Positions 1-64,000 of a stretch of 64,000 bases of DNA are shown piece after piece. Every line of letters begins with the position of its first letter. Positions within the stretch are counted from its first letter, which is position 1. This stretch comes from Solimonas aquatica (GTDB lineage: Bacteria > Pseudomonadota > Gammaproteobacteria > Nevskiales > Nevskiaceae): assembly GCF_900111015.1 (NCBI RefSeq), contig NZ_FOFS01000003.1, positions 248,001 to 312,000 on the forward strand. Reading direction: 5' to 3'. The notes beneath the pieces are model-generated. The model was given only the letters and a program-made list of their open reading frames with translations, did no database searches and was not told where the DNA came from. A program made the translations under genes and the position numbers.

Positions 1-1239
1 GAATACACGCCCGAGACCACGCAGTGGCGTCTGGCCTTCCGCTCGCCCACGGTCACCGGCGTCAACGGCCGCCCCGGCGTGCCCAGCTACGTGGGCTATC
101 GCGGCATGACCGTGTTCCAGGCGCGCGGCGATGCCGAGCCCTGCCTGTATGTGGCCACCTGGTCGCCGCATCTGGCGCATTCGCCCGATCTGTTGCGCAC
201 CGAGGACGGGCAGACCTTCAAGCCGGTGAAGCGTCCGCCGTTCAATCCCACGGTGCGTTCCTTCCGTACCGTGCAGCCCTTCCAGGGCCGCGTGCATCTC
301 TCCGCCACCGCCACCGGCACTGCCAAGGGCTTCAATCAGGACCTCGCCTCCGAAGCGGTGATCTACTGCGCCGACGATCTGCTGGGCGACAGCTGGAAAG
401 CGGCCAGCGCCGACGGCTTCGGCAACAAGAACAATTCCACCGTGTTCGAGATGACCGTGTACGACGGCCATCTCTACGGCGGCACCGCCAACCCTTACAC
501 CGGCGGCGAGCTGTGGCGCACGCGTGGCGGCTCGCTGCCTTATGAATGGGAGCCGGTGATCACCGAAGGCGCCGACCGTGGCGTGCACAACGAAGTGGCC
601 GGCACGCTCTGCGAGTTCAAGGGCGCGCTGTATGTGGCCCTGGGCGTGATCAACGGCGGTTATCACCGTGCCTTCAAGATCGGCCCCGCTGCTGCGGAGA
701 TCATCCGCGTGTGGCCGGACAAGAGCTGGGATCTGATCATGGGCGAGGCGCGGCAGACGCGTCAGGGCCTGAAGTATCCGCTGTCCGGCATGACGCCCGG
801 CTTCGACAACATCTTCAACGGCTACGTCTGGCGCATGCATGTGCACGATGGCTGGCTGTACGCCGCGACCATGACCTGGGCCATGCTGCTGCCGTTCCTG
901 CCCACCTACGCCTGGCCGCCGGATGTCAGCGCCGTGCTGCGTCGCTGGGGCGTGAACCGCCTCACCGAAAGCGCCGGCTTTGAACTCTGGCGCACCAACG
1001 ACGGCATCCACTGGGAGCCGGTGACGCGCGACGGCTTCGGCAACAAGTACAACTGGGGCGGACGCACGTTTGCCTCCACGCCGCACGGCCTGTTCGTGGG
1101 CACCGCCAATCCCTTCGGGCCGCGCAGCGCGGTGCTGCGCGACAATCTCTGGCAATACGTCAACAACCCGCGCGGCGGCTGCGAAATCTGGCTGGGCAGC
1201 AAATCGCACGTGCACGAAAAACTGCTGGGTGAGGCGTGA
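1..1239 (+). CDS. Repeat-containing protein of unknown function (possibly beta-propeller), 5' end outside window
   Basis: The frame is open from the first base, so the N-terminus lies outside; at least 412 residues are present. I do not recognise a named family. The visible part repeats a unit: 'DGFGNK' occurs near in-window residues 138 and 344, 'GTANP' near 161 and 367, and 'ELWRT' or 'EIWLG' closes the units. Such Gly/Trp-rich repeats of 50-plus residues with 'LY-G-TANP' strands are typical of beta-propeller proteins, which is inference. A GTG at 79 could start an internal product, but coding-quality sequence continues upstream of it. The stop codon overlaps the GTG start of the downstream sulfotransferase (GTGA), so the two are probably translationally coupled and act together. 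Confidence 0.7.
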   Translation, partial: EYTPETTQWRLAFRSPTVTGVNGRPGVPSYVGYRGMTVFQARGDAEPCLYVATWSPHLAHSPDLLRTEDGQTFKPVKRPPFNPTVRSFRTVQPFQGRVHLSATATGTAKGFNQDLASEAVIYCADDLLGDSWKAASADGFGNKNNSTVFEMTVYDGHLYGGTANPYTGGELWRTRGGSLPYEWEPVITEGADRGVHNEVAGTLCEFKGALYVALGVINGGYHRAFKIGPAAAEIIRVWPDKSWDLIMGEARQTRQGLKYPLSGMTPGFDNIFNGYVWRMHVHDGWLYAATMTWAMLLPFLPTYAWPPDVSAVLRRWGVNRLTESAGFELWRTNDGIHWEPVTRDGFGNKYNWGGRTFASTPHGLFVGTANPFGPRSAVLRDNLWQYVNNPRGGCEIWLGSKSHVHEKLLGEA

Positions 1240-2117
1240 GACCCATCGTCATTCTCGCCGCGCCGTTCTCCGGTGCCTCCTGGCTGGCCGGTGTGCTCGG
1301 CACCCTGCATGGCGCCTGTGCCGTGCCGCAGCTGTTTCCGTATCTGGCCGACAACTGCGGCGAGCTGATGGAAATCTTCCGGCTGGGCCAGGACGAGCAC
1401 GGCGACGGTCTGCTGCGTCTGGTGGGCCAGCTCTACTGCGGCGGCCAGGACAGCGCCGCCATCGCCCGCGCGCAGCAATGGCTGCAGGCCCGCGAGCAGC
1501 GCAGCGTGGCCGAGGTGCTGGATGAAATCGCCGCCACCGTCGCGCCCGAGCGCCTGCTCTACGCCGACTGCGAGACGCCGCTGCGGCCCATCTACACGCG
1601 GCGCCTGCTGCGCATGCATCCCGAGGCCGATCTCGTGCATCTGGTGCGCCATCCCTGGTCGCAAGGCTGCCGCTTCGCCGCCTGGCTGCGCGAATGCATC
1701 TTCGTGCCCACGGACTTTCGCGACTATGCGCTGTTCCCGCCGTGCCCCGATCCGCAGATCGCCTGGCTGCGCGCCAATGAAAACATCGAGCGCCTGATCG
1801 CGCAGTGGCCGGCGGATCGCGTGCACCGCGTGCGCAGCGAGGATCTGGACCACGATCTGCAAGGCAGCGTGGACCGGCTGGCCATGCGTCTGGGCCTCAG
1901 CGGACGCGTGGGGGATCCCTCACGCTGGCCCTACGCACAGCGCGGCTGCCGCGAAGCCCCCGGCGGCCTGGAAGCCGATGTCTGGGCCGATATTCCCGAA
2001 GCGGACGAGCGGCTCGCCACGCAGCTGAGCATGAGCGCACCGCTGCCCTGGCGCCCCGATGGCGCCAGCTTTGCCGAAGAAGTGAAGGCGCTGGCGCGCC
2101 GCTACGGCTACGAATAA
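1236..2117 (+). CDS. Sulfotransferase family protein
   Basis: This 293-residue protein has the two PAPS-binding signatures of sulfotransferases. The 5'-phosphosulfate loop is near the N-terminus (APFSGASWLAGVL, residues ~9-21). The 3'-phosphate motif follows in mid-protein (LVHLVRHPWSQG), equivalent to the family's RDPRDV..S region. The family transfers sulfate from PAPS to a hydroxyl or amine acceptor; nothing in the sequence shows which acceptor. The GTG start lies inside the stop codon of the preceding repeat protein, so translation is probably coupled. No PAPS-synthesis genes lie nearby. A distant aryl- or lipid-modifying role is possible but unsupported. Confidence 0.75.
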   Translation: MRPIVILAAPFSGASWLAGVLGTLHGACAVPQLFPYLADNCGELMEIFRLGQDEHGDGLLRLVGQLYCGGQDSAAIARAQQWLQAREQRSVAEVLDEIAATVAPERLLYADCETPLRPIYTRRLLRMHPEADLVHLVRHPWSQGCRFAAWLRECIFVPTDFRDYALFPPCPDPQIAWLRANENIERLIAQWPADRVHRVRSEDLDHDLQGSVDRLAMRLGLSGRVGDPSRWPYAQRGCREAPGGLEADVWADIPEADERLATQLSMSAPLPWRPDGASFAEEVKALARRYGYE

Positions 2118-2233
2118 GCACTGGGCCTCAAGCATCCGGTCGCCGTACATCCGGCACCGGGATGTGCCGACGCAAATCAGGCGCGCTTGAACGAGCGATT
2201 TACGCGAGCGCAGAAAAGCCGCGCCTTCCCGAA

Positions 2234-2251
2234 GTGACATGCAAATGTCAC
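2234..2251. promoter_or_regulatory. 18-bp inverted repeat upstream of the efflux promoter
   Basis: GTGACAT and ATGTCAC form perfect 7-bp arms around a GCAA spacer, about 96 bp upstream of the efflux -35 box. The position suits an activator site, but no regulator is identified. A weaker hairpin (ACATCC/GGATGT, 2147-2165) follows the sulfotransferase stop and may help end that transcript. The rest of 2118-2346 shows nothing further. Confidence 0.4.
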
Positions 2252-2346
2252 GGACGAGCTGTTACATCACCTCGTAGGCGTAAGAACTTATCCGGGAATT
2301 GCGCGCGCTTGCGCTGCCGCCACTCGCCTTCTTTCACCGGCGTCTC

Positions 2347-2376
2347 TTGACAAGAGATGTTACCGATCAGTAACGT
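2347..2376 (+). promoter_or_regulatory. sigma70-type promoter of the RND efflux genes
   Basis: A consensus -35 box TTGACA (2347-2352) is followed after 18 bp by a weak -10 box TAACGT (2371-2376). The first operator palindrome lies in the spacer, so a bound repressor would block RNA polymerase. The expected 5' leader is about 130 nt. Confidence 0.55.
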
Positions 2377-2401
2377 AATCGAACGTTACCGATCGGTAAC
2401 G
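2358..2401. promoter_or_regulatory. Tandem TetR-type operator palindromes
   Basis: Two near-identical palindromes lie 26 bp apart centre to centre. The downstream one, CGTTACCGATCGGTAACG (2384-2401), is a perfect 18-bp palindrome. The upstream one (2359-2374) differs at one position (CAG for CGG). GTTAC..GTAAC half-sites of this size are typical of TetR-family repressors of efflux operons, which is family knowledge. No TetR gene lies next to them, so the regulator must be encoded elsewhere. Confidence 0.65.
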
Positions 2402-2511
2402 CAAGCGGCTTCTTCCCGTTCCGGCGCAGACTTTGACTGGATGGCAGGGGAAAACCGCAGCCCATTCCCCTGTGTGCTCCCCCGGGCACACCGCTTGCCG
2501 GAGACGCGCGC

Positions 2512-3732
2512 ATGAGTTCGCAAGCCCGTTCCTTCATCGACCGCGTCATGAATAATGCAGTCTTCGAGCTGCTGCCGTTGGCCCTGTCGGTGCTTGCCGC
2601 CGCCGGCCTGTCCGCCTGCCAGTCTCAGGCCGATGCCGCGCCGGCACCCGCGGCGACGGAAGTCACGGTGCGTGCCGCCGTGCAGCAGCAGATCGTCGAT
2701 TGGGATCACTACACCGGCCGCTTCGAAGCCGCGCAGCGTGTGGAGCTGCGGCCGCGTGTCACCGGCTATATCGACCGCATCGCCTTCGATGAAGGCACGA
2801 TCGTCATGAGAGGTGAACTGCTGTTCCAGATCGACCCGCGGCCGTACCGGGCGCGGCTTGATCAGGCCGAGGCCGAACTGGCGCGCGCCCTGGCTCAAAG
2901 CGAGCTTGCCGAAAGCGAATCGGCCCGCGCCAGGGATCTCTGGCAAGAGCACGCCATCTCCAGGGAACAGTATGACGCGCGGGTGAGCAATCGCGGACAG
3001 ATGACGGCCGGACTGCGCGCCGCGCGCGCCGCCGTCGAAGCGGCGCGGCTCGATCTCGATTTCACGCGCGTCACTGCGCCGATCGACGGCCGCGTTTCAC
3101 GTGCCGCCGTCACCGCCGGCAACTACGTGGCAGCCGGCCAGACGGTGCTGACCTCGGTGGTCTCCGTCGATCCGATTTACGTCTACTTTGACAGCGACGA
3201 GCAGAGTTATCTGAAGTACGCGGGGCAGGCGAGCCGGGGCGAACGGCTGAGCGAGCGCGAAGCTGCGCTGCCGGTGTTTGTCGGTCTCGCCAACGAAGAC
3301 GGCTTTCCGCATGCCGGCAGGATCGACTTCATCGACAACGCGCTCGATCCGCAAACCGGCACGATCCGCGCGCGCGCCGTGCTGCCGAATCCGGACGGCC
3401 GCTTCACGCCAGGTCTGTTCGCCCGCCTGCAGCTGGTCGGCAGCGGTCGCTACGCGGCGACGCTGCTCGACGAGCGCGCCATCGGTACTGATCAGAGCAG
3501 GAAATTCGTCTATGTCGTCAATGCGCAGAACAAGGTCGAGTATCGCGCGGTAGCGCTGGGCGGCGTCCACGACGGCTTGCGCGTGATCCGCAACGGCGTG
3601 AAACCCGGCGAGCGCGTGATCGTCGCCGGCCAGCAGCGTGTACAGCCTGGTGCCGCCGTCACTGCCAGGATCGAAGCCGCGCCTCAGCCAAGCGCCGATG
3701 CGCGCGAGGCAACGGCTTTCGCCGTCAATTGA
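2512..3732 (+). CDS. RND efflux periplasmic adaptor subunit (MexE/AcrA type)
   Basis: This 406-residue membrane fusion protein links the inner-membrane pump to an outer-membrane channel. The N-terminus is a lipoprotein signal: hydrophobic ELLPLALSVLAAAGLSAC with the lipidated Cys at residue 36. A barrel-sandwich/lipoyl half motif (VELRPRVTGYIDRIAF), an alpha-helical hairpin (~100-160), the second lipoyl half (TAPIDGRVSRAAVTAGNYV) and the beta-barrel follow. The wording of these blocks is closest to MexE of MexEF-OprN. The ATG at 2512 has GGAGA eight bases upstream; the in-frame ATG at 2548 has none. The downstream pump gene is separated by 142 bp. Expression is probably controlled by the TetR-type operators upstream. 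Confidence 0.9.
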   Translation: MSSQARSFIDRVMNNAVFELLPLALSVLAAAGLSACQSQADAAPAPAATEVTVRAAVQQQIVDWDHYTGRFEAAQRVELRPRVTGYIDRIAFDEGTIVMRGELLFQIDPRPYRARLDQAEAELARALAQSELAESESARARDLWQEHAISREQYDARVSNRGQMTAGLRAARAAVEAARLDLDFTRVTAPIDGRVSRAAVTAGNYVAAGQTVLTSVVSVDPIYVYFDSDEQSYLKYAGQASRGERLSEREAALPVFVGLANEDGFPHAGRIDFIDNALDPQTGTIRARAVLPNPDGRFTPGLFARLQLVGSGRYAATLLDERAIGTDQSRKFVYVVNAQNKVEYRAVALGGVHDGLRVIRNGVKPGERVIVAGQQRVQPGAAVTARIEAAPQPSADAREATAFAVN

Positions 3733-3874
3733 ACGGATGCGTGGACGGGTGTTGCCGCCGCCTGCGCATTGACACCATGCGCTGGTGTCGCGTGGTCGGG
3801 ACGGCATCGCGGAATGGTTTTATCGCAGCGTGCTTGGCGATGACGGTGTGCGCAGAGGACTTCCAGGGCTTGCC

Positions 3875-6800
3875 ATGAAACTGACTCACTTCTTCATCGA
3901 GCGGCCGATTTTCGCCGGTGTGCTCTCTTTCCTGGTCTTCGTCGCCGGCCTCATCGCGGTCTTCCGTCTGCCGATCTCCGAACTGCCGCAGGTGGTGCCG
4001 CCGACCGTCGTCGTCACCGCAAGCTATCCGGGCGCCACGGCACAAACGCTGTCCGAGACGATTGCGACGCCGCTGGAGCAGGAGATCGTCGGTGTCGAGG
4101 ACATGCTGTACATGAATTCGCAGGCGCAGCAGGACGGCACCTTGCAGCTGACGGTGACCTTCAAGCTCGGCACCGATGTGGACCGCGCGCAGGTGCAGGT
4201 GCAGAACCGCGTCGCGCAGGCGCTGCCACGCCTGCCGGAAGAAGTGCGCAACGCCGGCGTGACGACGCGCAAGAGTTCGCCAAACCTGACCATGGTGGTG
4301 CATCTGTACTCGCCGGACAGCCGTTACGACGGCCTCTATCTGCGCAACTATGCCGTGATCCAGGTGCGCGACCGTCTTGCGCGCCTGCCGGGCGCCGGCG
4401 ATGTACGCATCTTCGGAGCCGGCGACTACGCCATGCGTCTGTGGCTCGATCCGCAGAAACTCGCTGCGCGCGATCTCACCGTCGATGACGTGGTCGGAGC
4501 GGTGCGTGAACAGAACGTGCAGGTTGCGGCCGGTAGCGTCGGCGCGCCGCCGCTGGACAATAATCCGGCTTTCCAGCTGGCGATCGACGCACGCGGCCGT
4601 CTGCAGGACGAGCGCCAGTTCGGCGATATCGTGATCAAGACTGGCGCCGACGGCGAGCTTGCGCGCCTCTCCGACGTGGCACGCATCGAATTGGGCGCGG
4701 GCGAGTATGCACTGCGTTCGCTGCTGGATAACCGATCGGCGGTTGCGCTGCCGGTGTTCCTGCAGCCGGGCGCCAACGCGCTCGAACTCGCCGACGGCGT
4801 GCGCGCGACGATGGCCGAGCTGAAGAAGCAGTTTCCGCAAGGTGTCGACTATTCGATCATCTATGATCCGACGGTATTCGTGCGCCAGTCGATCCACGCG
4901 GTCATCGAAACACTGCTCGAAGCCCTGCTGCTGGTGGTCCTCGTCGTGGTACTGTTCCTGCAGACTTGGCGCGCGGCGCTGATTCCCATCATCGCCGTGC
5001 CGGTCGCCATCGTCGGCAGCTTCGCGGCGATGTCCGCGTTCGGGTTTTCGATCAACACGCTGACCCTGTTCGGGCTGGTGCTCGCGGTGGGCATCGTCGT
5101 GGACGACGCCATCGTCGTGGTCGAGAACATCGAGCGCGGCATTGCTGAAGGTCTCACGCCGCGCGCGGCGGCGCACCGCTCGATGGACGAGGTGGCCGGG
5201 CCTATCATCGCGATCTCGCTGGTGCTGTGCGCGGTGTTCGTGCCGCCGGCCTTCGTCGGCGGCTTCAACGGCCAGTTCTACCGGCAGTTCGCGCTGGTGA
5301 TCGCGTTCGCGTCGATCATCTCGGCCTTTAACTCGCTGACATTGTCGCCGGCGCTCGCGGCGCTGCTGCTGCGCCGGCATGACGAAGCGCCGGATCGTCC
5401 GCAGCGCGTCATCGACGCCGCGCTCGGCTGGCTGTTCCGCCCGTTCAATCGCGCGTTCGCCATGGGCGCCGGGGGATACCAACGCGGCGTACGCAAGGTG
5501 TTGCGACTCACCGCGCTGAGCCTGCTCGTCTACGGCGGGCTGGTGCTGCTGACGGGCATCGGCTTCGTGAAAGCGCCGGACGGATTCATCCCGTCGCAGG
5601 ACAAGGGCTATCTGGTGACCGTGATCCAGCTGCCGCCGGGCTCATCGATCGAGCGCACCGAGGCGGTCGTCAAGCGCGTGGGCGAGATTGGCTTGACACA
5701 GGCCGGCATCGAACATGCCGTACAGTTCCCAGGACTGTCGATCAATGGCTTCACCCGTTCCTCGGATGCGGCGGTGGTGTTTTTTCCGCTCAAGGACTTC
5801 AACGAGCGCGGGAGTCTGCGCGGTCCGCAGATCGCCGCGCAGCTGAACCAGAAACTGGGTCAGATCGATGACGCCCTGGTGATCGCGGTGCTGCCGCCGG
5901 CCATTCTCGGCCTCGGCACGTCCGGCGGCTTCAAGGCGCGTCTCGTCGATCGCAGCAATGCCGGGCCGGCCGCGCTGTACGACATGACGCAGGCTTTTGT
6001 CGGCAAGCTGCGGCAGACGCCGGAGCTGGCGCGCGTGTTCTCGACGTATGACGTCAATGCGCCGCAGCTGTACGCCGATATCGACCGCGTCAAGGCCAAG
6101 CGCCTGGGCATCGATCTCGACACGGTGTTCCGCACCATGCAGATTTATCTCGGCTCCTATTACATCAACGACTTCAACGAATTCGGCCGTACCTTCCGCG
6201 TCATTGCGCAGGCCGATGGGCATTACCGTGGGCAGCCGCAGGATGCGCTGTTGCTGAAGACGCGCAACGCCGAAGGCGAGATGGTGCCGCTCGGTTCGAT
6301 CCTGAGGCTCAAGGAAACCTTCGGTCCGAACATGGTCGAGCGCTATGACGGCTTTCCCAGCGCCGACATCAACGGCGGTCCGGCGCCGGGCTACAGTTCC
6401 GGGCAGGCAATGGCGGCGCTGGAGCGTGTCGCACGGGAAGCGCTGCCGCCAGGGGCGGGGATCGAATGGACGGAACTGGCATTGCAGCAGATCGGCGCGG
6501 CGCAGGCGCTCGCCATCGTGCTGCCGATCGCCGTGCTGTTCGTGTTCCTCGTGCTCGCCGCGCAGTACGAGAGCCTGGTGTTGCCACTGGCGGTGATCCT
6601 GATCGTGCCGATGACGCTGTTGTCGGCGCTCGCCGGCGTCTTCTTGATTAAGGGCGAGATCAACATCTTTACGCAGATCGGCCTGTTCGTGCTGGTGGGC
6701 CTTGCCGCGAAGAACGCGATTCTCATCGTCGAGTTTGCGCGCGAACTGGAGTCGCGCGGCATGGCGACGCTGGAGGCGGCTCTGGAGGCTTGCCGCCTGC

Positions 6801-7051
6801 GTCTGCGGCCGATCCTGATGACTTCGTTCGCCTTCATCTTCGGCGTGCTGCCGCTGGCAGTGGCGAGCGGCGCCGGCGCCGAGATGCGCCAGGCGATGGG
6901 TATCGCGGTGTTCTTCGGCATGATCGGCGTGACCTTCTTCGGCCTGTTCTTCACGCCGCTGTTCTACGTGGTGCTGCGCCGGCTCGCGCAGCGCCGCGCG
7001 CCGGCCGCTCCGTCTTCGATGCACGTCGCCGAAGCCGAAGGCTCGCGCTGA
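3875..7051 (+). CDS. RND efflux permease (MexF/AcrB type, HAE1 family)
   Basis: This 1058-residue inner-membrane proton/drug antiporter exports hydrophobic compounds through the adaptor. The start MKLTHFFIERPIFA is the family's canonical N-terminus, so the 30 codons open upstream (from 3785) are rejected. The proton-relay Asp pair is in TM4 (GIVVDDAIVVVENIE, Asp ~410-411) and the Lys in TM10 (GLAAKNAILIVEFA, Lys ~946). Length matches MexF (about 1060). It is read with the adaptor upstream. No outer-membrane factor gene follows; the next gene is on the other strand. The pump must therefore borrow an OprN/TolC-like channel encoded elsewhere. A GGCGGC/GCCGCC hairpin at 7077-7097 without a T-run may weaken read-through. 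Confidence 0.93.
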   Translation: MKLTHFFIERPIFAGVLSFLVFVAGLIAVFRLPISELPQVVPPTVVVTASYPGATAQTLSETIATPLEQEIVGVEDMLYMNSQAQQDGTLQLTVTFKLGTDVDRAQVQVQNRVAQALPRLPEEVRNAGVTTRKSSPNLTMVVHLYSPDSRYDGLYLRNYAVIQVRDRLARLPGAGDVRIFGAGDYAMRLWLDPQKLAARDLTVDDVVGAVREQNVQVAAGSVGAPPLDNNPAFQLAIDARGRLQDERQFGDIVIKTGADGELARLSDVARIELGAGEYALRSLLDNRSAVALPVFLQPGANALELADGVRATMAELKKQFPQGVDYSIIYDPTVFVRQSIHAVIETLLEALLLVVLVVVLFLQTWRAALIPIIAVPVAIVGSFAAMSAFGFSINTLTLFGLVLAVGIVVDDAIVVVENIERGIAEGLTPRAAAHRSMDEVAGPIIAISLVLCAVFVPPAFVGGFNGQFYRQFALVIAFASIISAFNSLTLSPALAALLLRRHDEAPDRPQRVIDAALGWLFRPFNRAFAMGAGGYQRGVRKVLRLTALSLLVYGGLVLLTGIGFVKAPDGFIPSQDKGYLVTVIQLPPGSSIERTEAVVKRVGEIGLTQAGIEHAVQFPGLSINGFTRSSDAAVVFFPLKDFNERGSLRGPQIAAQLNQKLGQIDDALVIAVLPPAILGLGTSGGFKARLVDRSNAGPAALYDMTQAFVGKLRQTPELARVFSTYDVNAPQLYADIDRVKAKRLGIDLDTVFRTMQIYLGSYYINDFNEFGRTFRVIAQADGHYRGQPQDALLLKTRNAEGEMVPLGSILRLKETFGPNMVERYDGFPSADINGGPAPGYSSGQAMAALERVAREALPPGAGIEWTELALQQIGAAQALAIVLPIAVLFVFLVLAAQYESLVLPLAVILIVPMTLLSALAGVFLIKGEINIFTQIGLFVLVGLAAKNAILIVEFARELESRGMATLEAALEACRLRLRPILMTSFAFIFGVLPLAVASGAGAEMRQAMGIAVFFGMIGVTFFGLFFTPLFYVVLRRLAQRRAPAAPSSMHVAEAEGSR

Positions 7052-7195
7052 ATGACAAACTGCACGGCAGGATGACGGCGGCGGCGCGTGAGCCGCCTTC
7101 CCATCAAGCTCGGCTCCGGCCTAGGTCCGGTGATCCAGCCTCGGCCATCGTTAGGCAAAGCTTGCCATGGTGAGGCCAGAGCTTGAGGAGGTGAG

Positions 7196-8089
7196 TCATG
7201 CCGGCAGAGGGCTGCCCAGCGCATCTTTCAAGAAAGCCAGCTGGTCCTCGATGATGGTGCTGAACATCGGCTCCACATAAGGCTGGAAGTGCCCCGTGTC
7301 ATAGCGCTTGAGCGTGACATTGCGCAGGCCGCGTGCGGCGGCGATGGCGGGCGCAGCCGGCGTGGTGAGGTCGCGGTCGCCCACCTGCAGCAGCACCGGC
7401 ATCTTCAGTTTGCGCAAGGCCGTGACCGGCGAATACAGACCGATCTGCAGGGCAAAGCGCGCCGACACGCGGCGGTCCAGCACCTGCCCCGCCGGCATGA
7501 GATTCAGATAGCCCTCCGACTCGCCCGGCGCCGTCATCAGCGCCAGCTCGCCGGGCCCGCCGCTGGACGGAATGTAATGCGGCGACAAGCCGACGATGGC
7601 GCGCGCCAGGTCATAGCTGCCATGCAGCGAGAGCTGCAGGATCTTGCCCAGGCTGTTCAGGCGCAGCGAAGCCGGCCCGCTCAGATGCGGCACCTGCGCA
7701 ATCACCGCCGCGATGTTCGCAGCCTCGGACGCCACCTTCAGTACATGTCCACCGCTGAGCGAGGAGCCCCACAACACCACGCGGCCGGCATCCACGCCCG
7801 GCAGCGTGCGCGCGTACGCGATGGCGCGATGCCAGTCCTCGTGCTGCAGCCGGATATCCAGCAGCTGGCGCGGTTCGCCCTCGCTGTCGCCGAAATGGCG
7901 GTAGTCGAACACCAGACAGGCATAGCCCGCCGCGCAGAAGCGCTCCGCGTAGGCGTCCAGGCGCATCTGCCGCACCGCGCCCAGGCCGTGCGCCAACACC
8001 ACCACCGGCGCAGGCGTCTGGGTGGCAGGCTGATAGAACCAGGCTGCGCAGCGCAGGCCTTCCGAAATGAAGCTGAGCTCGCTACGCAT
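7196..8089 (-). CDS. Alpha/beta hydrolase
   Basis: This 297-residue serine hydrolase has the classic fold landmarks. The oxyanion region is VVLAHGLGAVRQ. The nucleophile elbow is LWGSSLSGGH (G-S-S-x-S-G, Ser in the middle). The Asp is in LLQVGDRDLTTPA and the C-terminal His in YDTGHFQPY. I chose the ATG of MRSELSFISEG rather than the upstream ATG eight codons earlier, because homologous-looking sequence begins there. There is no signal peptide, so it is cytoplasmic. Substrate is unknown. It runs toward the efflux operon and follows the FMN-reductase gene by about 110 bp, possibly on one transcript. Confidence 0.8.
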   Translation of the reverse strand: MRSELSFISEGLRCAAWFYQPATQTPAPVVVLAHGLGAVRQMRLDAYAERFCAAGYACLVFDYRHFGDSEGEPRQLLDIRLQHEDWHRAIAYARTLPGVDAGRVVLWGSSLSGGHVLKVASEAANIAAVIAQVPHLSGPASLRLNSLGKILQLSLHGSYDLARAIVGLSPHYIPSSGGPGELALMTAPGESEGYLNLMPAGQVLDRRVSARFALQIGLYSPVTALRKLKMPVLLQVGDRDLTTPAAPAIAAARGLRNVTLKRYDTGHFQPYVEPMFSTIIEDQLAFLKDALGSPLPA

Positions 8090-8201
8090 GGTCTTCCCCG
8101 AGTGCTGGATCAAAGCGCGTTTTTACCACAGGCTGCTCGGTTCGCTCACCTCGCCACCGGCTGCGCCGAAGGCACCGCGCAACCAGGGCGCAGCCGCCGC
8201 C

Positions 8202-8723
8202 TCAAGCCCGCACCGCGTCCAGCAACTGCCGCAGCGCCTCGCTCAGACGCTGCGAGATTTCGGGCGAGTGCACCATGCCCTCCGCATCGAGTCCGGAGCC
8301 GAGCACCGGTACGGTGAGGGACGCGGGCTCGATCAGGCGCGCCGACATCGTGCGCAACACCTCGCGCAAGGCAGCATCGGCATGCTGCGCGCGCGGCGAG
8401 GCGTTCAGCACCGCCACCGGCTTGAACGCAAAGCGCTCGTCGCTGACCAGCCAGTCGAGTGCGTTTTTCATGACGCCGGTGATGCCGTGCGCATATTCGG
8501 GGCTGGCAATCAGCAAGGCATCGGCCTGGGCCACCGCGTCACGAAAGCGGATGACGCTACCCGGCGCCGTCGGCTCAAGGTCGGGATTGAACAGGGGCAA
8601 ATCGCCCAGCCCCGTGTAGATCTGCAGGCGCGTCTGCGCAGGCATCAGGCGCGACGCCGCGTGCAGCAAGGCGGTGTTGAAAGACGCGGCGCGCAGGCTT
8701 CCGCAGAGGCCGAGGATGTTCAT
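8202..8723 (-). CDS. NAD(P)H-dependent FMN reductase
   Basis: This 173-residue flavodoxin-like protein begins MNILGLCGSLRAASFN, the signature phosphate-binding loop of NADPH-dependent FMN reductases (GSLR..S.N). SPEYAHGITGVMKNALDWL matches the family's SPEYN..I.G.LKNAIDW block. It probably reduces FMN or quinones/azo compounds with NAD(P)H in the cytoplasm. An in-frame ATG 48 codons upstream exists, but the added sequence is low-complexity and unlike the family. It lies just upstream of the alpha/beta hydrolase on the same strand. Confidence 0.85.
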   Translation of the reverse strand: MNILGLCGSLRAASFNTALLHAASRLMPAQTRLQIYTGLGDLPLFNPDLEPTAPGSVIRFRDAVAQADALLIASPEYAHGITGVMKNALDWLVSDERFAFKPVAVLNASPRAQHADAALREVLRTMSARLIEPASLTVPVLGSGLDAEGMVHSPEISQRLSEALRQLLDAVRA

Positions 8724-9056
8724 GTCGGGGGTGAGTGCTGGCTGTGTTCGCTGCTTTGGTGTTGCCTCTGTGAAGTATGAACGACTGAACATCGCTGCTT
8801 GAATCCTCGGCATAGCGGCAGCCTGTGTCCATGACACGCCGGCAGTCGGGTCGGATACTGCAGCCACGGCGGCTTACGGCGCTATCGCGCCTAACCCGCC
8901 CTATGGACGAAGCACTGCCGGCGCGGCCGGGCAGAGTCATGGTGCGCAAGGGGCTCTTGGCGAGCGCAGATGAAGATCGGCGCAGCGCCGCTCGCCACGC
9001 CATGCGCCGGCATGCGGCCGGCACGAAGACACGGCGGGACCGGATCGCTGCGGGCT
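8724..9056. other. Gene-free stretch between FMN reductase and AI-2E permease
   Basis: This 333-bp interval separates two minus-strand genes. It should hold the FMN-reductase promoter (a weak TTCAAG / CATACT pair with 18-bp spacing is read on the minus strand near 8760-8805). No RNA gene, repeat or convincing small gene is seen; short open frames here have non-coding composition. Confidence 0.4.
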
Positions 9057-10208
9057 TCAGTCGCCGGCGTCTGGCGACGCTGGGATCGCGTCGGCGGTCT
9101 GGCTGCGGGTCTGCCAGATCTCCAGCAGCACCCGCGTCACGGTGAGGATCACCGGGCCGAGGATGAGGCCTGCCGCGCCGAACAGCAGCAGCCCGCCCAC
9201 CAGTGAGATGAAGGCGAGCACGGTGTGCAGCTTGAGCCGCCGGCCGATCAGGATCGGACGCAGCAGATTGTCGATGGTGCCCACCACCATCAGGCCCCAC
9301 AGGATCAGAATCAGCGCCTTGCCCGGACTGCCTTGCAGCGCCAGGAACACGGCGGCCGGCAGCCACACGACGAAGGCGCCGAGCATCGGCACCGCGGCCA
9401 GGATGCTCATCACCAGGCTCCACAGCAGCGGCGCCGGCAGATCCAGCCACCAGAACATCAGACCGCCGAGCAGGCCTTGCGCGAGGGCGACCGCGAGCGT
9501 GCCGTAGACCGTGGCGACGATGGTGTCGTCCACGCGCAGAAACAGATGATCCATTTCGGCATCGCGCAGCGGCAGCAGCCGGCGCATCGCGTGCAGCGCG
9601 CTGTGGCGGTCGCGCAGGAAGAAGAACAGCAGATAGAAGCTCAGGCAGAAGCCCAGCAGCTGGTAGGCCGAGCCGCGCACCAGGGGGCCTGCGGCCGCCG
9701 TCAGGCGACTGCTCAGGGTGGCGACGGCGCCGGCCACATCGATGCGCTGCTCCACCCAGGCCACCAGCGGCATCAGACGCGGCTGGGCTTCGATCAGACG
9801 CTGCCATTCGCCGGACTGGACCTTGGCCTGCACCAGTTGCGCGCCGCTGATCAGCTGCATCAGCAGCTGCTGCACGACGAAGCTGCCCGGCACCACCACG
9901 ATCAGGGCGATGATCAGCAACGAGAACAGCGCGGCGAGTCCCGGCAGTTTGAGCAGGGCTTCGAGACGGCGCTGCAAGGGCGCGAACAGCACGGCCAGCG
10001 CCAGCGCCCAGCTCGCGGCCGGCAGGAAGGGGGCGGCCAGGGTGTAGCACAGCGCCAGTCCGCCCAGCGTGAAAAACATCAGCGACAGCGTGCGCAGCCG
10101 CCGGTGCCAGGCGGCGTCCTCTGCTACCGGCGGGCTACCGCTGGCAGAGCGCGGCGCGCGCAGGCTCAATGCGGCATTCGTTGCGGCGCGCTTCGCATGG
10201 TCGGCCAT
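9057..10208 (-). CDS. AI-2E family transporter (permease, PerM-like)
   Basis: This 383-residue polytopic membrane protein has about eight hydrophobic segments. LSLMFFTLGGLALCYTLAAPF, WALALAVLFAPL and LFSLLIIALIVVVPG lie at the N-terminus. A central soluble region follows, then a C-terminal cluster ending GLILGPVILTVTRVLLEIW. The GPVIL block near the C-terminus is the hallmark of the family (DUF20). Named members export autoinducer-2 or exchange Na+/H+; the substrate here is unknown. The ATG overlaps the TGA of the VIT-family gene by one base (TGATG), so both are translated from one mRNA. Confidence 0.85.
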   Translation of the reverse strand: MADHAKRAATNAALSLRAPRSASGSPPVAEDAAWHRRLRTLSLMFFTLGGLALCYTLAAPFLPAASWALALAVLFAPLQRRLEALLKLPGLAALFSLLIIALIVVVPGSFVVQQLLMQLISGAQLVQAKVQSGEWQRLIEAQPRLMPLVAWVEQRIDVAGAVATLSSRLTAAAGPLVRGSAYQLLGFCLSFYLLFFFLRDRHSALHAMRRLLPLRDAEMDHLFLRVDDTIVATVYGTLAVALAQGLLGGLMFWWLDLPAPLLWSLVMSILAAVPMLGAFVVWLPAAVFLALQGSPGKALILILWGLMVVGTIDNLLRPILIGRRLKLHTVLAFISLVGGLLLFGAAGLILGPVILTVTRVLLEIWQTRSQTADAIPASPDAGD

Positions 10209-10909
10209 CAGGGCGCGGCGCCGAACAGCGAGCCCACGCCCGCCGTGCTGGCGATGGCCAGCGCGCCCCAGAACGCGACCCGCAAGGCGCCGCGGCGCAG
10301 ATCGGCGCCGCCGATCCTCGCGGCCACTGCGCCGAGCACCGCGAGAAACAGCAGCGACATCGCGCACAGGATGATGAGCGCCCCGCTCGCAGGCGCCAGC
10401 ACGATGACCAGCAGCGGCAGCGCCGCGCCCAGGGCAAAGCTCAGGGCCGAAGCCAGCGCCGCCTGCAGCGGTTTTGCCGCGAGCGCTTCGTGAATGCCCA
10501 GTTCGTCGCGCGCGTGCGCGCCCAGTGCATCGTGCGCCATCAGCTGCGTCGCCACCTGATCGGCCAGCAGTGCTTCCAGGCCACGGCTGCGGTAGATCGC
10601 CGCCAGTTCGCGGCGCTCGCTGGCGGGATCGTCGTGCAACTCCGCGCGCTCACGCGCCAGATCGGCGTGCTCGGTGTCGGACTGCGAATGTACCGACACA
10701 TATTCGCCGGCGGCCATCGACATGGCGCCTGCCACCAGACCGGCGATGCCAGTGATCAGCACGCTGTGCGCGCTGCTGCCGGCCGCCATCACGCCGGCGA
10801 GCAGGCTGGCGGTGGAGACGATGCCGTCATTGGCGCCGAGCACGGCGGCGCGCAGCCAGCCGATCCGCGCCGTGCGATGACGCTCACGATGCGATCGGCG
10901 CGATGGCAT
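10208..10909 (-). CDS. VIT1/CCC1 family transporter
   Basis: This 233-residue membrane protein belongs to the vacuolar iron transporter family, which moves Fe2+/Mn2+. The signature first helix WLRAAVLGANDGIVSTASLLAGV is read in two blocks (residues ~18-40). GLVAGAMSMAAGEYVSV follows, the conserved Met/Gly/Glu metal-path helix. A cytosolic Glu-rich segment (~80-130) supplies metal-binding acids, and three C-terminal helices complete the fold. The start MPSRRSHRERH is the only one giving the family N-terminus; open sequence upstream belongs to the shadow of the preceding gene. It lies between the zinc-ribbon gene (51 bp upstream) and the AI-2E permease (overlapping). Iron or manganese handling fits with the catalase close by. 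Confidence 0.88.
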   Translation of the reverse strand: MPSRRSHRERHRTARIGWLRAAVLGANDGIVSTASLLAGVMAAGSSAHSVLITGIAGLVAGAMSMAAGEYVSVHSQSDTEHADLARERAELHDDPASERRELAAIYRSRGLEALLADQVATQLMAHDALGAHARDELGIHEALAAKPLQAALASALSFALGAALPLLVIVLAPASGALIILCAMSLLFLAVLGAVAARIGGADLRRGALRVAFWGALAIASTAGVGSLFGAAP

Positions 10910-10959
10910 GCGGGCGCGCGTCGGTGCCAGCGGCGGCGGCGAGGCCTGATCGGCGCTGC

Positions 10960-11466
10960 TCAATAGCCCTTGCTGAAGTTGCTGGCATGGCACTTGGGGC
11001 AGGGCGGCACATGGCCGGTGGCCTTGAGCTGCACGGTCTGTCCGCAGGACTTGCAGGTCAGCGTGCCGGCGGAAGTGGTTTCGCCGGTGTGATAGCTCAG
11101 CGCCTCGCGGGTCTTCTTGCCCAGGGAGCTGAGTGCATCGCCGCTGGCTGACAGCGCCGAAGCCAGGGAGGCCAGCGCGCCGGCGCCCAGTCGCGCGGGA
11201 TTGAGCCATTCCTTGGCCTTGTCGCCCAGCTGCTCGGTTTCGCGGATGGTCTGTTCCAGATCGCGGGCCAGATAGCGTTTCAGCTCCTGGCCTTGTTCGG
11301 CGCCGAACTCGCCGAGCGCGGTGAGTTGCTCGCGGGCCTGCTCCAGCGCGGCCTGCATCGCGGCGTGGCCGCGTTCCCTGCCTTGCTGGTAGAGCTGGTT
11401 GAATTGATGGGCCAGCGCGTCGTACTGACGCGCCAGGCTGGCCTTGCCGTGTTCGATGGTGTCCAC
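10960..11466 (-). CDS. Zinc-ribbon protein, DUF1451 (YbeL-like)
   Basis: This protein of about 168 residues has a long charged helical N-terminal part, probably coiled coil, and a C-terminal zinc ribbon: CKSCGQTV, then CPKCHASNF. This layout is DUF1451 (E. coli YbeL). Function is unknown. A GTG start (VDTIEHGKAS) preceded by GGAGA six bases upstream is preferred over a TTG nine codons earlier without a ribosome-binding site. It is first in an apparent operon with the VIT transporter and AI-2E permease, and follows the catalase gene in the same direction by 39 bp. Confidence 0.8.
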   Translation of the reverse strand: MDTIEHGKASLARQYDALAHQFNQLYQQGRERGHAAMQAALEQAREQLTALGEFGAEQGQELKRYLARDLEQTIRETEQLGDKAKEWLNPARLGAGALASLASALSASGDALSSLGKKTREALSYHTGETTSAGTLTCKSCGQTVQLKATGHVPPCPKCHASNFSKGY

Positions 11467-11505
11467 GCCGATTCTCCGCTGTGGCTGCTGCAATTGAGGG
11501 CCTGG

Positions 11506-12972
11506 TCAGGCCGCCTTGCCGATGACTTCGTCGAGCGCGATCCCCAGGCGCTGCGCGACGCCGCTGCCGTATGCGGCGTCGGCGCGATAAAACTGCAGCA
11601 GCTGACGCAGCTGGATGAAGCGCGGCACCGGACGCAGCGCCTCGGCGAGATTGCCGAGCAGTTGCGCCTGCTGTCCGCCGCTCATCAGGCGGAACAGATC
11701 GCCGGCCTGCTGGTAGTCGTCATTGCCGTCGTGATGGTCGTAGCGGCCGGCGTCGCCCTGAAGCCGCAGGGGCGGTTCCTTCACGCTGGACGCTTCCACC
11801 GGACCGCCGAAGCTGTTGGGCTGATAGTTGACCGCGCCGCCGCCGTTGCCGTCGAAGCGGCTCTGGCCGTCGCGGTGATACGTGCTGATCGGACAATGCG
11901 GCTTGTTGATCGGCAGCGCCGCGTAGTTGATGCCGATGCGGTAGCGGTGCGCGTCCGGATAGGACAGCAGGCGCGCCTGCAGCATCTTGTCCGGCGAAGC
12001 GCCCATGCCGGGCGGCATGTTGCCGGGCTCGAACGCCGCCTGCTCGACCTCGGCGAAGTAGTTCCGGGGATTGCGCTTGAGTTCCATGATGCCGACGTCC
12101 ATCGGCGGATAGTCGCGATGCGGCCAGACCTTGGTCAGATCGAAGGGATGGATGCGGTAAGTGTCGGCATCCCGCTCCGGCATGATCTGGATCTGCACCT
12201 GCCACTTGGGAAACTCGCCGCGCGCGATGGCTGCGTGCAGATCGCGGCGATGATGATCCAGATCGCGACCGGCGATGGCCGCTGCTTCTTCGTTGCTCAA
12301 GGTCTTGTTGCCCTGCAGGGTCTTGAAGTGCCACTTCACCCAGTGGCGTTCGCCGGCGGCATTCCACAGGCTGTAGGTGTGGCTGGAATAGCCATTCATG
12401 TGGCGCAGGCTGGCGGGGATGCCGCGATCGGAGAACAGCGTGGTGACCTGATGCAGCGATTCCGGTGACAGGCTCCAGAAATCCCATTGCATGGTGTTGT
12501 CGCGCAGGCCGGTGGCCGGATCGCGTTTCTGCGAATGGATGAAGTCGGAGAACTTCAGCGGATCGCGCACGAAGAACACCGGCGTGTTGTTGCCCACCAG
12601 ATCCCAGTTGCCTTCCTCGGTATAGAACTTCAGGGCGAATCCGCGCGGATCGCGTGCGGTGTCGGCCGAGCCCATTTCGCCGGCCACGGTGGAGAAGCGC
12701 GCGAACATCTCGCAGCTGTTGCCCACCTTGGCGAACAGCTTGGCGCAGGTGTAGCGCGAGAGATCGCCGGTGATGGTCAGCGTGCCGTGCGCGCCGGCGC
12801 CCTTGGCATGCACCACGCGCTCCGGCATCCGCTCGCGGTTGAAGTGCGCCATCTTCTCCATCAGCTGATAGTCCTGCATCAGCAAGGGCCCGCGCGGCCC
12901 GGCGCTCTGTGAATTCTGGTTGTCCGTCACCGGCGTGCCGGCAGCCGTGGTCTGGTGGGGGCAGGTTTTCAA
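11506..12972 (-). CDS. Catalase (haem, monofunctional)
   Basis: This cytoplasmic haem enzyme of 488 residues converts H2O2 to water and oxygen. The active-site His is in [12 protein letters not shown] (about residue 55), the distal Asn in [11 protein letters not shown] (about 128), and the proximal haem-ligand Tyr in [14 protein letters not shown] (about 338). Length fits small-subunit clade-3 catalases. No peptidase-like C-terminal extension is present, so it is not the large HPII type. I prefer a TTG start at 12972 because AGGAG lies six bases before it. A GTG at 12999 would add nine residues but has no ribosome-binding site. The TTG implies modest translation. Confidence 0.93.
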
Positions 12973-13207
12973 GACAGGCTCCTGGAGCAGGCGTGACACG
13001 GCCGACTTGACCGGGCATCGTCAGGCACGATGCCTCAGCGTGTGCCGGCCGGTCTGTCTGGTGCCGCACGCAGGCGCACGGCCGGGTTTGATGGTCGGGC
13101 GTGGCAGCGCACAGACGGCGCTGCCGCCATCACCGCAGGCTGCGCGGCATGCAGCGATCCTGGCGTCCGGCAATTTCGCAGGACGAAGGATTCGCGAGGT
13201 GAAGATC

Positions 13208-13459
13208 ATGAACAAGCCAGGCCAGCCGAACAGCAGTCACCATCCCAGCCACAGCGCCGGACGTGCGAACGATCCCGCGCCGCCGGCGCAGACGCCCAAG
13301 CGCGCACAGCAGGCCAAACCCGGTTCGCCGGGCAGCATCGACCGCGTTGCGCCCAAGCCCGCAGTGCAGTCGCCACCGGTCGGCGACGAGCGCAAGTCCG
13401 AGCCGCACGCAGCCAAGGGCGATGACGACATCATGAGTCAGGGCCGCAAGCCGTCCTGA
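13208..13459 (+). CDS. Small hydrophilic protein of unknown function
   Basis: The predicted product has 83 residues, rich in Pro, Gln, Lys and Ser with almost no hydrophobic stretches, so it is probably disordered. The ATG at 13208 has GAGGTG seven bases upstream. It reads divergently from the catalase across about 235 bp and ends next to a strong hairpin. I recognise no family. It could be a stress-induced hydrophilin-like protein, which is speculation. Codon composition is consistent with a real gene but not decisive. Confidence 0.5.
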   Translation: MNKPGQPNSSHHPSHSAGRANDPAPPAQTPKRAQQAKPGSPGSIDRVAPKPAVQSPPVGDERKSEPHAAKGDDDIMSQGRKPS

Positions 13460-13465
13460 ACGGTT

Positions 13466-13491
13466 CCGGCGCGGCCCCGGGGTCGCGCCGG
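13466..13491. terminator. Strong GC hairpin between convergent genes (possible bidirectional terminator)
   Basis: CCGGCGCG (13466-13473) pairs with CGCGCCGG (13484-13491); the interior can add further G-C pairs. It fills the 33-bp gap between the small plus-strand gene and the minus-strand Crp/Fnr gene. No T-run follows on either strand, so intrinsic termination is uncertain. Confidence 0.4.
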
Positions 13492-13492
13492 C

Positions 13493-14212
13493 TCAGTGTC
13501 CGGAGATGTAGGGCAGCAGGCGGTCGGTTTCCTTCTTGACCACTGCGTAACACTCGCAGCTCAGGCTTTCGAGCCTGGGGCGGTCCAGCACCGTGATCTT
13601 GCCGCGGCTGTAGGAAATCACGCCCAGCTTCTGCAGCTTGCCGGCGGCATCGGTGACGCCTTCGCGGCGCACGCCCAGCATGTTGGCGATCAGCTCCTGG
13701 GTCATGGTCAGGCGGTTGCTCGGCAGCCGGTCCAGCGACAGCAGCAGCCAGCGGCAGAGCTGCTGATCCACGCTGTGGTGCCGGTTGCAGACCGCGGTCT
13801 GCGCCATCTGCGTGATCAGCGACTGCGTGTAGCGCAGCATCAGCGTCATCATCTCGCTGTGGCGGTTGAACTCATCCTTGAGCCGCTGTCCGGCCAGCTG
13901 ATAGGCATGGCCGGCGCTCTGCACGATGGCGCGGCTGGGCGTGCTCTCGCCGCCCATGAACAGCGCGATGCCGATCAGTCCTTCGTTGCCGACCACCGAG
14001 ATTTCCGCCGAGGCCCCGCTTTCCATCACATAGAGCAGCGAGACGATGGCGTCGGTCGGGAAGTAGACGTGGCGCAGCGCGTCTCCCGATTCATACAGCA
14101 CCTGCCCCAGTGTCAGCGGCACCAGCTTCAGATGCGGAAAGATGCGATGGCGCACCTCCACAGGCAGTGCCTGCAGGAGATGATTCTTTTGTGGCATGGA
14201 GGGTTCGTTCAT
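13493..14212 (-). CDS. Crp/Fnr family transcriptional regulator
   Basis: This 239-residue regulator has an N-terminal cyclic-nucleotide-like beta-roll (~20-130, with HVYFPTDAIVSLLYVMESG and EISVVGNEGLIGIALFMGG). A long helix and a winged HTH follow (~165-225, with LTMTQELIANMLGVRREGVTDAAGKL in pieces). There is no N-terminal Cys cluster as in Fnr, and the Crp cAMP-contact residues are not obvious, so the ligand is unknown. This subtype is common in Proteobacteria beside envelope-stress genes. I chose the ATG of MNEPSMPQ; a GTG 29 codons upstream is possible. It faces away from the DUF4398/OmpA pair, which it may regulate. Confidence 0.85.
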   Translation of the reverse strand: MNEPSMPQKNHLLQALPVEVRHRIFPHLKLVPLTLGQVLYESGDALRHVYFPTDAIVSLLYVMESGASAEISVVGNEGLIGIALFMGGESTPSRAIVQSAGHAYQLAGQRLKDEFNRHSEMMTLMLRYTQSLITQMAQTAVCNRHHSVDQQLCRWLLLSLDRLPSNRLTMTQELIANMLGVRREGVTDAAGKLQKLGVISYSRGKITVLDRPRLESLSCECYAVVKKETDRLLPYISGH

Positions 14213-14580
14213 CTCGGCCACCGGTGGTATGGGAACCACAGAAGCAAGCTCCTGTAGTGCCAAAGCATAGTCGAAGTCGCGGCATGTGATGTCTTCCACC
14301 GCACATGGCAGAGCGATGCCAGCGCGCAGCCATGCATTTTTCCTGTCGCGGTGAGAAGACGCGGCCTTGCCAGGCGCCTGCCATGGCCAAGTCCGCGCAC
14401 CTCAGCTCAGCGCGTGCCTGCGCAGGCCGCGGCGAGCTATGTGTGCTGTCAGACCGACATCGCCCTGCATCGCGCGTACAAGCTCAGGGCACATGAACCG
14501 GGACGAGTCCGCGCCGGATGCTTCGCATCCACAGGCCGGGTCCGCTGCCGATGTCCATCCATCCGGTCAAAGGTCTCCCC
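14213..14580. other. Divergent intergenic region between Crp/Fnr regulator and DUF4398 gene
   Basis: These 368 bp should carry both promoters. No clear Crp/Fnr palindrome (TTGAT-N4-ATCAA or TGTGA-N6-TCACA) is visible, and no RNA gene or repeat is seen. Confidence 0.4.
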
Positions 14581-14967
14581 ATGAAACCAGCAAGCGTCTC
14601 CATCCAGATTCTCCTCGCAGGCGGCGTACTCGCGCTGGCCGCCTGCGTCTCGGTGCCGGCGCCGCCCAGCGACGCCCTGCAATCCGCCGACATCGCCCTC
14701 GCCAACGCTGAAAACGAACACGCCGCCGAGGCGGCGCCGCTGGAAATGCGCAGCGCGCACGACAAGCTCGCCGCCGCGCATGGCGATGCGCAGCAGGCCG
14801 ACGGCAAGCGCATGACACAGGCGCGACGACAGGCGGATGAAGCCCGCGCCGATGCCGAGCTGGCCTCGGCCAAGGCGCGCCTGGCCAGGACCGAAGCGGT
14901 CAATCAGGAGCTGCAGAAGAGCAGCAACAGCTTGCGTCAGGAAATCCAGCGCGGTCCCGGAGTTTGA
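14581..14967 (+). CDS. DUF4398 lipoprotein
   Basis: This 128-residue protein has a lipoprotein signal peptide (ILLAGGVLALAAC, Cys at about 22). An Ala/Glu-rich helix follows with 'SADIALANAENEHAAEAAPLE' spacing, typical of DUF4398, and is probably a periplasmic coiled coil. Its role is unknown. An ATG at 14581 fits; in-frame codons further upstream lack a leader. The stop codon is two bases before the next ATG, so this and the OmpA-domain gene form an operon. The pair probably anchors between the outer membrane and peptidoglycan. Confidence 0.8.
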   Translation: MKPASVSIQILLAGGVLALAACVSVPAPPSDALQSADIALANAENEHAAEAAPLEMRSAHDKLAAAHGDAQQADGKRMTQARRQADEARADAELASAKARLARTEAVNQELQKSSNSLRQEIQRGPGV

Positions 14968-14969
14968 AC

Positions 14970-15836
14970 ATGAACAAGATCAGAAATCTCGTGCGCGGCA
15001 CCTTGTCCGGCCTCACCCTGGGTGGTGCCGGCGTGCTGCTGTCCGCCTGTGCGGCCGATGCGGTCAAGGACCCGGCTGTGGCCCGGGCGCGCGCCGACCT
15101 CAGTCAGCTGCAGGCCGATCCGCAACTGGCCAGTCGTGCGCCGCTGGCCCTCCATGATGCCGAAGTGGCGGTGCAGGCGGCCGAGCAGACGCGCGACGAT
15201 GCGCCGCTGGCGCAGCATCGCGGCTATCTCGCAGAGCGTCGCGTGCAGATCGCCCGCACGCAGGCGCAGACCCAGTACGCCGTCGATCAGCGCAAGGCGC
15301 TGAGCGAGCAGAACGGTCGCATGCAGCTCGATGCGCGCACCAGCGAAGCCGATGCGGCCAAGGCGCAAGCCGGCAGCGCCAAGGCCGAAGCCGATACCGC
15401 CAGGGCGCAGAGCGATGCCGACCAGCGTCGTAACGCGGCGCTGGAGGCGCAGCTGCTGGCCCTGCAGGCGAAGAAGACCGACCGTGGCATGGTGCTGACG
15501 CTGGGCGATGTGCTGTTCGCCAGCGGCCGCTCCGATCTCAAGGCCGGCAGCGTCGCCAATCTCGACCGGCTGGTCAGCTTTCTCGATCAGGCGCCGGAAC
15601 GCAGCGTCAGAATCGAAGGCCACACCGATGATCGCGGCGGTCAGGAACTGAATCAGGCCCTGTCGCAGAAGCGCGCCGAATCGGTGGCCCGCTATCTGAC
15701 CGGACGCGGCATCGACGGCAGTCGCCTCACCTCGGTCGGCGACAGTTACAACTCGCCGGTCGCCGACAATCACACGGATGCGGGCCGTCAGGCCAATCGC
15801 CGTGTCGAAGTGATCATCCAGGACGCGCCGCGCTAA
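14970..15836 (+). CDS. OmpA-domain lipoprotein with DUF4398-type N-terminus
   Basis: This 288-residue protein has a lipoprotein signal (LGGAGVLLSAC), a long Ala/Gln/Glu-rich coiled coil (~30-165) and a C-terminal OmpA domain (~175-285). The latter has GDVLFASGRSDLKAG, IEGHTDDRGG, NQALSQKRAESVARYL and GRQANRRVEVII. The TD..G and NRRVE residues bind diaminopimelate in peptidoglycan. It is expected to tether the outer membrane to the wall. The TTG six bases before the ATG is less likely as start. It follows the DUF4398 lipoprotein in an operon that ends with a strong terminator. Confidence 0.87.
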   Translation: MNKIRNLVRGTLSGLTLGGAGVLLSACAADAVKDPAVARARADLSQLQADPQLASRAPLALHDAEVAVQAAEQTRDDAPLAQHRGYLAERRVQIARTQAQTQYAVDQRKALSEQNGRMQLDARTSEADAAKAQAGSAKAEADTARAQSDADQRRNAALEAQLLALQAKKTDRGMVLTLGDVLFASGRSDLKAGSVANLDRLVSFLDQAPERSVRIEGHTDDRGGQELNQALSQKRAESVARYLTGRGIDGSRLTSVGDSYNSPVADNHTDAGRQANRRVEVIIQDAPR

Positions 15837-15853
15837 ACACGCCGCGCGAAATC

Positions 15854-15887
15854 CCGCAGGCCGGTTTGCCGGCCTGCGGTTTTTTTT
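15854..15887 (+). terminator. Rho-independent terminator of the DUF4398-OmpA operon
   Basis: An 11-bp perfect stem, CCGCAGGCCGG (15854-15864) with CCGGCCTGCGG (15869-15879), has a TTTG loop and is followed by eight T residues (15880-15887). The T-run overlaps the stop codon of the convergent glucan-synthase gene. Confidence 0.9.
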
Positions 15888-18800
15888 AGCCCGCATCCGG
15901 CAGCTGCACCTCCACCTCGTGCACTTGGCCGTCGTCCACCAGGGTGATGGTCTGATCGGCCTGCGGCACGCCGTCGAGGCTGACGGTGATCGCCTGCACC
16001 GCCGGCAGCTGGCGCAGCACGATGCGGTACGGCGTGTCGCCATGCCGATAGCGCAGCGAGACCTGTGGCCAGCCGGGACGCAGGCAGGGCGCGAAGCGCA
16101 GGCGGCCGTGTTCCAGATTGAGTCCCAGCAAGGATTCCAGCAGCAGGCGGTACAGCCAGCCAGCCGAGCCCGTGTACCAGCTCCAGCCGCCGCGACCGAC
16201 GTGCGGCGCGACGGCGTAGACATCGGCGGCGACCACATAGGGCTCGGCCTTGTAGATCGCCACCGCCTGCGCGCTTTGCGCATGGTTCACGGGATTGATC
16301 ATGTCCAGCAGTTCCCAGGCGCGGCGGCTGTCGCCCAGTCTGGCGAAGGCCATCGCCGCCCAGATCGCGGCATGCGTGTACTGGCCGCCGTTCTCGCGCA
16401 CGCCGGGCACATAGCCCTTGATGTAACCCGGATTCAGCGGCGAGTGATCAAAGGGGGGATCGAGCAGCTGGATCAGGCCCGGTGGCGCGGCGGTTTCGCG
16501 GCGCACCAGGTGACGGTCCACGGCGTCCATCGCCTGGCGCGCATGCGTCGCCTCGCCGGCACCGGAGAGCACCGACCAGCTCTGCGCGATGGAATCGATG
16601 CGGCATTCGCTGTTGACCGAGGAACCCAGCGGCGTGCCGTCGTCGAACCAGGCGCGGCGATACCACTGTCCATCCCAGCCATGCTGTTCGAGGTTCTGCC
16701 GCAGCTGCGCGGCCTGGCTGCGGCAGTGCTCGGCAAACACCGCATCGCCGTGACGCTGCGCCAGCGGCGCGAAACGGCTCAGCACCTCGTACAGGAAAAA
16801 TCCCAGCCATACGCTTTCACCCTTGCCGTGGATTCCCACCAGATTCATGCCGTCGTTCCAGTCGCCGGAACCCATCAGCGGCAGACCATGCTCGCCGAAA
16901 CGCAGGCCATGGCGGATGGCGCGCACGCAGTGCTCGTACAGGCTCGCCGTCTCGCCGCTGCGGCCGGGCAGGTCGTAGTACGACTCCTCGTCGGCGCCGA
17001 GTGCGCGGCCGTGCAGGAAGGGCAGGGCTTCATCGAGCACCTGCGTGTCGTCGCTGCCGAGGACATACCGGCAGGTGGCCAGCGGCAGCCAGAGATAATC
17101 GTCCGAGCAACGCGTGCGCACGCCCTGTCCGGCCGGCGGATGCCACCAGTGCTGCACATCGCCCTCGGGGAACTGGCGCTGCGCGCACGACAGCAGGTGC
17201 GCGCGCAGCAGGCCGCTCTGCGCGTGCAGCAGCGCCATCGCGTCCTGCAGCTGGTCGCGAAAGCCGAAGGCGCCGCCCGACTGGTAGAAGCCGCTGCGGG
17301 CCCACAGGCGGCAGGCCAGGGTCTGGTAGAGCAGCCAGCCGTTGCCCAGCACATTGAGCGCCGCATCCGGGGTTTCGATCTGCACGCTGCCGAGCGTGCG
17401 CTGCCAGTAGTGCCGCACTTTCTGCAGCGCCGCGCGTGCAGCGCCGGGCTTGCGCAGGCGCTGCGCCAGCTCACGCGTCTGCACCAGATCGCGGCCGGCG
17501 CCGAGCCGGAAGATGATCTGGCGCTGCTGGCCGGCCAGCAGTTCGAAAGGCACCTGGATCGCGCCGCAAGGGTCCAGGGCCGCGCCGAGCCGGCCGGACA
17601 GGCGCGTGCGCCGCATCGCCTCGGGATGACGCAGCGAGCCGTTGCGGCCGAGGAATTCGCCACGGTCGCCGCTGAGGCTGCGCGAAGGATCGTCGACATC
17701 GAGAAACGCCACGCGCCCGGAGAACGCGGTGTTGTAGGCATTGCGCGCGAACAGCGCGCCGCTGACGGCATCGATTTCGGTGATCACCTGCATGGCGCAT
17801 TTGGCGCGCAGATCGCCCAGCACCCATTCGACATAGCCGGTGGCCGAGAGCCGCCGCGTGCGGCCCGAGTCGTTGCGCACGGTCAGCACCGAGAACTTGA
17901 CCGCTTCTTCCAGATCCACATAGACCCACAGCTCGGAGTGGATGCCGCCGCTGCTGTGCTCGAACACGCTGTAGCCGAAGCCGTGCCGGCAGAGATAGGG
18001 CGCGCTGTCGCCGCCGGGCAGCGGCGTGGGCGACCAGAACTGTCCGCTCTCTTCGTCGCGCAGATACAGGGCTTCGCCATCGGCGCCGCCCACCGCATCC
18101 TCGCGCCAGGGCGTGAGCCGGAATTCGTGGGCGTTCTCGCTCCAGGTGTAGCCCAGGCCGCTCTCCGAGACCACGGTGCCGAACTGCGCATTGGCCAGCA
18201 CATTGCACCAGGGCAGCGGCGTGCGCTGACCCGGCGCGCTGCGGATGTGGTACTCGCTGCCGTCGGCGCTGAAGCCGCCCAGGGCATTGCCCAGCATCAG
18301 CGGCGGCGATGGCAGCGCCTCCGGCTGCGACGATTCCACGCGTGGCGTGCGCAGCGGGATCAGGCGCGCGACGCGCTGCTCGTCCACCAGGCTGCGGCGG
18401 CTGAGCTGCTCCAGCAGGCTGCCGTGACGGTCGCTGATGATCGCGCGCGCCGCCGCCTGCAGCAGGATGCGGTCTTCGCTGGGAATCTGCTCGGCGGCGC
18501 GCACGAAGATGCCGCCGGGGCGGTCGATGGCATGCGCCTCGGTGCCGGTGGCGATCAGGCCCATGATCTGATCCTGCAGCTGCTGCCGGTAGCCCAGGTG
18601 ATCCTCGTTCCAGATCACCAGGTCCACCGCCAGGCCTTTCAGGCGCCAGTAGGCGTGGCACTGGATCAGCTGCCGCGCCAGCTCCAGCTGCGCGCTGTCG
18701 GCGATCTTCAGCAGCACGATCGGCAGATCGCCGGAAATCGCATAGCCCCACAATCCCGACTGACCGCGCCGGTTCTGCGTCAGCACCGCGGCCTCGGCGC

Positions 18801-21800
18801 GCAGCGCGGCATTGGCATAGAGCACGGAGCCGGCCAGGCGCCGGTAGAGCTGCGCGTCGCCAGCCAGCACATTGAGCTGGCGCAGGGTCACGCCGCCGTG
18901 GGTCCAGGCCAGGTCCAGGACGCGGTCGGCCAGATGGCGGTCCTGGTATTTCTCGACCAGCGCCAGACAGGCCTCGCGGTTGTCGGCGGCGCCGAACACC
19001 AGATCCAGGCTCGCCGACTGCCCGGCTTCGAGCACCACGCGGCAGCGGATCGCGACGATGGGATCGAGCACCGAGCCGGCGGTGCCGGACAGCGCGCCGT
19101 CCTCGCGCAGCGCCTGCGGCGCGGCGCGGCTGTTGCCGCGACCGATGAAGCGCATGCGGTCGGTTTCGTAGGACAGTTCGCCGGTCTCGGCGCCGTGCGC
19201 GGCCAGCAGATGAAACATCCAGGGCGTGGCCTCGCCGATGGAACGCGGCCGCCGCGTGCAGAGGATGGCGTGCTGCGCGGGCCGCAGCTCGCTCTGCACG
19301 AACAGATTGCCGAACGAGGCCTGCATCAGGTCCGCCGCCGGCGGCGCCAGCACCACTTCGGCATAGCTGGTGATCTCGATGGTCTTGCGTGTCGCCGAGC
19401 GGTTGCTCAGGCGCAGCCGGCGCAGCTCGATATCGTCTTCCGGCGAGACCACGATCTCCGTGTAGGTTTCGATGTCCTGGTCGCGGCGCCGGTACTCGGC
19501 GCGGCCTTCCGAGAACATCGCCTCGTAGCGCTGCGCCTGGCGCAGCGTCGGCTGGTGCGCGGCCGACCATACCTGGCCGCTGCCCAGATCGCGCAGATAG
19601 ATGAAGCTGCCCCAGTGGTCGCAGGTGCTGTCCTCGCGCCAGCGCGTGAGCGCCAGATCCTTCCAGCGGCTGTAGCCGCCGCCGGCATTGCTGAGCATGA
19701 CGTGGTAGCGGCCGTTGGACAGCAGCTGCACCTCGGGGCTGGGCGTGCGCGCGCCGATCGGCGTGTGCACCGGCGCGGCGCTGTCGTAGAACACGCTGCC
19801 CTGCGCGGCTTCGGCATGGCGGCCGCGCCGCGCCGTGTGCCGGGGAATCCGCTCCTGCAGCAGGAGCAGCGTGGCCTGGCACTGCGGGTCCGACTCGAAG
19901 CGGCGCTGCATCGGCCGGTCGAGCAGCAGATGCGCCAGCGCCAGCAGGCTCATGCCCTGGTGATGCGCCATGAACGAACGCACCACCACGCTGGACTCGC
20001 CGCGCACCAGACGCGCCGGCGTGTAGTCGATGGCTTCGTAGAAACCATAGCGGCCCAGCAGGCCGTCGCCGGCCAGGCGCTGCAGATTGGCGCAGGCCGC
20101 GTCCGGCGCCACCATCAGCGCCAGCGCGCTGGCATAGGGCGCCACCACGCTGTCGTCCGCCAGGCCGCGCTTGAGGCCGAGCCCGGGCACGCCGAAGGCG
20201 TGGTACTGGTAATGCAGGCCGGCATCGACCGTGCTGTAGCCGCATTCCGAAACGCCCCAGGGCAGCGCGCGCTGCCTGCCGTAGGCGATCTGCCGCGCCA
20301 CCGCCGCGCGGCAGGTCTGTTCGAGCAGGCTGCCCTCGTAAGCCGGCATCACCAGCAAGGGCATCAGGTACTCGAACATCGAGCCGCTCCAGGACAGCAG
20401 GATCGGCTCGCCGCCGGCGCCGCTGCGCAGACGTCCGAGCGCAAACCAGCTTTCCTGCGGCAGCTGACCCTGGGCGATGGCGACGAAGTTGCAGAGCCGT
20501 GCTTCCGAGGCCAGCAGATCGTAGAAGCTGGTATCGCGACGGAACTCATCGAGGTTGTAGCCGATGGCCAGCAGCTGGCGCTCCTGATCGTAGAGAAAGC
20601 CGTAAGCCATGCTGGCAAAGCCGCTGGCCTGCGCGGCCAGCTGCTCGCAGCGGGCGATGCGCTCGGCGGCGCGCGTCGAGGCGGTGAGCAGCGCCTCGCG
20701 CTGGGCCGGCGTCTGCGGCGAATCGGCGCTGAGTGCGGGCAGCTGCTGCTGCGCGTCCTGCGCCAGCTCGCGCAGGCTCGGCACGCCGCCGGATGCCAGC
20801 GGCGCGAAGCCGGCGCCGTGCGCGCCCAGTGTCAGCCAGGGTGCGAGAAACAGCAGTTCCTCCAGCGCGGCCTGACCTTGCTGCGCGAAGGCCAGGGCCC
20901 AGTCGGCGGCTTCGCCGCTGGCCGGCAGCTGCCCGCCGTCCTGCAGGGCCTGGGCCCGTTCGGCGAGGGTCTGCAGGCTGTGCAGCACGGCGGCCAGCGT
21001 CGCCGGCGGCGCGGCGCAGTCGCGCTGCAGCTGTGCCTGCAGCGGCGCCAGCGCGCCGCGTGCACGCACCGGCGCGGCCTCGACGAGCAGCGCCAGGGTA
21101 TCGGCCAGGCCTTCGAACAGGCGTGCGCCGACGATCTTCTGCTCCGGCAGGGCCAGCAGGCCGGCACGCAGGGTCAGCAGATGGCCGGCGAGATTGCCGC
21201 TGTCCACCGAGGAGATGTAGCGCGGCGGCAGCGGTTGCAGCGACTGTGTGTCGTACCAGTTGAAGAAGTGTCCCTGGTGGCGTTCCAGCTGTGCCAGCGT
21301 GGCGAAGGTATCCGCGGTGCGCCGCAGCAGCGTGCCGGTGCTGATGAAGCCGAAGTCGCAGGCGGAAAGATTCGCCAGCAGCGACAGGCCGATGTTGGTG
21401 GGCGAGGTGCGATGCGCCAGCAGCGGGCCCGGATGCTCCTGGAAATTGTCCGGCGGCAGATGATGATCGGCGGCGTTCACGAAGTGTTCGAAGAAGCGCC
21501 AGGTCTTGCGCGCCACGGCGCGCAGAAACCGCGTCGGCTCCGCGCGCAGCCGCAGCTGCTCCTGGCGCAGCGGCCGGCTCAGCCACCAGGCCAGCGCGGG
21601 TGCGAGCAGCCACAGCGCGGCAATCGGTGTCGCCGCCAGCAAGGCCTCGCCATCGCGGGACACCAGCAGTGCCGTCAGGGCGGCGAGCGGCGCGATCCAC
21701 ATGCTGCGGTAGCTGGCAGCCAGTCCGCGCTCGCGTGCATTCCGATGTCCGCGCTCCTGCTCGGCGGAACTGCGCCATTCCAGCAGATGGCGCTGCGTGA

Positions 21801-24648
21801 TCAGCAGGCGCCAGCTGCTGCGCAGCAGCGCATCGGCGGCGCACAGCGCCTCGTAAGGCAGGCAGGCGATTCTGAACAGCGCCAGCGACAGGCCGCGAGC
21901 GGCGGCCTGCAGCACGGCATGCAGATGTTCGCCCAGGCGCAGCTGCGCCGGCTTGCGCAAGGCATCGAGCAGGCCGAGCAGCAAGGGCGGCATCAGCAGC
22001 AGGCCGGCCGTGGCCAGCGTCCAGAACCAGGGCCGGGGCAGCAGCGCCCAGCCCAGCGGCGGCAGCAGGCACAGGGCGATGAGCGCCAGACTGCGCCGCA
22101 GATTGTCGAAGATCTTCCAGCGCGACAGCGCCGACAGCGGATTGCGCCGGCTGCGTCCGTCCGCGCCGGGCACGCGCGGCAGCAGCCAGTGCGCGATCTG
22201 CCAGTCGCCGCGCATCCAGCGTCGCTGGCGCTGCACATCGCTCAGGTAGCGGGCCGGATATTCCTCGTACAGATGCACATCGCTGAGCAGGCCCGAACGC
22301 GCATGGCAGCCTTCCAGCAGATCGTGGCTGAGGATGCGGTTGTCGGGAAAACGCTGGCCCAGCGCGCGTTCGAAGGCTTCGACTTCGTAGATGCCCTTGC
22401 CGATGAACGAGCCCTCACCGAACAGATCCTGGTAAAGATCGGAGACCGAGCGCGTATAAGGATCGATGCCCGGCTCGCTGCCGCAGAGCTGCGCATAGCG
22501 CGAGCGCCGGCCGCCGACGAGGCTGGCGGCCATGCGCGGCTGCAGGATGCCGTAGCCGGCGACGACGCGCTGGCGCCGCTCGTCGTAGCGCGGCCGGTTG
22601 AGCGGATGCGCCATGGCCGCGATGAACTGCCGCGCCGCATCGCGCGGCAGCTGCGTGTCGGTATCCAGGGTGATGACGTAGCGCACGCCGATCAGCGCGG
22701 CGGTGTCGCCTTCCAGCAGCGCGAACTGCGTGCGCGTCTGATCGCGCAGCAAGGCGTTCAGATCGGCCAGCTTGCCGCGCTTGCGTTCCCGGCCCATCCA
22801 CACGCCCTGCGCGGGATTCCACTGGCGCGGACGATGCAGCAGATGAAAGGGCGTGCCGTCCGGGCCCGGATACTCGCGGTTGAGACGGCGGATGCCCTCG
22901 CGCGCCTGACGCAGCAGCGCCTCGTCTTCCGGCATGCGCGCTTGCGGCGCATCGCAATCATCGCTGAGCAGGGCGAAATGCAGCTGCCGATCGCGGTTGC
23001 CGAGGAAATGCACTTCCAGCGACTCCAGCAGCGTCTCGATGCCCTGCGCGCTGTCCAGCAGGGTGGGAATCACCACCAGGCTGCGCTGCGGCGGCGGCAG
23101 GCCGCGCGCGTAATCCATGCGCGGCAGCAGCTGCGGCGTGCTCATCAGGCTGGCCAGCCAGTTGCTCAGTGTCGTGGCCAGCTGGCTGGCCGCCAGCAGC
23201 GCCAGCAGGGTCAGTGGCAACAGTCGCGCCCAGGCGATGGCCTGCGCCTGCACCGGCAGCAGCAGGCCGGCGGTGAACAGCAGACTCAGCGACAGGATCG
23301 CGCCCAGATACAGCGTCAGGGCCTGGCGCGCGCAGGCGCGGCGCAGGCGTGTCGCGGCACTCGGGCGCAGGCCGGCGGCCTGTTCCAGCTGCGGCAGGCC
23401 CTGATCGATCAGGTAGAAGCCGACGTGGGCGAGGTGACTTTCACCTTCCTTGGCCGCGTCGGCGGCGGCGCCGCGCTGCGCCAGAAGCAGCGCCGCGCGC
23501 GCGATCTCGATCTCGCGCGCGGCGCTGTGCCGGCCCAGATGGTCGATCACATGCCGGTAGCGGTCGCGCGTGGCGAAATCCATCGCGCCGTAGCAGCCGC
23601 CCGGGTCCTGGCGCAGCACTTGTTCAACCAGGCTCAGCGACTCGACGAAGCTGCGCCAGTCCGTGGCGCCGAGAAAGCGCAGGCTGCCGATGCTGTTGCT
23701 GATCGAGACGTGATCGGCGGCCTGCTGCTGGTTTTCCGACTGCACCAGCTGCTCGATGGTCAGACTCGATTCCGCCAGGCGCTGCTCGATCCAGGTCAGC
23801 GGCAGGGCCAGCGCCTGGCCATGACCCTGCAGGCGGCGCGCCAGCTCGGCGACGAAGGCGCTGGCCATCGGCGGGTCGGAGCGGGCCATGTCGGCAATCA
23901 CCAGAATCAGGCTTTTCGGATCGCTGATCGCGATCTCCATCATGCGGTTGGCCCAGTCCTGCGCCTGATTCAGATGCAGGCGCGCTGCGCCGATGCGCGC
24001 CGCGACACGGCGCAGGTTCTCGATCAGCGCCAGGCGCAGCATGATCGGAATCGCCCACAGCTCGCCCAGGGTCAGCGGCGTCACGGTCTGATACGCCGCC
24101 ACGAAGCGCGCCAGCGTGCCGGCATCGACGCGGCCGTCGCCGTGCGAGATCGCGGCCAGGGCCAGGTCATAGACGCGCGGCAAGCCGGCGGAAGGGCCTT
24201 GCGCCAGACGCGGCAGCTCGCGGCTGTAGCCGCGCGGCAGATGCCGTCTGGCGATCTGCACCTGTTCCTCGATGAGATAAAAGTTGTCGAGCAGCCATTC
24301 GCCGGCCGGCGCCACGCGCTGGCGCGCCTTGACCGCCGTGGTCAGCAGGCGGCATGCGGCGATCAGCTGCTGTTCGTTGTCATCCAGGCGCCGCAGCAGG
24401 CGGTCGCAGAGCGCGGCGCGGTGCAGACGATGCGTCGCCGCCAGGGCCTTGCCGTGCTGCTCCATCTGATCGGCGCTGAACAGCTCGGCGCGCAGCGGTG
24501 TCTGTTCCTGCGTGCTCGCCGTGCGGGATCCGCCGAGCCAGCGGCGCGGCGCGGCAGTCCGGTGCAGCAGCCATTGGCCTGCGGCCGCGGCCCGCCGCAG
24601 GCGCGCCGCGCCGGCCAGACCCTTGACGGTGGGCGGGGCCTGGCTCAA
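15886..24648 (-). CDS. ndvB: Cyclic beta-1,2-glucan synthase (NdvB/ChvB type, GT84 plus GH94)
   Basis: This giant membrane enzyme of about 2920 residues makes periplasmic cyclic glucans from UDP-glucose. Order: N-terminal soluble region; two TM segments (~440-490); glycosyltransferase-84 core with YVITLDTDTQLPRDAA (DxD, ~660) and QRRWMRGDWQ (~810); further TM clusters (~850-890, ~980-1020); a glucoamylase-like domain with GYFYEAID-type blocks; sugar-binding domains; C-terminal GH94 phosphorylase-like domain with GSGDWNDGMNLVG (~2600, catalytic Asp) and SWYTGSAGWLYR. Length matches ChvB/NdvB (about 2800). The longest frame starts at ATG 24807, but its first 53 codons have poor third-position GC. 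I place the start at TTG 24648, which overlaps a 16-codon leader frame. Confidence 0.9.
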   Translation of the reverse strand: MSQAPPTVKGLAGAARLRRAAAAGQWLLHRTAAPRRWLGGSRTASTQEQTPLRAELFSADQMEQHGKALAATHRLHRAALCDRLLRRLDDNEQQLIAACRLLTTAVKARQRVAPAGEWLLDNFYLIEEQVQIARRHLPRGYSRELPRLAQGPSAGLPRVYDLALAAISHGDGRVDAGTLARFVAAYQTVTPLTLGELWAIPIMLRLALIENLRRVAARIGAARLHLNQAQDWANRMMEIAISDPKSLILVIADMARSDPPMASAFVAELARRLQGHGQALALPLTWIEQRLAESSLTIEQLVQSENQQQAADHVSISNSIGSLRFLGATDWRSFVESLSLVEQVLRQDPGGCYGAMDFATRDRYRHVIDHLGRHSAAREIEIARAALLLAQRGAAADAAKEGESHLAHVGFYLIDQGLPQLEQAAGLRPSAATRLRRACARQALTLYLGAILSLSLLFTAGLLLPVQAQAIAWARLLPLTLLALLAASQLATTLSNWLASLMSTPQLLPRMDYARGLPPPQRSLVVIPTLLDSAQGIETLLESLEVHFLGNRDRQLHFALLSDDCDAPQARMPEDEALLRQAREGIRRLNREYPGPDGTPFHLLHRPRQWNPAQGVWMGRERKRGKLADLNALLRDQTRTQFALLEGDTAALIGVRYVITLDTDTQLPRDAARQFIAAMAHPLNRPRYDERRQRVVAGYGILQPRMAASLVGGRRSRYAQLCGSEPGIDPYTRSVSDLYQDLFGEGSFIGKGIYEVEAFERALGQRFPDNRILSHDLLEGCHARSGLLSDVHLYEEYPARYLSDVQRQRRWMRGDWQIAHWLLPRVPGADGRSRRNPLSALSRWKIFDNLRRSLALIALCLLPPLGWALLPRPWFWTLATAGLLLMPPLLLGLLDALRKPAQLRLGEHLHAVLQAAARGLSLALFRIACLPYEALCAADALLRSSWRLLITQRHLLEWRSSAEQERGHRNARERGLAASYRSMWIAPLAALTALLVSRDGEALLAATPIAALWLLAPALAWWLSRPLRQEQLRLRAEPTRFLRAVARKTWRFFEHFVNAADHHLPPDNFQEHPGPLLAHRTSPTNIGLSLLANLSACDFGFISTGTLLRRTADTFATLAQLERHQGHFFNWYDTQSLQPLPPRYISSVDSGNLAGHLLTLRAGLLALPEQKIVGARLFEGLADTLALLVEAAPVRARGALAPLQAQLQRDCAAPPATLAAVLHSLQTLAERAQALQDGGQLPASGEAADWALAFAQQGQAALEELLFLAPWLTLGAHGAGFAPLASGGVPSLRELAQDAQQQLPALSADSPQTPAQREALLTASTRAAERIARCEQLAAQASGFASMAYGFLYDQERQLLAIGYNLDEFRRDTSFYDLLASEARLCNFVAIAQGQLPQESWFALGRLRSGAGGEPILLSWSGSMFEYLMPLLVMPAYEGSLLEQTCRAAVARQIAYGRQRALPWGVSECGYSTVDAGLHYQYHAFGVPGLGLKRGLADDSVVAPYASALALMVAPDAACANLQRLAGDGLLGRYGFYEAIDYTPARLVRGESSVVVRSFMAHHQGMSLLALAHLLLDRPMQRRFESDPQCQATLLLLQERIPRHTARRGRHAEAAQGSVFYDSAAPVHTPIGARTPSPEVQLLSNGRYHVMLSNAGGGYSRWKDLALTRWREDSTCDHWGSFIYLRDLGSGQVWSAAHQPTLRQAQRYEAMFSEGRAEYRRRDQDIETYTEIVVSPEDDIELRRLRLSNRSATRKTIEITSYAEVVLAPPAADLMQASFGNLFVQSELRPAQHAILCTRRPRSIGEATPWMFHLLAAHGAETGELSYETDRMRFIGRGNSRAAPQALREDGALSGTAGSVLDPIVAIRCRVVLEAGQSASLDLVFGAADNREACLALVEKYQDRHLADRVLDLAWTHGGVTLRQLNVLAGDAQLYRRLAGSVLYANAALRAEAAVLTQNRRGQSGLWGYAISGDLPIVLLKIADSAQLELARQLIQCHAYWRLKGLAVDLVIWNEDHLGYRQQLQDQIMGLIATGTEAHAIDRPGGIFVRAAEQIPSEDRILLQAAARAIISDRHGSLLEQLSRRSLVDEQRVARLIPLRTPRVESSQPEALPSPPLMLGNALGGFSADGSEYHIRSAPGQRTPLPWCNVLANAQFGTVVSESGLGYTWSENAHEFRLTPWREDAVGGADGEALYLRDEESGQFWSPTPLPGGDSAPYLCRHGFGYSVFEHSSGGIHSELWVYVDLEEAVKFSVLTVRNDSGRTRRLSATGYVEWVLGDLRAKCAMQVITEIDAVSGALFARNAYNTAFSGRVAFLDVDDPSRSLSGDRGEFLGRNGSLRHPEAMRRTRLSGRLGAALDPCGAIQVPFELLAGQQRQIIFRLGAGRDLVQTRELAQRLRKPGAARAALQKVRHYWQRTLGSVQIETPDAALNVLGNGWLLYQTLACRLWARSGFYQSGGAFGFRDQLQDAMALLHAQSGLLRAHLLSCAQRQFPEGDVQHWWHPPAGQGVRTRCSDDYLWLPLATCRYVLGSDDTQVLDEALPFLHGRALGADEESYYDLPGRSGETASLYEHCVRAIRHGLRFGEHGLPLMGSGDWNDGMNLVGIHGKGESVWLGFFLYEVLSRFAPLAQRHGDAVFAEHCRSQAAQLRQNLEQHGWDGQWYRRAWFDDGTPLGSSVNSECRIDSIAQSWSVLSGAGEATHARQAMDAVDRHLVRRETAAPPGLIQLLDPPFDHSPLNPGYIKGYVPGVRENGGQYTHAAIWAAMAFARLGDSRRAWELLDMINPVNHAQSAQAVAIYKAEPYVVAADVYAVAPHVGRGGWSWYTGSAGWLYRLLLESLLGLNLEHGRLRFAPCLRPGWPQVSLRYRHGDTPYRIVLRQLPAVQAITVSLDGVPQADQTITLVDDGQVHEVEVQLPDAG

Positions 24649-24695
24649 GCCACGACACCGGCCGGCATCGGCTGCGCACTGGCGTGGGAAGGCAT
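24645..24695 (-). CDS. Possible 16-residue leader peptide overlapping the glucan-synthase start
   Basis: An ATG at 24695 has AGGA six bases upstream, the best ribosome-binding site in this area. It opens a 16-codon frame (MPSHASAQPMPAGVVA) whose TGA overlaps the proposed TTG start of the glucan synthase (TTGA). This would allow translational coupling of a gene that otherwise lacks a ribosome-binding site. It may equally be chance. Confidence 0.3.
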   Translation of the reverse strand: MPSHASAQPMPAGVVA

Positions 24696-25110
24696 GGTCT
24701 GTCCTGTGTCGGGAAGGGGCGCTGCCTGCGGCGGCTCGCGGGCCTTGGGCGCCGGGGCTCTGCACGACTCGATGCCCTGCCCGCAGTGGCCGGGCCGGCG
24801 TGTTCATGACGGCGAGCGCGCTTCGGCGCCGGCGTCATGTTTACCGTTGCGGCCGGGGGCGCGTCTGTCTGCCAGCGTACACAGCGCCGCGGTGCGCGGC
24901 GGCAGCGCGGCGTGCGCAAGACCGGCAGGACTAAGCGTGGCGGCGCACAGACCTGCCTTCCGCAAGGGCCTAGATTGGCCTTGAGTCCATCCGCCAGTCG
25001 CGATGGCTTCGGGTGACGGGCTGAAGGTGGCAGTGGTACTGCGCCGCCTGCCGTCGGTTTCTTCCCGCGCTTGCGCAGCAGCGCCGGCCTCCACGAAAGA
25101 GAGGATCATC
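24696..25110. other. Divergent region between glucan synthase and small unknown gene
   Basis: This GC-rich interval should hold promoters for both flanking genes. I see no convincing operator, RNA or repeat. The first part, up to 24807, is open in frame with the glucan synthase but does not look coding. Confidence 0.35.
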
Positions 25111-25563
25111 ATGGCGACCATCGCCCAGACTTGGCATGAGGCTCGTGCGGAATTTCCGCCGACGCCGTCCGGACATCATCCCGTTCCCGCCAGCAATGGC
25201 GACGGTGCGGGTGGCGTGCTCACCGCCGCCGGCTATGCGCTCGGCATCAGCGCCGCCGACGCGACCCTGTTCGCCGAATCGTTCCTGAAGAGCCCGATGG
25301 CAAAGGCGATGCTCGAACGCGGCGAACCCCTGAAATTCTTTCTGCCGATCCAGCTCAGCGAGCATGCCGAGTGGGGCGGTGTCGACATCACCATCGCCGG
25401 CGTCAGAACCGAGCATGTCGGCAGCCCGCGCGAGGCGCCGGCGACGGATCGCGGCAATGGCTATTCCAGCAATCCGCACGGTCCGCTGCAGCCCGGCGAC
25501 TACGGCGTGCACTCGCATCCGGATACCGCCGGGCTGATGAAAAACGTATCGGGCGAGGACTGA
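25111..25563 (+). CDS. Hypothetical protein, 150 residues
   Basis: The ATG at 25111 has AGAGG eight bases upstream (GAGAGGATCATC-ATG). The product is soluble, without signal peptide or TM segment. The central part (FAESFLKSPMAKAMLERGEPLKFF, in pieces) looks globular, with a Gly/Pro-rich C-terminal third ending GDYGVHSHPDTAGLM. The HSHP string recalls metal-binding JAB-type motifs, but the needed upstream Glu and downstream Asp spacing cannot be confirmed. I do not recognise the family. It precedes a small lipoprotein gene by 60 bp on the same strand and may share its transcript. Confidence 0.6.
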   Translation: MATIAQTWHEARAEFPPTPSGHHPVPASNGDGAGGVLTAAGYALGISAADATLFAESFLKSPMAKAMLERGEPLKFFLPIQLSEHAEWGGVDITIAGVRTEHVGSPREAPATDRGNGYSSNPHGPLQPGDYGVHSHPDTAGLMKNVSGED

Positions 25564-25623
25564 GCGCGTCGCGGAAGCCCTCGATCGATTTGCAGGACTC
25601 CAGTACTACTCCAAGGAATGACG

Positions 25624-26037
25624 ATGAACACCATCCAGAAAGGCCCGGTCGCGCTGCTTGCCATCGGCATCTTGAGCTTCGCCACCGCCGGCTGCGATCG
25701 CCAGGTCTCGGCCGAGCAGACGCAGGCGGCAGTGGTGGATGCGCAGGTCAAGGGCGCGGAGAAGATCGCCAAGGCCGCCCGCGATGCCAACGAAAGCACG
25801 ATGGACGCGCAGCAGAAGGCCGACAAGGCCAACGAACGGCTGACGCGCGAATCGGCCGAGGCCACGCGCAAGGTCCGCATCGTCCAGGCCGATGCCGACT
25901 ACCAGGTGGCCATCGAGAAGTGCGGCGCGTTCAGCGGCGATCAGCGCAGCGTCTGCAAGAAGCAGGCTGAGGCCGATGTCGCCACCGCGAAGTCGGACGC
26001 CAAGTCCGAAGAACGCGCGGTGAATCCGAATCCTTGA
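25624..26037 (+). CDS. Small lipoprotein of unknown function
   Basis: This 137-residue protein has a lipoprotein signal (PVALLAIGILSFATAGC, Cys ~22). A charged, Ala/Lys/Glu-rich helix (~30-95) follows, then two Cys (KCGAFSGDQRSVCKK) that may form a disulfide. The ATG at 25624 has AAGGA six bases upstream; the ATG two codons earlier overlaps that ribosome-binding site and is rejected. The helical lysine-rich design resembles other envelope lipoproteins of the window (14.6-15.8 kb), but I recognise no named family. Confidence 0.65.
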   Translation: MNTIQKGPVALLAIGILSFATAGCDRQVSAEQTQAAVVDAQVKGAEKIAKAARDANESTMDAQQKADKANERLTRESAEATRKVRIVQADADYQVAIEKCGAFSGDQRSVCKKQAEADVATAKSDAKSEERAVNPNP

Positions 26038-26047
26038 TGAAGGTGAT

Positions 26048-26073
26048 GCAAAAGCGCATCCCCGCGCTTTTGC
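26048..26073. terminator. Hairpin between convergent genes, probable bidirectional terminator
   Basis: GCAAAAGCGC (26048-26057) pairs perfectly with GCGCTTTTGC (26064-26073) around ATCCCC. It lies just past the lipoprotein stop and 30 bp past the end of the convergent tannase gene. The T tract is inside the stem, so termination on either strand is plausible but not classic. Confidence 0.5.
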
Positions 26074-26102
26074 CTGTCCCTGCGATCAGGCGCGTGATGG
26101 CT

Positions 26103-27887
26103 TCAAGGCGCCGCGCAGCTGAAGCTGGCGGCGTCGTTCACCGCACCGCTGCCCTCGTACTTCGCATACTGCGGATAAGGGCAGAGCGGGCGGGTGAGCT
26201 GCTTCGGCAGCCTGGATGAGGCGGTGCTGGGCTTGGCGATGATGCGCTCCGGCGCCTCGCCGTTCTCCACCCAGTTGCTGATCGCATCCAGGGTGTCGAA
26301 GTAGTCGGCGGTGTAATCGCCGCCGAAGCAGTGGTTCATGCCCGGCACCAGATACAGGCGCGCGAAGTCGCGCGTGCTGCCGCCGTAGGTCTTGCTCAGC
26401 GACTGGTAGTAGTCGATGGTGTCCAGCGGCGAGAACACCGGATCGCTGCCGCCGTGGAAGAAGATCACCTTGCCGTCGTGCGCACGGAATTTCTGCAGAT
26501 CGGTGGACGTGGCTGCCATGAAGCCGATCGCGGACGTGCGGTAGTCGCCGGAGGTGGCGGTGATGGACTGCGCGAAGCTGTCGATGTTCACGCTGAACAC
26601 GTCCAGATCGGGATTGGGCGGCGTGCTGAACACATAAGCGCTGGATTGCTGCGCGAGCGTGGCATTGAGTGCGGTGTTGAAACCCAGCGGCAGTGCGCCC
26701 AGGTTCCACAGGTCCCAGCCATTGCTGCCGTTCATGCCGGTGTCGTAGGGAAAGGCGGCGTAGATGGCGCTGCCATCGCGGCGCTGTGCGCCGGCGAAGA
26801 TCGTGTGCAGGCCCTGCACCTGTGCGGCGCTCAGGCAGCTCGAGGTCTTGCGTCCCGTGCATTGCAGGCTGGCGGGTTCAAACTGGCCGAGACAGGCTTG
26901 CGCCTGGAAGATCATGCCGTCGGCCAGGCCGTCGAGCGTGTCGCATCTTTCCAGGACGCTCTTGCGGATCAGTTCCAGATCAGCGTTCGAGAAAGCCCTG
27001 TACAGCAGCGCATGGCCCTTGCTGTCCACCGCGCCTGGATGATCCGTGAGCACCACTTCGGCCAGCGCCTGCGTGGTCCAGGCTTCGGCGACGGCGGCAT
27101 GCGGCAGACGAAAACCCGGATCGCCGGCGACGATGCCATCGAACTGATCGCCGTATTTCTGCAGGGCCTGCATCGCCTCCTGGCCGCCCTTGGAGCAACC
27201 GAGAAAGTAGGAGTAGGCGGGCGCGCTGGCGTAGTACTGCTGGATGACTTGCTTGGCGATCGGTGTCACCTGGCCGATGGCGCCGTAGCCGTAATTGATG
27301 CGCGCCATCGGGTCCACGCCGAAGCCGGCCTTGAGCGAGGCGGCCTGCGTGCTGCCGCTGTCGTGGCCGCCATCCGTGCTCACCACCGCGTAGCCGCGCC
27401 AGAGTGCGGGCGTCTGCGGCGAATTGCCGGTGAGCGTGGCGGTCTGGCCGGGAATGGGGCCGTGCGCCGGTGCCAGATAACCATCGGCCGCTCCGCCGCC
27501 CTGGAAGAAGAAGCGGCCGTTCCAGTTGCTGGGCAGACGCAGTTCGAAGCGTGTGCCGTATGCATTGCTGCCGGTGTCGGGATTGGTATACGCGGAGGTA
27601 TAGGCGCCGATGGTGCCGGTGACCACGCAGTTCTCCGGCATGCTGCCGGCCTGCAGATACTTGAGCACCACGCCGCCGCGATCGAGCCTGGCGGATTCAA
27701 TGGTGGTGTCGGGCAACTGCAGCGCGGCCAGCGCGGTGCAGCGTGTGCTGGCGGCGCTGCTCCCGGGAACGCTGGCGCTGGGTGCAGGCTGGTCCACCGG
27801 GCTGGAGCCGCCGCAGGCGCCGAGGCTGATGCTGAGTGCGGCGAGCAGGACAGACGCTGCCGGGCGGCGCCGGCACTGGTATCGCAT
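26103..27887 (-). CDS. Tannase/feruloyl esterase family protein (lipoprotein)
   Basis: This 594-residue secreted serine esterase of the tannase family (PF07519) has a lipoprotein signal ending LSISLGAC (Cys ~21), so it is surface- or periplasm-anchored. The nucleophile motif is FLGCSKGGQEAM (C-S-x-G-G, with the family's Cys next to Ser). The acid is in FFHGGSDPVFSPLDT and the His in VPGMNHCFGGD, followed by conserved Cys residues that pair near the active site. Family members hydrolyse gallate, ferulate or aromatic diester bonds; the substrate here is unknown. The ATG of MRYQCRRR has GGAGA upstream. Next upstream on the same strand is a PHB-depolymerase-like esterase, separated by a terminator. 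Confidence 0.88.
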   Translation of the reverse strand: MRYQCRRRPAASVLLAALSISLGACGGSSPVDQPAPSASVPGSSAASTRCTALAALQLPDTTIESARLDRGGVVLKYLQAGSMPENCVVTGTIGAYTSAYTNPDTGSNAYGTRFELRLPSNWNGRFFFQGGGAADGYLAPAHGPIPGQTATLTGNSPQTPALWRGYAVVSTDGGHDSGSTQAASLKAGFGVDPMARINYGYGAIGQVTPIAKQVIQQYYASAPAYSYFLGCSKGGQEAMQALQKYGDQFDGIVAGDPGFRLPHAAVAEAWTTQALAEVVLTDHPGAVDSKGHALLYRAFSNADLELIRKSVLERCDTLDGLADGMIFQAQACLGQFEPASLQCTGRKTSSCLSAAQVQGLHTIFAGAQRRDGSAIYAAFPYDTGMNGSNGWDLWNLGALPLGFNTALNATLAQQSSAYVFSTPPNPDLDVFSVNIDSFAQSITATSGDYRTSAIGFMAATSTDLQKFRAHDGKVIFFHGGSDPVFSPLDTIDYYQSLSKTYGGSTRDFARLYLVPGMNHCFGGDYTADYFDTLDAISNWVENGEAPERIIAKPSTASSRLPKQLTRPLCPYPQYAKYEGSGAVNDAASFSCAAP

Positions 27888-28060
27888 GTTGTTCTCCTCA
27901 CGAGGCCCTTGTTGCCTGCTGACGTGGCCGGCGGGTCTGGTCCGTGCGGCGCGCCCGTTCGATCTGGCGCGGCGCTGCGGACGCTTGCGGCGGAGTATGT
28001 CCGGGCTCGCGTCCGGGCAGGCGCTCTGTGAAGGCTGCGATTTGTGTCCCGGCGGGCAAT

Positions 28061-28086
28061 AAAAAGCCCGGCTGAAAAGCCGGGCT
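28061..28086 (-). terminator. Rho-independent terminator of the PHB-depolymerase-like gene
   Basis: Read on the minus strand, AGCCCGGCT pairs with AGCCGGGCT around a 4-nt loop and is followed by TTTTT (28065-28061). It lies 28 bp past the stop of the esterase gene. The remaining ~170 bp before the tannase start should hold that gene's promoter. Confidence 0.85.
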
Positions 28087-28113
28087 GTCGTGGCCAGCAG
28101 CGTGTGGCGGCTT

Positions 28114-29025
28114 TCAGCTCTTGGGATAGCGCGAGAAGAAGCTCCAGATCTTTTCGCTGGCGTCCCAGCGATCATTGTTCTGGCCCAGGAAGCGCGGCAG
28201 GAAGGTGCGGCCGCCGGCCCATTGATGGCCGGCCCCGGCGATGCCGCACCAGGTCACCTCGTCGCCGCTGGCGCAGCCGCGCAGGGTGCGGCACTGCACG
28301 CCGCTTTCCTCGGAGACCACATCGTCCTGCGTGCTGCATTGATTGCGCTGGCCCAGGCTCTGCACGATCTGCGCGATGGAAGGACGGAAGCTGCCTTCGA
28401 ACACGCCGCCGTCCCAGGGAATGCGCGGATCGGCGCGGCCCTGGATCAGCAGGGCGGGGATGCCGCGCTTGGGGGTGCAGCTCTGCACCATGATGCCGCC
28501 GGAGACGGCGGCGATGGCGGTGAAGGTGTCCGGCGCTTCGCAGGCGATGCGGTGCAGCAGCATGGAGCCGTTGGAAAAGCCGGTGCCGTACACGCGACGC
28601 GCGTCGATGGGGGCAATGGCTTTTGCATCGTTGATCACCGCGCGGACGAAGCCGACGTCGTCGACATTGTCCTGCATGGGCTTGGCGCAGCAGCTGCCGG
28701 CGTTCCAGGCGCGGGCGATGCCATCGGGATAGGCGACCATGAAGCCGTGCTCGTCGGCGACATTATCGAAGTGCGTCATGTCTTCCATGATCTTGCCGGT
28801 GCCGACGCCGCCGTGCAGGGCCACCACCAGCGGCACGGGCTTGCCGGCCGGCAGCGAGGTGGGGCGATACAGCAGATACGTACGGTCCAGGCCGCCGATG
28901 CGCAGGGTGCGTTCGGTAACCTGACCGCTGCCCTCGGCAACGGCCCGCGGCGATGACATCAGGCATCCCATCAGAATCAGGGCGGCAACGAACAGTGGCA
29001 GCGTCAGCAGTCTCGACTTGGACAT
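28114..29025 (-). CDS. Secreted esterase, PHB depolymerase-like family (LpqC-like)
   Basis: This 303-residue alpha/beta hydrolase belongs to the poly(3-hydroxybutyrate) depolymerase/feruloyl-esterase group. It has an N-terminal signal (LLTLPLFVAALILMGC, possibly lipidated at Cys ~21). Oxyanion block: PLVVALHGGVGTG. Nucleophile elbow: VYGTGFSNGSMLLHRIAC. Asp: LLIQGRADPRIPW. His: GAGHQWAGG. Six or more Cys suggest periplasmic disulfides. Despite the family name, substrates may be aryl or polyester bonds. The ATG of MSKSRLL is chosen; upstream in-frame codons read as non-coding. It is followed by its own terminator. Confidence 0.85.
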   Translation of the reverse strand: MSKSRLLTLPLFVAALILMGCLMSSPRAVAEGSGQVTERTLRIGGLDRTYLLYRPTSLPAGKPVPLVVALHGGVGTGKIMEDMTHFDNVADEHGFMVAYPDGIARAWNAGSCCAKPMQDNVDDVGFVRAVINDAKAIAPIDARRVYGTGFSNGSMLLHRIACEAPDTFTAIAAVSGGIMVQSCTPKRGIPALLIQGRADPRIPWDGGVFEGSFRPSIAQIVQSLGQRNQCSTQDDVVSEESGVQCRTLRGCASGDEVTWCGIAGAGHQWAGGRTFLPRFLGQNNDRWDASEKIWSFFSRYPKS

Positions 29026-29157
29026 GGCAGCTCTCCGGTTTCGCAGCGACACGACGTCGCACATGGTAGGCCAGCCGGCTTGCCGCTGTCTTACCGGAAA
29101 ATCCATTCCGCACCGCCCGGTGCGCGCCATTGCGCAGGGCCGTGCCGTGCGCGTGGC

Positions 29158-30324
29158 TCAGTAGGACTTCGGCAGATCCAGCACCTTCTCGGCCAGGAAG
29201 TTCAGGATCATGTGCGGACTCACCGGTGCGATGCGCGGAATCAGCACTTCACGCAGCAGGCGCTCGATGTGGTACTCCTGTGCGTAGCCCATGCCGCCCA
29301 GGGTGAGCATGGCGGTGTGGCAGGCTTCGAAGGCGGCTTCGGCCGCGAGGTACTTGCCGGCATTGGCTTCCACGCCGCAATCCTGATGCTGGTCGAACAG
29401 GGTGGCGGCCTTCAGCACCATCAGGTTGGCCGCTTCCAGCTGTGCCCAGCACTTGGCCAGCGGATGCTGGATGCCCTGGTTCATGCCGATGGGACGGTCG
29501 AAGACGATGCGCTCGCGTGCGTACTGCGCGGCGCGGGCAATCGCGGCGCGGCCGATGCCGATGGCCTCGGCCCCGAGCAGGATGCGCTCGGGATTCAGGC
29601 CATGCAGGATGATCTTGAAGCCATCGCCTTCGCCGCCGATGCGGTCGGTTTCCGGAATCCACAGATCATTGATGAACAGCATGTTGGAATCCACCGCATG
29701 GCGGCCCATCTTGTGGATCAGCCGCACTTCGATCTTGCTGCGGTCCAGATCGGTGAAGAACAGTGACAGGCCATCGGTCTTGCGTTTGACCTGATCCAGC
29801 GGCGTGGTGCGCGCCAGCAGCATCATCTTGTTGGCCACCTGCGCCACGGAAATCCAGATTTTCTCGCCGTTGACCAGATAACCGCCCTCGCGCTTTTCGG
29901 CGCGGGTCTTGATCCTGGTGGTATCCAGGCCGACATTGGGCTCGGTGACCGCGAAGCAGATGCGCTGCTCGCCGCGCAGCACCGGCGGGATCATGCGCTG
30001 CTTCTGTTCCTCGCTGCCGAACAGCGCCACCGGCTGCATGCTGAACACCGGGCCGTGGATCGCCGAGGCCGCACTCATGCCGCCGCCGGCCTCGGCCACG
30101 GCCTGCATCATGATCGCCGCCGAGGCGATGCCCAGATTGGCGCCGCCCACGTTCTCCGGCATCGCCACGCCCAGCCAGCCGGCCTCGGCCATGGCCTTGA
30201 AGAATTCGTGGGGAAACACGCCGTCGCGGTCCCGTTCCAGCCAGTACTCGGGGCTGAACTGCTGGCACTGCTTGAGCACGGTGTCGCGGATGTTCTGCTG
30301 GTCGCCGCTCAGGGAAAAGTCCAT
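29158..30324 (-). CDS. Acyl-CoA dehydrogenase
   Basis: This 388-residue flavoenzyme oxidises an acyl-CoA to the 2-enoyl-CoA. The start MDFSLSGDQQNIRDTV is the family's. FAVTEPNVGLDTTRIKT is the FAD/substrate-binding TEP block, and GGMGYAQEYHIERLLREV the C-terminal FAD site. The usual YEGT catalytic Glu region reads RIAPVSPH here, so that Glu is absent. A Glu in GLNPERILLG sits where isovaleryl-CoA dehydrogenase carries its base, so activity is still plausible with branched or bulky substrates. It is divergent from the CoA-transferase gene across 118 bp, suggesting shared control and one catabolic pathway. Confidence 0.92.
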   Translation of the reverse strand: MDFSLSGDQQNIRDTVLKQCQQFSPEYWLERDRDGVFPHEFFKAMAEAGWLGVAMPENVGGANLGIASAAIMMQAVAEAGGGMSAASAIHGPVFSMQPVALFGSEEQKQRMIPPVLRGEQRICFAVTEPNVGLDTTRIKTRAEKREGGYLVNGEKIWISVAQVANKMMLLARTTPLDQVKRKTDGLSLFFTDLDRSKIEVRLIHKMGRHAVDSNMLFINDLWIPETDRIGGEGDGFKIILHGLNPERILLGAEAIGIGRAAIARAAQYARERIVFDRPIGMNQGIQHPLAKCWAQLEAANLMVLKAATLFDQHQDCGVEANAGKYLAAEAAFEACHTAMLTLGGMGYAQEYHIERLLREVLIPRIAPVSPHMILNFLAEKVLDLPKSY

Positions 30325-30369
30325 GGTCTGGGTCTCGCGCTGCGAAAGGAATGATGTACGGATATTAAA

Positions 30370-30381
30370 CCAGTGAACTGG
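30370..30381. promoter_or_regulatory. Palindrome in the acyl-CoA dehydrogenase / CoA-transferase divergent promoter region
   Basis: CCAGT-GA-ACTGG is a perfect 12-bp inverted repeat near the middle of the 118-bp divergent region (30325-30442). It is a candidate operator for joint control, perhaps by the AraC-type gene at 32.4 kb, but no consensus is known to me. Confidence 0.3.
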
Positions 30382-30442
30382 AATCGGTACGGCCATCGTG
30401 AAACAATCGCCGCCACTTCCAATCAGTCGAGGAGCCGGTTTC

Positions 30443-31597
30443 ATGGCGAGTTCCCAAGGGCGGCGGGGGCCTCTGGCCGGTCTGCGCGTGCTGGATCTCA
30501 CGGCGATGGTGATGGGTCCGTACTGCACGCAGATCATGGCCGACATGGGCGCGGAGGTGATCAAGATCGAGCCGCCCGAGGGCGACAACACCCGCTATAT
30601 CTCGGTGGCGCCGGTGCCGGGCAAAAGCGGGGTGTTCGCCAACGTCAATCGCGGCAAGCGCAGCGTGGTGCTGGATCTGCGCAGCGAGGCCGGCAAGGCG
30701 GCGCTGCGCGCGCTGGTGAAGACCGCCGATGTGTTCATCCACTCCATGCGCGGCAAGGCCATCGCCCGGCTGGGTTTCGATTACGCGCAGGTGGCGGCGC
30801 TCAGGCCCGACATCGTCTACACCAATTGCTACGGCTACAGCCGCCGTGGTCCGGAGGCGGATCAGCCCGCCTACGACGACACCATCCAGGCCGAGTGCGG
30901 ACTCACTGCCGTGCAGCAGATGCTGACCGGCGAGCCCGGTTTCGTCGGCACCATCATGGCCGACAAGGTGGCGGGCCTGACCGTGCTGTATGCCACGATG
31001 ATGGCGCTGTTTCATCGCGCGCGCAGCGGCGAAGGACAGGAGGTGGAAGTGGGCATGTTCGAAACCATGGCTTCGTTCATGCTGGTGGAGCATGCCAATG
31101 GCGCGCTGTTCACGCCACCGCTGGGCGCGGCGCACTATCCGCGCGCGGTGGCGCGCAACCGGCGTCCGTACCGCACCCGCGATGGCCACATCGCGGCACT
31201 GATCTACAACGACAAGCACTGGTCGCTGTTCGTCGAAGCCGTGAAACCGGATTGGGCGACGCCGGAACTGGCGACCCTGGCGCAGCGCGCGCAATGCATC
31301 GACCGGGTCTACGGTTTGCTGGCGCAGACCTTCGCGCAGCGCAGCACGCAGCAGTGGCTGGACCTGCTGCGCGAGCTGGGCATTCCCGCCGCGCCGCTGC
31401 GGACGCCCGGGGAACTGTTCGACAATGCGCATCTGAATGCCATCGGTTTCTTCGAGTCTGTGGATACGCCGCAGGGCCAGATGCGTTTTCCCGGTGTGCC
31501 CACCTGGTTTTCGCGTACGCCCGGTGCGGTGGCCGGCGCGCCGCCGGAGCTGGGACGCGATACGCGGGCGGTGCTGGAGGCCTTGCCGCAAGACTGA
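30443..31597 (+). CDS. CaiB/BaiF family (family III) CoA-transferase
   Basis: This 384-residue enzyme moves CoA between acyl groups. The start block MASSQGRRGPLAGLRVLDLT and VMGPYCTQIMADMGAEVIKIEPP are typical. The catalytic Asp is in QPAYDDTIQAECG (equivalent to Asp169 of formyl-CoA transferase). GEGQEVEVGMFETMASFM follows in mid-protein. The ATG at 30443 has GAGGAG eight bases upstream; an ATG 15 codons earlier lacks one. A dienelactone-hydrolase gene follows by 24 bp, and a divergent acyl-CoA dehydrogenase lies upstream. The set suggests activation and first oxidation of an unusual carboxylic acid. Confidence 0.9.
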   Translation: MASSQGRRGPLAGLRVLDLTAMVMGPYCTQIMADMGAEVIKIEPPEGDNTRYISVAPVPGKSGVFANVNRGKRSVVLDLRSEAGKAALRALVKTADVFIHSMRGKAIARLGFDYAQVAALRPDIVYTNCYGYSRRGPEADQPAYDDTIQAECGLTAVQQMLTGEPGFVGTIMADKVAGLTVLYATMMALFHRARSGEGQEVEVGMFETMASFMLVEHANGALFTPPLGAAHYPRAVARNRRPYRTRDGHIAALIYNDKHWSLFVEAVKPDWATPELATLAQRAQCIDRVYGLLAQTFAQRSTQQWLDLLRELGIPAAPLRTPGELFDNAHLNAIGFFESVDTPQGQMRFPGVPTWFSRTPGAVAGAPPELGRDTRAVLEALPQD

Positions 31598-32335
<738 letters not shown>

Positions 32336-32350
32336 ACGCGGCGCGCGCGC

Positions 32351-33424
32351 TCAGCGCGTCAGCTCATTGCGCAGCTGGCGTGGCGAGGCCGCGAACCAGC
32401 GATGGCAGCTGCGCGAGAGCACGGAGGTTTCCGAGTAGCCGAGAATCTCCGTGACTTTCACCAGCGGGATGTCGGGCTGCTGCAGATAGCGCAGGGCCAC
32501 GTCGCGACGCACCCCGTCCTTGATGGCCTCGAAGGACAGCCCTTCCTCGCGCAGGCGTCTTTGCAGCGTGCGCAGATGCAGGCCCAGCGCCGAGGCGACG
32601 CGTTCGGGACTGCAGTCGCCTTCGATCAGCAGGCGCGAGATCATCGCCCGCACCCGTGAACCCAGGCTGCTGGTCGCGGCGGGGAAGCGGTCGTCGATAT
32701 AGCTGGTGGCGATTTCGTAGAGCTGCGGGTCGGCTTCCGGCACCGGCAGGGCCAGATCCTGGGCGTTGAAGAACAATCCGGTCACGCTCTGATTGAAGCG
32801 CACCGTGGCGTTGAAGCTGGCGCGGTACACCGCCATCGGCGCAATCGGCTCATGCGTGAACCAGACTTCCCTTGCATTGGCGCGGCCACCGCTCAAGGCG
32901 CGCGTGGCGTACTGGGTGGCGGCCAGGCCGTGCTCGATGCTCTGCGGCATCGCCGCTTCGGCACTCGCCAGCTGCTCGAACTGCATCAACACGCGACGTT
33001 CGCGCGGCAGTTCTTCGAGTGCGATGCGGATGGCGGTGCTGCAGGCGCTCATGTGTTCGGCGCAGTAGCGGAAGGCATCGCCCAGGGTGGGCGAGTTGCG
33101 CATCGCCACATCCAGCGGCCCGAGAATGCGGGTGGCGCCCTGCGCCGCCTGCAAGGCGGCCAGACGCAGGCCGAAGTCGGGGCAATTCAGCTCCAGCGCG
33201 GCGCGCTCCATCAGCTGCCTCATGGCCGGGAAGGCGATGAAGCCGTGCTGGTCATCGAGCGCCGCTGCGTCTATGCCGGACTCGCGCAGCAAGACCCCGG
33301 GATCGCCCTTGAGGCTGAGTACCAGGTCATGGAAGCCCTGCAGTGTCCGGCCGCGAACCGCCGCGCCGCCCTGGAGTGCCACGCTTGCTTCGATCCGCGA
33401 GGGATCGTGCTCCTCGTTTCTCAT
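32351..33424 (-). CDS. AraC family transcriptional regulator (ArgR/OruR-like ligand domain)
   Basis: This 357-residue regulator has an N-terminal ligand domain of the arabinose-binding-like type (GVLLRESGID near residue 45, then PLDVAMRNSPTLGDAFRY). The C-terminal double-HTH AraC domain (~255-355) includes CSPERVASALGLHLRTLQRRL and VTEILGYSETSVLSRSCHRW. Its stop lies 15 bp from the convergent dienelactone-hydrolase stop. It probably controls the neighbouring CoA-transferase or dehydrogenase genes in response to a fatty or aromatic acid, which is inference from position. Confidence 0.88.
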   Translation of the reverse strand: MRNEEHDPSRIEASVALQGGAAVRGRTLQGFHDLVLSLKGDPGVLLRESGIDAAALDDQHGFIAFPAMRQLMERAALELNCPDFGLRLAALQAAQGATRILGPLDVAMRNSPTLGDAFRYCAEHMSACSTAIRIALEELPRERRVLMQFEQLASAEAAMPQSIEHGLAATQYATRALSGGRANAREVWFTHEPIAPMAVYRASFNATVRFNQSVTGLFFNAQDLALPVPEADPQLYEIATSYIDDRFPAATSSLGSRVRAMISRLLIEGDCSPERVASALGLHLRTLQRRLREEGLSFEAIKDGVRRDVALRYLQQPDIPLVKVTEILGYSETSVLSRSCHRWFAASPRQLRNELTR

Positions 33425-33516
33425 CTTGGCAGAACCTTGTGAGGTCTGATTCGGCCTTTCATCAGCCGTTTGCAGCGTATCACGCAGCCCTTTGCCCGTC
33501 GCGCGTTAAGCTTGTC

Positions 33517-33909
33517 TCAGAGCGCAAGATAGCTGCGCGGGTCATGGCTCAGAGCCACGCCGACGATATAGGCCGCGCAGAGCAGGGCGGCGACGAAAGC
33601 CAGGCGGCGCTGCGTCAGGCCGTGACGCTGGTGCAGGGCGACATGGCCGAACGCGATGTAGAGCAGCAGCGCCAGCAGCTTGGCGCTGAGCCAGGACTGC
33701 ACGAAGGGATATTGTCCGAGGATGAAGCACAGCAGCAGGGCACTGCCCAGCAGCACGGTGTCCACCAGATGCGGCAAGACCCGCAGCAGCCGGCCGCCGG
33801 GATAGGCCTGATCGCGCAAGGCATAGCGCCCGCGCAGCACGAACAGACTCAGGCTGAGGATGACGCAGCTGATATGAAGCGTCTTGATGGCTGCGTAGTG
33901 GGCGATCAC
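33517..33909 (-). CDS. SirB2 family membrane protein
   Basis: This small integral membrane protein of 130 residues has four hydrophobic helices. It starts HYAAIKTLHISCVILSLSLFVLRG (in pieces), and RVLPHLVDTVLLGSALLLC is the typical SirB2 second helix (LPH..D..L). Function is unknown; the name comes from a Salmonella invasion-regulator locus. It lies 18 bp downstream of the NmrA-like gene on the same strand, so the two are probably co-transcribed. Confidence 0.82.
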   Translation of the reverse strand: MIAHYAAIKTLHISCVILSLSLFVLRGRYALRDQAYPGGRLLRVLPHLVDTVLLGSALLLCFILGQYPFVQSWLSAKLLALLLYIAFGHVALHQRHGLTQRRLAFVAALLCAAYIVGVALSHDPRSYLAL

Positions 33910-33927
33910 GGCGGCGGCTGTCTGCGG

Positions 33928-34563
33928 TCAGTAGGCGACGGTGAAACGTTGCCGCAAATGGCGCGGCGATTCCAGCTCGTCGAGCATGGCCACCGCGTAA
34001 TCGCCGGTGCTGATGCGGCTCTGGCCCTGTGCATCGCTGAGCAGCTGATTGCCGCCGAGACGGAAGTGGCCGGTGGCGGGGCCGGGTTCGATCAGCGCGG
34101 CGGGGCTGAGCATGGTCCAGTTGAGTTCGGTTTCGCTGCGCAGCAGGTTCAGGGCATCACGCGCGCCTTCGGCGCTGGCGCGCCACTGCGCCGGAAACTC
34201 GGGCGAGTCGAGCAGCTGCACGCCGGGGGCGATTTCCAGGCTGCCGGCACCGCCGACCATCAGCAGGCGCCGGCCGCTGGCCCTGGCGGCGTCGATGATG
34301 CTGCGCACGCCGCGCAGATACTCGCCGCGCACATCGCCATAGGAATGACCGCTGAAGGCGCTGATCACCGCGTCCTTGCCGGCGAACAGCGTTTGCAGCG
34401 TGGCGGTGTCGAACACGCTGCCGACGCTCACCTGCAGTGCCGGCGTCGAGGCGAGTTTTCCGGCTTCTCGGCTGAGCGTGCTGATGCGATGGCCGCGCTT
34501 GAGTGCTTCCTGCAGCAGGGCGGCGCCGATGTAACCGCTGGCGCCCAGCAGAACGATATTCAT
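33928..34563 (-). CDS. NAD(P)-binding (NmrA/YwnB-like) oxidoreductase
   Basis: This 211-residue atypical short-chain dehydrogenase has a Rossmann start MNIVLLGASGYIGAALLQEA. 'VISAFSGHSYGDV' and 'RLLMVGGAGSLEIAPG' complete the fold. The classic YxxxK active site is not seen, as in NmrA-type proteins, so it may sense NADPH or reduce quinones. The ATG has GGAG eight bases upstream. It is divergent from a LysR gene across 97 bp that carry a LysR-type palindrome, the usual arrangement for a LysR target. Confidence 0.83.
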   Translation of the reverse strand: MNIVLLGASGYIGAALLQEALKRGHRISTLSREAGKLASTPALQVSVGSVFDTATLQTLFAGKDAVISAFSGHSYGDVRGEYLRGVRSIIDAARASGRRLLMVGGAGSLEIAPGVQLLDSPEFPAQWRASAEGARDALNLLRSETELNWTMLSPAALIEPGPATGHFRLGGNQLLSDAQGQSRISTGDYAVAMLDELESPRHLRQRFTVAY

Positions 34564-34627
34564 GATGAAACTCCGTGTGGGGACGGCGCCTATCCTGGCG
34601 CATCGCTGCTGGGCTATAAATCGCCAT

Positions 34628-34641
34628 AATCAGAAATGATT
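34628..34641. promoter_or_regulatory. LysR-type operator candidate
   Basis: AATCA-GAAA-TGATT is a perfect inverted repeat of 5-bp arms (7 bp arms with one mismatch), A/T-rich in a GC-rich setting. It lies 20 bp before the LysR start and 65 bp from the divergent NmrA-like gene, where LysR proteins usually bind (T-N11-A type). Confidence 0.5.
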
Positions 34642-34660
34642 GTTATCGGATCGCGAACAA

Positions 34661-35590
34661 ATGAAAGCCGCCACCAAGCCTGCCGATCTCAACGCACTGA
34701 ACGTCTTCGCCGTGGTGGCCGACTGCGGCAGCTTCACGCAGGCGGCTGCGCGCCTGGGCATGCCCAAGGCCCGCGTCAGCACCACGGTGAAGCGTCTGGA
34801 GCAGATGCTGGGACTGAGCCTGTTCCATCGCACCACGCGGCAGGTTTCGCTCAGCGAAGCGGGGCGCGAACTGTTCAGCGGCTGTCAGCCGCTGCTGCGC
34901 GGGCTGCAGGATGCACTGAGCCGGGCCGGCAACGAGCAGGCGGCCTTGTCCGGCACGCTCAGGCTCAGTGCGCCCGTGGATCATGCCGAGCAGCTGCTGG
35001 CGCCGGCCGTGGCGGAATTTGCGCAGCTGCACCCCGCGCTGCAGATCGAGCTGCGCATCAGCGACAGCGTGCTGAACCTGATGGCGGAAGGCATAGACCT
35101 GGCGCTGCGCGTGGGCTGGCCCCGGGATTCCACGGCGCGGGCCGTCAAGCTGGGCGAGTTTGCGCAATGTGTGGTGGCGGCGCCCGCCTATCTGCAGCGC
35201 CGCGGCCTGCCGCGCCAGCCGGCCGATCTGGCCGGGCATGACTGGCTGGCGCTGACGCTGCTGCGGACGCCGCTGACCTGGAAGTTCAGCTCCGCGCGCG
35301 GCAGGACGCAGAGCGTGCGCATGAACGCGCGCCTGCGCACGGATTCCAGTCTGGCCTTGCGCGCGCTGATTCTGAGCGGCGCGGGGGTTTCGGCCTTCAT
35401 ACGCAACAGTATCGAGCCGCATTTGCGCGACGGGCGGCTGGTTCAGCTCTTGCCGCAATGGTCCTTGCCCAGCGGCGGCTTCTATGCGGTGTATCCGCCC
35501 GGAAGGCATGCGCCCGCCGCGGCTCGGGCCTTCGTGGCGTTTTACCGGGGCTGGCTGCAGGACGCGCAGGCGCCTCTGCGGCAAGGCTGA
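34661..35590 (+). CDS. LysR family transcriptional regulator
   Basis: This 309-residue regulator has an N-terminal winged HTH (LNVFAVVADCGSFTQAAARL, then KARVSTTVKRLEQMLGLSLFHRTTRQVSLSEAG in pieces). The periplasmic-binding-like effector domain spans ~95-300 (SGTLRLSAPVDHAEQLLAP). It is closest to the AaeR/DsdC-like group that acts on the divergently transcribed neighbour, here the NmrA-like oxidoreductase. The ATG at 34661 is chosen; a TTG seven codons upstream is possible. Confidence 0.9.
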   Translation: MKAATKPADLNALNVFAVVADCGSFTQAAARLGMPKARVSTTVKRLEQMLGLSLFHRTTRQVSLSEAGRELFSGCQPLLRGLQDALSRAGNEQAALSGTLRLSAPVDHAEQLLAPAVAEFAQLHPALQIELRISDSVLNLMAEGIDLALRVGWPRDSTARAVKLGEFAQCVVAAPAYLQRRGLPRQPADLAGHDWLALTLLRTPLTWKFSSARGRTQSVRMNARLRTDSSLALRALILSGAGVSAFIRNSIEPHLRDGRLVQLLPQWSLPSGGFYAVYPPGRHAPAAARAFVAFYRGWLQDAQAPLRQG

Positions 35591-35716
35591 AATGGTGCTG
35601 GCAGGGGTGGCGCCAGAGCGGTCCGAGGGGCTCGTGGCGGCGGCGGGTGTGGCTGAAACCGGCCCGCCGGAGCAAGCCGCCACGCGATGGCGACGGCACT
35701 CGTGGCGGCACGCGGT

Positions 35717-35792
35717 TGGCGCTCCTACCCGGATTCGAACCGGGGTTTAAGCCTTGAGAGGGCTCCGTCCTAGGCCTCTAGACGATAGGAGC
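35717..35792 (-). tRNA. tRNA-Glu (anticodon CTC)
   Basis: The minus strand folds into a complete 76-nt cloverleaf: acceptor GCTCCTA/TAGGAGC, D arm GTCT..GGAC, anticodon arm GAGCC-CTCTCAA-GGCTT (anticodon CTC) and T arm CCCGG-TTCGAAT-CCGGG. The discriminator is G and the CCA end is encoded. The body resembles bacterial tRNA-Glu (TCTAGAGGCCTAGGAC D region). A consensus TATAAT lies 28 bp upstream. Confidence 0.95.
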
Positions 35793-35814
35793 AACTGTTG
35801 GCCGCACACGAGGC

Positions 35815-35847
35815 CGCGTATTATACGCGCCGCATGAATTGGCTCAA
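35815..35847. promoter_or_regulatory. Promoter of tRNA-Glu with a palindromic -10 shared with pcnB
   Basis: On the minus strand, TTGAGC (35847-35842) and a perfect TATAAT (35825-35820) are 16 bp apart and feed tRNA-Glu. The -10 sits in CGCGTATTATACGCG (35815-35829), an odd palindrome. The plus strand therefore also reads TATTAT, 10 bp before the pcnB ATG. The tRNA -35 box lies inside the first codons of pcnB. Confidence 0.6.
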
Positions 35848-37207
35848 GAAATTTTTGCCGCGCCGAAAGGCTGCCACGCAAACCAGAAGAGTGCCCCGCG
35901 CGGAGCACCCGATTTCCCGCTCCAGTTTTCCTTCGGGAACGCTGCGTACGCTCTATGGCCTGAAGGATGCGGGCTATGAGGCTTATGTGGTGGGTGGCGG
36001 TGTGCGAGACCTGCTGGCGGGGATGGAGCCCAAGGACTTCGACATCGCCACCAACGCGCATCCGGAGGAGATCAAGCGCATCTTCCGCTCCTGCCGCCTG
36101 GTGGGCCGGCGCTTCATGATCGCGCACGTGCGCTTCGGTGATGAGATCACCGAGGTCACCACCTTCCGCGGTCCGATCACCGACAGCCACGAGCGCGACG
36201 AGACCGGCCGCATCCTCTCGGACAACGAATACGGCACGCTGGAGACCGACGCCTTCCGGCGCGACTTCACCATCAACGCCTTGTATTACGACATCCGCGA
36301 TTTCTCGATCGTGGATCTGGTCGGCGGCCTGGAGGACGTGGCGGGGCGGGTGCTGCGCCTGATCGGCGATCCGGAGCTGCGCTACCGTGAAGACCCGGTG
36401 CGCATGCTGCGGGCGATCCGCATCGCCAACAAGCTGAAGTTCTCCATCGACAAGGCCACTGCGGCGCCGATCCGCAAGCTGGCGCCGTTGCTGCGCGAGA
36501 TTCCGGCGGCGCGTCTGTTCGACGAGATCATCAAGCTGCTGCAGTGTCGCGACGCCGAGGCCAATCTCAATGGTCTGCGCGAGTACGGCCTGCTGGCGCA
36601 GCTGCTGCCGCAGGCGGACAAGGCCATGGCCAAGCCGCAGAGCGCCGATTTCATCGCGCGCGCCCTGCGCAACACCGCCGATCGCATCGCCAGCGAGCAG
36701 ACCGTGAGTCCGGCCTTCCTCTACGCCGCCCTGCTGTGGCCGGCGGTGGTGGCGCGCATGCAGCGCCTGATCGAGGAAGAAGGCCAGCACGTCAATGTCG
36801 CCATCGTGCAGGCCAGCGAGGAAGTGCTGGCGCAGACGCAGAAATACGTGGTGATCCCCAAGCGCTTCTCGCTGCCGATGCGGGAAATCTGGACGCTGCA
36901 GCCGCGCTTCGATCTGCGCAAGGGCGGCCGTCAGCAGCGTCTGCTCACGCACCCGCGCTTCCGTGCCGCTTACGACTTCCTGGTGCTGCGTGCGCAGTCC
37001 GGCGAAATCGAGCAGGCCGTCGCCGACTGGTGGACGCGCGCGCAGGTCGGCGAAGGCCTGCCGCCGCTGCCACCGGAGCCGGATCTGGAAACCGAGGCCG
37101 AAGAGAGCAGCGACGGTGCCGAGCCCGGAGGCGCGCCGCGCAAGCGCCGCCGTCGCCGCGGCGGACGCAACCGTCGCCGCAACAGCACGCAACCGGCACA
37201 GACGTGA
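35834..37207 (+). CDS. pcnB: Polynucleotide adenylyltransferase (poly(A) polymerase I)
   Basis: This 457-residue enzyme adds poly(A) tails that promote RNA decay. The nucleotidyltransferase core has AYVVGGGVRDLLAG (GG..RD) and KDFDIATNA (DxD metal site, ~75-80). DFTINALYYD and YREDPVRMLRAIRIANKL are also present. A basic tail (RKRRRRRGGRNRRR) is typical of PcnB rather than CCA transferase. No ribosome-binding site precedes ATG 35834; a plus-strand TATTAT 10 bp before it could give a leaderless message. A GTG at 35891, just before the conserved PRAEHPISR, is an alternative start. It overlaps folK by four bases. Confidence 0.93.
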   Translation: MNWLKKFLPRRKAATQTRRVPRAEHPISRSSFPSGTLRTLYGLKDAGYEAYVVGGGVRDLLAGMEPKDFDIATNAHPEEIKRIFRSCRLVGRRFMIAHVRFGDEITEVTTFRGPITDSHERDETGRILSDNEYGTLETDAFRRDFTINALYYDIRDFSIVDLVGGLEDVAGRVLRLIGDPELRYREDPVRMLRAIRIANKLKFSIDKATAAPIRKLAPLLREIPAARLFDEIIKLLQCRDAEANLNGLREYGLLAQLLPQADKAMAKPQSADFIARALRNTADRIASEQTVSPAFLYAALLWPAVVARMQRLIEEEGQHVNVAIVQASEEVLAQTQKYVVIPKRFSLPMREIWTLQPRFDLRKGGRQQRLLTHPRFRAAYDFLVLRAQSGEIEQAVADWWTRAQVGEGLPPLPPEPDLETEAEESSDGAEPGGAPRKRRRRRGGRNRRRNSTQPAQT

Positions 37208-37689
37208 GTCCGCGGTTTCGCGCCCACATCGGTCTGGGCGCCAATCTGGGGGATCCGCCGGCGCAGCTGCGCTGGGCGCTGGCGCGCCTGGAGCAGCTGG
37301 GCCGGCTGCTGGCGCAGTCGCCGCTGTATCGCAGCCTGCCGATGGGGCCCAGCGAGCAGCCGGACTTCTGCAACGCGGTCTGCATTCTCGATACCGATAT
37401 CCCGCCGGAGGCGCTGATGCAGGCCTTGCTGGCCATCGAGCGCGAGGCCGGACGCGTGCGCGATGTGAAGTGGGGACCGCGCACCCTGGATCTGGATCTG
37501 CTGCATGTCGAAGGCGTGGTGCTGGACAGCGCGGCGCTGCGTCTGCCGCACCCCGGCATCGCGCAGCGTAACTTCGTGCTGCAGCCCTGGGCGCAGATCG
37601 CGCCGGACCTGGTGGTGCCGGGTCTGGGGCGGGTCGATCTTGCCGCAGGCCGGCTCGGTGAGGCCGGCTTGCAGCTCTGGCGTGAATAG
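37204..37689 (+). CDS. folK: 2-amino-4-hydroxy-6-hydroxymethyldihydropteridine pyrophosphokinase
   Basis: This 161-residue folate enzyme (HPPK) transfers pyrophosphate from ATP to the pterin. IGLGANLGDPPAQL is the N-terminal signature. 'MGPSEQPDFCNAV' follows, and VKWGPRTLDLDLLHV is the catalytic block with the two metal-binding Asp residues. The GTG start lies in the pcnB stop codon (GTGA), so translation is coupled. The panB promoter begins four bases after the stop codon. Confidence 0.93.
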   Translation: MSPRFRAHIGLGANLGDPPAQLRWALARLEQLGRLLAQSPLYRSLPMGPSEQPDFCNAVCILDTDIPPEALMQALLAIEREAGRVRDVKWGPRTLDLDLLHVEGVVLDSAALRLPHPGIAQRNFVLQPWAQIAPDLVVPGLGRVDLAAGRLGEAGLQLWRE

Positions 37690-37692
37690 CGT

Positions 37693-37720
37693 TTGACCGC
37701 AGGCCCTGATGGGCTACACT
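37693..37720 (+). promoter_or_regulatory. sigma70-type promoter of panBC
   Basis: TTGACC (37693-37698) and TACACT (37715-37720) are spaced by 16 bp. Transcription from about 37727 gives a leader of roughly 160 nt that contains both tandem hairpins before panB. Confidence 0.6.
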
Positions 37721-37746
37721 CGCGCCGCGTCGCGCAGTGCGCGCGC

Positions 37747-37830
37747 CGGGTGCATGTCTTGGTGGGCCGCCCGCCGCTGTCTGATAAGGTCGTGAACGCA
37801 GGCGCATGTCTTGGTGGGCCGCCGGTGTTC
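37747..37830 (+). promoter_or_regulatory. Tandem pan-type RNA hairpins in the panB leader
   Basis: Two copies of the core AUGUCUUGGUGGGCCGCC start at 37754 and 37806. Copy 1 (37747-37773) closes with CGGGUG/CGCCCG. Copy 2 (37794-37830) closes with GAACGC-A-GGCG pairing CGCC-G-GUGUUC. Inside each, G-U-C can pair with G-G-C, leaving a YAU bulge on the 5' side and a 6-nt loop. The same unit occurs in tandem before panD with different but still paired stems. Tandem hairpins with conserved bulged A before panB/C/D genes are the described form of the 'pan' motif; the assignment needs a covariance-model search. Confidence 0.75.
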
Positions 37831-37888
37831 CCCCGCAGGCCTTGCCGCCCTGGCTACGGATCGGGCTGGCATCGCCGGAGCGCCAACA

Positions 37889-38743
37889 ATGAATAGCCGC
37901 AAACCCGTCAACATCGCCGAGCTGCGCCGCATGCGTGCGGCCGGTGAAAAAATCGCCTGTCTCACCTGCTACGACGCCAGCTTCGCGCTGCTGCAGGATC
38001 GCGCCGGCGTCGATCTGATTCTGATCGGTGACTCCCTGGGCATGGTGATTCAGGGCGGCAACACCACCACGCCGGTGACCGTGGAGCAGATCAGCTATCA
38101 CAGCAAGTGCGTGGCACCGCATCTGCAGCGTGCGTTTCTGGTCGCCGATCTGCCGTTTCTCTCCTACGCCACGCTGGAGCGCGCGCTGGATGCCTCGCAG
38201 CGGCTGATGCAGGAAGGCGGCGCCAAGATGGTGAAGCTGGAAGGTGGTCGCGAGCAGGCCGCCATCGTCGAATATCTTTCGGTGCGCGGCGTGCCGGTCT
38301 GCGCGCACCTGGGTCTGCAGCCGCAGTTCATCCACAAGATGGGCAACTTCAAGGTGCAGGGTCGCGAGCAGGCGGCGGCCGAAGCGATGCTGCACGACGC
38401 GCAGGTGCTGGCGCAGGCCGGCGCCGATCTGCTGTTGCTCGAATGCATTCCGGCGGAGCTGGGCGCGCGCATCACCGCGCAGTCGCCGGTGCCGGTGATC
38501 GGCATCGGTGCCGGCAGTGGCGTCGATGGCCAGATTCTGGTGCTGCACGATCTGCTCGGCATCTCGCCGCAGGTGACCCTGGGGCACACCCCGCGCTTCG
38601 TGAAGAACTACATGGCCGGCGCGGTGGCGCAAGGCGAGAAGGGCGGGGTGATCGAGGCGGCGATCGCCGACTATGTGCGCGAGGTGAAGTCCGGCGCCTA
38701 TCCCGCGCCCGAGCACTGCTTCGAAACCACGGTGAAGCGATGA
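37889..38743 (+). CDS. panB: 3-methyl-2-oxobutanoate hydroxymethyltransferase
   Basis: This 284-residue enzyme makes ketopantoate from 2-oxoisovalerate and methylene-THF, the first step of pantothenate synthesis. [12 protein letters not shown] and [15 protein letters not shown] (Mg-binding Asp) are near the N-terminus. VKLEGG and [11 protein letters not shown] follow, then the catalytic Glu in [11 protein letters not shown] and [17 protein letters not shown]. The ATG at 37889 has GGAG upstream and overlaps the stop of a short frame opened at the second hairpin core. The stop overlaps the panC start (ATGA). The leader carries tandem pan-type hairpins. Confidence 0.95.
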
Positions 38744-39585
38744 ACACGGTCCATACCGTCGCCGAGTTGCGCGCCACGCTGGCCGGCTGGCGGCGACAGG
38801 GTGAGCGCATCGCCTTCACGCCCACCATGGGCAATCTGCATCAGGGGCATCTGCGCCTGGTCGAGCAGGCCCGGCTGCGCGCCGCACGCGTGGTGGCCAG
38901 CGTGTTCGTGAATCCGCTGCAGTTCGGTCCCAATGAAGACTTCGACCGTTACCCGCGCACGCTCGCGGCGGACGCCGACAAGCTCGCCGCCGCCGGCTGC
39001 GATCTGCTGTTCGCGCCCAGCGTTGCGGAGATGTATCCGCAGGGGCGCGAGGGTCTGACCACCATCACCGTGCCGCGCCACGCCAGTCTGCTGGAAGGCG
39101 CGTTCCGGCCCGGGCATTTCGATGGCGTGGCCACGGTGGTGAACATCCTGTTCAACCAAGTGCAGCCGGACGTGGCCTTGTTCGGCGAGAAGGACTATCA
39201 GCAGTTGCAGGTCATCCGGCAGATGGTGGCGGATCTGCATCTGCCCATCGAGATCGTCGGCGTGGCCACCGAACGCGAGGCCGACGGTCTGGCGATGTCC
39301 TCGCGCAACCAGTACCTGCAGCCCCAGGAGCGCGCGCAGGCGGCCCTGATTCATGCCAGCCTGCAGGCGGTGGCCGAGGCGCTGCGGGCAGGCCGTCGCG
39401 ACTACGAGGCGCTCTGCGCCGAGCAGGCTGCGCGACTGGCCCAGGCGGGTTTCCGCGTGCAGTACCTGAGCCTGCGGGCATCCGATCTGGGGGCGCCGGC
39501 GTCCGATGCACGGCAGCTCCGCGTGCTGGTCGCGGCTTATCTGGGCAATACCAGATTGATTGACAACATCGCCATTTCCCTTTGA
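38740..39585 (+). CDS. panC: Pantothenate synthetase
   Basis: This 281-residue ligase joins pantoate and beta-alanine with [18 protein letters not shown] holds the HIGH-like motif (HQGH). [36 protein letters not shown] and MSSRNQYL (KMSKS-like SSRN) are all in place. The ATG lies in the panB stop codon, so panBC is one translationally coupled operon. panD follows 226 bp later with its own promoter and hairpins. Confidence 0.96.
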
Positions 39586-39648
39586 TCTGTAAGATATTTC
39601 CTGCTCATCGCCACGCCGGGCGCGAATCCGGTACAGCATCGGTTAAGG

Positions 39649-39677
39649 TTTAAAGACAGAGCGAAATGATCTAGAAT
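39649..39677 (+). promoter_or_regulatory. sigma70-type promoter of panD
   Basis: TTTAAA (39649-39654) and TAGAAT (39672-39677) are spaced by 17 bp in an A/T-rich patch after panC. The start of transcription would be near 39684, giving a leader of about 128 nt that contains the tandem hairpins. Confidence 0.6.
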
Positions 39678-39711
39678 CTGTGCCTCGCTTCGTGACCACC
39701 GTCACAGGCAA

Positions 39712-39793
39712 CGGGCGTATGTCTTATTGGGCCGCCCGCCGTCGTCCGAACCGTAAAACGTCGCGCGTATGTCTTGGTGGGCCGCCGACGTTT
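39712..39793 (+). promoter_or_regulatory. Tandem pan-type RNA hairpins in the panD leader
   Basis: Two further copies of the panB-leader unit have cores at 39719 and 39769. Copy 3 (39712-39738) closes with CGGGCG/CGCCCG and has loop UUAUUG instead of UUGGUG. Copy 4 (39756-39793) closes with AAACGUCG/CGACGUUU, a sequence unrelated to the stems of copies 1-3 yet fully paired. The core G-U-C/G-G-C helix and YAU bulge are kept. The last stem ends 18 nt before the panD ATG, close to where a ribosome binds. Compensatory change among four copies is strong evidence for selection on RNA structure. Confidence 0.75.
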
Positions 39794-39811
39794 CCAATCG
39801 AGATCAAACCC

Positions 39812-40192
39812 ATGCAACTGCACATGCTCAAATGCAAGCTGCATCGTGCCTGCGTGACTCATGCCGAACTGGATTACGAAGGCTCCTGCGCCATCGACGC
39901 CAAGCTGCTCGAACTCGCCGGCATCCTGGAGTTCGAACAGATCCAGATTTACAACGTGGGCAACGGTGAGCGTTTCACCACCTACGCCATCAAGGCCGAG
40001 CCCGGCTCGGGCATCATTTCCGTGAACGGCGCCGCCGCCCACAAGGCGCGCGTCGGTGACCGCGTGATCATCTGCGCCTACTCGCAGATGGACCCGGCCG
40101 CCGCCCGCAGCCACGCGCCGCGTCTGGTGTATCTGGACGAACGCAACCGCGTCACCCGCACCGGCAACACCATTCCGGTCCAGGCCGCCTGA
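39812..40192 (+). CDS. panD: Aspartate 1-decarboxylase
   Basis: This 126-residue pyruvoyl enzyme makes beta-alanine from aspartate for pantothenate. Self-cleavage falls at Gly24-Ser25 in [45 protein letters not shown] and [13 protein letters not shown] are characteristic. The ATG of [13 protein letters not shown] is the family start; the in-frame codons upstream run through the hairpins and are not family sequence. No good ribosome-binding site is visible, in line with control by the adjacent hairpin. Confidence 0.95.
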
Positions 40193-40205
40193 GCGCCTTT
40201 TCAAG

Positions 40206-40826
40206 GTGAGCAGCGTCCAGGCGTGGTTTCCCACGCTGATCTATTGCGAGCGCCTGCAACGGTCTTCGTTGCGGGCCTTCAATGCTGATCTGCTGGACGC
40301 CTGCCAGCGTATCCGCGAGCACGACGAAGCCGGCCGGCGCTGGTCGCAGCCCAACTATCCCCTGGGTTACACCAGTTACGGCTCGCTGGATCGCCTGCAC
40401 CAGTTCGCCTCGCCTTTCGAGGAGCTGCGCCAGCGCCTGGAGCCGCATGTGCGGCGCTATGCGCGCGCGCTGTCCTGGAATCTGCGCGGCGGGCGACTGC
40501 TGATGACCGATTGCTGGCTCAACGTCATGCCGCGCGGCTGTGCGCACAGCTTTCACATCCATCCGCAGGCCGTGATCAGCGGCACCTACTATGTGAAAAC
40601 CCCGCGTGGCTGCAGCGGCCTGAAGTTCGAAGACCCGCGTCTGGACTCGTTCATGGCGGCGCCGCCGCGCCGCGCCAGCGCCCGGCCGGCGCTCAAGCCC
40701 CACATTCAGTACCCGGCGCAGGCCGGCAAACTGATTCTGTTCGAGAGCTGGCTGCGGCACGAGGTGCCGGCCAATCCGGTCGACGAAGAACGCGTGAGCA
40801 TCAGCTTCAACTACCACTGGTGCTGA
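40206..40826 (+). CDS. TIGR02466-type putative 2-oxoglutarate/Fe(II) oxygenase
   Basis: This 206-residue protein reads as a DSBH-fold oxygenase. AWFPTLIYCERL is the typical N-terminus of this family. SFHIHPQAVISGTYYVK supplies the metal-binding His, and LFESWLRHEVPANPVDEERVSISFNYHW (in pieces) the distal His and the 2-oxoglutarate Arg. The substrate is unknown. A GTG at 40206 with AAGG close before it is the only reasonable start. It follows panD by 13 bp and may be read with it, though no link to pantothenate is known to me. Confidence 0.78.
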   Translation: MSSVQAWFPTLIYCERLQRSSLRAFNADLLDACQRIREHDEAGRRWSQPNYPLGYTSYGSLDRLHQFASPFEELRQRLEPHVRRYARALSWNLRGGRLLMTDCWLNVMPRGCAHSFHIHPQAVISGTYYVKTPRGCSGLKFEDPRLDSFMAAPPRRASARPALKPHIQYPAQAGKLILFESWLRHEVPANPVDEERVSISFNYHWC

Positions 40827-40902
40827 GTCGCGCAAGGCCCCACGGCAAAAATCTTGCGGAGCAGTTTCCGCCGACTTCTTCAGCCGTTAGTCTTAGCGGT
40901 AC

Positions 40903-42543
40903 ATGACTTCCACCAATAACGCCGGTTTGAGCGCCAGCGCTGCTTGGCGCGCTTTGCAGATCCATGCCAGGAGCATGGATCAGACCCGCATCGCCGAACT
41001 GTTTGCCGCTGATGCGCAGCGGGCGCGGGAAATGAGCTGCGAGGACGTCGGTTTTTATCTGGACTATTCCAAGCAGCGTGTCAGCGTCGAGACCCTGGAA
41101 CTGCTGCGCAATCTGGCGCGCCAGCAACAGCTCGAAACCTGGCGCGAGCGCCTGTTCAACGGCGAGCACGTCAACAACACCGAGAACCGCGCCGCCCTGC
41201 ACATGGCCTTGCGCGCGCCGCGTGCCGCCGACTTCCGCGACGCCGGCCGTCGTGTCGGCCCCGAGGTGCATGCCGTACTGGACCGCATGGCCGAATTCTG
41301 CGAGCGGGTGCGCAGCGGGCAGTGGCGTGGTGCCACGGGCAAGCGGATCACCGATGTGGTCAACATCGGCATCGGCGGTTCGGATCTGGGGCCGCGTCTG
41401 GTCTGTGAAGCGCTGGCCGCAAGCATCGACGGGCCGCGCCCGCATTTCGTGGCCAATGTCGATGGCGCCGATCTGCACGCCATCCTCGCGCGGCTGCGGC
41501 CGGAGACCACGATGTTCGTGGTGGTGAGCAAGACCTTCACCACGCAGGAAACCCTGGTCAATGCGCTGCATGCGCGCGCCTGGATCGTGTCCTCCCTGGA
41601 CATCGAGGCGGTGTCCAAGCACTTCGTTGCGGTGTCGACCAATCAGGAGGCGGTGGAGGCCTTCGGCATCGACGCCGATCACATGTTCTCGTTCTGGGAC
41701 TGGGTGGGCGGACGCTACTCGCTGTGGAGTGCGGTCGGTCTGTCGATCATGCTGGCCCTGGGACCGCAACGCTTCACCGGCTTGCTGCGTGGCGCGCATG
41801 CCATGGACACGCATTTCCGGCGCGCGCCCTTGCAGCAGAACCTGCCGGTGCTGCTCGGCCTGCTGGCGATCTGGAACCATAATTTTCTGGGCTGTGCCAC
41901 CCAGGTGCTGGCGCCGTATGCGCAACGCCTCTCGCTGTTCGTGTCCTGGGCGCAGCAGCTGGAGATGGAGTCCAACGGCAAGAGTGTGACGCGCGAGGGT
42001 CGCCGCGTGGACTACGCCACCACTCCGGCGCTGTGGGGCAATGTCGGCACCAATGCCCAGCATGCTTATTTCCAGATGCTGCATCAGGGGCCGGCCGTGC
42101 ATCCGGTGGATTTCATCCTGCCGGTCTATGCCGAGCACCCGTACAAGGACATGCACAAGAAGCTGGTGGCCAATTGCCTGGCGCAGGCTTCGGCGCTGAT
42201 GCGCGGCAAGAGCGCCCAGGAAGTGCGTGCCGAGCTGGTCGCGCGCGGTCTGGAAGGCGAGGCGCTGGAGGCCGCCGTGCCGCATCGCGTGTTCCCCGGC
42301 AACCGGCCCAGCAACATGCTGCTGATGCCGCGTGTGGATCCTTTCCATCTGGGCGCGCTGCTCGCGCTCTACGAGCACCGCACCTTCGTGATGAGCGTGA
42401 TCTGGGGCATCAATGCCTTCGATCAATGGGGCGTGGAATTCGGCAAGCAGCTCGCCAACCGCATCCTGGATCCGAAGTCCGATCTGCCACTGGACCCTTC
42501 CACCGACGAGCTGATGCACAAGCTGCAGCTGCGCATGCGCTGA
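40903..42543 (+). CDS. pgi: Glucose-6-phosphate isomerase
   Basis: This 546-residue enzyme interconverts glucose-6-phosphate and fructose-6-phosphate. NIGIGGSDLGPRLV binds the phosphate. VVSKTFTTQETL and FSFWDWVGGRYSLWSAVGL (family signature 1) are in mid-protein. 'MESNGKSVTREG' and the C-terminal MSVIWGINAFDQWGVEFGK (signature 2, active-site Lys) follow. The length matches the E. coli enzyme (549). The gene stands alone and ends seven bases from the convergent queG stop. Confidence 0.97.
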   Translation: MTSTNNAGLSASAAWRALQIHARSMDQTRIAELFAADAQRAREMSCEDVGFYLDYSKQRVSVETLELLRNLARQQQLETWRERLFNGEHVNNTENRAALHMALRAPRAADFRDAGRRVGPEVHAVLDRMAEFCERVRSGQWRGATGKRITDVVNIGIGGSDLGPRLVCEALAASIDGPRPHFVANVDGADLHAILARLRPETTMFVVVSKTFTTQETLVNALHARAWIVSSLDIEAVSKHFVAVSTNQEAVEAFGIDADHMFSFWDWVGGRYSLWSAVGLSIMLALGPQRFTGLLRGAHAMDTHFRRAPLQQNLPVLLGLLAIWNHNFLGCATQVLAPYAQRLSLFVSWAQQLEMESNGKSVTREGRRVDYATTPALWGNVGTNAQHAYFQMLHQGPAVHPVDFILPVYAEHPYKDMHKKLVANCLAQASALMRGKSAQEVRAELVARGLEGEALEAAVPHRVFPGNRPSNMLLMPRVDPFHLGALLALYEHRTFVMSVIWGINAFDQWGVEFGKQLANRILDPKSDLPLDPSTDELMHKLQLRMR

Positions 42544-42550
42544 GCTTCAA

Positions 42551-43636
42551 TCAGGCCGCACCCTGCCTCTGCAGGGCCCACAGCAAATGCTCGCGCAGTA
42601 CCTCGTCGTCACTGTGCAGGCGGGCCTGCAGCGCGGCGCGCACCGCGTCTGAAGGCGGGGCGTTGCCCAGAGCAATGGCGAGATTGCGCAGCCAGCGCGC
42701 ATAACCGGCGCGGCGCAGGGCCATGCCCTCGGTGCGACGCAGCCATTCGGCCTCGTCCCAGGCGAACAGCTCCAGCAGGCCGGCGCGGTCCAGGCGGTGC
42801 CGCGCCATGAAATCGGCCTCGCCGCTTTTCTGCGCGTAGCGGTTCCAGGGGCAGACCAGCTGGCAGTCATCGCAACCGAAGATGCGATTGCCCATGGCCG
42901 CGCGCAGGGCCTCGGGAATCGCGCCGTGATGCTCGATGGTCAGATACGAGATGCAGCGCGCGGCGTCGAGGCGATACGGCGCGATGATGGCCTGCGTCGG
43001 GCAGATGTCGAGACAGGCGCTGCAGCTGCCGCAGAGATTCTTCGCCGCACTCGCGTCCTGCGCCGGCAGCGGCAGATCGCTGTAGATCTCGCCCAGGAAA
43101 AACCAGGAACCGGCCTCGCGCTGGATCAGCAGGGTGTGCTTGCCGATCCAACCCAGGCCGGCATTGCGCGCCATGGCTTTCTCCAGCGCCGGCGCGCTGT
43201 CGGCGAGCACGCGATAACCAAACGGCCCGATGGCCTGCTCGATGCGCCGCGCGAGCCGGAGCAGGCGCGCGCGCAGCACGCGGTGATAGTCGCGGCCCAG
43301 GGCGTAGCGCGAGATGTAGGCGCGCGTGGCATCGCCCAGCACCTGTTGCGCCAGCGCCGCGTCGATGGGATAGGCCATGCGCGCCGAGATCACGCTCAAG
43401 GTGCCGGGCCGCAGACGCGCGGGCTCCGCGCGCAGCGCCGGATCGCGACGCATCCAGTCCATGCCGCCGTGCAGGCCTTCGTCGAGCCAGCGCTGCAGGT
43501 GCGCAAGATCTTCGTCGAGCGCGAGCGTGGCGAAGCCGGCGTCGGCAAAGCCCAGCTCGCGGGCCCACTCGGGCAGCGCGCGCAGCGCCTGCCAGGCGGC
43601 GGCGTCGGGGCGGGGCGGGGCGGGGTCGGTGCGCAT
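42551..43636 (-). CDS. queG: Epoxyqueuosine reductase
   Basis: This 361-residue cobalamin- and Fe-S-dependent enzyme performs the last step of queuosine synthesis in tRNA wobble positions. AYISRYALGRDYH and GWIGKHTLLIQREAGSWFFLGEI are family blocks. Two [4Fe-4S] motifs are CGSCSACLDICPTQAI and CDDCQLVCPWN. A short HEAT-like C-terminus follows (LRNLAIALGNAP). The ATG of MRTDPAPP is chosen over upstream in-frame codons that look non-coding. It is divergent from nnr with only 50 bp between, the usual gammaproteobacterial order around tsaE. Confidence 0.95.
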   Translation of the reverse strand: MRTDPAPPRPDAAAWQALRALPEWARELGFADAGFATLALDEDLAHLQRWLDEGLHGGMDWMRRDPALRAEPARLRPGTLSVISARMAYPIDAALAQQVLGDATRAYISRYALGRDYHRVLRARLLRLARRIEQAIGPFGYRVLADSAPALEKAMARNAGLGWIGKHTLLIQREAGSWFFLGEIYSDLPLPAQDASAAKNLCGSCSACLDICPTQAIIAPYRLDAARCISYLTIEHHGAIPEALRAAMGNRIFGCDDCQLVCPWNRYAQKSGEADFMARHRLDRAGLLELFAWDEAEWLRRTEGMALRRAGYARWLRNLAIALGNAPPSDAVRAALQARLHSDDEVLREHLLWALQRQGAA

Positions 43637-43686
43637 GGCCGCGCGATTGTAGCGATCCGCCGCGCGCGGCTTTCTATACTGTGCGC

Positions 43687-45153
43687 ATGAACCGAGAAGA
43701 CCGCCTCTACAGTGCCGCACAGGTACGCGAGCTGGATCGCCTGGCCATCGAAGGCCAGGGCATCGCCGGCTACACGCTGATGCAGCGCGCCGCGCAGGCC
43801 TGCTGGCGGGTGCTGCGCGAGCGCTGGCCGCAGGCGCGGCGCATCGCGGTGATCTGCGGGCGTGGCAACAACGGTGGCGACGGCTACGAGATCGCGCGCC
43901 TGGCGCGCGCCGCAGGGCTGGATGTGAAGGTCTACGCCGTCGAGGCTCTGCCCACGCAGGGCGATGGTCTGCGTGCCTGTCAGGCCTGGCAGGCGGAGCG
44001 GGGCGATATCGAGGCGTTCAGCGGCGCGCTGGCGCCGGCGGACGTGATGGTCGACGCGCTGTTCGGTACGGGTCTGGCGCGCGCCCCGGAAGGCGTGGCC
44101 GCGCAGGCGATCCAGGCCATCAACGCCGCCAATGCCGGTGTGCTGGCGGTGGACGTGCCGTCGGGCCTGGACGCCAGCAGCGGCCGCGCCTTCACGCCTA
44201 CGGTGCGCGCCGAAGCCACGGTGAGCTTCATCGGCAACAAGCTGGGCCTTCATACCGGCGATGGTCCTGACTATGCCGGCACGCGGCACTTCGACGATCT
44301 GCAGGTGCCCGAGGCGGTGTACGAAGCCTTCGCGCCGCAGGCGCAGCGGCTGCCTCAGGCCTTGCTGGCGCAGAGCCTGCCGCGCCGGCGTCGCGGCGCG
44401 CACAAGGGCGAGCATGGGCATGTGCTCCTGATCGGCGGCAATCTCGGCATGATGGGCGCGGCCCTGCTGGCCGGACGCGCGGCCCTGCGCTGCGGCGCCG
44501 GCCTGGTCAGCGTCGCCACGCGCACCGAACACGCGGCGCTGCTGAGCACGGCGCAGCCGGAGCTGATGTCGCGCGGTGTGCGCGATGCCATCGAGCTGCG
44601 ACCGCTGCTGGCGCGCGCCGATGTGGTCGCCATCGGTCCGGGGCTGGGGCAGGACGCCTGGGCGCGTGGCCTGTGGAGCGCCACGCTGGAATCCGGCAAG
44701 CCGCTGATCGTCGATGCCGATGCCTTGAACCTGCTGGCCGCGGAGCCCGTCGCGCTGCCCGATGCCGTGCTCACCCCGCATCCGGGCGAGGCCGGGCGTC
44801 TGCTGGGTCTGGGCAATGCGCAGGTCCAGGCCGACCGGCTCGGCGCGCTGCGGGCGCTCGAAGCGCGCTACGGCGCCACCGTGCTGCTCAAGGGGGCCGG
44901 GACGCTGATCAGCGGCCGGCCGCCGGCGGTCTGCACCTTCGGCAATCCCGGCATGGCGGTCGGCGGCATGGGCGATGTGCTCAGCGGCGTGATCGCCGCG
45001 CTGCGCGCGCAAGGTCTGAGCGCCGAGGCGGCCGCGCAGAACGGCGCAGTGCTGCACGCCCTGGCCGGTGATCGCGTGGCCGCTGGCGGTGAGCGTGGCC
45101 TGCTGCCCAGCGATCTGCTGGTGGTGTTGCGCAGCCTGGCCAACCCGCTATGA
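43687..45153 (+). CDS. nnr: Bifunctional NAD(P)H-hydrate epimerase / ADP-dependent dehydratase
   Basis: This 488-residue enzyme repairs hydrated NAD(P)H. The N-terminal epimerase (YjeF_N, ~1-215) has ICGRGNNGGDGYEIAR and MVDALFGTGL. The C-terminal dehydratase (~225-485) has HVLLIGGNLGMMGAALLAGRAALRCGAG, AIGPGLGQD, VLTPHPGEAGRLLG and FGNPGMAVGGMGDVLSG (catalytic Asp in GMGD). The long strings are read in pieces. The ATG at 43687 is preferred over a GTG two codons earlier. It overlaps tsaE by four bases (ATGA). Confidence 0.96.
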   Translation: MNREDRLYSAAQVRELDRLAIEGQGIAGYTLMQRAAQACWRVLRERWPQARRIAVICGRGNNGGDGYEIARLARAAGLDVKVYAVEALPTQGDGLRACQAWQAERGDIEAFSGALAPADVMVDALFGTGLARAPEGVAAQAIQAINAANAGVLAVDVPSGLDASSGRAFTPTVRAEATVSFIGNKLGLHTGDGPDYAGTRHFDDLQVPEAVYEAFAPQAQRLPQALLAQSLPRRRRGAHKGEHGHVLLIGGNLGMMGAALLAGRAALRCGAGLVSVATRTEHAALLSTAQPELMSRGVRDAIELRPLLARADVVAIGPGLGQDAWARGLWSATLESGKPLIVDADALNLLAAEPVALPDAVLTPHPGEAGRLLGLGNAQVQADRLGALRALEARYGATVLLKGAGTLISGRPPAVCTFGNPGMAVGGMGDVLSGVIAALRAQGLSAEAAAQNGAVLHALAGDRVAAGGERGLLPSDLLVVLRSLANPL

Positions 45154-45632
45154 GCGAATCGCCGCCGAGTCTGCATCTGGCCGACGCCAGCGCCACCGAA
45201 GCGCTGGGCGCAGTGCTGGCGCAATGGCTGGCGGCACGCGGCGCGGGGCTGGTGACGCTGCAGGGCGATCTGGGCGCCGGCAAGACCACGCTGGTGCGCG
45301 GACTGCTGCGCGCACTTGGCGCGAGCGGACCGATCCGCAGTCCCAGCTACACCCTGCTGGAGCCCTATCAGCTGGGCGGGCTGCGCGTGCTGCACATGGA
45401 TTTCTATCGCCTGCAGTCGCCCGACGAGCTGGAAAACCTGGGCCTGCGTGACGACCCGCCCGAGCAGAGCATCTGGCTGGTGGAATGGCCCGAGCGTGCC
45501 GGTGAACTCTTGCCGCCGCCCGATCTGGCACTGAAGCTGAGCAATGCCGCCGAGGGCCGCACCGCCGAGCTGGCCTGTGCCGCCGCCGGACGGCCGGCCC
45601 TGGACCGGCTGCTGCACGCCGCTAAGCTGTAG
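45150..45632 (+). CDS. tsaE: tRNA threonylcarbamoyladenosine biosynthesis ATPase
   Basis: This 160-residue P-loop ATPase assists TsaB/TsaD in making t6A37 of ANN-decoding tRNAs. The Walker A is LQGDLGAGKTTLVRGLL. SPSYTLLEPY and HMDFYRL are family blocks, and WLVEWPERAGELLPPPDL carries the conserved EWPE. It is translationally coupled to nnr and followed by the amidase gene after 117 bp with its own promoter. Confidence 0.96.
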   Translation: MSESPPSLHLADASATEALGAVLAQWLAARGAGLVTLQGDLGAGKTTLVRGLLRALGASGPIRSPSYTLLEPYQLGGLRVLHMDFYRLQSPDELENLGLRDDPPEQSIWLVEWPERAGELLPPPDLALKLSNAAEGRTAELACAAAGRPALDRLLHAAKL

Positions 45633-45691
45633 CAGTGGTTTTGAACCACCTTAAAAAGTAAGCGTAGCTGGCTGTTTAAGCTGAGAATAAC

Positions 45692-45721
45692 TTGCTTATC
45701 CCAGAGTAACTGCGCTAGGCT
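45692..45721 (+). promoter_or_regulatory. Promoter of the amidase gene
   Basis: TTGCTT (45692-45697) and TAGGCT (45716-45721) are spaced by 18 bp, 28 bp before the amidase ATG. Upstream, GTGGTT-TTG-AACCAC just after the tsaE stop forms a small hairpin without a T-run. Confidence 0.45.
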
Positions 45722-45749
45722 CGTGTTCATTCTGGGGCTTTCTTTCCGT

Positions 45750-47129
45750 ATGCGTAAATGGCTGGCCATCGCTGTGCTGTGTGCTGCGCCGCTGGCCCAG
45801 GCCGCGGAGCTGCGCGCGCTGCGCGTGCAGGATGAGCCTGCGGACAGCCCCGGCGTCACGCGCGTGATCTTCGATCTGGACGGCGTCAGCCCGGTGAAGA
45901 TTTTCACCCTGGAAAACCCGCAGCGTGTGGTGGTGGATTTCGACAGCCTGTCGCGCAGCGCCATCAAGCGCGCGCAGCACACCCCGGTCAAGGGTCTGGT
46001 GCAGGCCCTGCGCAGCGGTCCGCGCGACAAGGGCGTGCGCGTGGTGCTGGATGTCGGCCAGGCGGTCAAGGTGCAGCGTTTCGACCCCTCGCCCGGCAGC
46101 GAAGCCGCGCAGCGTCTGATTGTCGAGCTCAGTCCGCTCAATCCTCCGGCCGCCGCTGCCGCGTCTGCGCCGCCCGCACCCGCTCCCGCGCCTGCCGTGG
46201 CACCGGTGACGCCGGCGATGGCCAGTGTCGCGCCGCCGCCCGCGCCGCCGCCGGCACGCAGTGAAGAACGGCTGCCGCCACGCGGTGCCGACAAGCCGGT
46301 GGTGGTGGTGATCGACGCCGGCCACGGTGGCCAGGACCCGGGCGCGCATGGCCCGAGCGGTCTGCAGGAAAAGGACGTGGCTCTGGCCATCGCCCGCAAG
46401 CTGGCACTGCTGATCAACGCCCAGCCCGGCATGCGCGCAGTGCTCACCCGCGACGGTGATTACTTTCTGGAACTGCGTCAGCGCGTGGAGATCGCGCGCA
46501 AGAATCAGGCGGATCTGTTCGTCTCCGTGCACTGCAACGCCTTCTCGCGCAGCGAGATGAGCGGCACCGCGGTGTATGTGCTCAGTGATCGCGGCGTCAG
46601 CAGCGAGCAGGCGCGCTGGCTGGCCAACAAGGAAAACTCGGCGGACCTGGTCGGCGGCGTGGAGCTGCATGGCAAGGACAAGCAGCTGGCGGCGGTGCTG
46701 ATCGATCTGTCGCAGAGCGCGACCCTGGAAGCCAGTTTCGATGTCGGCACGCGCATCCTGCGTTCGATGGGCGGGGTCAACAATCTGCAGAAGCCCGAGG
46801 TGCAGCAAGCCGCCTTCGTGGTGCTCAAGGCGCCGGACATTCCTTCGGTGCTGGTGGAAACCGCCTTCATCACCAATCCGCGTGAGGAGCGGCTGCTGGC
46901 CAGTGACGAGTATCAGAGCCAGCTGGCGCTGAGCATGCTGGGCGGCGTGAAAGCCTATTTCCAGGCCTACCGTCCCAAGCAGCAGCTGGTGCAGAACGAA
47001 GCGCTCATCCCGGTTTCAGCGCCGGCGCCGGCGCCATTTCGTGAGGCGAGTGACCGCAAGCAGGCCGCAGCCCTGCGCCGCGCATTGGCGGAGGCGCCGT
47101 ACGCCCAGCCCACGCGCCTGCAACGGTGA
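45750..47129 (+). CDS. amiC: N-acetylmuramoyl-L-alanine amidase (AmiC-like)
   Basis: This 459-residue periplasmic zinc amidase cuts peptide stems from murein during cell separation. Signal peptide MRKWLAIAVLCAAPLAQA is followed by a septum-targeting AMIN domain (~25-125) and a Pro/Ala linker. The Amidase_3 domain (~190-410) holds zinc ligands in VIDAGHGGQDPGA, the Glu of GLQEKDVAL and SVHCNAFSRS, with catalytic Glu in SVLVETAFITNPRE. The ATG at 45750 is chosen; a GTG nine codons upstream is unlikely. After the TGA the same frame stays open for 29 codons. No LysM domain or adjacent mutL is present. Confidence 0.92.
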   Translation: MRKWLAIAVLCAAPLAQAAELRALRVQDEPADSPGVTRVIFDLDGVSPVKIFTLENPQRVVVDFDSLSRSAIKRAQHTPVKGLVQALRSGPRDKGVRVVLDVGQAVKVQRFDPSPGSEAAQRLIVELSPLNPPAAAAASAPPAPAPAPAVAPVTPAMASVAPPPAPPPARSEERLPPRGADKPVVVVIDAGHGGQDPGAHGPSGLQEKDVALAIARKLALLINAQPGMRAVLTRDGDYFLELRQRVEIARKNQADLFVSVHCNAFSRSEMSGTAVYVLSDRGVSSEQARWLANKENSADLVGGVELHGKDKQLAAVLIDLSQSATLEASFDVGTRILRSMGGVNNLQKPEVQQAAFVVLKAPDIPSVLVETAFITNPREERLLASDEYQSQLALSMLGGVKAYFQAYRPKQQLVQNEALIPVSAPAPAPFREASDRKQAAALRRALAEAPYAQPTRLQR

Positions 47130-47219
47130 GCCGGCGACGAGCTGCTGCTCACACTCAAGGATGGTACGCGGCGCGAACTCCTCGGCGACGACCTGGACCG
47201 GCAGCTCTCAGGCGCTTAG
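47130..47219 (+). other. In-frame open extension after the amidase stop codon (coding-like remnant)
   Basis: Directly after the amidase TGA the same frame continues for 29 sense codons to TAG (47217). It reads AGDELLLTLKDGTRRELLGD and onward, with acidic/hydrophobic alternation and codon choice that look coding. Possible explanations are stop read-through, a recent nonsense change that shortened the amidase, or the tail of a deleted gene. No start codon or ribosome-binding site is present within it. Confidence 0.35.
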
Positions 47220-47228
47220 CCGCCGGCA

Positions 47229-47894
47229 TCAGGGCTTGATGATCTGCGCGCCCTCCGGCGTGCCGACAATCAGCACATCCGCGCCGCGCCGCGCGAACAG
47301 GCCCACGCAGACCACACCCGTGATCAGATTGATCTCGGTTTCCAGGGCGACGGCGTCGTGGATCGCCAGACCATGCACGTCGAGAATCTGGTTGCCGTTG
47401 TCCGTGATCACGTTCTGCCGCAGCTTCGGCTGGCCGCCGAGCGCTTCGATGCGGCGCGCGACATAGGCCTGCGCCATCGGAATCACTTCCACCGGCAGCG
47501 GGAACCTGCCCAGCACCTCCACCTGCTTGGAACGATCCACGATGCAGATGAACTGCTCGCTGGCCGCCGCCACGATCTTTTCGCGGGTCAGCGCCGCGCC
47601 GCCGCCCTTGATCAGCTGCAGCTTCGGATTGGACTCGTCGGCGCCATCGACATAGATCGACAGCTCGCCAGTGCTGTTCAAGTCCAGCACCGGCACGCCG
47701 ATTTTCTGCAGGCGCTCGCTGCTGGCATTGGACGAGGACACCGCGCCCTTGATCTTGCCCGCCAGGCCGCTTTCGGCGAGCAGGTCGATGAAGATATTGA
47801 CCGTGGAACCGGTGCCCACGCCGAGCACGCGGCCGGCTTGTACGTAGGCGAGGGCGGCTTCGGCGGCTTTGCGCTTGGCGAGGTCTTGGCTCAT
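47229..47894 (-). CDS. rpiA: Ribose-5-phosphate isomerase A
   Basis: This 221-residue pentose-phosphate enzyme interconverts ribose-5-P and ribulose-5-[18 protein letters not shown] (phosphate loop), [19 protein letters not shown] (active-site Asp and Lys) and [12 protein letters not shown] (catalytic Glu) are clear. [15 protein letters not shown] and [13 protein letters not shown] lie in the C-terminal half. The gene is convergent with the amidase. Its upstream region holds an inverted pair of REP-like palindromes. Confidence 0.96.
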
Positions 47895-47933
47895 GACAGG
47901 TGTGGCGTCTCGGATAAGGGTTTCTGGCTTGTC

Positions 47934-48013
47934 ATGCCCGCGCCCGCGGGCATCCCGGAATCAGGTGTGTCGGGTGCTTCGGCTGCGCACCGGATGCCCG
48001 CGGGCGCGGGCAT
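47934..48013. repeat. Inverted pair of REP-like palindromes (BIME-type)
   Basis: Two 20-bp units, 47934-47953 and 47994-48013, are exact inverted copies of each other 40 bp apart. Each is itself a hairpin (TGCCCGCG-CC-CGCGGGCA, or GG in the other). The layout between rpiA and yggS is that of a REP doublet, as in Pseudomonas and Xanthomonas. Further genomic copies are expected but cannot be checked here. Confidence 0.65.
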
Positions 48014-48082
48014 CACCGTCAGCAAGCCGAAGCTGTGCGAAGTTTACTGGCTGGGGTGCGCGCGTACATGCCCGCCGCCCAT

Positions 48083-48793
48083 TCACGACAGGCCGGCAGG
48101 CTTGCGCAAGCGCGACCCGAACACCGCCGTGCCGATCCGCACCAGGGTCGAGCCCTCGGCGATGGCCGCTTCCAGGTCGTCGGACATGCCGGCAGAAAGG
48201 GTATCGGCTTGCGGCAGCTGCGCGCGCAGGGCGATGAACAATTCCTGCAGGCGGTGAAACGCGGCGCCTTGCTCGCGCGCGTCCTCGCTGGGCGCCGGCA
48301 CCGCCATCAGGCCGCGCAGCCTGAGGCGCGGCAGCCGGGCGACTTCCGCGCACAGTGCCAGCGCCTCCTGCGGCGCGCAGCCGGACTTGCTGGCCTCGCC
48401 GGAAATATTCACCTGCACGCAGACGTTCAGCGGCGGCAGATCGTCTGGCCGCTGCGCGCTGAGGCGCTGCGCGATCTTCAGCCGCTCCACGCCGTGAACC
48501 CAGGCGAAGCGCTCGGCGATCTCGCGGGTCTTGTTGGACTGGATGGGGCCGATGTAATGCCAGCACAGCGCGCTGGCCTGCGCGCCCAGCGCGTCCTGCT
48601 TGGCGATGGCTTCCTGCACATAGCTCTCGCCGAACTCGCGCTGGCCGGCGGCCATCGCGGCGCGGATCGCCTCGGCGTCGAAGGTCTTGCTCACTGCCAG
48701 CAGGCGCACGCTGGCCGGGTCGCGGCCGGCGGCGCTGCAGGCGCGGGCGATGCGGGTGTGGACTTGCTGCAGGTTATCGGCGATGGACGTCAT
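48083..48793 (-). CDS. yggS: YggS family pyridoxal phosphate homeostasis protein
   Basis: This 236-residue PLP-binding TIM-barrel protein (PLPBP/COG0325) buffers PLP. The Schiff-base Lys is in VRLLAVSKTFDAEAI. FGESYVQEA, WHYIGPIQSNKTREI, VNISGEASKSGC and LSAGMSDDLEAAIAEGSTLVRIG (in pieces) are the family blocks, the last holding the phosphate contacts. The start MTSIADNLQQVHTRI is chosen; the upstream in-frame ATG overlaps the promoter. It is divergent from pilT, the conserved arrangement in gammaproteobacteria. Confidence 0.95.
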   Translation of the reverse strand: MTSIADNLQQVHTRIARACSAAGRDPASVRLLAVSKTFDAEAIRAAMAAGQREFGESYVQEAIAKQDALGAQASALCWHYIGPIQSNKTREIAERFAWVHGVERLKIAQRLSAQRPDDLPPLNVCVQVNISGEASKSGCAPQEALALCAEVARLPRLRLRGLMAVPAPSEDAREQGAAFHRLQELFIALRAQLPQADTLSAGMSDDLEAAIAEGSTLVRIGTAVFGSRLRKPAGLS

Positions 48794-48876
48794 CGGCGGC
48801 GTGACGGGCTGCACGGGGCGGCAAGAAAGGGCGGCTAACATAATCGATCACTGCCCTGGGCGCCCGGACCTCGATC

Positions 48877-49923
48877 ATGGACCTCACGCAACTGCTGCAG
48901 CTGGCTGCCGCGCGCGGCGCTTCCGATCTGCATCTCTCCGCCGGTCTGCCGCCGCGTCTGCGTCAGGACGGCGAGCTGGCCGCCATCGACCATGCGCCGC
49001 TGCAGGACGGTGATCTGCGCGCCGCCGCCGAAACCCTGATGCCTGCGCCGCTGCGCGCGCTCTGGCAGCGCGGCGAGGACGTGGACTTCGCCAGCGAGGT
49101 GCCGGGTGTGGGCCGCGTGCGCGTCAATGCCTTCCGCCAGCTGCGCGGCACGGCGCTGGTGATGCGACTGTTGCCGCGCCGCATTCCGGATCTCGATACC
49201 CTGCGCTTGCCGCCGGTGGTGAGCGAGTTGCTGGAACTGCCGCGCGGGCTGCTGCTGGTCACCGGCCCCACCGGCTCGGGCAAGTCCACGACGCTGGCGG
49301 CGATGGTGCAGCGGCTCAACCAGACCCAGGCCCTGCACATCCTCACCATCGAGGATCCCATCGAGTTCGTGCACGAGCCGGCGCGCAGCCTGATCAGCCA
49401 GCGCGAGCTGCACCGCCACACGCAGAGCTTCGCCAGCGCCCTGCGCTCGGGTCTGCGCGAAGACCCGGACGTGATGCTGGTCGGCGAGCTGCGCGATCTG
49501 GAGACGATCCGCCTCGCGCTCACCGCCGCCGAGACCGGGCATCTGGTGCTGGCCAGCCTGCACACCGCCTCGGCGCCCAAGACCATCGACCGCATCATCG
49601 ATGTGTTCCCGGCCGGCGAGAAGGAGAGCGTGCGCGCGATGCTGGCCGAATCCCTGCGCGCGGTGATCGCCCAGACCCTGCTGCCGGCCGCCGGCGGTGG
49701 CGGACGCGTGGCCGCCTTCGAGCTGATGCTGGGCACGCCGGCGATCCGCAACCTGATCCGCGAGAACAAGGTGGCGCAGATGGTCTCGGTGCTGCAGACT
49801 GGTCAGCGCGAGGGCATGCAGACCCTGGATCAGGCGCTGGCGGTTCTGGTCCGTGCCGGTCTGGTGGACGCCGCCGCCGCGCGGCGCAAGGCCAGCGATC
49901 CCAAGAGCCTGGTTCTGGCCTGA
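48877..49923 (+). CDS. pilT: Type IV pilus retraction ATPase
   Basis: This 348-residue hexameric cytoplasmic ATPase depolymerises pilin and drives twitching. It has SDLHLSAGLPP near the N-terminus, Walker A GPTGSGKSTT (~130-139), the Asp box TIEDPIEFVHE, Walker B DPDVMLVGELRD and the His box GHLVLASLHT. The PilT-specific AIRNLIRENKVAQM motif follows near residue 290. That motif supports PilT rather than PilB or PilU. pilU does not follow; the next gene is rplM. Confidence 0.95.
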   Translation: MDLTQLLQLAAARGASDLHLSAGLPPRLRQDGELAAIDHAPLQDGDLRAAAETLMPAPLRALWQRGEDVDFASEVPGVGRVRVNAFRQLRGTALVMRLLPRRIPDLDTLRLPPVVSELLELPRGLLLVTGPTGSGKSTTLAAMVQRLNQTQALHILTIEDPIEFVHEPARSLISQRELHRHTQSFASALRSGLREDPDVMLVGELRDLETIRLALTAAETGHLVLASLHTASAPKTIDRIIDVFPAGEKESVRAMLAESLRAVIAQTLLPAAGGGGRVAAFELMLGTPAIRNLIRENKVAQMVSVLQTGQREGMQTLDQALAVLVRAGLVDAAAARRKASDPKSLVLA

Positions 49924-49926
49924 GGC

Positions 49927-49998
49927 TTGCGTCACTGCCCACTCGCAGCTACACTCGCGCGCCTTTTTCGAGGTTCGGGGTCTAGGCATCACCCGAAC
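49927..49998 (+). promoter_or_regulatory. Promoter and leader hairpin of rplM-rpsI
   Basis: TTGCGT (49927-49932) and TACACT (49950-49955) are spaced by 17 bp. The leader folds GTTCGGG (49973-49979) with CCCGAAC (49992-49998) around a 12-nt loop, 30 nt before rplM. E. coli rplM is known to be autoregulated by L13 in its leader; whether this hairpin does the same is inference. Confidence 0.5.
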
Positions 49999-50028
49999 TG
50001 AACTATAACTACCGACTGGAATGGACCG

Positions 50029-50457
50029 ATGAAGACTCTCTTCGCGAAGTCCGAAACCGTCAAGCGCGACTGGTACGTGATTGACGCAACGGACAAGCCC
50101 TTGGGCCGCCTCGCCACCGAGGTTGCACGCCGCCTGCGCGGCAAGCACAAGGCCGAATACACCCCGCACGTGGATACCGGCGATTACATCGTCGTGATCA
50201 ATGCCGAGAAGGTGAAGGCCACCGGCAACAAGCTGCGCGACAAGGTGTACTACCGCCACACCGAATACCCGGGTGGTATCCGCTCGACCAGCCTGCAGGA
50301 GATGCTCAACAAGCATCCCGAGCGCGCCATCGAGAAGGCGGTGAAGGGCATGCTGCCGAGCGGTCCGCTCGGTTACGCGGTGTTCCGCAAGCTGAAGGTC
50401 TATGCCGGCAGTGCGCATCCGCACACCGCGCAGCAGCCCAAGGCCCTCAACTTCTAA
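50029..50457 (+). CDS. rplM: 50S ribosomal protein L13
   Basis: This 142-residue protein is the usual length. [27 protein letters not shown] (in pieces), [25 protein letters not shown] and [10 protein letters not shown] are invariant blocks; the C-terminus has [12 protein letters not shown] and [17 protein letters not shown]. It is the first gene of the rplM-rpsI operon, 14 bp before rpsI. L13 is an early assembly protein of the large subunit. Confidence 0.98.
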
Positions 50458-50471
50458 GTCCGGTCACTACC

Positions 50472-50870
50472 ATGGCAAAGAACATCGAATACAAGTACGG
50501 CACGGGCCGCCGCAAGACGGCCGCCGCGCGCGTCTTCCTCAAGCCGGGCTCCGGCGCGATCCAGATCAACGACAAGAGCGTCGAAGATTATTTCGGTCGC
50601 GAGACCTCGCGCATGCTGGTGCGTCAGCCGCTGGAAGTGACCGACTCCGTCGGCCGCTTCGACCTCAAGATCACCGTCGCCGGCGGTGGCCCCAACGGTC
50701 AGGCCGGTGCGATCCGCCACGGCATCACCCGCGCGCTGATCCAGTACGACGAAGAATTCCGCAAGCCGCTGCGTGCAGCGGGTCTGGTCACTCGCGACGC
50801 CCGTGAAGTCGAGCGTAAGAAGGTCGGTCTGCACAAGGCCCGTCGCGGCACGCAGTACTCCAAGCGCTAA
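50472..50870 (+). CDS. rpsI: 30S ribosomal protein S9
   Basis: This 132-residue protein has [20 protein letters not shown] at the N-terminus, the [19 protein letters not shown] block and the invariant C-terminal tail ...YSKR, whose end reaches the P-site tRNA. It is co-transcribed with rplM. A tRNA-Gln gene with its own promoter follows. Confidence 0.98.
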
Positions 50871-50885
50871 TTTTTCATTTGGTAC

Positions 50886-50913
50886 TTGGAATTCGAGGCG
50901 GCGGCGTTATACT
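50886..50913 (+). promoter_or_regulatory. Promoter of tRNA-Gln with the -10 in a hairpin loop
   Basis: TTGGAA (50886-50891) and TATACT (50908-50913) are spaced by 16 bp. The -10 lies in the loop between perfect 9-bp arms GAGGCGGCG (50895-50903) and CGCCGCCTC (50914-50922). The hairpin may also end rpsI transcripts, though no T-run follows. Confidence 0.6.
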
Positions 50914-50942
50914 CGCCGCCTCGCAAGATTTCCCGAACCGGA

Positions 50943-51016
50943 TGGGAGATCGTCTAATGGCAGGACAACAGATTCTGACTCTGTTTATCTAGGTTCGAGT
51001 CCTAGTCTCCCAACCA
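50943..51016 (+). tRNA. tRNA-Gln (anticodon CTG)
   Basis: The complete cloverleaf has acceptor TGGGAGA/TCTCCCA, a D arm with GTCTAATGGCAGGAC, an anticodon arm ACAGA-TTCTGAC-TCTGT (anticodon CTG), a T arm CTAGG-TTCGAGT-CCTAG, discriminator A and encoded CCA. The U1-A72 pair and anticodon fit glutamine identity. A terminator follows 13 bp downstream. Confidence 0.95.
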
Positions 51017-51028
51017 TCCGTCATGAAG

Positions 51029-51058
51029 AAGCCCGCTTCGCAAGAAGCGGGCTTTTTT
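51029..51058 (+). terminator. Rho-independent terminator after tRNA-Gln
   Basis: AAGCCCGCTT (51029-51038) pairs perfectly with AAGCGGGCTT (51045-51054) around CGCAAG and is followed by a T-run to 51058. It is 23 bp from the convergent TPP-enzyme stop. Confidence 0.9.
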
Positions 51059-51081
51059 ATTTGCGCCTGCAGCCGACGGCT

Positions 51082-52818
51082 CTACATCGAGATGGAGCCC
51101 TTGCGAAAATCGCTGCGGCCGAGCAGGGCGTTGATCAGCACCGGCGATCCGGCCGCCGCCAGCTGTCTGGCGCGGCCGAGCACCCGCTCGCTGTTCTCGT
51201 GACGATCGAGCAGCAGGCCGGCAGCGCCCAGGCCCTGGACCGCCTGCTCGTAATGACTGGGCAGCAGCGGGCAGCCGACATCGTCCTTGAGCACCTCGAT
51301 CTGTTCGCGGGCGATCTGCGACCAGCAGGCATCGTTGCCCACCACGGCCAGCACGCCCAGGCCGTGACGCACGAAGGTATCGAATTCCATCAGGCTGTAG
51401 CCCAGCGCCCCGTCGCCGAACAAGGCCCAGACTTCGCTGTCCGGGCGATGCAGCTTGGCGGCGAGCGCGAAGCCGGCGCCCACGCCCAGCGTGCCGAACA
51501 CGCCGGGGTCCAGCCAGCCCAGCGTCGCGCGCGGCTGCAGCACATAGGAGGCGGTGGCAACGAAATCACCGCCGTCGGCGACGATCAGGCTGTCTTCGCT
51601 CAGTTGGGCATCGATCTGCCGGCACAGCGTCAGCGGATTGAGGCCCTCGCCGGGAACCGATGCGGCCTGTTCATCGATTTCGCCGTCCCGCTGCGCTTCG
51701 CGCTGACGCAGCGAGTCAAACCACGCGCCTGAGCGCTGCGGTTGTGCGCCGAGTTCATCGGCCAGGGCGCACAGGAAGGCGCCGGCGTCGGCCTGCACGG
51801 CCACCTGAGGACGGCGGTTCAGATGCAGATCCTGGCGGCTGCGGTTGGCGGCGATCAGGGCGGCGCGCGGGCGGATGTGCGCGCCATAGTCGAGGCGAAA
51901 ATCGCAGGGCACGCCGGCCAGGATCACCAGGTCGGCGGCACGCAGCGCTTCGCGGCGCCGGTGGCGGAACTGCAAGGGATGATCAGGGCCGAGCAGGCCG
52001 CGCGCCATGCCGGAGAGATAGACCGGCAGGCCCAGCGTTTCCACGGCGCGGCGCAGGGCCGGCAGCTGCTGGGTATCGAGCATGGCCTGGCTGCCGATCA
52101 CCAGCAGCGCTTGTTGTGCCCGCGCCAGGCGCCTGGCGGCGGCGCGAACGACGCGCGGTGAGGGCAGGAGCGGCGTCGTCGTCACGGCTTGATCGGCGGG
52201 CGGCTGCACGCCGAAGAACTGCCGCCACAAATGCAGGCGCAGATAGCGTGCGATCAGATGTTCGCCCAGGCCGGCACCGGGACGCGGTTGCGACTTGGCG
52301 ATGTACCACTGCCGCACCAGCGCCTCGTCGTAAAGCAGATCCACCGGGCATTCCAGGAACACCGGACCGGGCGTGCCGTCCATGGCGCAGTGCAGGGCCT
52401 GGCGCAGCAAGGGCGCCAGCTCGGATACCCGCTTGGCCTGCGCGGCCCACTTCACGCTGGAGCGGATCAGCGCCAGCTGGTCGATGTCCTGCAGCGCGCC
52501 GCGATTGCGCAGCACGGTGGCGGTGGCGCCACCCAGCAGCACCAGCGGCGACTGCGCCAGACGCGCGTTCTGCACCGCCGTGAGGGTATTGGTGAGCCCC
52601 GGCCCGGCGGTGACGGCGGCCACGCCCGGGACGCCGCTGAGGCGTGCCATGGCATCGGCGGCGAACACCGCCGTGGCCTCGTGACGGGTATCGATCACCC
52701 GGATGCCGGCCTGCTTGCAGCCGACCAGAATCGGCGAAATGTGTCCGCCGCACAGCGTGAACAGAAAGCGCAGGCCCTGGGCCTTGAGCACCCGCGCAAT
52801 GATCTCCCCGCCATTCAT
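51082..52818 (-). CDS. Thiamine pyrophosphate-binding enzyme (acetolactate synthase-like, ILVBL type)
   Basis: This 578-residue protein has the three domains of TPP enzymes. The N-terminal PYR domain carries the catalytic Glu in [18 protein letters not shown] and [19 protein letters not shown] central Rossmann-like domain follows (~200-340). The C-terminal PP domain has [30 protein letters not shown] (read in pieces; GDG..ND binds Mg-TPP). It resembles animal ILVBL/2-hydroxyacyl-CoA lyase relatives more than IlvB, and no small subunit gene is adjacent, so branched amino-acid synthesis is unlikely. The ATG of [12 protein letters not shown] has GGGGGA upstream. It stands alone between a terminator and a divergent DUF1302 gene. 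Confidence 0.82.
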
Positions 52819-53071
52819 GCGGCCGTCCCCCATGGTGAAAATCGCAGGCTAGTGCCTGGCTCCGTGACGGGGGCTGTCGCAGATCAATGGCATGACCCCG
52901 CAGATCGGTCAAAAGATGAGCCGGCGTTCTGCGAGGACGGCAGGCCTGTGGCCAAGTGGCCAATGGCGCCGGCAGGGAGCGCTCGTAGGCTGCGCGAAGT
53001 TAACCAGTCGTTCAATTAATGGATGCGGCGCGCCGGATGGCGCCTGCCGGACCCATCTGGAGAAGATGCTG

Positions 53072-55627
53072 ATGTCGGTACGTCCTTGTCTGCTCTCTGC
53101 GGCGGCGCTGGCCCTCGTGGCCAGTTCACCGTCCTTTGCCATCAGCCTCGATTGGCTGGATGGTGAAATCAGCGGCACCCTCAACACCACCGTGACCTTC
53201 GGCGCCGCCATGCGCCTGGAAAAGCCGGCGGCGGATCTCATCGGCAAGGCGGATCTCAATCCGGAGCTGTGTGCGCGGCAGTATCAGTCCTGCCAGGGCC
53301 TGTTCCGGGATCAGGTCTATCCCTCGCAGCGGCTGGTGGCGGCGCCGGGACAGTTTGCGATGCGGGCGGACGACGGCAATCTCAATTACGGCCGCTTCGA
53401 CTTGATCCAGACCGTCGGCAAGGTCACGCAGGATCTGACCTTGAACTGGGAAGGGCTCGGCTTCTTTGCGAAGTGGCTGTACTTCTACGACTTCACCAAC
53501 AACAACTTTACGGAAACCCATCCCGACCTGATCACGCGCGGCAATGCCGATCAGGTCGGCTTCACGAATGACCCGATCGCCAATCGCTATTTCCCGCATG
53601 TCTACGGGCCGGGTGCTTCCGTGCGCAGCAAGCGCAACGACGGCTCGACGCTGCGCCAGATCGGCACCGCCCTGCAGCTGCACGAGCTCAACGTCTTCGG
53701 CAAGCTGCCCTTGCCCTTCCTGGGCGACCAGGAGCTGAGCTTCAAGATCGGCCGCCAGACGGTGAACTGGGGCGAGTCCACCTTGCTGGCCATCAACAGT
53801 ATCAACCAGGCCAACCCGGTCAACGCCAACAATCTGTTCCGCGTCGGCACGCAGGTGGAAGAAGTGTTCATGCCGGTGGGCATGGTGTTCGCCAGCATCG
53901 AACCGTTTTCCAGCGCGACCATCGAAGCCTTTTATCAGTTCGAATGGCAGCCGCTGGATGCGCCGCCGCCGGGCAGCTATTTCGCCACCAACGATCTGGG
54001 CACGCGCAATGCCGGCGCTTCGGTGAACTACAGCTTCGGTGCCGTGGCCGACGATCCCGAGCATGCCTGGGGCGGGCCGACCGACAACACGCGCAAGGGT
54101 TACATGGACAACCCGCTGGCGCTGATCACGCCGACCACGGGCACCTGGCGGCGCGAGCGCGACATGGACGCCAGCAGTCAGGGCCAGTTCGGTCTGGCCT
54201 TCAAGTACTACGCCGAGGAACTGGGCAGCGGCACCGAGTTCGGGCTGTACTTCATGAACTACCACTCGAAGCTGCCCTATATCAGCATGTTCGCCGCGCC
54301 CACGGCCTGCAGTCATCAGCGCAGCGTGACCAACACGGTGACCTTCTTCCAGGCCTGTCCCAACATCCCGGCCACCGCCAACGCCCAGGCCCGGCAGCAG
54401 TTGCAGGTCGATACCCTGAGCCTGGTTGCCAATCAATTGCTGGTCAATCCCGTCGGGCTGGCGAGCGATCTGGGCGTCACCAATCTTGCCGACCTGCCGG
54501 CGACGCTGACCACCCTGCAGGGCCTGCTGCTCGGCGGCAATCCCGATGCGCCGCTGTCCGATGCCGCGGAGCTGGATCAGCCGCGTGTGGTCTTCGAGTA
54601 TCCGGAAAACATCCAGCTCTACGGCTTCAGCTTCAACACCACCTATGGCGACTACTCGTTCCAGGGCGAGGTGGCCTACCGTCCGAACCTGCCGCTGCAG
54701 ATCGCGGTCACGGATCTGGGCTTCGCGGCCTTGGGCCCCACGCTCAACAGCTGCGGCAATGCGCCGGACGGCGGCTGCGCCGGCACGCATTCGGGCCTGG
54801 GCTGGGCGGCCGATGGCAGTCGCACGGTGTATGGCGGCAGTGATTTTCAGGACGCCAGCGGCAGCAATCCCTATCCCGATACGCTGAGCCTGGTGGTCGG
54901 ACATCTGCCGGGCTCGGCGCGCGCCTATCCGAGCTTCGTCACGGCCTATCGCGGCGGCGTGGTCGGCGAGAACCCGGGCAGCGATCCGGGCCGGCGCTAT
55001 GACCGCCACAATCCGGGCTATATCCGCGGCTACGAGCGCTTCGATGTCTTCCAGTTCGATGTGAGCACCACGCGCGTGCTCGGCGCCACCGAAAATTATC
55101 TGGCGGCCGATCAGGTGCAGCTCGTTGCCGAACTGGGCGCCGAGTGGATTCCCGGCCTGCCCTCGCTCGATCGTCTGCAGATCGACGCGCCGGGGCAGTT
55201 CCTGCATGCCTCGGCAGGCGCCGACGGCAGCGGTGCGGACGGCTCGCGTCAGGCTTGCTCGACCAACAGCGCCTGCAATGCCGGCGCCGATGGCCTGCGC
55301 TTCAATCCGCATCAGGCCAATCTCAAGGGCTACAGCGACGCGCTCTCGTACGGCTATCGCATCATCATGATCGTCAAGTACGAAAGCGTGCTGCCCGCCA
55401 TCAGCCTGCAGCCGAGCCTCATCTGGGGTCATGACGTGAAAGGCACCGCGCCCGGCCCGGCGGAAAACTTCATCGCCAATCGCAAGCAGCTGATCAGCAA
55501 TCTGGAAACCCGCTACAAGGATTTTCTCTCGTTCAACATCGGCTACGTGGCGTTCATGGGCGGCGGCGCGAACAATCTGCTGCGCGATCGCGACTTCGCA
55601 CAGGCTTTCGTCAAGCTGCAGTTCTGA
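53072..55627 (+). CDS. DUF1302 family outer-membrane protein
   Basis: This 851-residue secreted protein has a signal peptide (MSVRPCLLSAAALALVASSPSFA). The start ISLDWLDGEISGTLNTTVTFGAAMR is the usual DUF1302 mature N-terminus. Many alternating aromatic strands and the end ...NNLLRDRDFAQAFVKLQF suggest a beta-barrel. Family members occur with DUF1329 genes and sterol, terpene or fatty-acid catabolism and probably help export or uptake of lipids; no DUF1329 gene is adjacent here. The ATG at 53072 has GGAGA eight bases upstream; the ATG at 53066 is too close to it. It is convergent with the ceramidase gene across a strong hairpin. Confidence 0.85.
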   Translation: MSVRPCLLSAAALALVASSPSFAISLDWLDGEISGTLNTTVTFGAAMRLEKPAADLIGKADLNPELCARQYQSCQGLFRDQVYPSQRLVAAPGQFAMRADDGNLNYGRFDLIQTVGKVTQDLTLNWEGLGFFAKWLYFYDFTNNNFTETHPDLITRGNADQVGFTNDPIANRYFPHVYGPGASVRSKRNDGSTLRQIGTALQLHELNVFGKLPLPFLGDQELSFKIGRQTVNWGESTLLAINSINQANPVNANNLFRVGTQVEEVFMPVGMVFASIEPFSSATIEAFYQFEWQPLDAPPPGSYFATNDLGTRNAGASVNYSFGAVADDPEHAWGGPTDNTRKGYMDNPLALITPTTGTWRRERDMDASSQGQFGLAFKYYAEELGSGTEFGLYFMNYHSKLPYISMFAAPTACSHQRSVTNTVTFFQACPNIPATANAQARQQLQVDTLSLVANQLLVNPVGLASDLGVTNLADLPATLTTLQGLLLGGNPDAPLSDAAELDQPRVVFEYPENIQLYGFSFNTTYGDYSFQGEVAYRPNLPLQIAVTDLGFAALGPTLNSCGNAPDGGCAGTHSGLGWAADGSRTVYGGSDFQDASGSNPYPDTLSLVVGHLPGSARAYPSFVTAYRGGVVGENPGSDPGRRYDRHNPGYIRGYERFDVFQFDVSTTRVLGATENYLAADQVQLVAELGAEWIPGLPSLDRLQIDAPGQFLHASAGADGSGADGSRQACSTNSACNAGADGLRFNPHQANLKGYSDALSYGYRIIMIVKYESVLPAISLQPSLIWGHDVKGTAPGPAENFIANRKQLISNLETRYKDFLSFNIGYVAFMGGGANNLLRDRDFAQAFVKLQF

Positions 55628-55628
55628 A

Positions 55629-55654
55629 GCCGGCGATGCCCGCGCATCGCCGGC
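55629..55654. terminator. Bidirectional hairpin between DUF1302 and ceramidase genes
   Basis: GCCGGCGATGC (55629-55639) pairs perfectly with GCATCGCCGGC (55644-55654) around CCGC. It occupies the 31-bp gap between convergent stops. No T-run flanks it, so Rho-independent termination is likely but not certain. Confidence 0.5.
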
Positions 55655-55658
55655 GCTG

Positions 55659-58052
55659 TCAGGGGCAGGCCGATGCCGGCGCGCCGAGCGTGAACGCGCT
55701 CGACACGCCGCTGTAGGCCTGCCTGGGCAGCAGCAGGGTCTGCGCCGCGCCGTCGTGACGCAGGCGATACGTGCCCGCCGGCTGATTGGCGGGGATGTGC
55801 CAGACCGCCTGCGCGGTGGAGCTGCCGATCACGGCCGGATCGATCGGCAGCGGCGAGGGCAGGGTGGGCTTCCACACGAACCACAGCTCCGGTGATCTGT
55901 CGCTGACCACCACCTTCCAGCTGCCGTCGGCCTGCAGCTGTTCGACATAGGCATAGCTGGACTGGATCTTCAGGTCGTTGCGCGGATGGCCGGCCTGGAA
56001 CTCCGCGCTCACGGTCTCGCCTTGCCGGGCGCTGGCCGGCACGTCCGTCAGCAAGGCGCCGAAGTCCTTGCCCAGACCGGCGACATCGGAAGGCACGTAA
56101 GGCGGACGGATCAGCAGCGGCACGCCGTCCACGTACGCAGGCCCCGACGGTGCCGCGACTGCATCGCGCAGGCTGATGGCGAGCTTGCGCAGCTCCTGCT
56201 GCACGGCGGCCAGCGTCCACGGCCCGAAGATGTCGGAGGCGCCCTCGTACTGCTGCGAGGCGTATTCCTCGCGCGTGGGCAGGTAGTGCACGTAGTCGTT
56301 GACCAGACCGGCGAGCACCACGGTGTCCACGCCCACCGGCGCCAGCAGCGCCAGCAGCTGCGCGCGGATGCGGCGCGCCGACATCGTCGTCACTTCCCAG
56401 GGAATGCCGACCAGGGCCAGATTGCCGAGGCGGAAGATCTGCAGCGGCAGAATCACCGGCTCGGCCGATACCGGTGGCCCCACGGGCAGGGCGATGGGCT
56501 TTTCCGCCTGGCAGCTGAAGTCCACGCCCGCCACCGGCGGCAGCTTGGACAGATCGCAGAGCGCGGCCTGCGAGACCAGCTGCAGCGGCAGGATGTGGCC
56601 GGTGGGATTGTCGGGATTGAAGTTGAGCAGGGTCTGGAAGTCCGCCATCGCGGCGGCGAGCAGCTCGGGGCTGGACGCGCAGCTCAGACCCTCGGTGGCC
56701 GGGCCGGGACCGTCTTCGGCGCCGGCGGCGAAGGAAGGCCCGAGCACCGGCGAGCAGGTGCGTTTCACCGGCGCATCGAGTTCGGCGGGATGCTGCAGGC
56801 TGGCCAGCACCACCGGATCGGTCACCGTCACCTCGTCCATCTTCACGAACATCAGGCGGTAATCCACCGGGCCGCGCAAGGCCTTGCCCTGATCGTAGAG
56901 TTCCAGCGCCTTGGCGATGTGCTTGGTGCCGGAGATCGCGGCCGACTCGTATTCGTCCTTGCCGCCGCCGCGCGTGGGATCGGGATATGGCCGCTCGCGG
57001 ATGAACAGGTTCGGCGAGGAATCGCCTTCGTCGGCCTGCGCAAAGGCGGCGACGAAATTGTCCTGGCCTGCGGGTGCGGCGTAATCGGTGCGCATGAGCT
57101 TTTCGAAGCCCAGGCCCGCATAGCCCTTCATGTCGGAGCTGACCAGCTTGAGGTTCTCGCCGATGATGGTCGGGTGCACGCCGAACCAGTTGATCAGGCC
57201 CACGGCCGAACCGTTGTCGCGCACCAAGCTCAGCTGCACCATGCGCTTGTCGGTGTCGATCACCTCGCCGCGCGCATTGCGAAACTGCTCGCGCTCGCTC
57301 TGGCTGTTGAGCTGAAATGCCGGCAGCGAGCGATTGATGTTGGTGTTGAGCAGCTCGCCCACCGCCAGCTTGATGCTTCCCGTCTGCGGGTGTGCGGCGA
57401 GATTGGCCTGTGCCAGGCGGACCGCCTGATAGATGCCCTGCGCGATGGCCTGGAAGGTGTCTTCGTCGTAGCCGAAGTGGAAGAGATTGAAGGCGAGGTA
57501 ATGCGAGTAACCCGCCGGGCCTTCATGCGTGTGCGTGGCCGAGAGCATGAGATTGTCCGGGCCGTAGAAGGGCGAGAGCGCAGGATCGGCGGCGATCAGT
57601 TCCAGCACCTTCAGTCGCACCGCACCGAAGATCATGCCGGTATCGCTGTCCACGAACATCACGCGCTTGCCGTTGCAAGGCGAGGCGATGGCGAAGGCGC
57701 GCGCGTACTGACGCTGATGCAGGCCGCTGAACACCTGCGTGGGCGACTCCCAGCCCATGCCGCTGGTATTGGCCACCACGCCGGTGATGTCGTACAGCCC
57801 GCTGCCGTAGGCAAAAGCCGTGTTGCCGGCGCAGACGCCCTGCGCCGCCGCGGCAGCGGGCGCATCGACTTCCAGGCGCCCCGTGGCATCCAGGCCCGCG
57901 CCTACCTGCAGATACCCGCTCTTGAGAAGACATTGTGCCTGCTCGCTGCGCGTGAGCGCCGCGCGCTCTTCCACCGGAGCGGAATGACCGCAGGCGCCGA
58001 GCAGCAAGCTCAGGCCGAGCAGCGCAGCCTGAGGATGAAGAAATTTTTTCAT
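55659..58052 (-). CDS. Neutral/alkaline ceramidase family lipoprotein
   Basis: This 797-residue zinc hydrolase cleaves the amide of ceramide to sphingosine and fatty acid. The signal ends ALLGLSLLLGAC (lipidated Cys ~21). Zinc ligands are expected in SATHTHEGPAGYSHYL and NWFGVHPTIIG. The nucleophile Ser is in FAQADEGDSSPNLF, matching the family GD.SPN. AGLVNDYVHYLPTREEYASQQYEG (in pieces) is the C-terminal active-site block. A C-terminal immunoglobulin-like domain starts near 690. The chain is longer than the Pseudomonas enzyme (about 650). With the DUF1302 protein, the MBL gene and fatty-acid genes it suggests use of sphingolipids or N-acyl amides. The ATG of MKKFLHPQ is clear. Confidence 0.88.
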   Translation of the reverse strand: MKKFLHPQAALLGLSLLLGACGHSAPVEERAALTRSEQAQCLLKSGYLQVGAGLDATGRLEVDAPAAAAAQGVCAGNTAFAYGSGLYDITGVVANTSGMGWESPTQVFSGLHQRQYARAFAIASPCNGKRVMFVDSDTGMIFGAVRLKVLELIAADPALSPFYGPDNLMLSATHTHEGPAGYSHYLAFNLFHFGYDEDTFQAIAQGIYQAVRLAQANLAAHPQTGSIKLAVGELLNTNINRSLPAFQLNSQSEREQFRNARGEVIDTDKRMVQLSLVRDNGSAVGLINWFGVHPTIIGENLKLVSSDMKGYAGLGFEKLMRTDYAAPAGQDNFVAAFAQADEGDSSPNLFIRERPYPDPTRGGGKDEYESAAISGTKHIAKALELYDQGKALRGPVDYRLMFVKMDEVTVTDPVVLASLQHPAELDAPVKRTCSPVLGPSFAAGAEDGPGPATEGLSCASSPELLAAAMADFQTLLNFNPDNPTGHILPLQLVSQAALCDLSKLPPVAGVDFSCQAEKPIALPVGPPVSAEPVILPLQIFRLGNLALVGIPWEVTTMSARRIRAQLLALLAPVGVDTVVLAGLVNDYVHYLPTREEYASQQYEGASDIFGPWTLAAVQQELRKLAISLRDAVAAPSGPAYVDGVPLLIRPPYVPSDVAGLGKDFGALLTDVPASARQGETVSAEFQAGHPRNDLKIQSSYAYVEQLQADGSWKVVVSDRSPELWFVWKPTLPSPLPIDPAVIGSSTAQAVWHIPANQPAGTYRLRHDGAAQTLLLPRQAYSGVSSAFTLGAPASACP

Positions 58053-58173
58053 GTCGAGACAGCCCCCCGCTTGCGACTCTAAGTCAGGAACGCGAACCGG
58101 GCCTCTGGGAAAATCGCACTGCTCTGCCTGGACGGGATGCCGGCCGCTGCGCGCGGCAAGGCCGCGCTGCACA

Positions 58174-58186
58174 GGTGATAATCACC
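58174..58186. promoter_or_regulatory. Palindromic operator candidate between ceramidase and MBL hydrolase genes
   Basis: GGTGAT-A-ATCACC is a perfect 13-bp palindrome, 28 bp before the MBL-hydrolase ATG and about 120 bp from the ceramidase start. A shared regulator, possibly the AraC-type gene at 59.3 kb, could act here. The core GATAATC recalls part of a Fur box, but the full Fur pattern is absent. Confidence 0.4.
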
Positions 58187-58214
58187 GGTCTTGAAGCTTC
58201 CACAGGCCGCGATC

Positions 58215-59285
58215 ATGAACGACAGCTCCCTGCTCAGCAGCGATACCGGCAAGACCGTCCTGCAATATCCCATCGATCCGGCGCCGGGCATGGGCGAGGC
58301 GGTGACGGTGGCGCCGGGCGTGCTCTGGCTGCGCATGCCGCTGCCGTTCTCCCTGGATCACATCAATCTCTGGGCGATTGCCGACGGCGAGGGCTGGGCC
58401 ATCGTCGACACCGGCCTGAGCGTGCCGGCCTCGGTGCAGATCTGGAACCGTTTCCTGCGGGAGGCCCTGCAGGGCAGGCCGGTGACGCGGGTGCTGGTCA
58501 CCCACATGCATCCGGATCACATCGGCCTGGCCGGCTGGCTGACGCGCAAGTTCAACTGCCGCCTGTGGATCACGCGCAGCGAATACATGAGCTGCCGCGT
58601 GCTGGTGGGCGATACCGGCCGCGAGGCGCCGCTGGACGGCACCAGCTTCTATCACCGCGCCGGCTGGAGCGAGGCCGAGCTGGAAAACTACCGCGCGCGT
58701 TTCGGCGCCTTCGGCAAGACCATTTACCGCCTGCCCGACAGCTACCGGCGTCTGGTGGACGGCGAGGTGCTGAGCATCGGTGCGCATCAATGGCGCGTGG
58801 TGGTGGGCAGCGGCCACTCGCCCGAGCACGCCTGCCTGTACTGCCCGCAACTCAAGCTGTTCATCTCCGGCGATCAGGTGCTGCCGCGCATTTCCTCGAA
58901 TGTGTCCGTGCACGCCATCGAGCCGGATGCCGATCCGCTGGCCGACTGGCTGCAGTCGCTGCAGAAGCTGCGCGAACACATTCCCGACGAGGTGCTGGTG
59001 CTGCCCGCGCACAACGAGGCCTTCCGTGGCCTGCATGCTCGCATCGCGCATCTGGCCGCCAGCCAGGAGCGCGCGCTGACGCGTCTGCGCGAAGCCCTGA
59101 GCCAGCCGCAGCGCGCCGTGGACGTGTTCAGCGCGCTGTTTGCGCGGCGCATCGACGACTCCTCGCTGCTGGGCATGGCCACCGGCGAGAGCCTGGCCAA
59201 TCTCAACTACCTGCTGCAGCGTGGCGAGATCGGCGTGACGCAGGACGCCGAGGGCGTGGCCTGGTATCAGCGCCTGGGCGTCTGA
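58215..59285 (+). CDS. MBL-fold metallo-hydrolase
   Basis: This 356-residue protein has the metallo-beta-lactamase fold. The metal motif is VLVTHMHPDHIGLAGW (HxHxDH, ~96-104). A further His is in VVVGSGHSPEHACLY, an Asp in LFISGDQVLPRIS and a last His in VLVLPAHNEAFRG. The C-terminal helices match the LACTB2-like group. No signal peptide is seen. A hydrolase of thioesters or lactones in lipid breakdown is plausible from context. The ATG at 58215 is preferred over a TTG eight codons earlier. It is convergent with an AraC gene. Confidence 0.87.
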   Translation: MNDSSLLSSDTGKTVLQYPIDPAPGMGEAVTVAPGVLWLRMPLPFSLDHINLWAIADGEGWAIVDTGLSVPASVQIWNRFLREALQGRPVTRVLVTHMHPDHIGLAGWLTRKFNCRLWITRSEYMSCRVLVGDTGREAPLDGTSFYHRAGWSEAELENYRARFGAFGKTIYRLPDSYRRLVDGEVLSIGAHQWRVVVGSGHSPEHACLYCPQLKLFISGDQVLPRISSNVSVHAIEPDADPLADWLQSLQKLREHIPDEVLVLPAHNEAFRGLHARIAHLAASQERALTRLREALSQPQRAVDVFSALFARRIDDSSLLGMATGESLANLNYLLQRGEIGVTQDAEGVAWYQRLGV

Positions 59286-59301
59286 ATCCCGAGGGCGCGG
59301 C

Positions 59302-60201
59302 TCAGCCGCCTTCGCTCTCGCCTGCCTCGCGGCGCAGCTGGCCCGGGCCCACGCCTTCGAGGCGCTTGAAGGTGCGACGGAACGCCGCCTCGCTCTGGTA
59401 GCCGAGCTGCTCGGCAACCGCCGCCACCGACAGGCGCTTGTCGCGCAGCAGGCGGCGCGCTTCGGCGATGCGGAAATCGGTGAGATAAGCGATGGGGCTG
59501 GCGCCGAGCAGGCGCGTGAATTCCACGGCGAAGGCGGTGCGGGACATGCCGGCCACCTGGGCCAGACTGTCCACGCGCCAGGGCTTGCCGGGCTCGCGGT
59601 GCAGTGCGGCCAGGGCTTTGGCCAGACGCGCATCGGCCAGGGCCGCGAGCAGGCCGCGACGGTTCTGCGCCTGCGCCGCGAACTGGCAGACCGCCATCAC
59701 GAACAGGCTGTCGGCCAGCTTGTCGAGCAGCACCTGCTGGCCGGGCAGCTTGCGGTGCGCGCAGCTGCGCAGCACCTCGGCCAGCTCGCGCAGCGCCGGG
59801 CCGGCGTCCTGCTGGCGCACCACGAAGGCTTCCGGCAGCGCGCTGAGAATCGGGTTGGAGCGGGCGCTGGCAAAGGCGAATTCGCCGCAGATCAGAGTGC
59901 TGAATTCCGGTGAGCTTTCGCTTTCGGTCAGACGCCCGCAGAGCACATGCGCGCCGCCGCGCGGAAACACGATCAGATCGCCGGACTGCAGTTGCAGGGG
60001 CGTATCGAGAATCGGCGCGCGCACCCAGCAGCTGCCCTGATCGATCAGGTGGAAAATGCCGCAGGGCATGGACGGCTCGTTTTCGAACCAGTTGCCGCAG
60101 TAGTCCGACACGGCGACGATCGACACGCGCAGCTGCTGCGCGGCCAGCACCGAGGCCAGTACCGCGTCGCGGGCTTCTTCGTTGTTGGGCAGGTCTCCCA
60201 T
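59302..60201 (-). CDS. AraC family transcriptional regulator with cupin ligand domain
   Basis: This 299-residue regulator has an N-terminal cupin domain (CGIFHLIDQGSCWVR, LQSGDLIVFPRGGAHVL). The C-terminal AraC domain (~200-290) has WRVDSLAQVAGMSRTAFAVEF, PIAYLTDFRIAEARRLL and VAEQLGYQSEAAFRRTFKR. The AraC_binding_2/cupin_6 type often senses lipids or aldehydes. It is convergent with the MBL hydrolase and upstream of the structured element and acyl-CoA synthetase. Confidence 0.9.
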   Translation of the reverse strand: MGDLPNNEEARDAVLASVLAAQQLRVSIVAVSDYCGNWFENEPSMPCGIFHLIDQGSCWVRAPILDTPLQLQSGDLIVFPRGGAHVLCGRLTESESSPEFSTLICGEFAFASARSNPILSALPEAFVVRQQDAGPALRELAEVLRSCAHRKLPGQQVLLDKLADSLFVMAVCQFAAQAQNRRGLLAALADARLAKALAALHREPGKPWRVDSLAQVAGMSRTAFAVEFTRLLGASPIAYLTDFRIAEARRLLRDKRLSVAAVAEQLGYQSEAAFRRTFKRLEGVGPGQLRREAGESEGG

Positions 60202-60298
60202 GCGGCGCAGTGTAAACGCCGGCTTCCTGTGCTGACAGCCGGGCCTGTCCGCGCGGCGCTGTCGCTGCTACGCACACGCTCGCGACAATGCCCCGACA

Positions 60299-60567
60299 AG
60301 GGCCTGTTAACACTATGGCAATCGCTGCGACGGGGGTCGTTTTGCCGCAGGGCAAGGCGGCAGACGCGCCGCTTGGTGACTCCAAGCCAGCGGCTGCCAA
60401 CGCCGCCATGCGGCAAAACGGCCCCGTCCCATCCGGGTTGCGCCGGGAATGGCGCCCAGTGGCGTTGCGAGACTTGGCCTTGGAACCACCAAGGCCTGCG
60501 TCCCGCGCCTTGCCGGGCGCCATTTCCGGCAGCAACGCAGCGATTGTCCATAGCATTAACAGGCCCT
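60299..60567. mobile_element. MITE-like structured element with terminal inverted repeats and two hairpin arms
   Basis: Ends 60299-60328 and 60537-60567 are inverted repeats (both begin AGGGCCTGTTAA inward) with two mismatches and one gap. Inside, a left arm closes 60329-60349 against 60409-60428 and is capped by GCTTGG/CCAAGC. A right arm closes 60437-60457 against 60515-60536 and is capped by GGCCTTGG/CCAAGGCC. The whole can fold as a three-way junction. No transposase or good gene lies within, and no target duplication is obvious. It ends one base before AGGGGAG, the ribosome-binding site of the acyl-CoA synthetase. The remaining upstream part, 60202-60298, is the AraC promoter region. Confidence 0.65.
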
Positions 60568-60577
60568 AGGGGAGACC

Positions 60578-62398
60578 ATGGAAGACAACAAGGATCGCAT
60601 CCGTTTTGCCGATCTGCTGCGGGCCGGCCTGCACCTGCTGCCGGAGCTGCCGCGCAGCGCGGCGGGCCTGTACAACATGGCGCGGCTCAAGCCGGGCAGC
60701 ACTTATTCCATCGGGCTGCGCCTGCAGGAGCTGGCGGCGCGCCAACCGCGCGCCATCGCGCTGCGCTTCGAGTCGCGCAGCTGGACGTACGAGGAATTCA
60801 ACGCCTGGGTCAACCGCATCGCGCACACCCTGCAGGCCGCCGGCCTGCGTCGCGGCGAGGCGGTGGGCGTGCTGATGGAGAACCGCGCCGAAACCCTGGC
60901 CTGCGTGGCGGCGGTGGTGAAGCTGGGCGCGGTGGCGGCGATGCTCAATCCGCAGCAGCGCGGCGCGGTACTGACGCACAGCATGAGTCTGGCCAATCCA
61001 CGTGCGCTGATCGTCGGCGAGGAATGCCAGGACGCGCTGGCCAGCAGCGACTATGCCGCGCAGCAGCAGGGCGCGCTGCAGCTGTGGTGGGAGGGCGAGG
61101 CGCCGGCGCCGGCGGGCTTTGCCGATCTGCGCCGGGAAAGTGCGCAGGCCCTGCCGGACAATCCGCCGCAGACCGCGCAGATCCGGCTCAGCGAGGCCTG
61201 CTTCTTCATCTTCACTTCCGGCACCACCGGCCTGCCCAAGGCCTCGCGCATGTCGCACTACCGCTGGACGCGCGGCATGGCCGGCATGGGCCAGCTGGCG
61301 CTGCGCCTGCGCGCCGATGATGTGCTGTACTGCCCCTTGCCGCTGTATCACAACAATGCCCTGACGGTGTCCTGGGGCAGCGTGCTGGGAGCCGGCGCCA
61401 CGCTGGCCCTGGGCCGCAAGTTCAGCGCCTCGCGCTTCTGGGATGAAATCCGGCGTTTCGACGCCAGCGCCTTCTGTTACATCGGCGAGCTGTGCCGCTA
61501 TCTGCTCAATCAGCCGCCCAGCGCGCAGGATCGTCAGCATCGCGTGCGCGCCATCGTCGGCAACGGCTTGCGGCCGGAGCTGTGGGACGCGTTCCAGCAG
61601 CGCTTCGGCATTGCGCACATCTGCGAGTTCTATGGCGCCAGCGAAGCCAATCTCGCCTTCGTCAACGGCCTGGGGCTGCCGCGCACGGCCGGTTACTGTC
61701 CGCTGGCTTTCGCCATCGTCGAATACGACACCGCCGCCGATGAGCCCCGGCGCGGCGCCGACGGCCATCTGCGCCGCGTCGCCAAGGGCGGCGTGGGTCT
61801 GCTGATCACCGAAGTCTCCGAACGCGCGCCCTTCGATGGTTATGTGGCGGGCAAAGCCGCCGACAACAAGGCCAACGAAGCCAAGCTGCTGCGCGATGTG
61901 TTCAAGCGCGGCGACTGCTGGTTCAACAGCGGCGATCTGGTGCGCGATCAGGGTTTCCGCCACATCCAGTTCGTGGATCGCGTCGGCGACACCTTCCGCT
62001 GGAAGGGCGAGAACGTATCCACCACCGAGGTGGAAGGCGCCATCAATCGCTTTGCCGGCATCAGCGAGGCGGTGGTCTATGGCGTGCAGCTGCCGGGTGC
62101 CGAGGGGCGCGCCGGCATGGCAGCGCTGACGCCGGAAGGCGAGCTGGACCGTCGCGCGCTGGCGCAGCATCTCTGCGCGCAGCTGCCGCCTTATGCCGTG
62201 CCGCTGTTTCTGCGCCTGCGCCAGTCGCAGGAAACCACCGCCACCTTCAAGTTCCGCAAGGTGGATCTCAAGAGTGAAGGCTTTGATCCGCAGCGCACGG
62301 CCGATCCGCTGTATGTGCTGCTCGACCGGCAGGTCGGCTATGAGCCGCTGACGCCGGCCCTGCATGCGCAGATCGTCTCCGGACAGCTGCGTTTCTGA
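60578..62398 (+). CDS. Long-chain acyl-CoA synthetase (FATP/FadD6-like)
   Basis: This 606-residue AMP-forming enzyme activates fatty acids to acyl-CoA. The ATP loop is FIFTSGTTGLPKAS (~209-222). Further motifs are ICEFYGASEANLAF (YGxTE-like), NSGDLVRDQGFRHIQFVDRVGDTFRWKGENVS (in pieces) and the Lys-containing C-terminal block TFKFRKVDLKSEGFD. It matches the very-long-chain/FATP branch. The start has GGGGAG five bases upstream, and the inverted-repeat element ends 10 bp before it, so promoter and leader lie in or beyond that element. An SRPBCC gene and an acyl-CoA dehydrogenase gene follow, a fatty-acid degradation set. Confidence 0.9.
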   Translation: MEDNKDRIRFADLLRAGLHLLPELPRSAAGLYNMARLKPGSTYSIGLRLQELAARQPRAIALRFESRSWTYEEFNAWVNRIAHTLQAAGLRRGEAVGVLMENRAETLACVAAVVKLGAVAAMLNPQQRGAVLTHSMSLANPRALIVGEECQDALASSDYAAQQQGALQLWWEGEAPAPAGFADLRRESAQALPDNPPQTAQIRLSEACFFIFTSGTTGLPKASRMSHYRWTRGMAGMGQLALRLRADDVLYCPLPLYHNNALTVSWGSVLGAGATLALGRKFSASRFWDEIRRFDASAFCYIGELCRYLLNQPPSAQDRQHRVRAIVGNGLRPELWDAFQQRFGIAHICEFYGASEANLAFVNGLGLPRTAGYCPLAFAIVEYDTAADEPRRGADGHLRRVAKGGVGLLITEVSERAPFDGYVAGKAADNKANEAKLLRDVFKRGDCWFNSGDLVRDQGFRHIQFVDRVGDTFRWKGENVSTTEVEGAINRFAGISEAVVYGVQLPGAEGRAGMAALTPEGELDRRALAQHLCAQLPPYAVPLFLRLRQSQETTATFKFRKVDLKSEGFDPQRTADPLYVLLDRQVGYEPLTPALHAQIVSGQLRF

Positions 62399-62518
62399 TT
62401 GACTGCCGTGACCCGGGCCAGCGCGGCGCAGCCAAGGCAGATTCCCCCGCGCGGATGCCAAGCTTGAGGCGTCCGCGATACACACCACAGGCGAGAGCAT
62501 CAGACAGGTCGCAGCACC

Positions 62519-62992
62519 ATGAACATCGATATCAAAATCCAGCGCAGCCTGGACGTGGACGTCCCGTATGAAGACGTGAAGGTGCTGCTCGACGATCTGG
62601 AGAGCACCATCCGTCGCTTTCCCAAGCTGCGCAAGCTCACCAAGGTGGGCAGCAATGCGTATCTGTGGGAGATGTCGGCGATCGGTTCGCGCGCCGCCAA
62701 TATCGCGCATGAGGTCAGTTACGCCGCCAAATACAGCGTCGATGCCAAGCGCGGGCAGCTCAGCTGGAAGCCGCTGCCGGAATACGGCAACGCCGCCATC
62801 GAAGGGCATTTCCGTCTGCACTCGCAGGGCAAGGCCACCAAGCTGAGCTTCGATGTGCAAGGCAAGCTGCGCGAAGTCCCGGTGCCCTTGATGTACCGCC
62901 TGCTGGCGCCGTCTTTCATCCAGGGCAAGTTCACGCGCCTGGTCGACACTTTTCTGGAAAACACCCGCGACGCGCTGAACACGTCGCGCTGA
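62519..62992 (+). CDS. SRPBCC superfamily protein
   Basis: This 157-residue single-domain protein has the helix-grip profile of the START/Bet v1 superfamily (SRPBCC): IQRSLDVDVPYEDVKVLLDDL, a central beta-sheet with KYSVDAKRGQLSWKPLPEYG, and a C-terminal long helix FTRLVDTFLENTRDAL. Such proteins bind lipids or other hydrophobic ligands; the ligand here is unknown. It lies between acyl-CoA synthetase (120 bp upstream) and acyl-CoA dehydrogenase (52 bp downstream), so a role in carrying or sensing fatty acyl groups is reasonable. Confidence 0.72.
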   Translation: MNIDIKIQRSLDVDVPYEDVKVLLDDLESTIRRFPKLRKLTKVGSNAYLWEMSAIGSRAANIAHEVSYAAKYSVDAKRGQLSWKPLPEYGNAAIEGHFRLHSQGKATKLSFDVQGKLREVPVPLMYRLLAPSFIQGKFTRLVDTFLENTRDALNTSR

Positions 62993-63044
62993 CACTTTTT
63001 CCGTCATCAGCGCCGGCGCGATGTACGCCGGCATGGGGAGAGCT

Positions 63045-64000
63045 ATGAGCTTGGTGAACAAGGCCATGGGCCTGGGTTTGCGTCTGATCAATCGTGTGTC
63101 CAGCTCCGAGCAGCTGGATCGCCTGCATTTGCGCAAGGCCACCGAACGCGCGCTGCGCGTCGGTTCGCGCAACGGCTTTCGCATCGCCACCAGTGCGGCG
63201 CGGCGCTTTGCCGCCACGCGCAAGCTGCTGGCGCCCTCGCGCCTGCCGCGGGCCGCGTCCGATCCGCAGCTGTTCGATCTTTCGCCCAGCGAAGAGCAGC
63301 GCATGCTGCAGGACGCGGCGCAGCGTTTCGCGATGGAGGCCCTGCGCCCCGCCGCGAGCGAGGCGGACAGCAGTTGCGCGGCGCCGGCCGAGCTGCTCAG
63401 CGGCGCCGCCGAGCTGGGCATCACGCTGCTGGGCATTCCCGAAGAACTCGATGGTGCCGGCACCGAGTCCAATGCCGTCACCCAGGTGCTGATCGCCGAG
63501 GCGCTGGCGCAGGGCGACATGGGCCTGGCGCTGGCCTGTCTGGCGCCGAGTGCGGTGAGCAATGCGCTGACGCGCTGGGGCGATGCCGAGCAGCAGACGC
63601 GCTATCTGCCCAGCTTTGCCGCCGAGCACGCGCCGGTGGCGGCGCTGGCGGTGCAGGAGCCGCAGGTGCTGTTCAATCCCTTCGCACTGCAGACCAGCGC
63701 GCGTCGCGAGGGTGAGGGCTTTGTGCTCAGCGGCGTGAAGTCGCTGGTGCCGCGTGCGGCGCAGGCCGAGCTGTTCATCGTCGCCGCGCAGCTGGAAGGC
63801 GTGGGCCCGGCCTTGTTCATCGTCGAATCCGGCGGCGCCGGCATGGGCCTGAGCACGGAACCGGCGATGGGCCTGCGCGCCGCAGCCACCGCGCGTCTGC
63901 AGCTGGACCGGGTGAAGCTGCCGGCGACGGCCCTGCTGGCTGCCGGCGATGCGGCCGTGTACGCCGAATGCATCTCGCTCTCGCGCATCGCCTGGAGCGC
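63045..64000 (+). CDS. Acyl-CoA dehydrogenase family protein, 3' end outside window
   Basis: At least 318 residues are visible. About 75 residues of basic helical sequence (MSLVNKAMGLGLRLINRVSS) precede the dehydrogenase domain, which starts at FDLSPSEEQRMLQDAAQRFA. GITLLGIPEELDGAGTESNA and LAVQEPQVLF match the family's N-terminal and middle domains. The extension is typical of long-chain or membrane-associated variants (FadE-like groups). The ATG at 63045 has GGGGAG four to five bases upstream. The C-terminal catalytic region lies beyond the window. It is third in the synthetase-SRPBCC-dehydrogenase set. Confidence 0.85.
   Translation, partial: MSLVNKAMGLGLRLINRVSSSEQLDRLHLRKATERALRVGSRNGFRIATSAARRFAATRKLLAPSRLPRAASDPQLFDLSPSEEQRMLQDAAQRFAMEALRPAASEADSSCAAPAELLSGAAELGITLLGIPEELDGAGTESNAVTQVLIAEALAQGDMGLALACLAPSAVSNALTRWGDAEQQTRYLPSFAAEHAPVAALAVQEPQVLFNPFALQTSARREGEGFVLSGVKSLVPRAAQAELFIVAAQLEGVGPALFIVESGGAGMGLSTEPAMGLRAAATARLQLDRVKLPATALLAAGDAAVYAECISLSRIAWS

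Follow-up and report, generated by a model that had tools for sequence, protein, structure and literature searches.

The pan motif is found in the leaders of panB, panC and panD, where it usually forms two tandem hairpins with a conserved bulged A in the stem, and its authors suggested that it serves as a dimeric protein-binding site (Weinberg et al. 2010, PMC2864571). In the searchable literature we found no paper identifying its ligand since the motif was described in 2010. The element that we describe here is like the pan motif in that tandem bulged hairpins occupy the leaders of panB and panD, and yet its hairpin is built differently. The genuine pan RNAs that we compared carry two bulged adenines, one on each strand of a GUAUC/GAAC-type stem, whereas the new hairpin has a single YAU bulge on the 5' strand, a GUCU-UNNU-GGGC head and conserved U.G wobbles, and has no bulged A on the 3' strand. 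Its carriers, too, are confined in our data to Nevskiaceae and a single neighbouring family. It is a different RNA from the pan motif, alike in layout and target genes only.

Protein-binding translational operators are known from mRNA leaders, ribosomal-protein leaders and phage coat-protein hairpins being examples. The new element resembles them in its compact bulged hairpin, its conserved loop and the adjoining ribosome-binding site, and differs from them in its tandem copies, in its target, vitamin B5 synthesis, and in that its binding protein is putative. Tandem riboswitches (reviewed in PMC9481103) likewise place two similar units in the leader of a biosynthesis gene; compared with these, the new unit is much smaller and lacks a clear expression platform, and any metabolite binding by it is hypothetical. 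We found no prior description of this hairpin in the openly searchable literature, and the element looks like an undescribed control element of vitamin B5 (pantothenate) gene messages in one bacterial family.

Hairpin units in the two pan leaders of Solimonas aquatica

The window, by which we mean the whole 64-kb stretch of S. aquatica DNA that was analysed, contains four copies of a bulged hairpin of ~25 nt, arranged as one tandem pair before panB and another before panD, and all the features described below are on its + strand. The panB leader has exact copies of the core ATGTCTTGGTGGGCCGCC at 37754-37771 and 37806-37823, 52 nt from start to start; the panD leader has an exact copy at 39769-39786 and a copy with 2 mismatches at 39719-39736. 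These four are the only matches to the core at ≤3 mismatches in the entire window, while shuffled windows gave a mean of 0.15 matches and a maximum of 3, none of 100 shuffles reaching 4. Every copy folds alone into an outer stem, a 3-nt bulge on the 5' side (CAU or UAU), a 4-bp inner helix GUCU/GGGC and a UNNU loop. The initial annotation had placed two cores 52 nt apart between the promoter at 37693-37720 and panB, had assigned to each its own stem with a bulged inner helix and had noted the same unit before panD, all of which agrees with what we find. Its description of tandem hairpins in front of panBC also stands, but the count has to be amended, as there are two separate leaders, of panB and of panD, and hence four units rather than two.

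Each pair sits just 3' of its own sigma-70-like promoter and the hairpins are therefore expected to be transcribed. In the panBC leader, the promoter (TTGACC-16-TACACT, 37693-37720) is followed by a candidate 5' hairpin, P0 (37722-37746), proposed from a fold that scores weakly in panB leaders (mean z -0.7). Unit 1 (37747-37773), CGGGUG-CAU-GUCU-UGGU-GGGC-CGCCCG, is supported by core match, fold, alignment and R1, the covariance model of the new hairpin with which genomes were searched, and unit 2 (37794-37830), whose extended outer stem is GAACGC/GGUGUUC, by core match, fold, R1 and arm swapping. The spacer between unit 2 and panB (37831-37888) can fold (P3) and holds a Shine-Dalgarno-like GGAG at 37877-37880. 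It leads to panB (37889-38743), encoding ketopantoate hydroxymethyltransferase, and to panC (38740-39585), encoding pantoate--beta-alanine ligase, identified by the NCBIfam equivalogs TIGR00222 and TIGR00018, respectively.

The panD leader begins with the promoter TTTAAA-17-TAGAAT (39649-39677), and its P0 (39681-39710), UGCCU..GUGAC-N4-GUCAC-AGGCA, is supported by its fold and by relatives. The first bulged hairpin, unit 3 (39712-39738), is backed by core match, fold and R1, and the second, unit 4 (39756-39793), with the outer stem AAACGUCG/CGACGUUU, by arm swapping as well. panD itself (39812-40192; aspartate 1-decarboxylase, NCBIfam equivalog TIGR00223) follows, and directly after it on the same strand, before pgi, lies a gene for a TIGR02466-family protein (40206-40826), the function of which is unknown in that model. 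Neither window leader holds a plausible terminator between the hairpins and the pan genes. Rfam families other than the pan motif gave chance matches only in the window.

Conservation, covariation and distribution

The 48 distinct hairpins collected from related genomes align without gaps to the consensus GGGYG / YAU bulge / GUCU-UNNU-GGGC / CRCCC, which is fixed at the loop uridines, throughout nearly all of the inner helix and over most bulge positions; the U.G wobble and loop positions U23 and U26 are invariant. The closing-stem pair Y14-R32 appears as C-G, U-A or U-G and is never mispaired (0/48). When changes at pair 14-32 in both units were counted on the panD tree, we obtained 8 double compensatory changes, 15 one-sided changes and a single break, and the unit-2 pairs 11-35 and 12-34 added 5 further double changes on the same tree. 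In the longer outer stem of the second hairpin, which is freely variable in sequence yet paired, the native 3' arm outperforms arms swapped in from other leaders in 44 of 52 leaders, by a mean of 2.6 kcal/mol; arm swapping between leaders gave no support for an extended stem on unit 1. Because variation is slight at most pairs, the general shuffle control gives the pair counter only moderate strength, and leaders of related species are not independent; the weight of the argument lies on arm swapping and on the changes counted along the tree. Covariation in homologous panB and panD leaders, which the initial annotation had proposed to check, is seen as compensatory changes at pair 14-32 and in the unit-2 outer stem. 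In whole-leader folds the mean pair probability is 0.36 for unit 1 versus 0.62 for unit 2, so that unit 1 is predicted to be the less stable. A natural variant is seen in one panD leader (L033, near 1550), the second unit of which keeps the bulge and the head while its closing stem is aberrant (CGUUAG/CAUACG).

The element is associated with pan genes throughout. There are 73 distinct tandem leaders, a count that includes two leaders entered twice in shifted register; 55 precede panD, 17 precede panB and one runs off its DNA stretch. Conservation of the cores away from pan genes, the outcome named at the outset as contrary to a pan leader RNA, is not what we observe, as the downstream gene is panD or panB in all 72 tandem leaders in which it can be read. 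In related genomes the element is always tandem, with a unit spacing of 46-53 nt throughout, and a TANNNT -10 box precedes the first core of other leaders by ~49 nt (median). Compensatory changes and a fixed gene context, the marks of a conserved structured cis-regulatory RNA, are both present, and the element is almost certainly a real conserved structured RNA of pan leaders, which very probably acts in cis on pan expression.

Within the order, 57 of 85 genomes have an R1 match to the hairpin, these being nearly all of one family and one genome of another, with none in the other four families; the only two genomes of the main family that have no RNA match also have no detectable panD. Under stricter filters and with few candidates scored, R1 detected no hairpin in the other 368 genomes of the class sample or in the other 397 genomes of the phylum sample, and the panD leaders of 8 sister-family genomes hold nothing similar to a diverged element. 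A scan for the tandem pattern in 84,980 species found the element in Solimonas, Sinimarinibacterium, Fontimonas, Nevskia, Stagnimonas, Hydrocarboniphaga, Panacagrimonas, Polycyclovorans and Algiphilus. The carriers are Nevskiaceae-type genera plus one genome of another family. The remaining exact pattern matches, in unrelated organisms, lack a panD hit in their vicinity and appear fortuitous, and weak pattern matches elsewhere in the genome that holds the window are not scored by R1. Nevskiaceae-type tandems before panD or panB were also seen in the assemblies CAJCJH01 (L107, L127), CAJCJI01 (L121) and PNMW01 (L149), titled Rhodospirillales, Verrucomicrobia and Lysobacteraceae, titles that probably misname the bins.

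Start codons behind the second hairpin

In all panD leaders the panD start codon lies 29-45 nt past the core of the second hairpin, mostly 30-37 nt. In the eight Nevskia-type panB leaders (L084, L098, L100, L107, L114, L121, L125 and L130), panB lies 90-143 nt away, and in each of them an upstream ORF (uORF) of 20-38 codons begins with ATG or GTG 28-32 nt past the core, preceded closely by a purine-rich AGGA, AGGT or GGGAA, and ends in a stop codon that overlaps the panB start (ATGA or GTGA; 8/8). The first codons of the uORF read MQLT, MQPT or MQAT in several of these leaders, and PanD starts with MQLT in many relatives. Because of this resemblance to the PanD N-terminus, the Nevskia-type panB leader may have arisen as a copy of the panD leader including its start.

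No consistent uORF was found in Solimonas-type panB leaders. Here the spacer folds into the P3 helix, with z values of -3.6 to -1.1 in 6 of 8 leaders, and collapsing P3 leaves 15-28 nt of spacer; in the panB leader of the S. aquatica window z is ~0 and P3 is not established there. The base of P3 often pairs a C-run beside unit 2 with the Shine-Dalgarno sequence (panB leaders L029-L035 and L074), and P3 sequences differ between species. At the other end of the leader, relatives also have a P0 in their panD leaders, differing in sequence (mean z -1.5, below -1 in 26 of 37). This third hairpin, 3' of the -10 box and 5' of unit 1, contains in many leaders GTGAC-N4-GTCAC or TGTGAC..GTCACA, which resembles a CRP-type DNA palindrome. 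The accessibility of the Shine-Dalgarno sequence in panD leaders is unremarkable, with no signal of sequestration.

Based on our data we propose, with a probability of roughly 0.55, that the element is a lineage-specific cis-regulatory RNA in which the tandem hairpins form a double protein site governing translation initiation of panB and panD. At the level of sequence, the proposal draws on the position 3' of promoters, the structure and its covariation, the tandem layout, the gene specificity, the spacing to the start codon and the overlap of the uORF with panB. As two compact bulged hairpins in the 5' leader would make up a double binding site, and as the two sites are nearly identical, compact, separated by a fixed spacing and marked by conserved U.G wobbles, an RNA-binding protein acting as a dimer or oligomer and reporting pantothenate/CoA status would be the most likely binder; the invariant U.G wobble and loop U23 and U26 suit recognition by a protein, and we consider a protein ligand fairly likely. 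Binding would control how translation starts at the ribosome-binding site immediately 3' of the second hairpin. In panD leaders the controlled site would be panD's own start codon, in Nevskia-type panB leaders it would be the uORF start, with panB following by translational coupling, and in Solimonas-type panB leaders P3 would usually loop out the extra sequence and pair near the Shine-Dalgarno. Since the three arrangements converge in having a start codon shortly after the second hairpin, translation is probably the regulated step, and the direction of control would be feedback repression. The weaker fold of unit 1, the ordinary Shine-Dalgarno accessibility in panD leaders, the z value of P3 in the window, the lack of a consistent uORF in Solimonas-type leaders and the putative status of the binder all count against this proposal.

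Alternative readings and significance

A tandem riboswitch, in which each hairpin binds a pathway metabolite (pantothenate, CoA, ketopantoate or beta-alanine) and the pair controls translation, is a possible but unlikely reading. Tandem aptamers occur in other riboswitch classes, and the leader position, the exclusive association with one pathway and the strongly conserved bulge and loop are all as a riboswitch would have them. Against this, the conserved part is merely ~20 nt in a simple hairpin, and the fixed spacing of 46-53 nt between two identical sites suits a dimeric protein better. As for an expression platform, there is no terminator, strand exchange is not seen in panD leaders, where the Shine-Dalgarno is not specially sequestered, and P3 pairs near the Shine-Dalgarno in several Solimonas-type panB leaders. 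That the hairpins are an independently evolved minimal tandem aptamer class, directly sensing a metabolite of the pantothenate or CoA pathway, seems to us rather improbable; if true, it would be to our knowledge the first pantothenate-pathway riboswitch.

The identification of the hairpins as the pan motif, made in the initial annotation, did not hold. The search of the window with the Rfam covariance model proposed there gave no match to RF01749 either at the gathering threshold or at E≤10, and the hairpin has one bulge in place of two opposed bulged adenines. In 41 relatives, most of them with the new element, RF01749 had no matches at E≤1 while the Bacillus subtilis control was detected, and R1, applied to 15 genuine pan loci, reached a best E of 3.5, with none above noise. 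With no detection in either direction, the suggestion of a close relative holds no further than a likeness in layout and target genes. A divergent member of RF01749, sharing common ancestry with the pan motif, would account for the same genes, the tandem bulged hairpins and the conserved A in the bulge, but not for the failed searches or for a single 3-nt bulge without the bulged A on the 3' strand, and intermediates are absent from the sampled class and phylum; we regard such an origin as very unlikely.

Even less probable is that the repeats are DNA operators, that is, transcription-factor sites near the pan promoters. Sites close to promoters and repeated identical cores are typical of operators, whereas the core has no internal palindrome and is part of the transcribed leader, complementarity is maintained in the freely varying outer stem of unit 2, pair 14-32 covaries, and a conserved distance separates the core from the start codon or the uORF start. 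Finally, a leader peptide acting by ribosome-mediated attenuation, for which the core could be read as ATG TCT TGG TGG GCC GCC (MSWWAA, as in the three exact window copies), is refuted by the in-frame TAG in the loop of many copies, where ATG TCT TAG ends the reading at the third codon. In addition, some relatives have CTG or ACG for ATG, and there is no attenuator terminator.

Returning to the double protein site, its variants, namely the panD start, the coupled uORF and the looped-out spacer, provide testable predictions, all with translation initiation as the target, and the hairpin itself is a small and well-defined bait for finding the regulator. That a second, unrelated-looking element of tandem bulged hairpins precedes the same genes elsewhere suggests that paired hairpins are a repeated solution for panB and panD, here in a family of soil and water bacteria.
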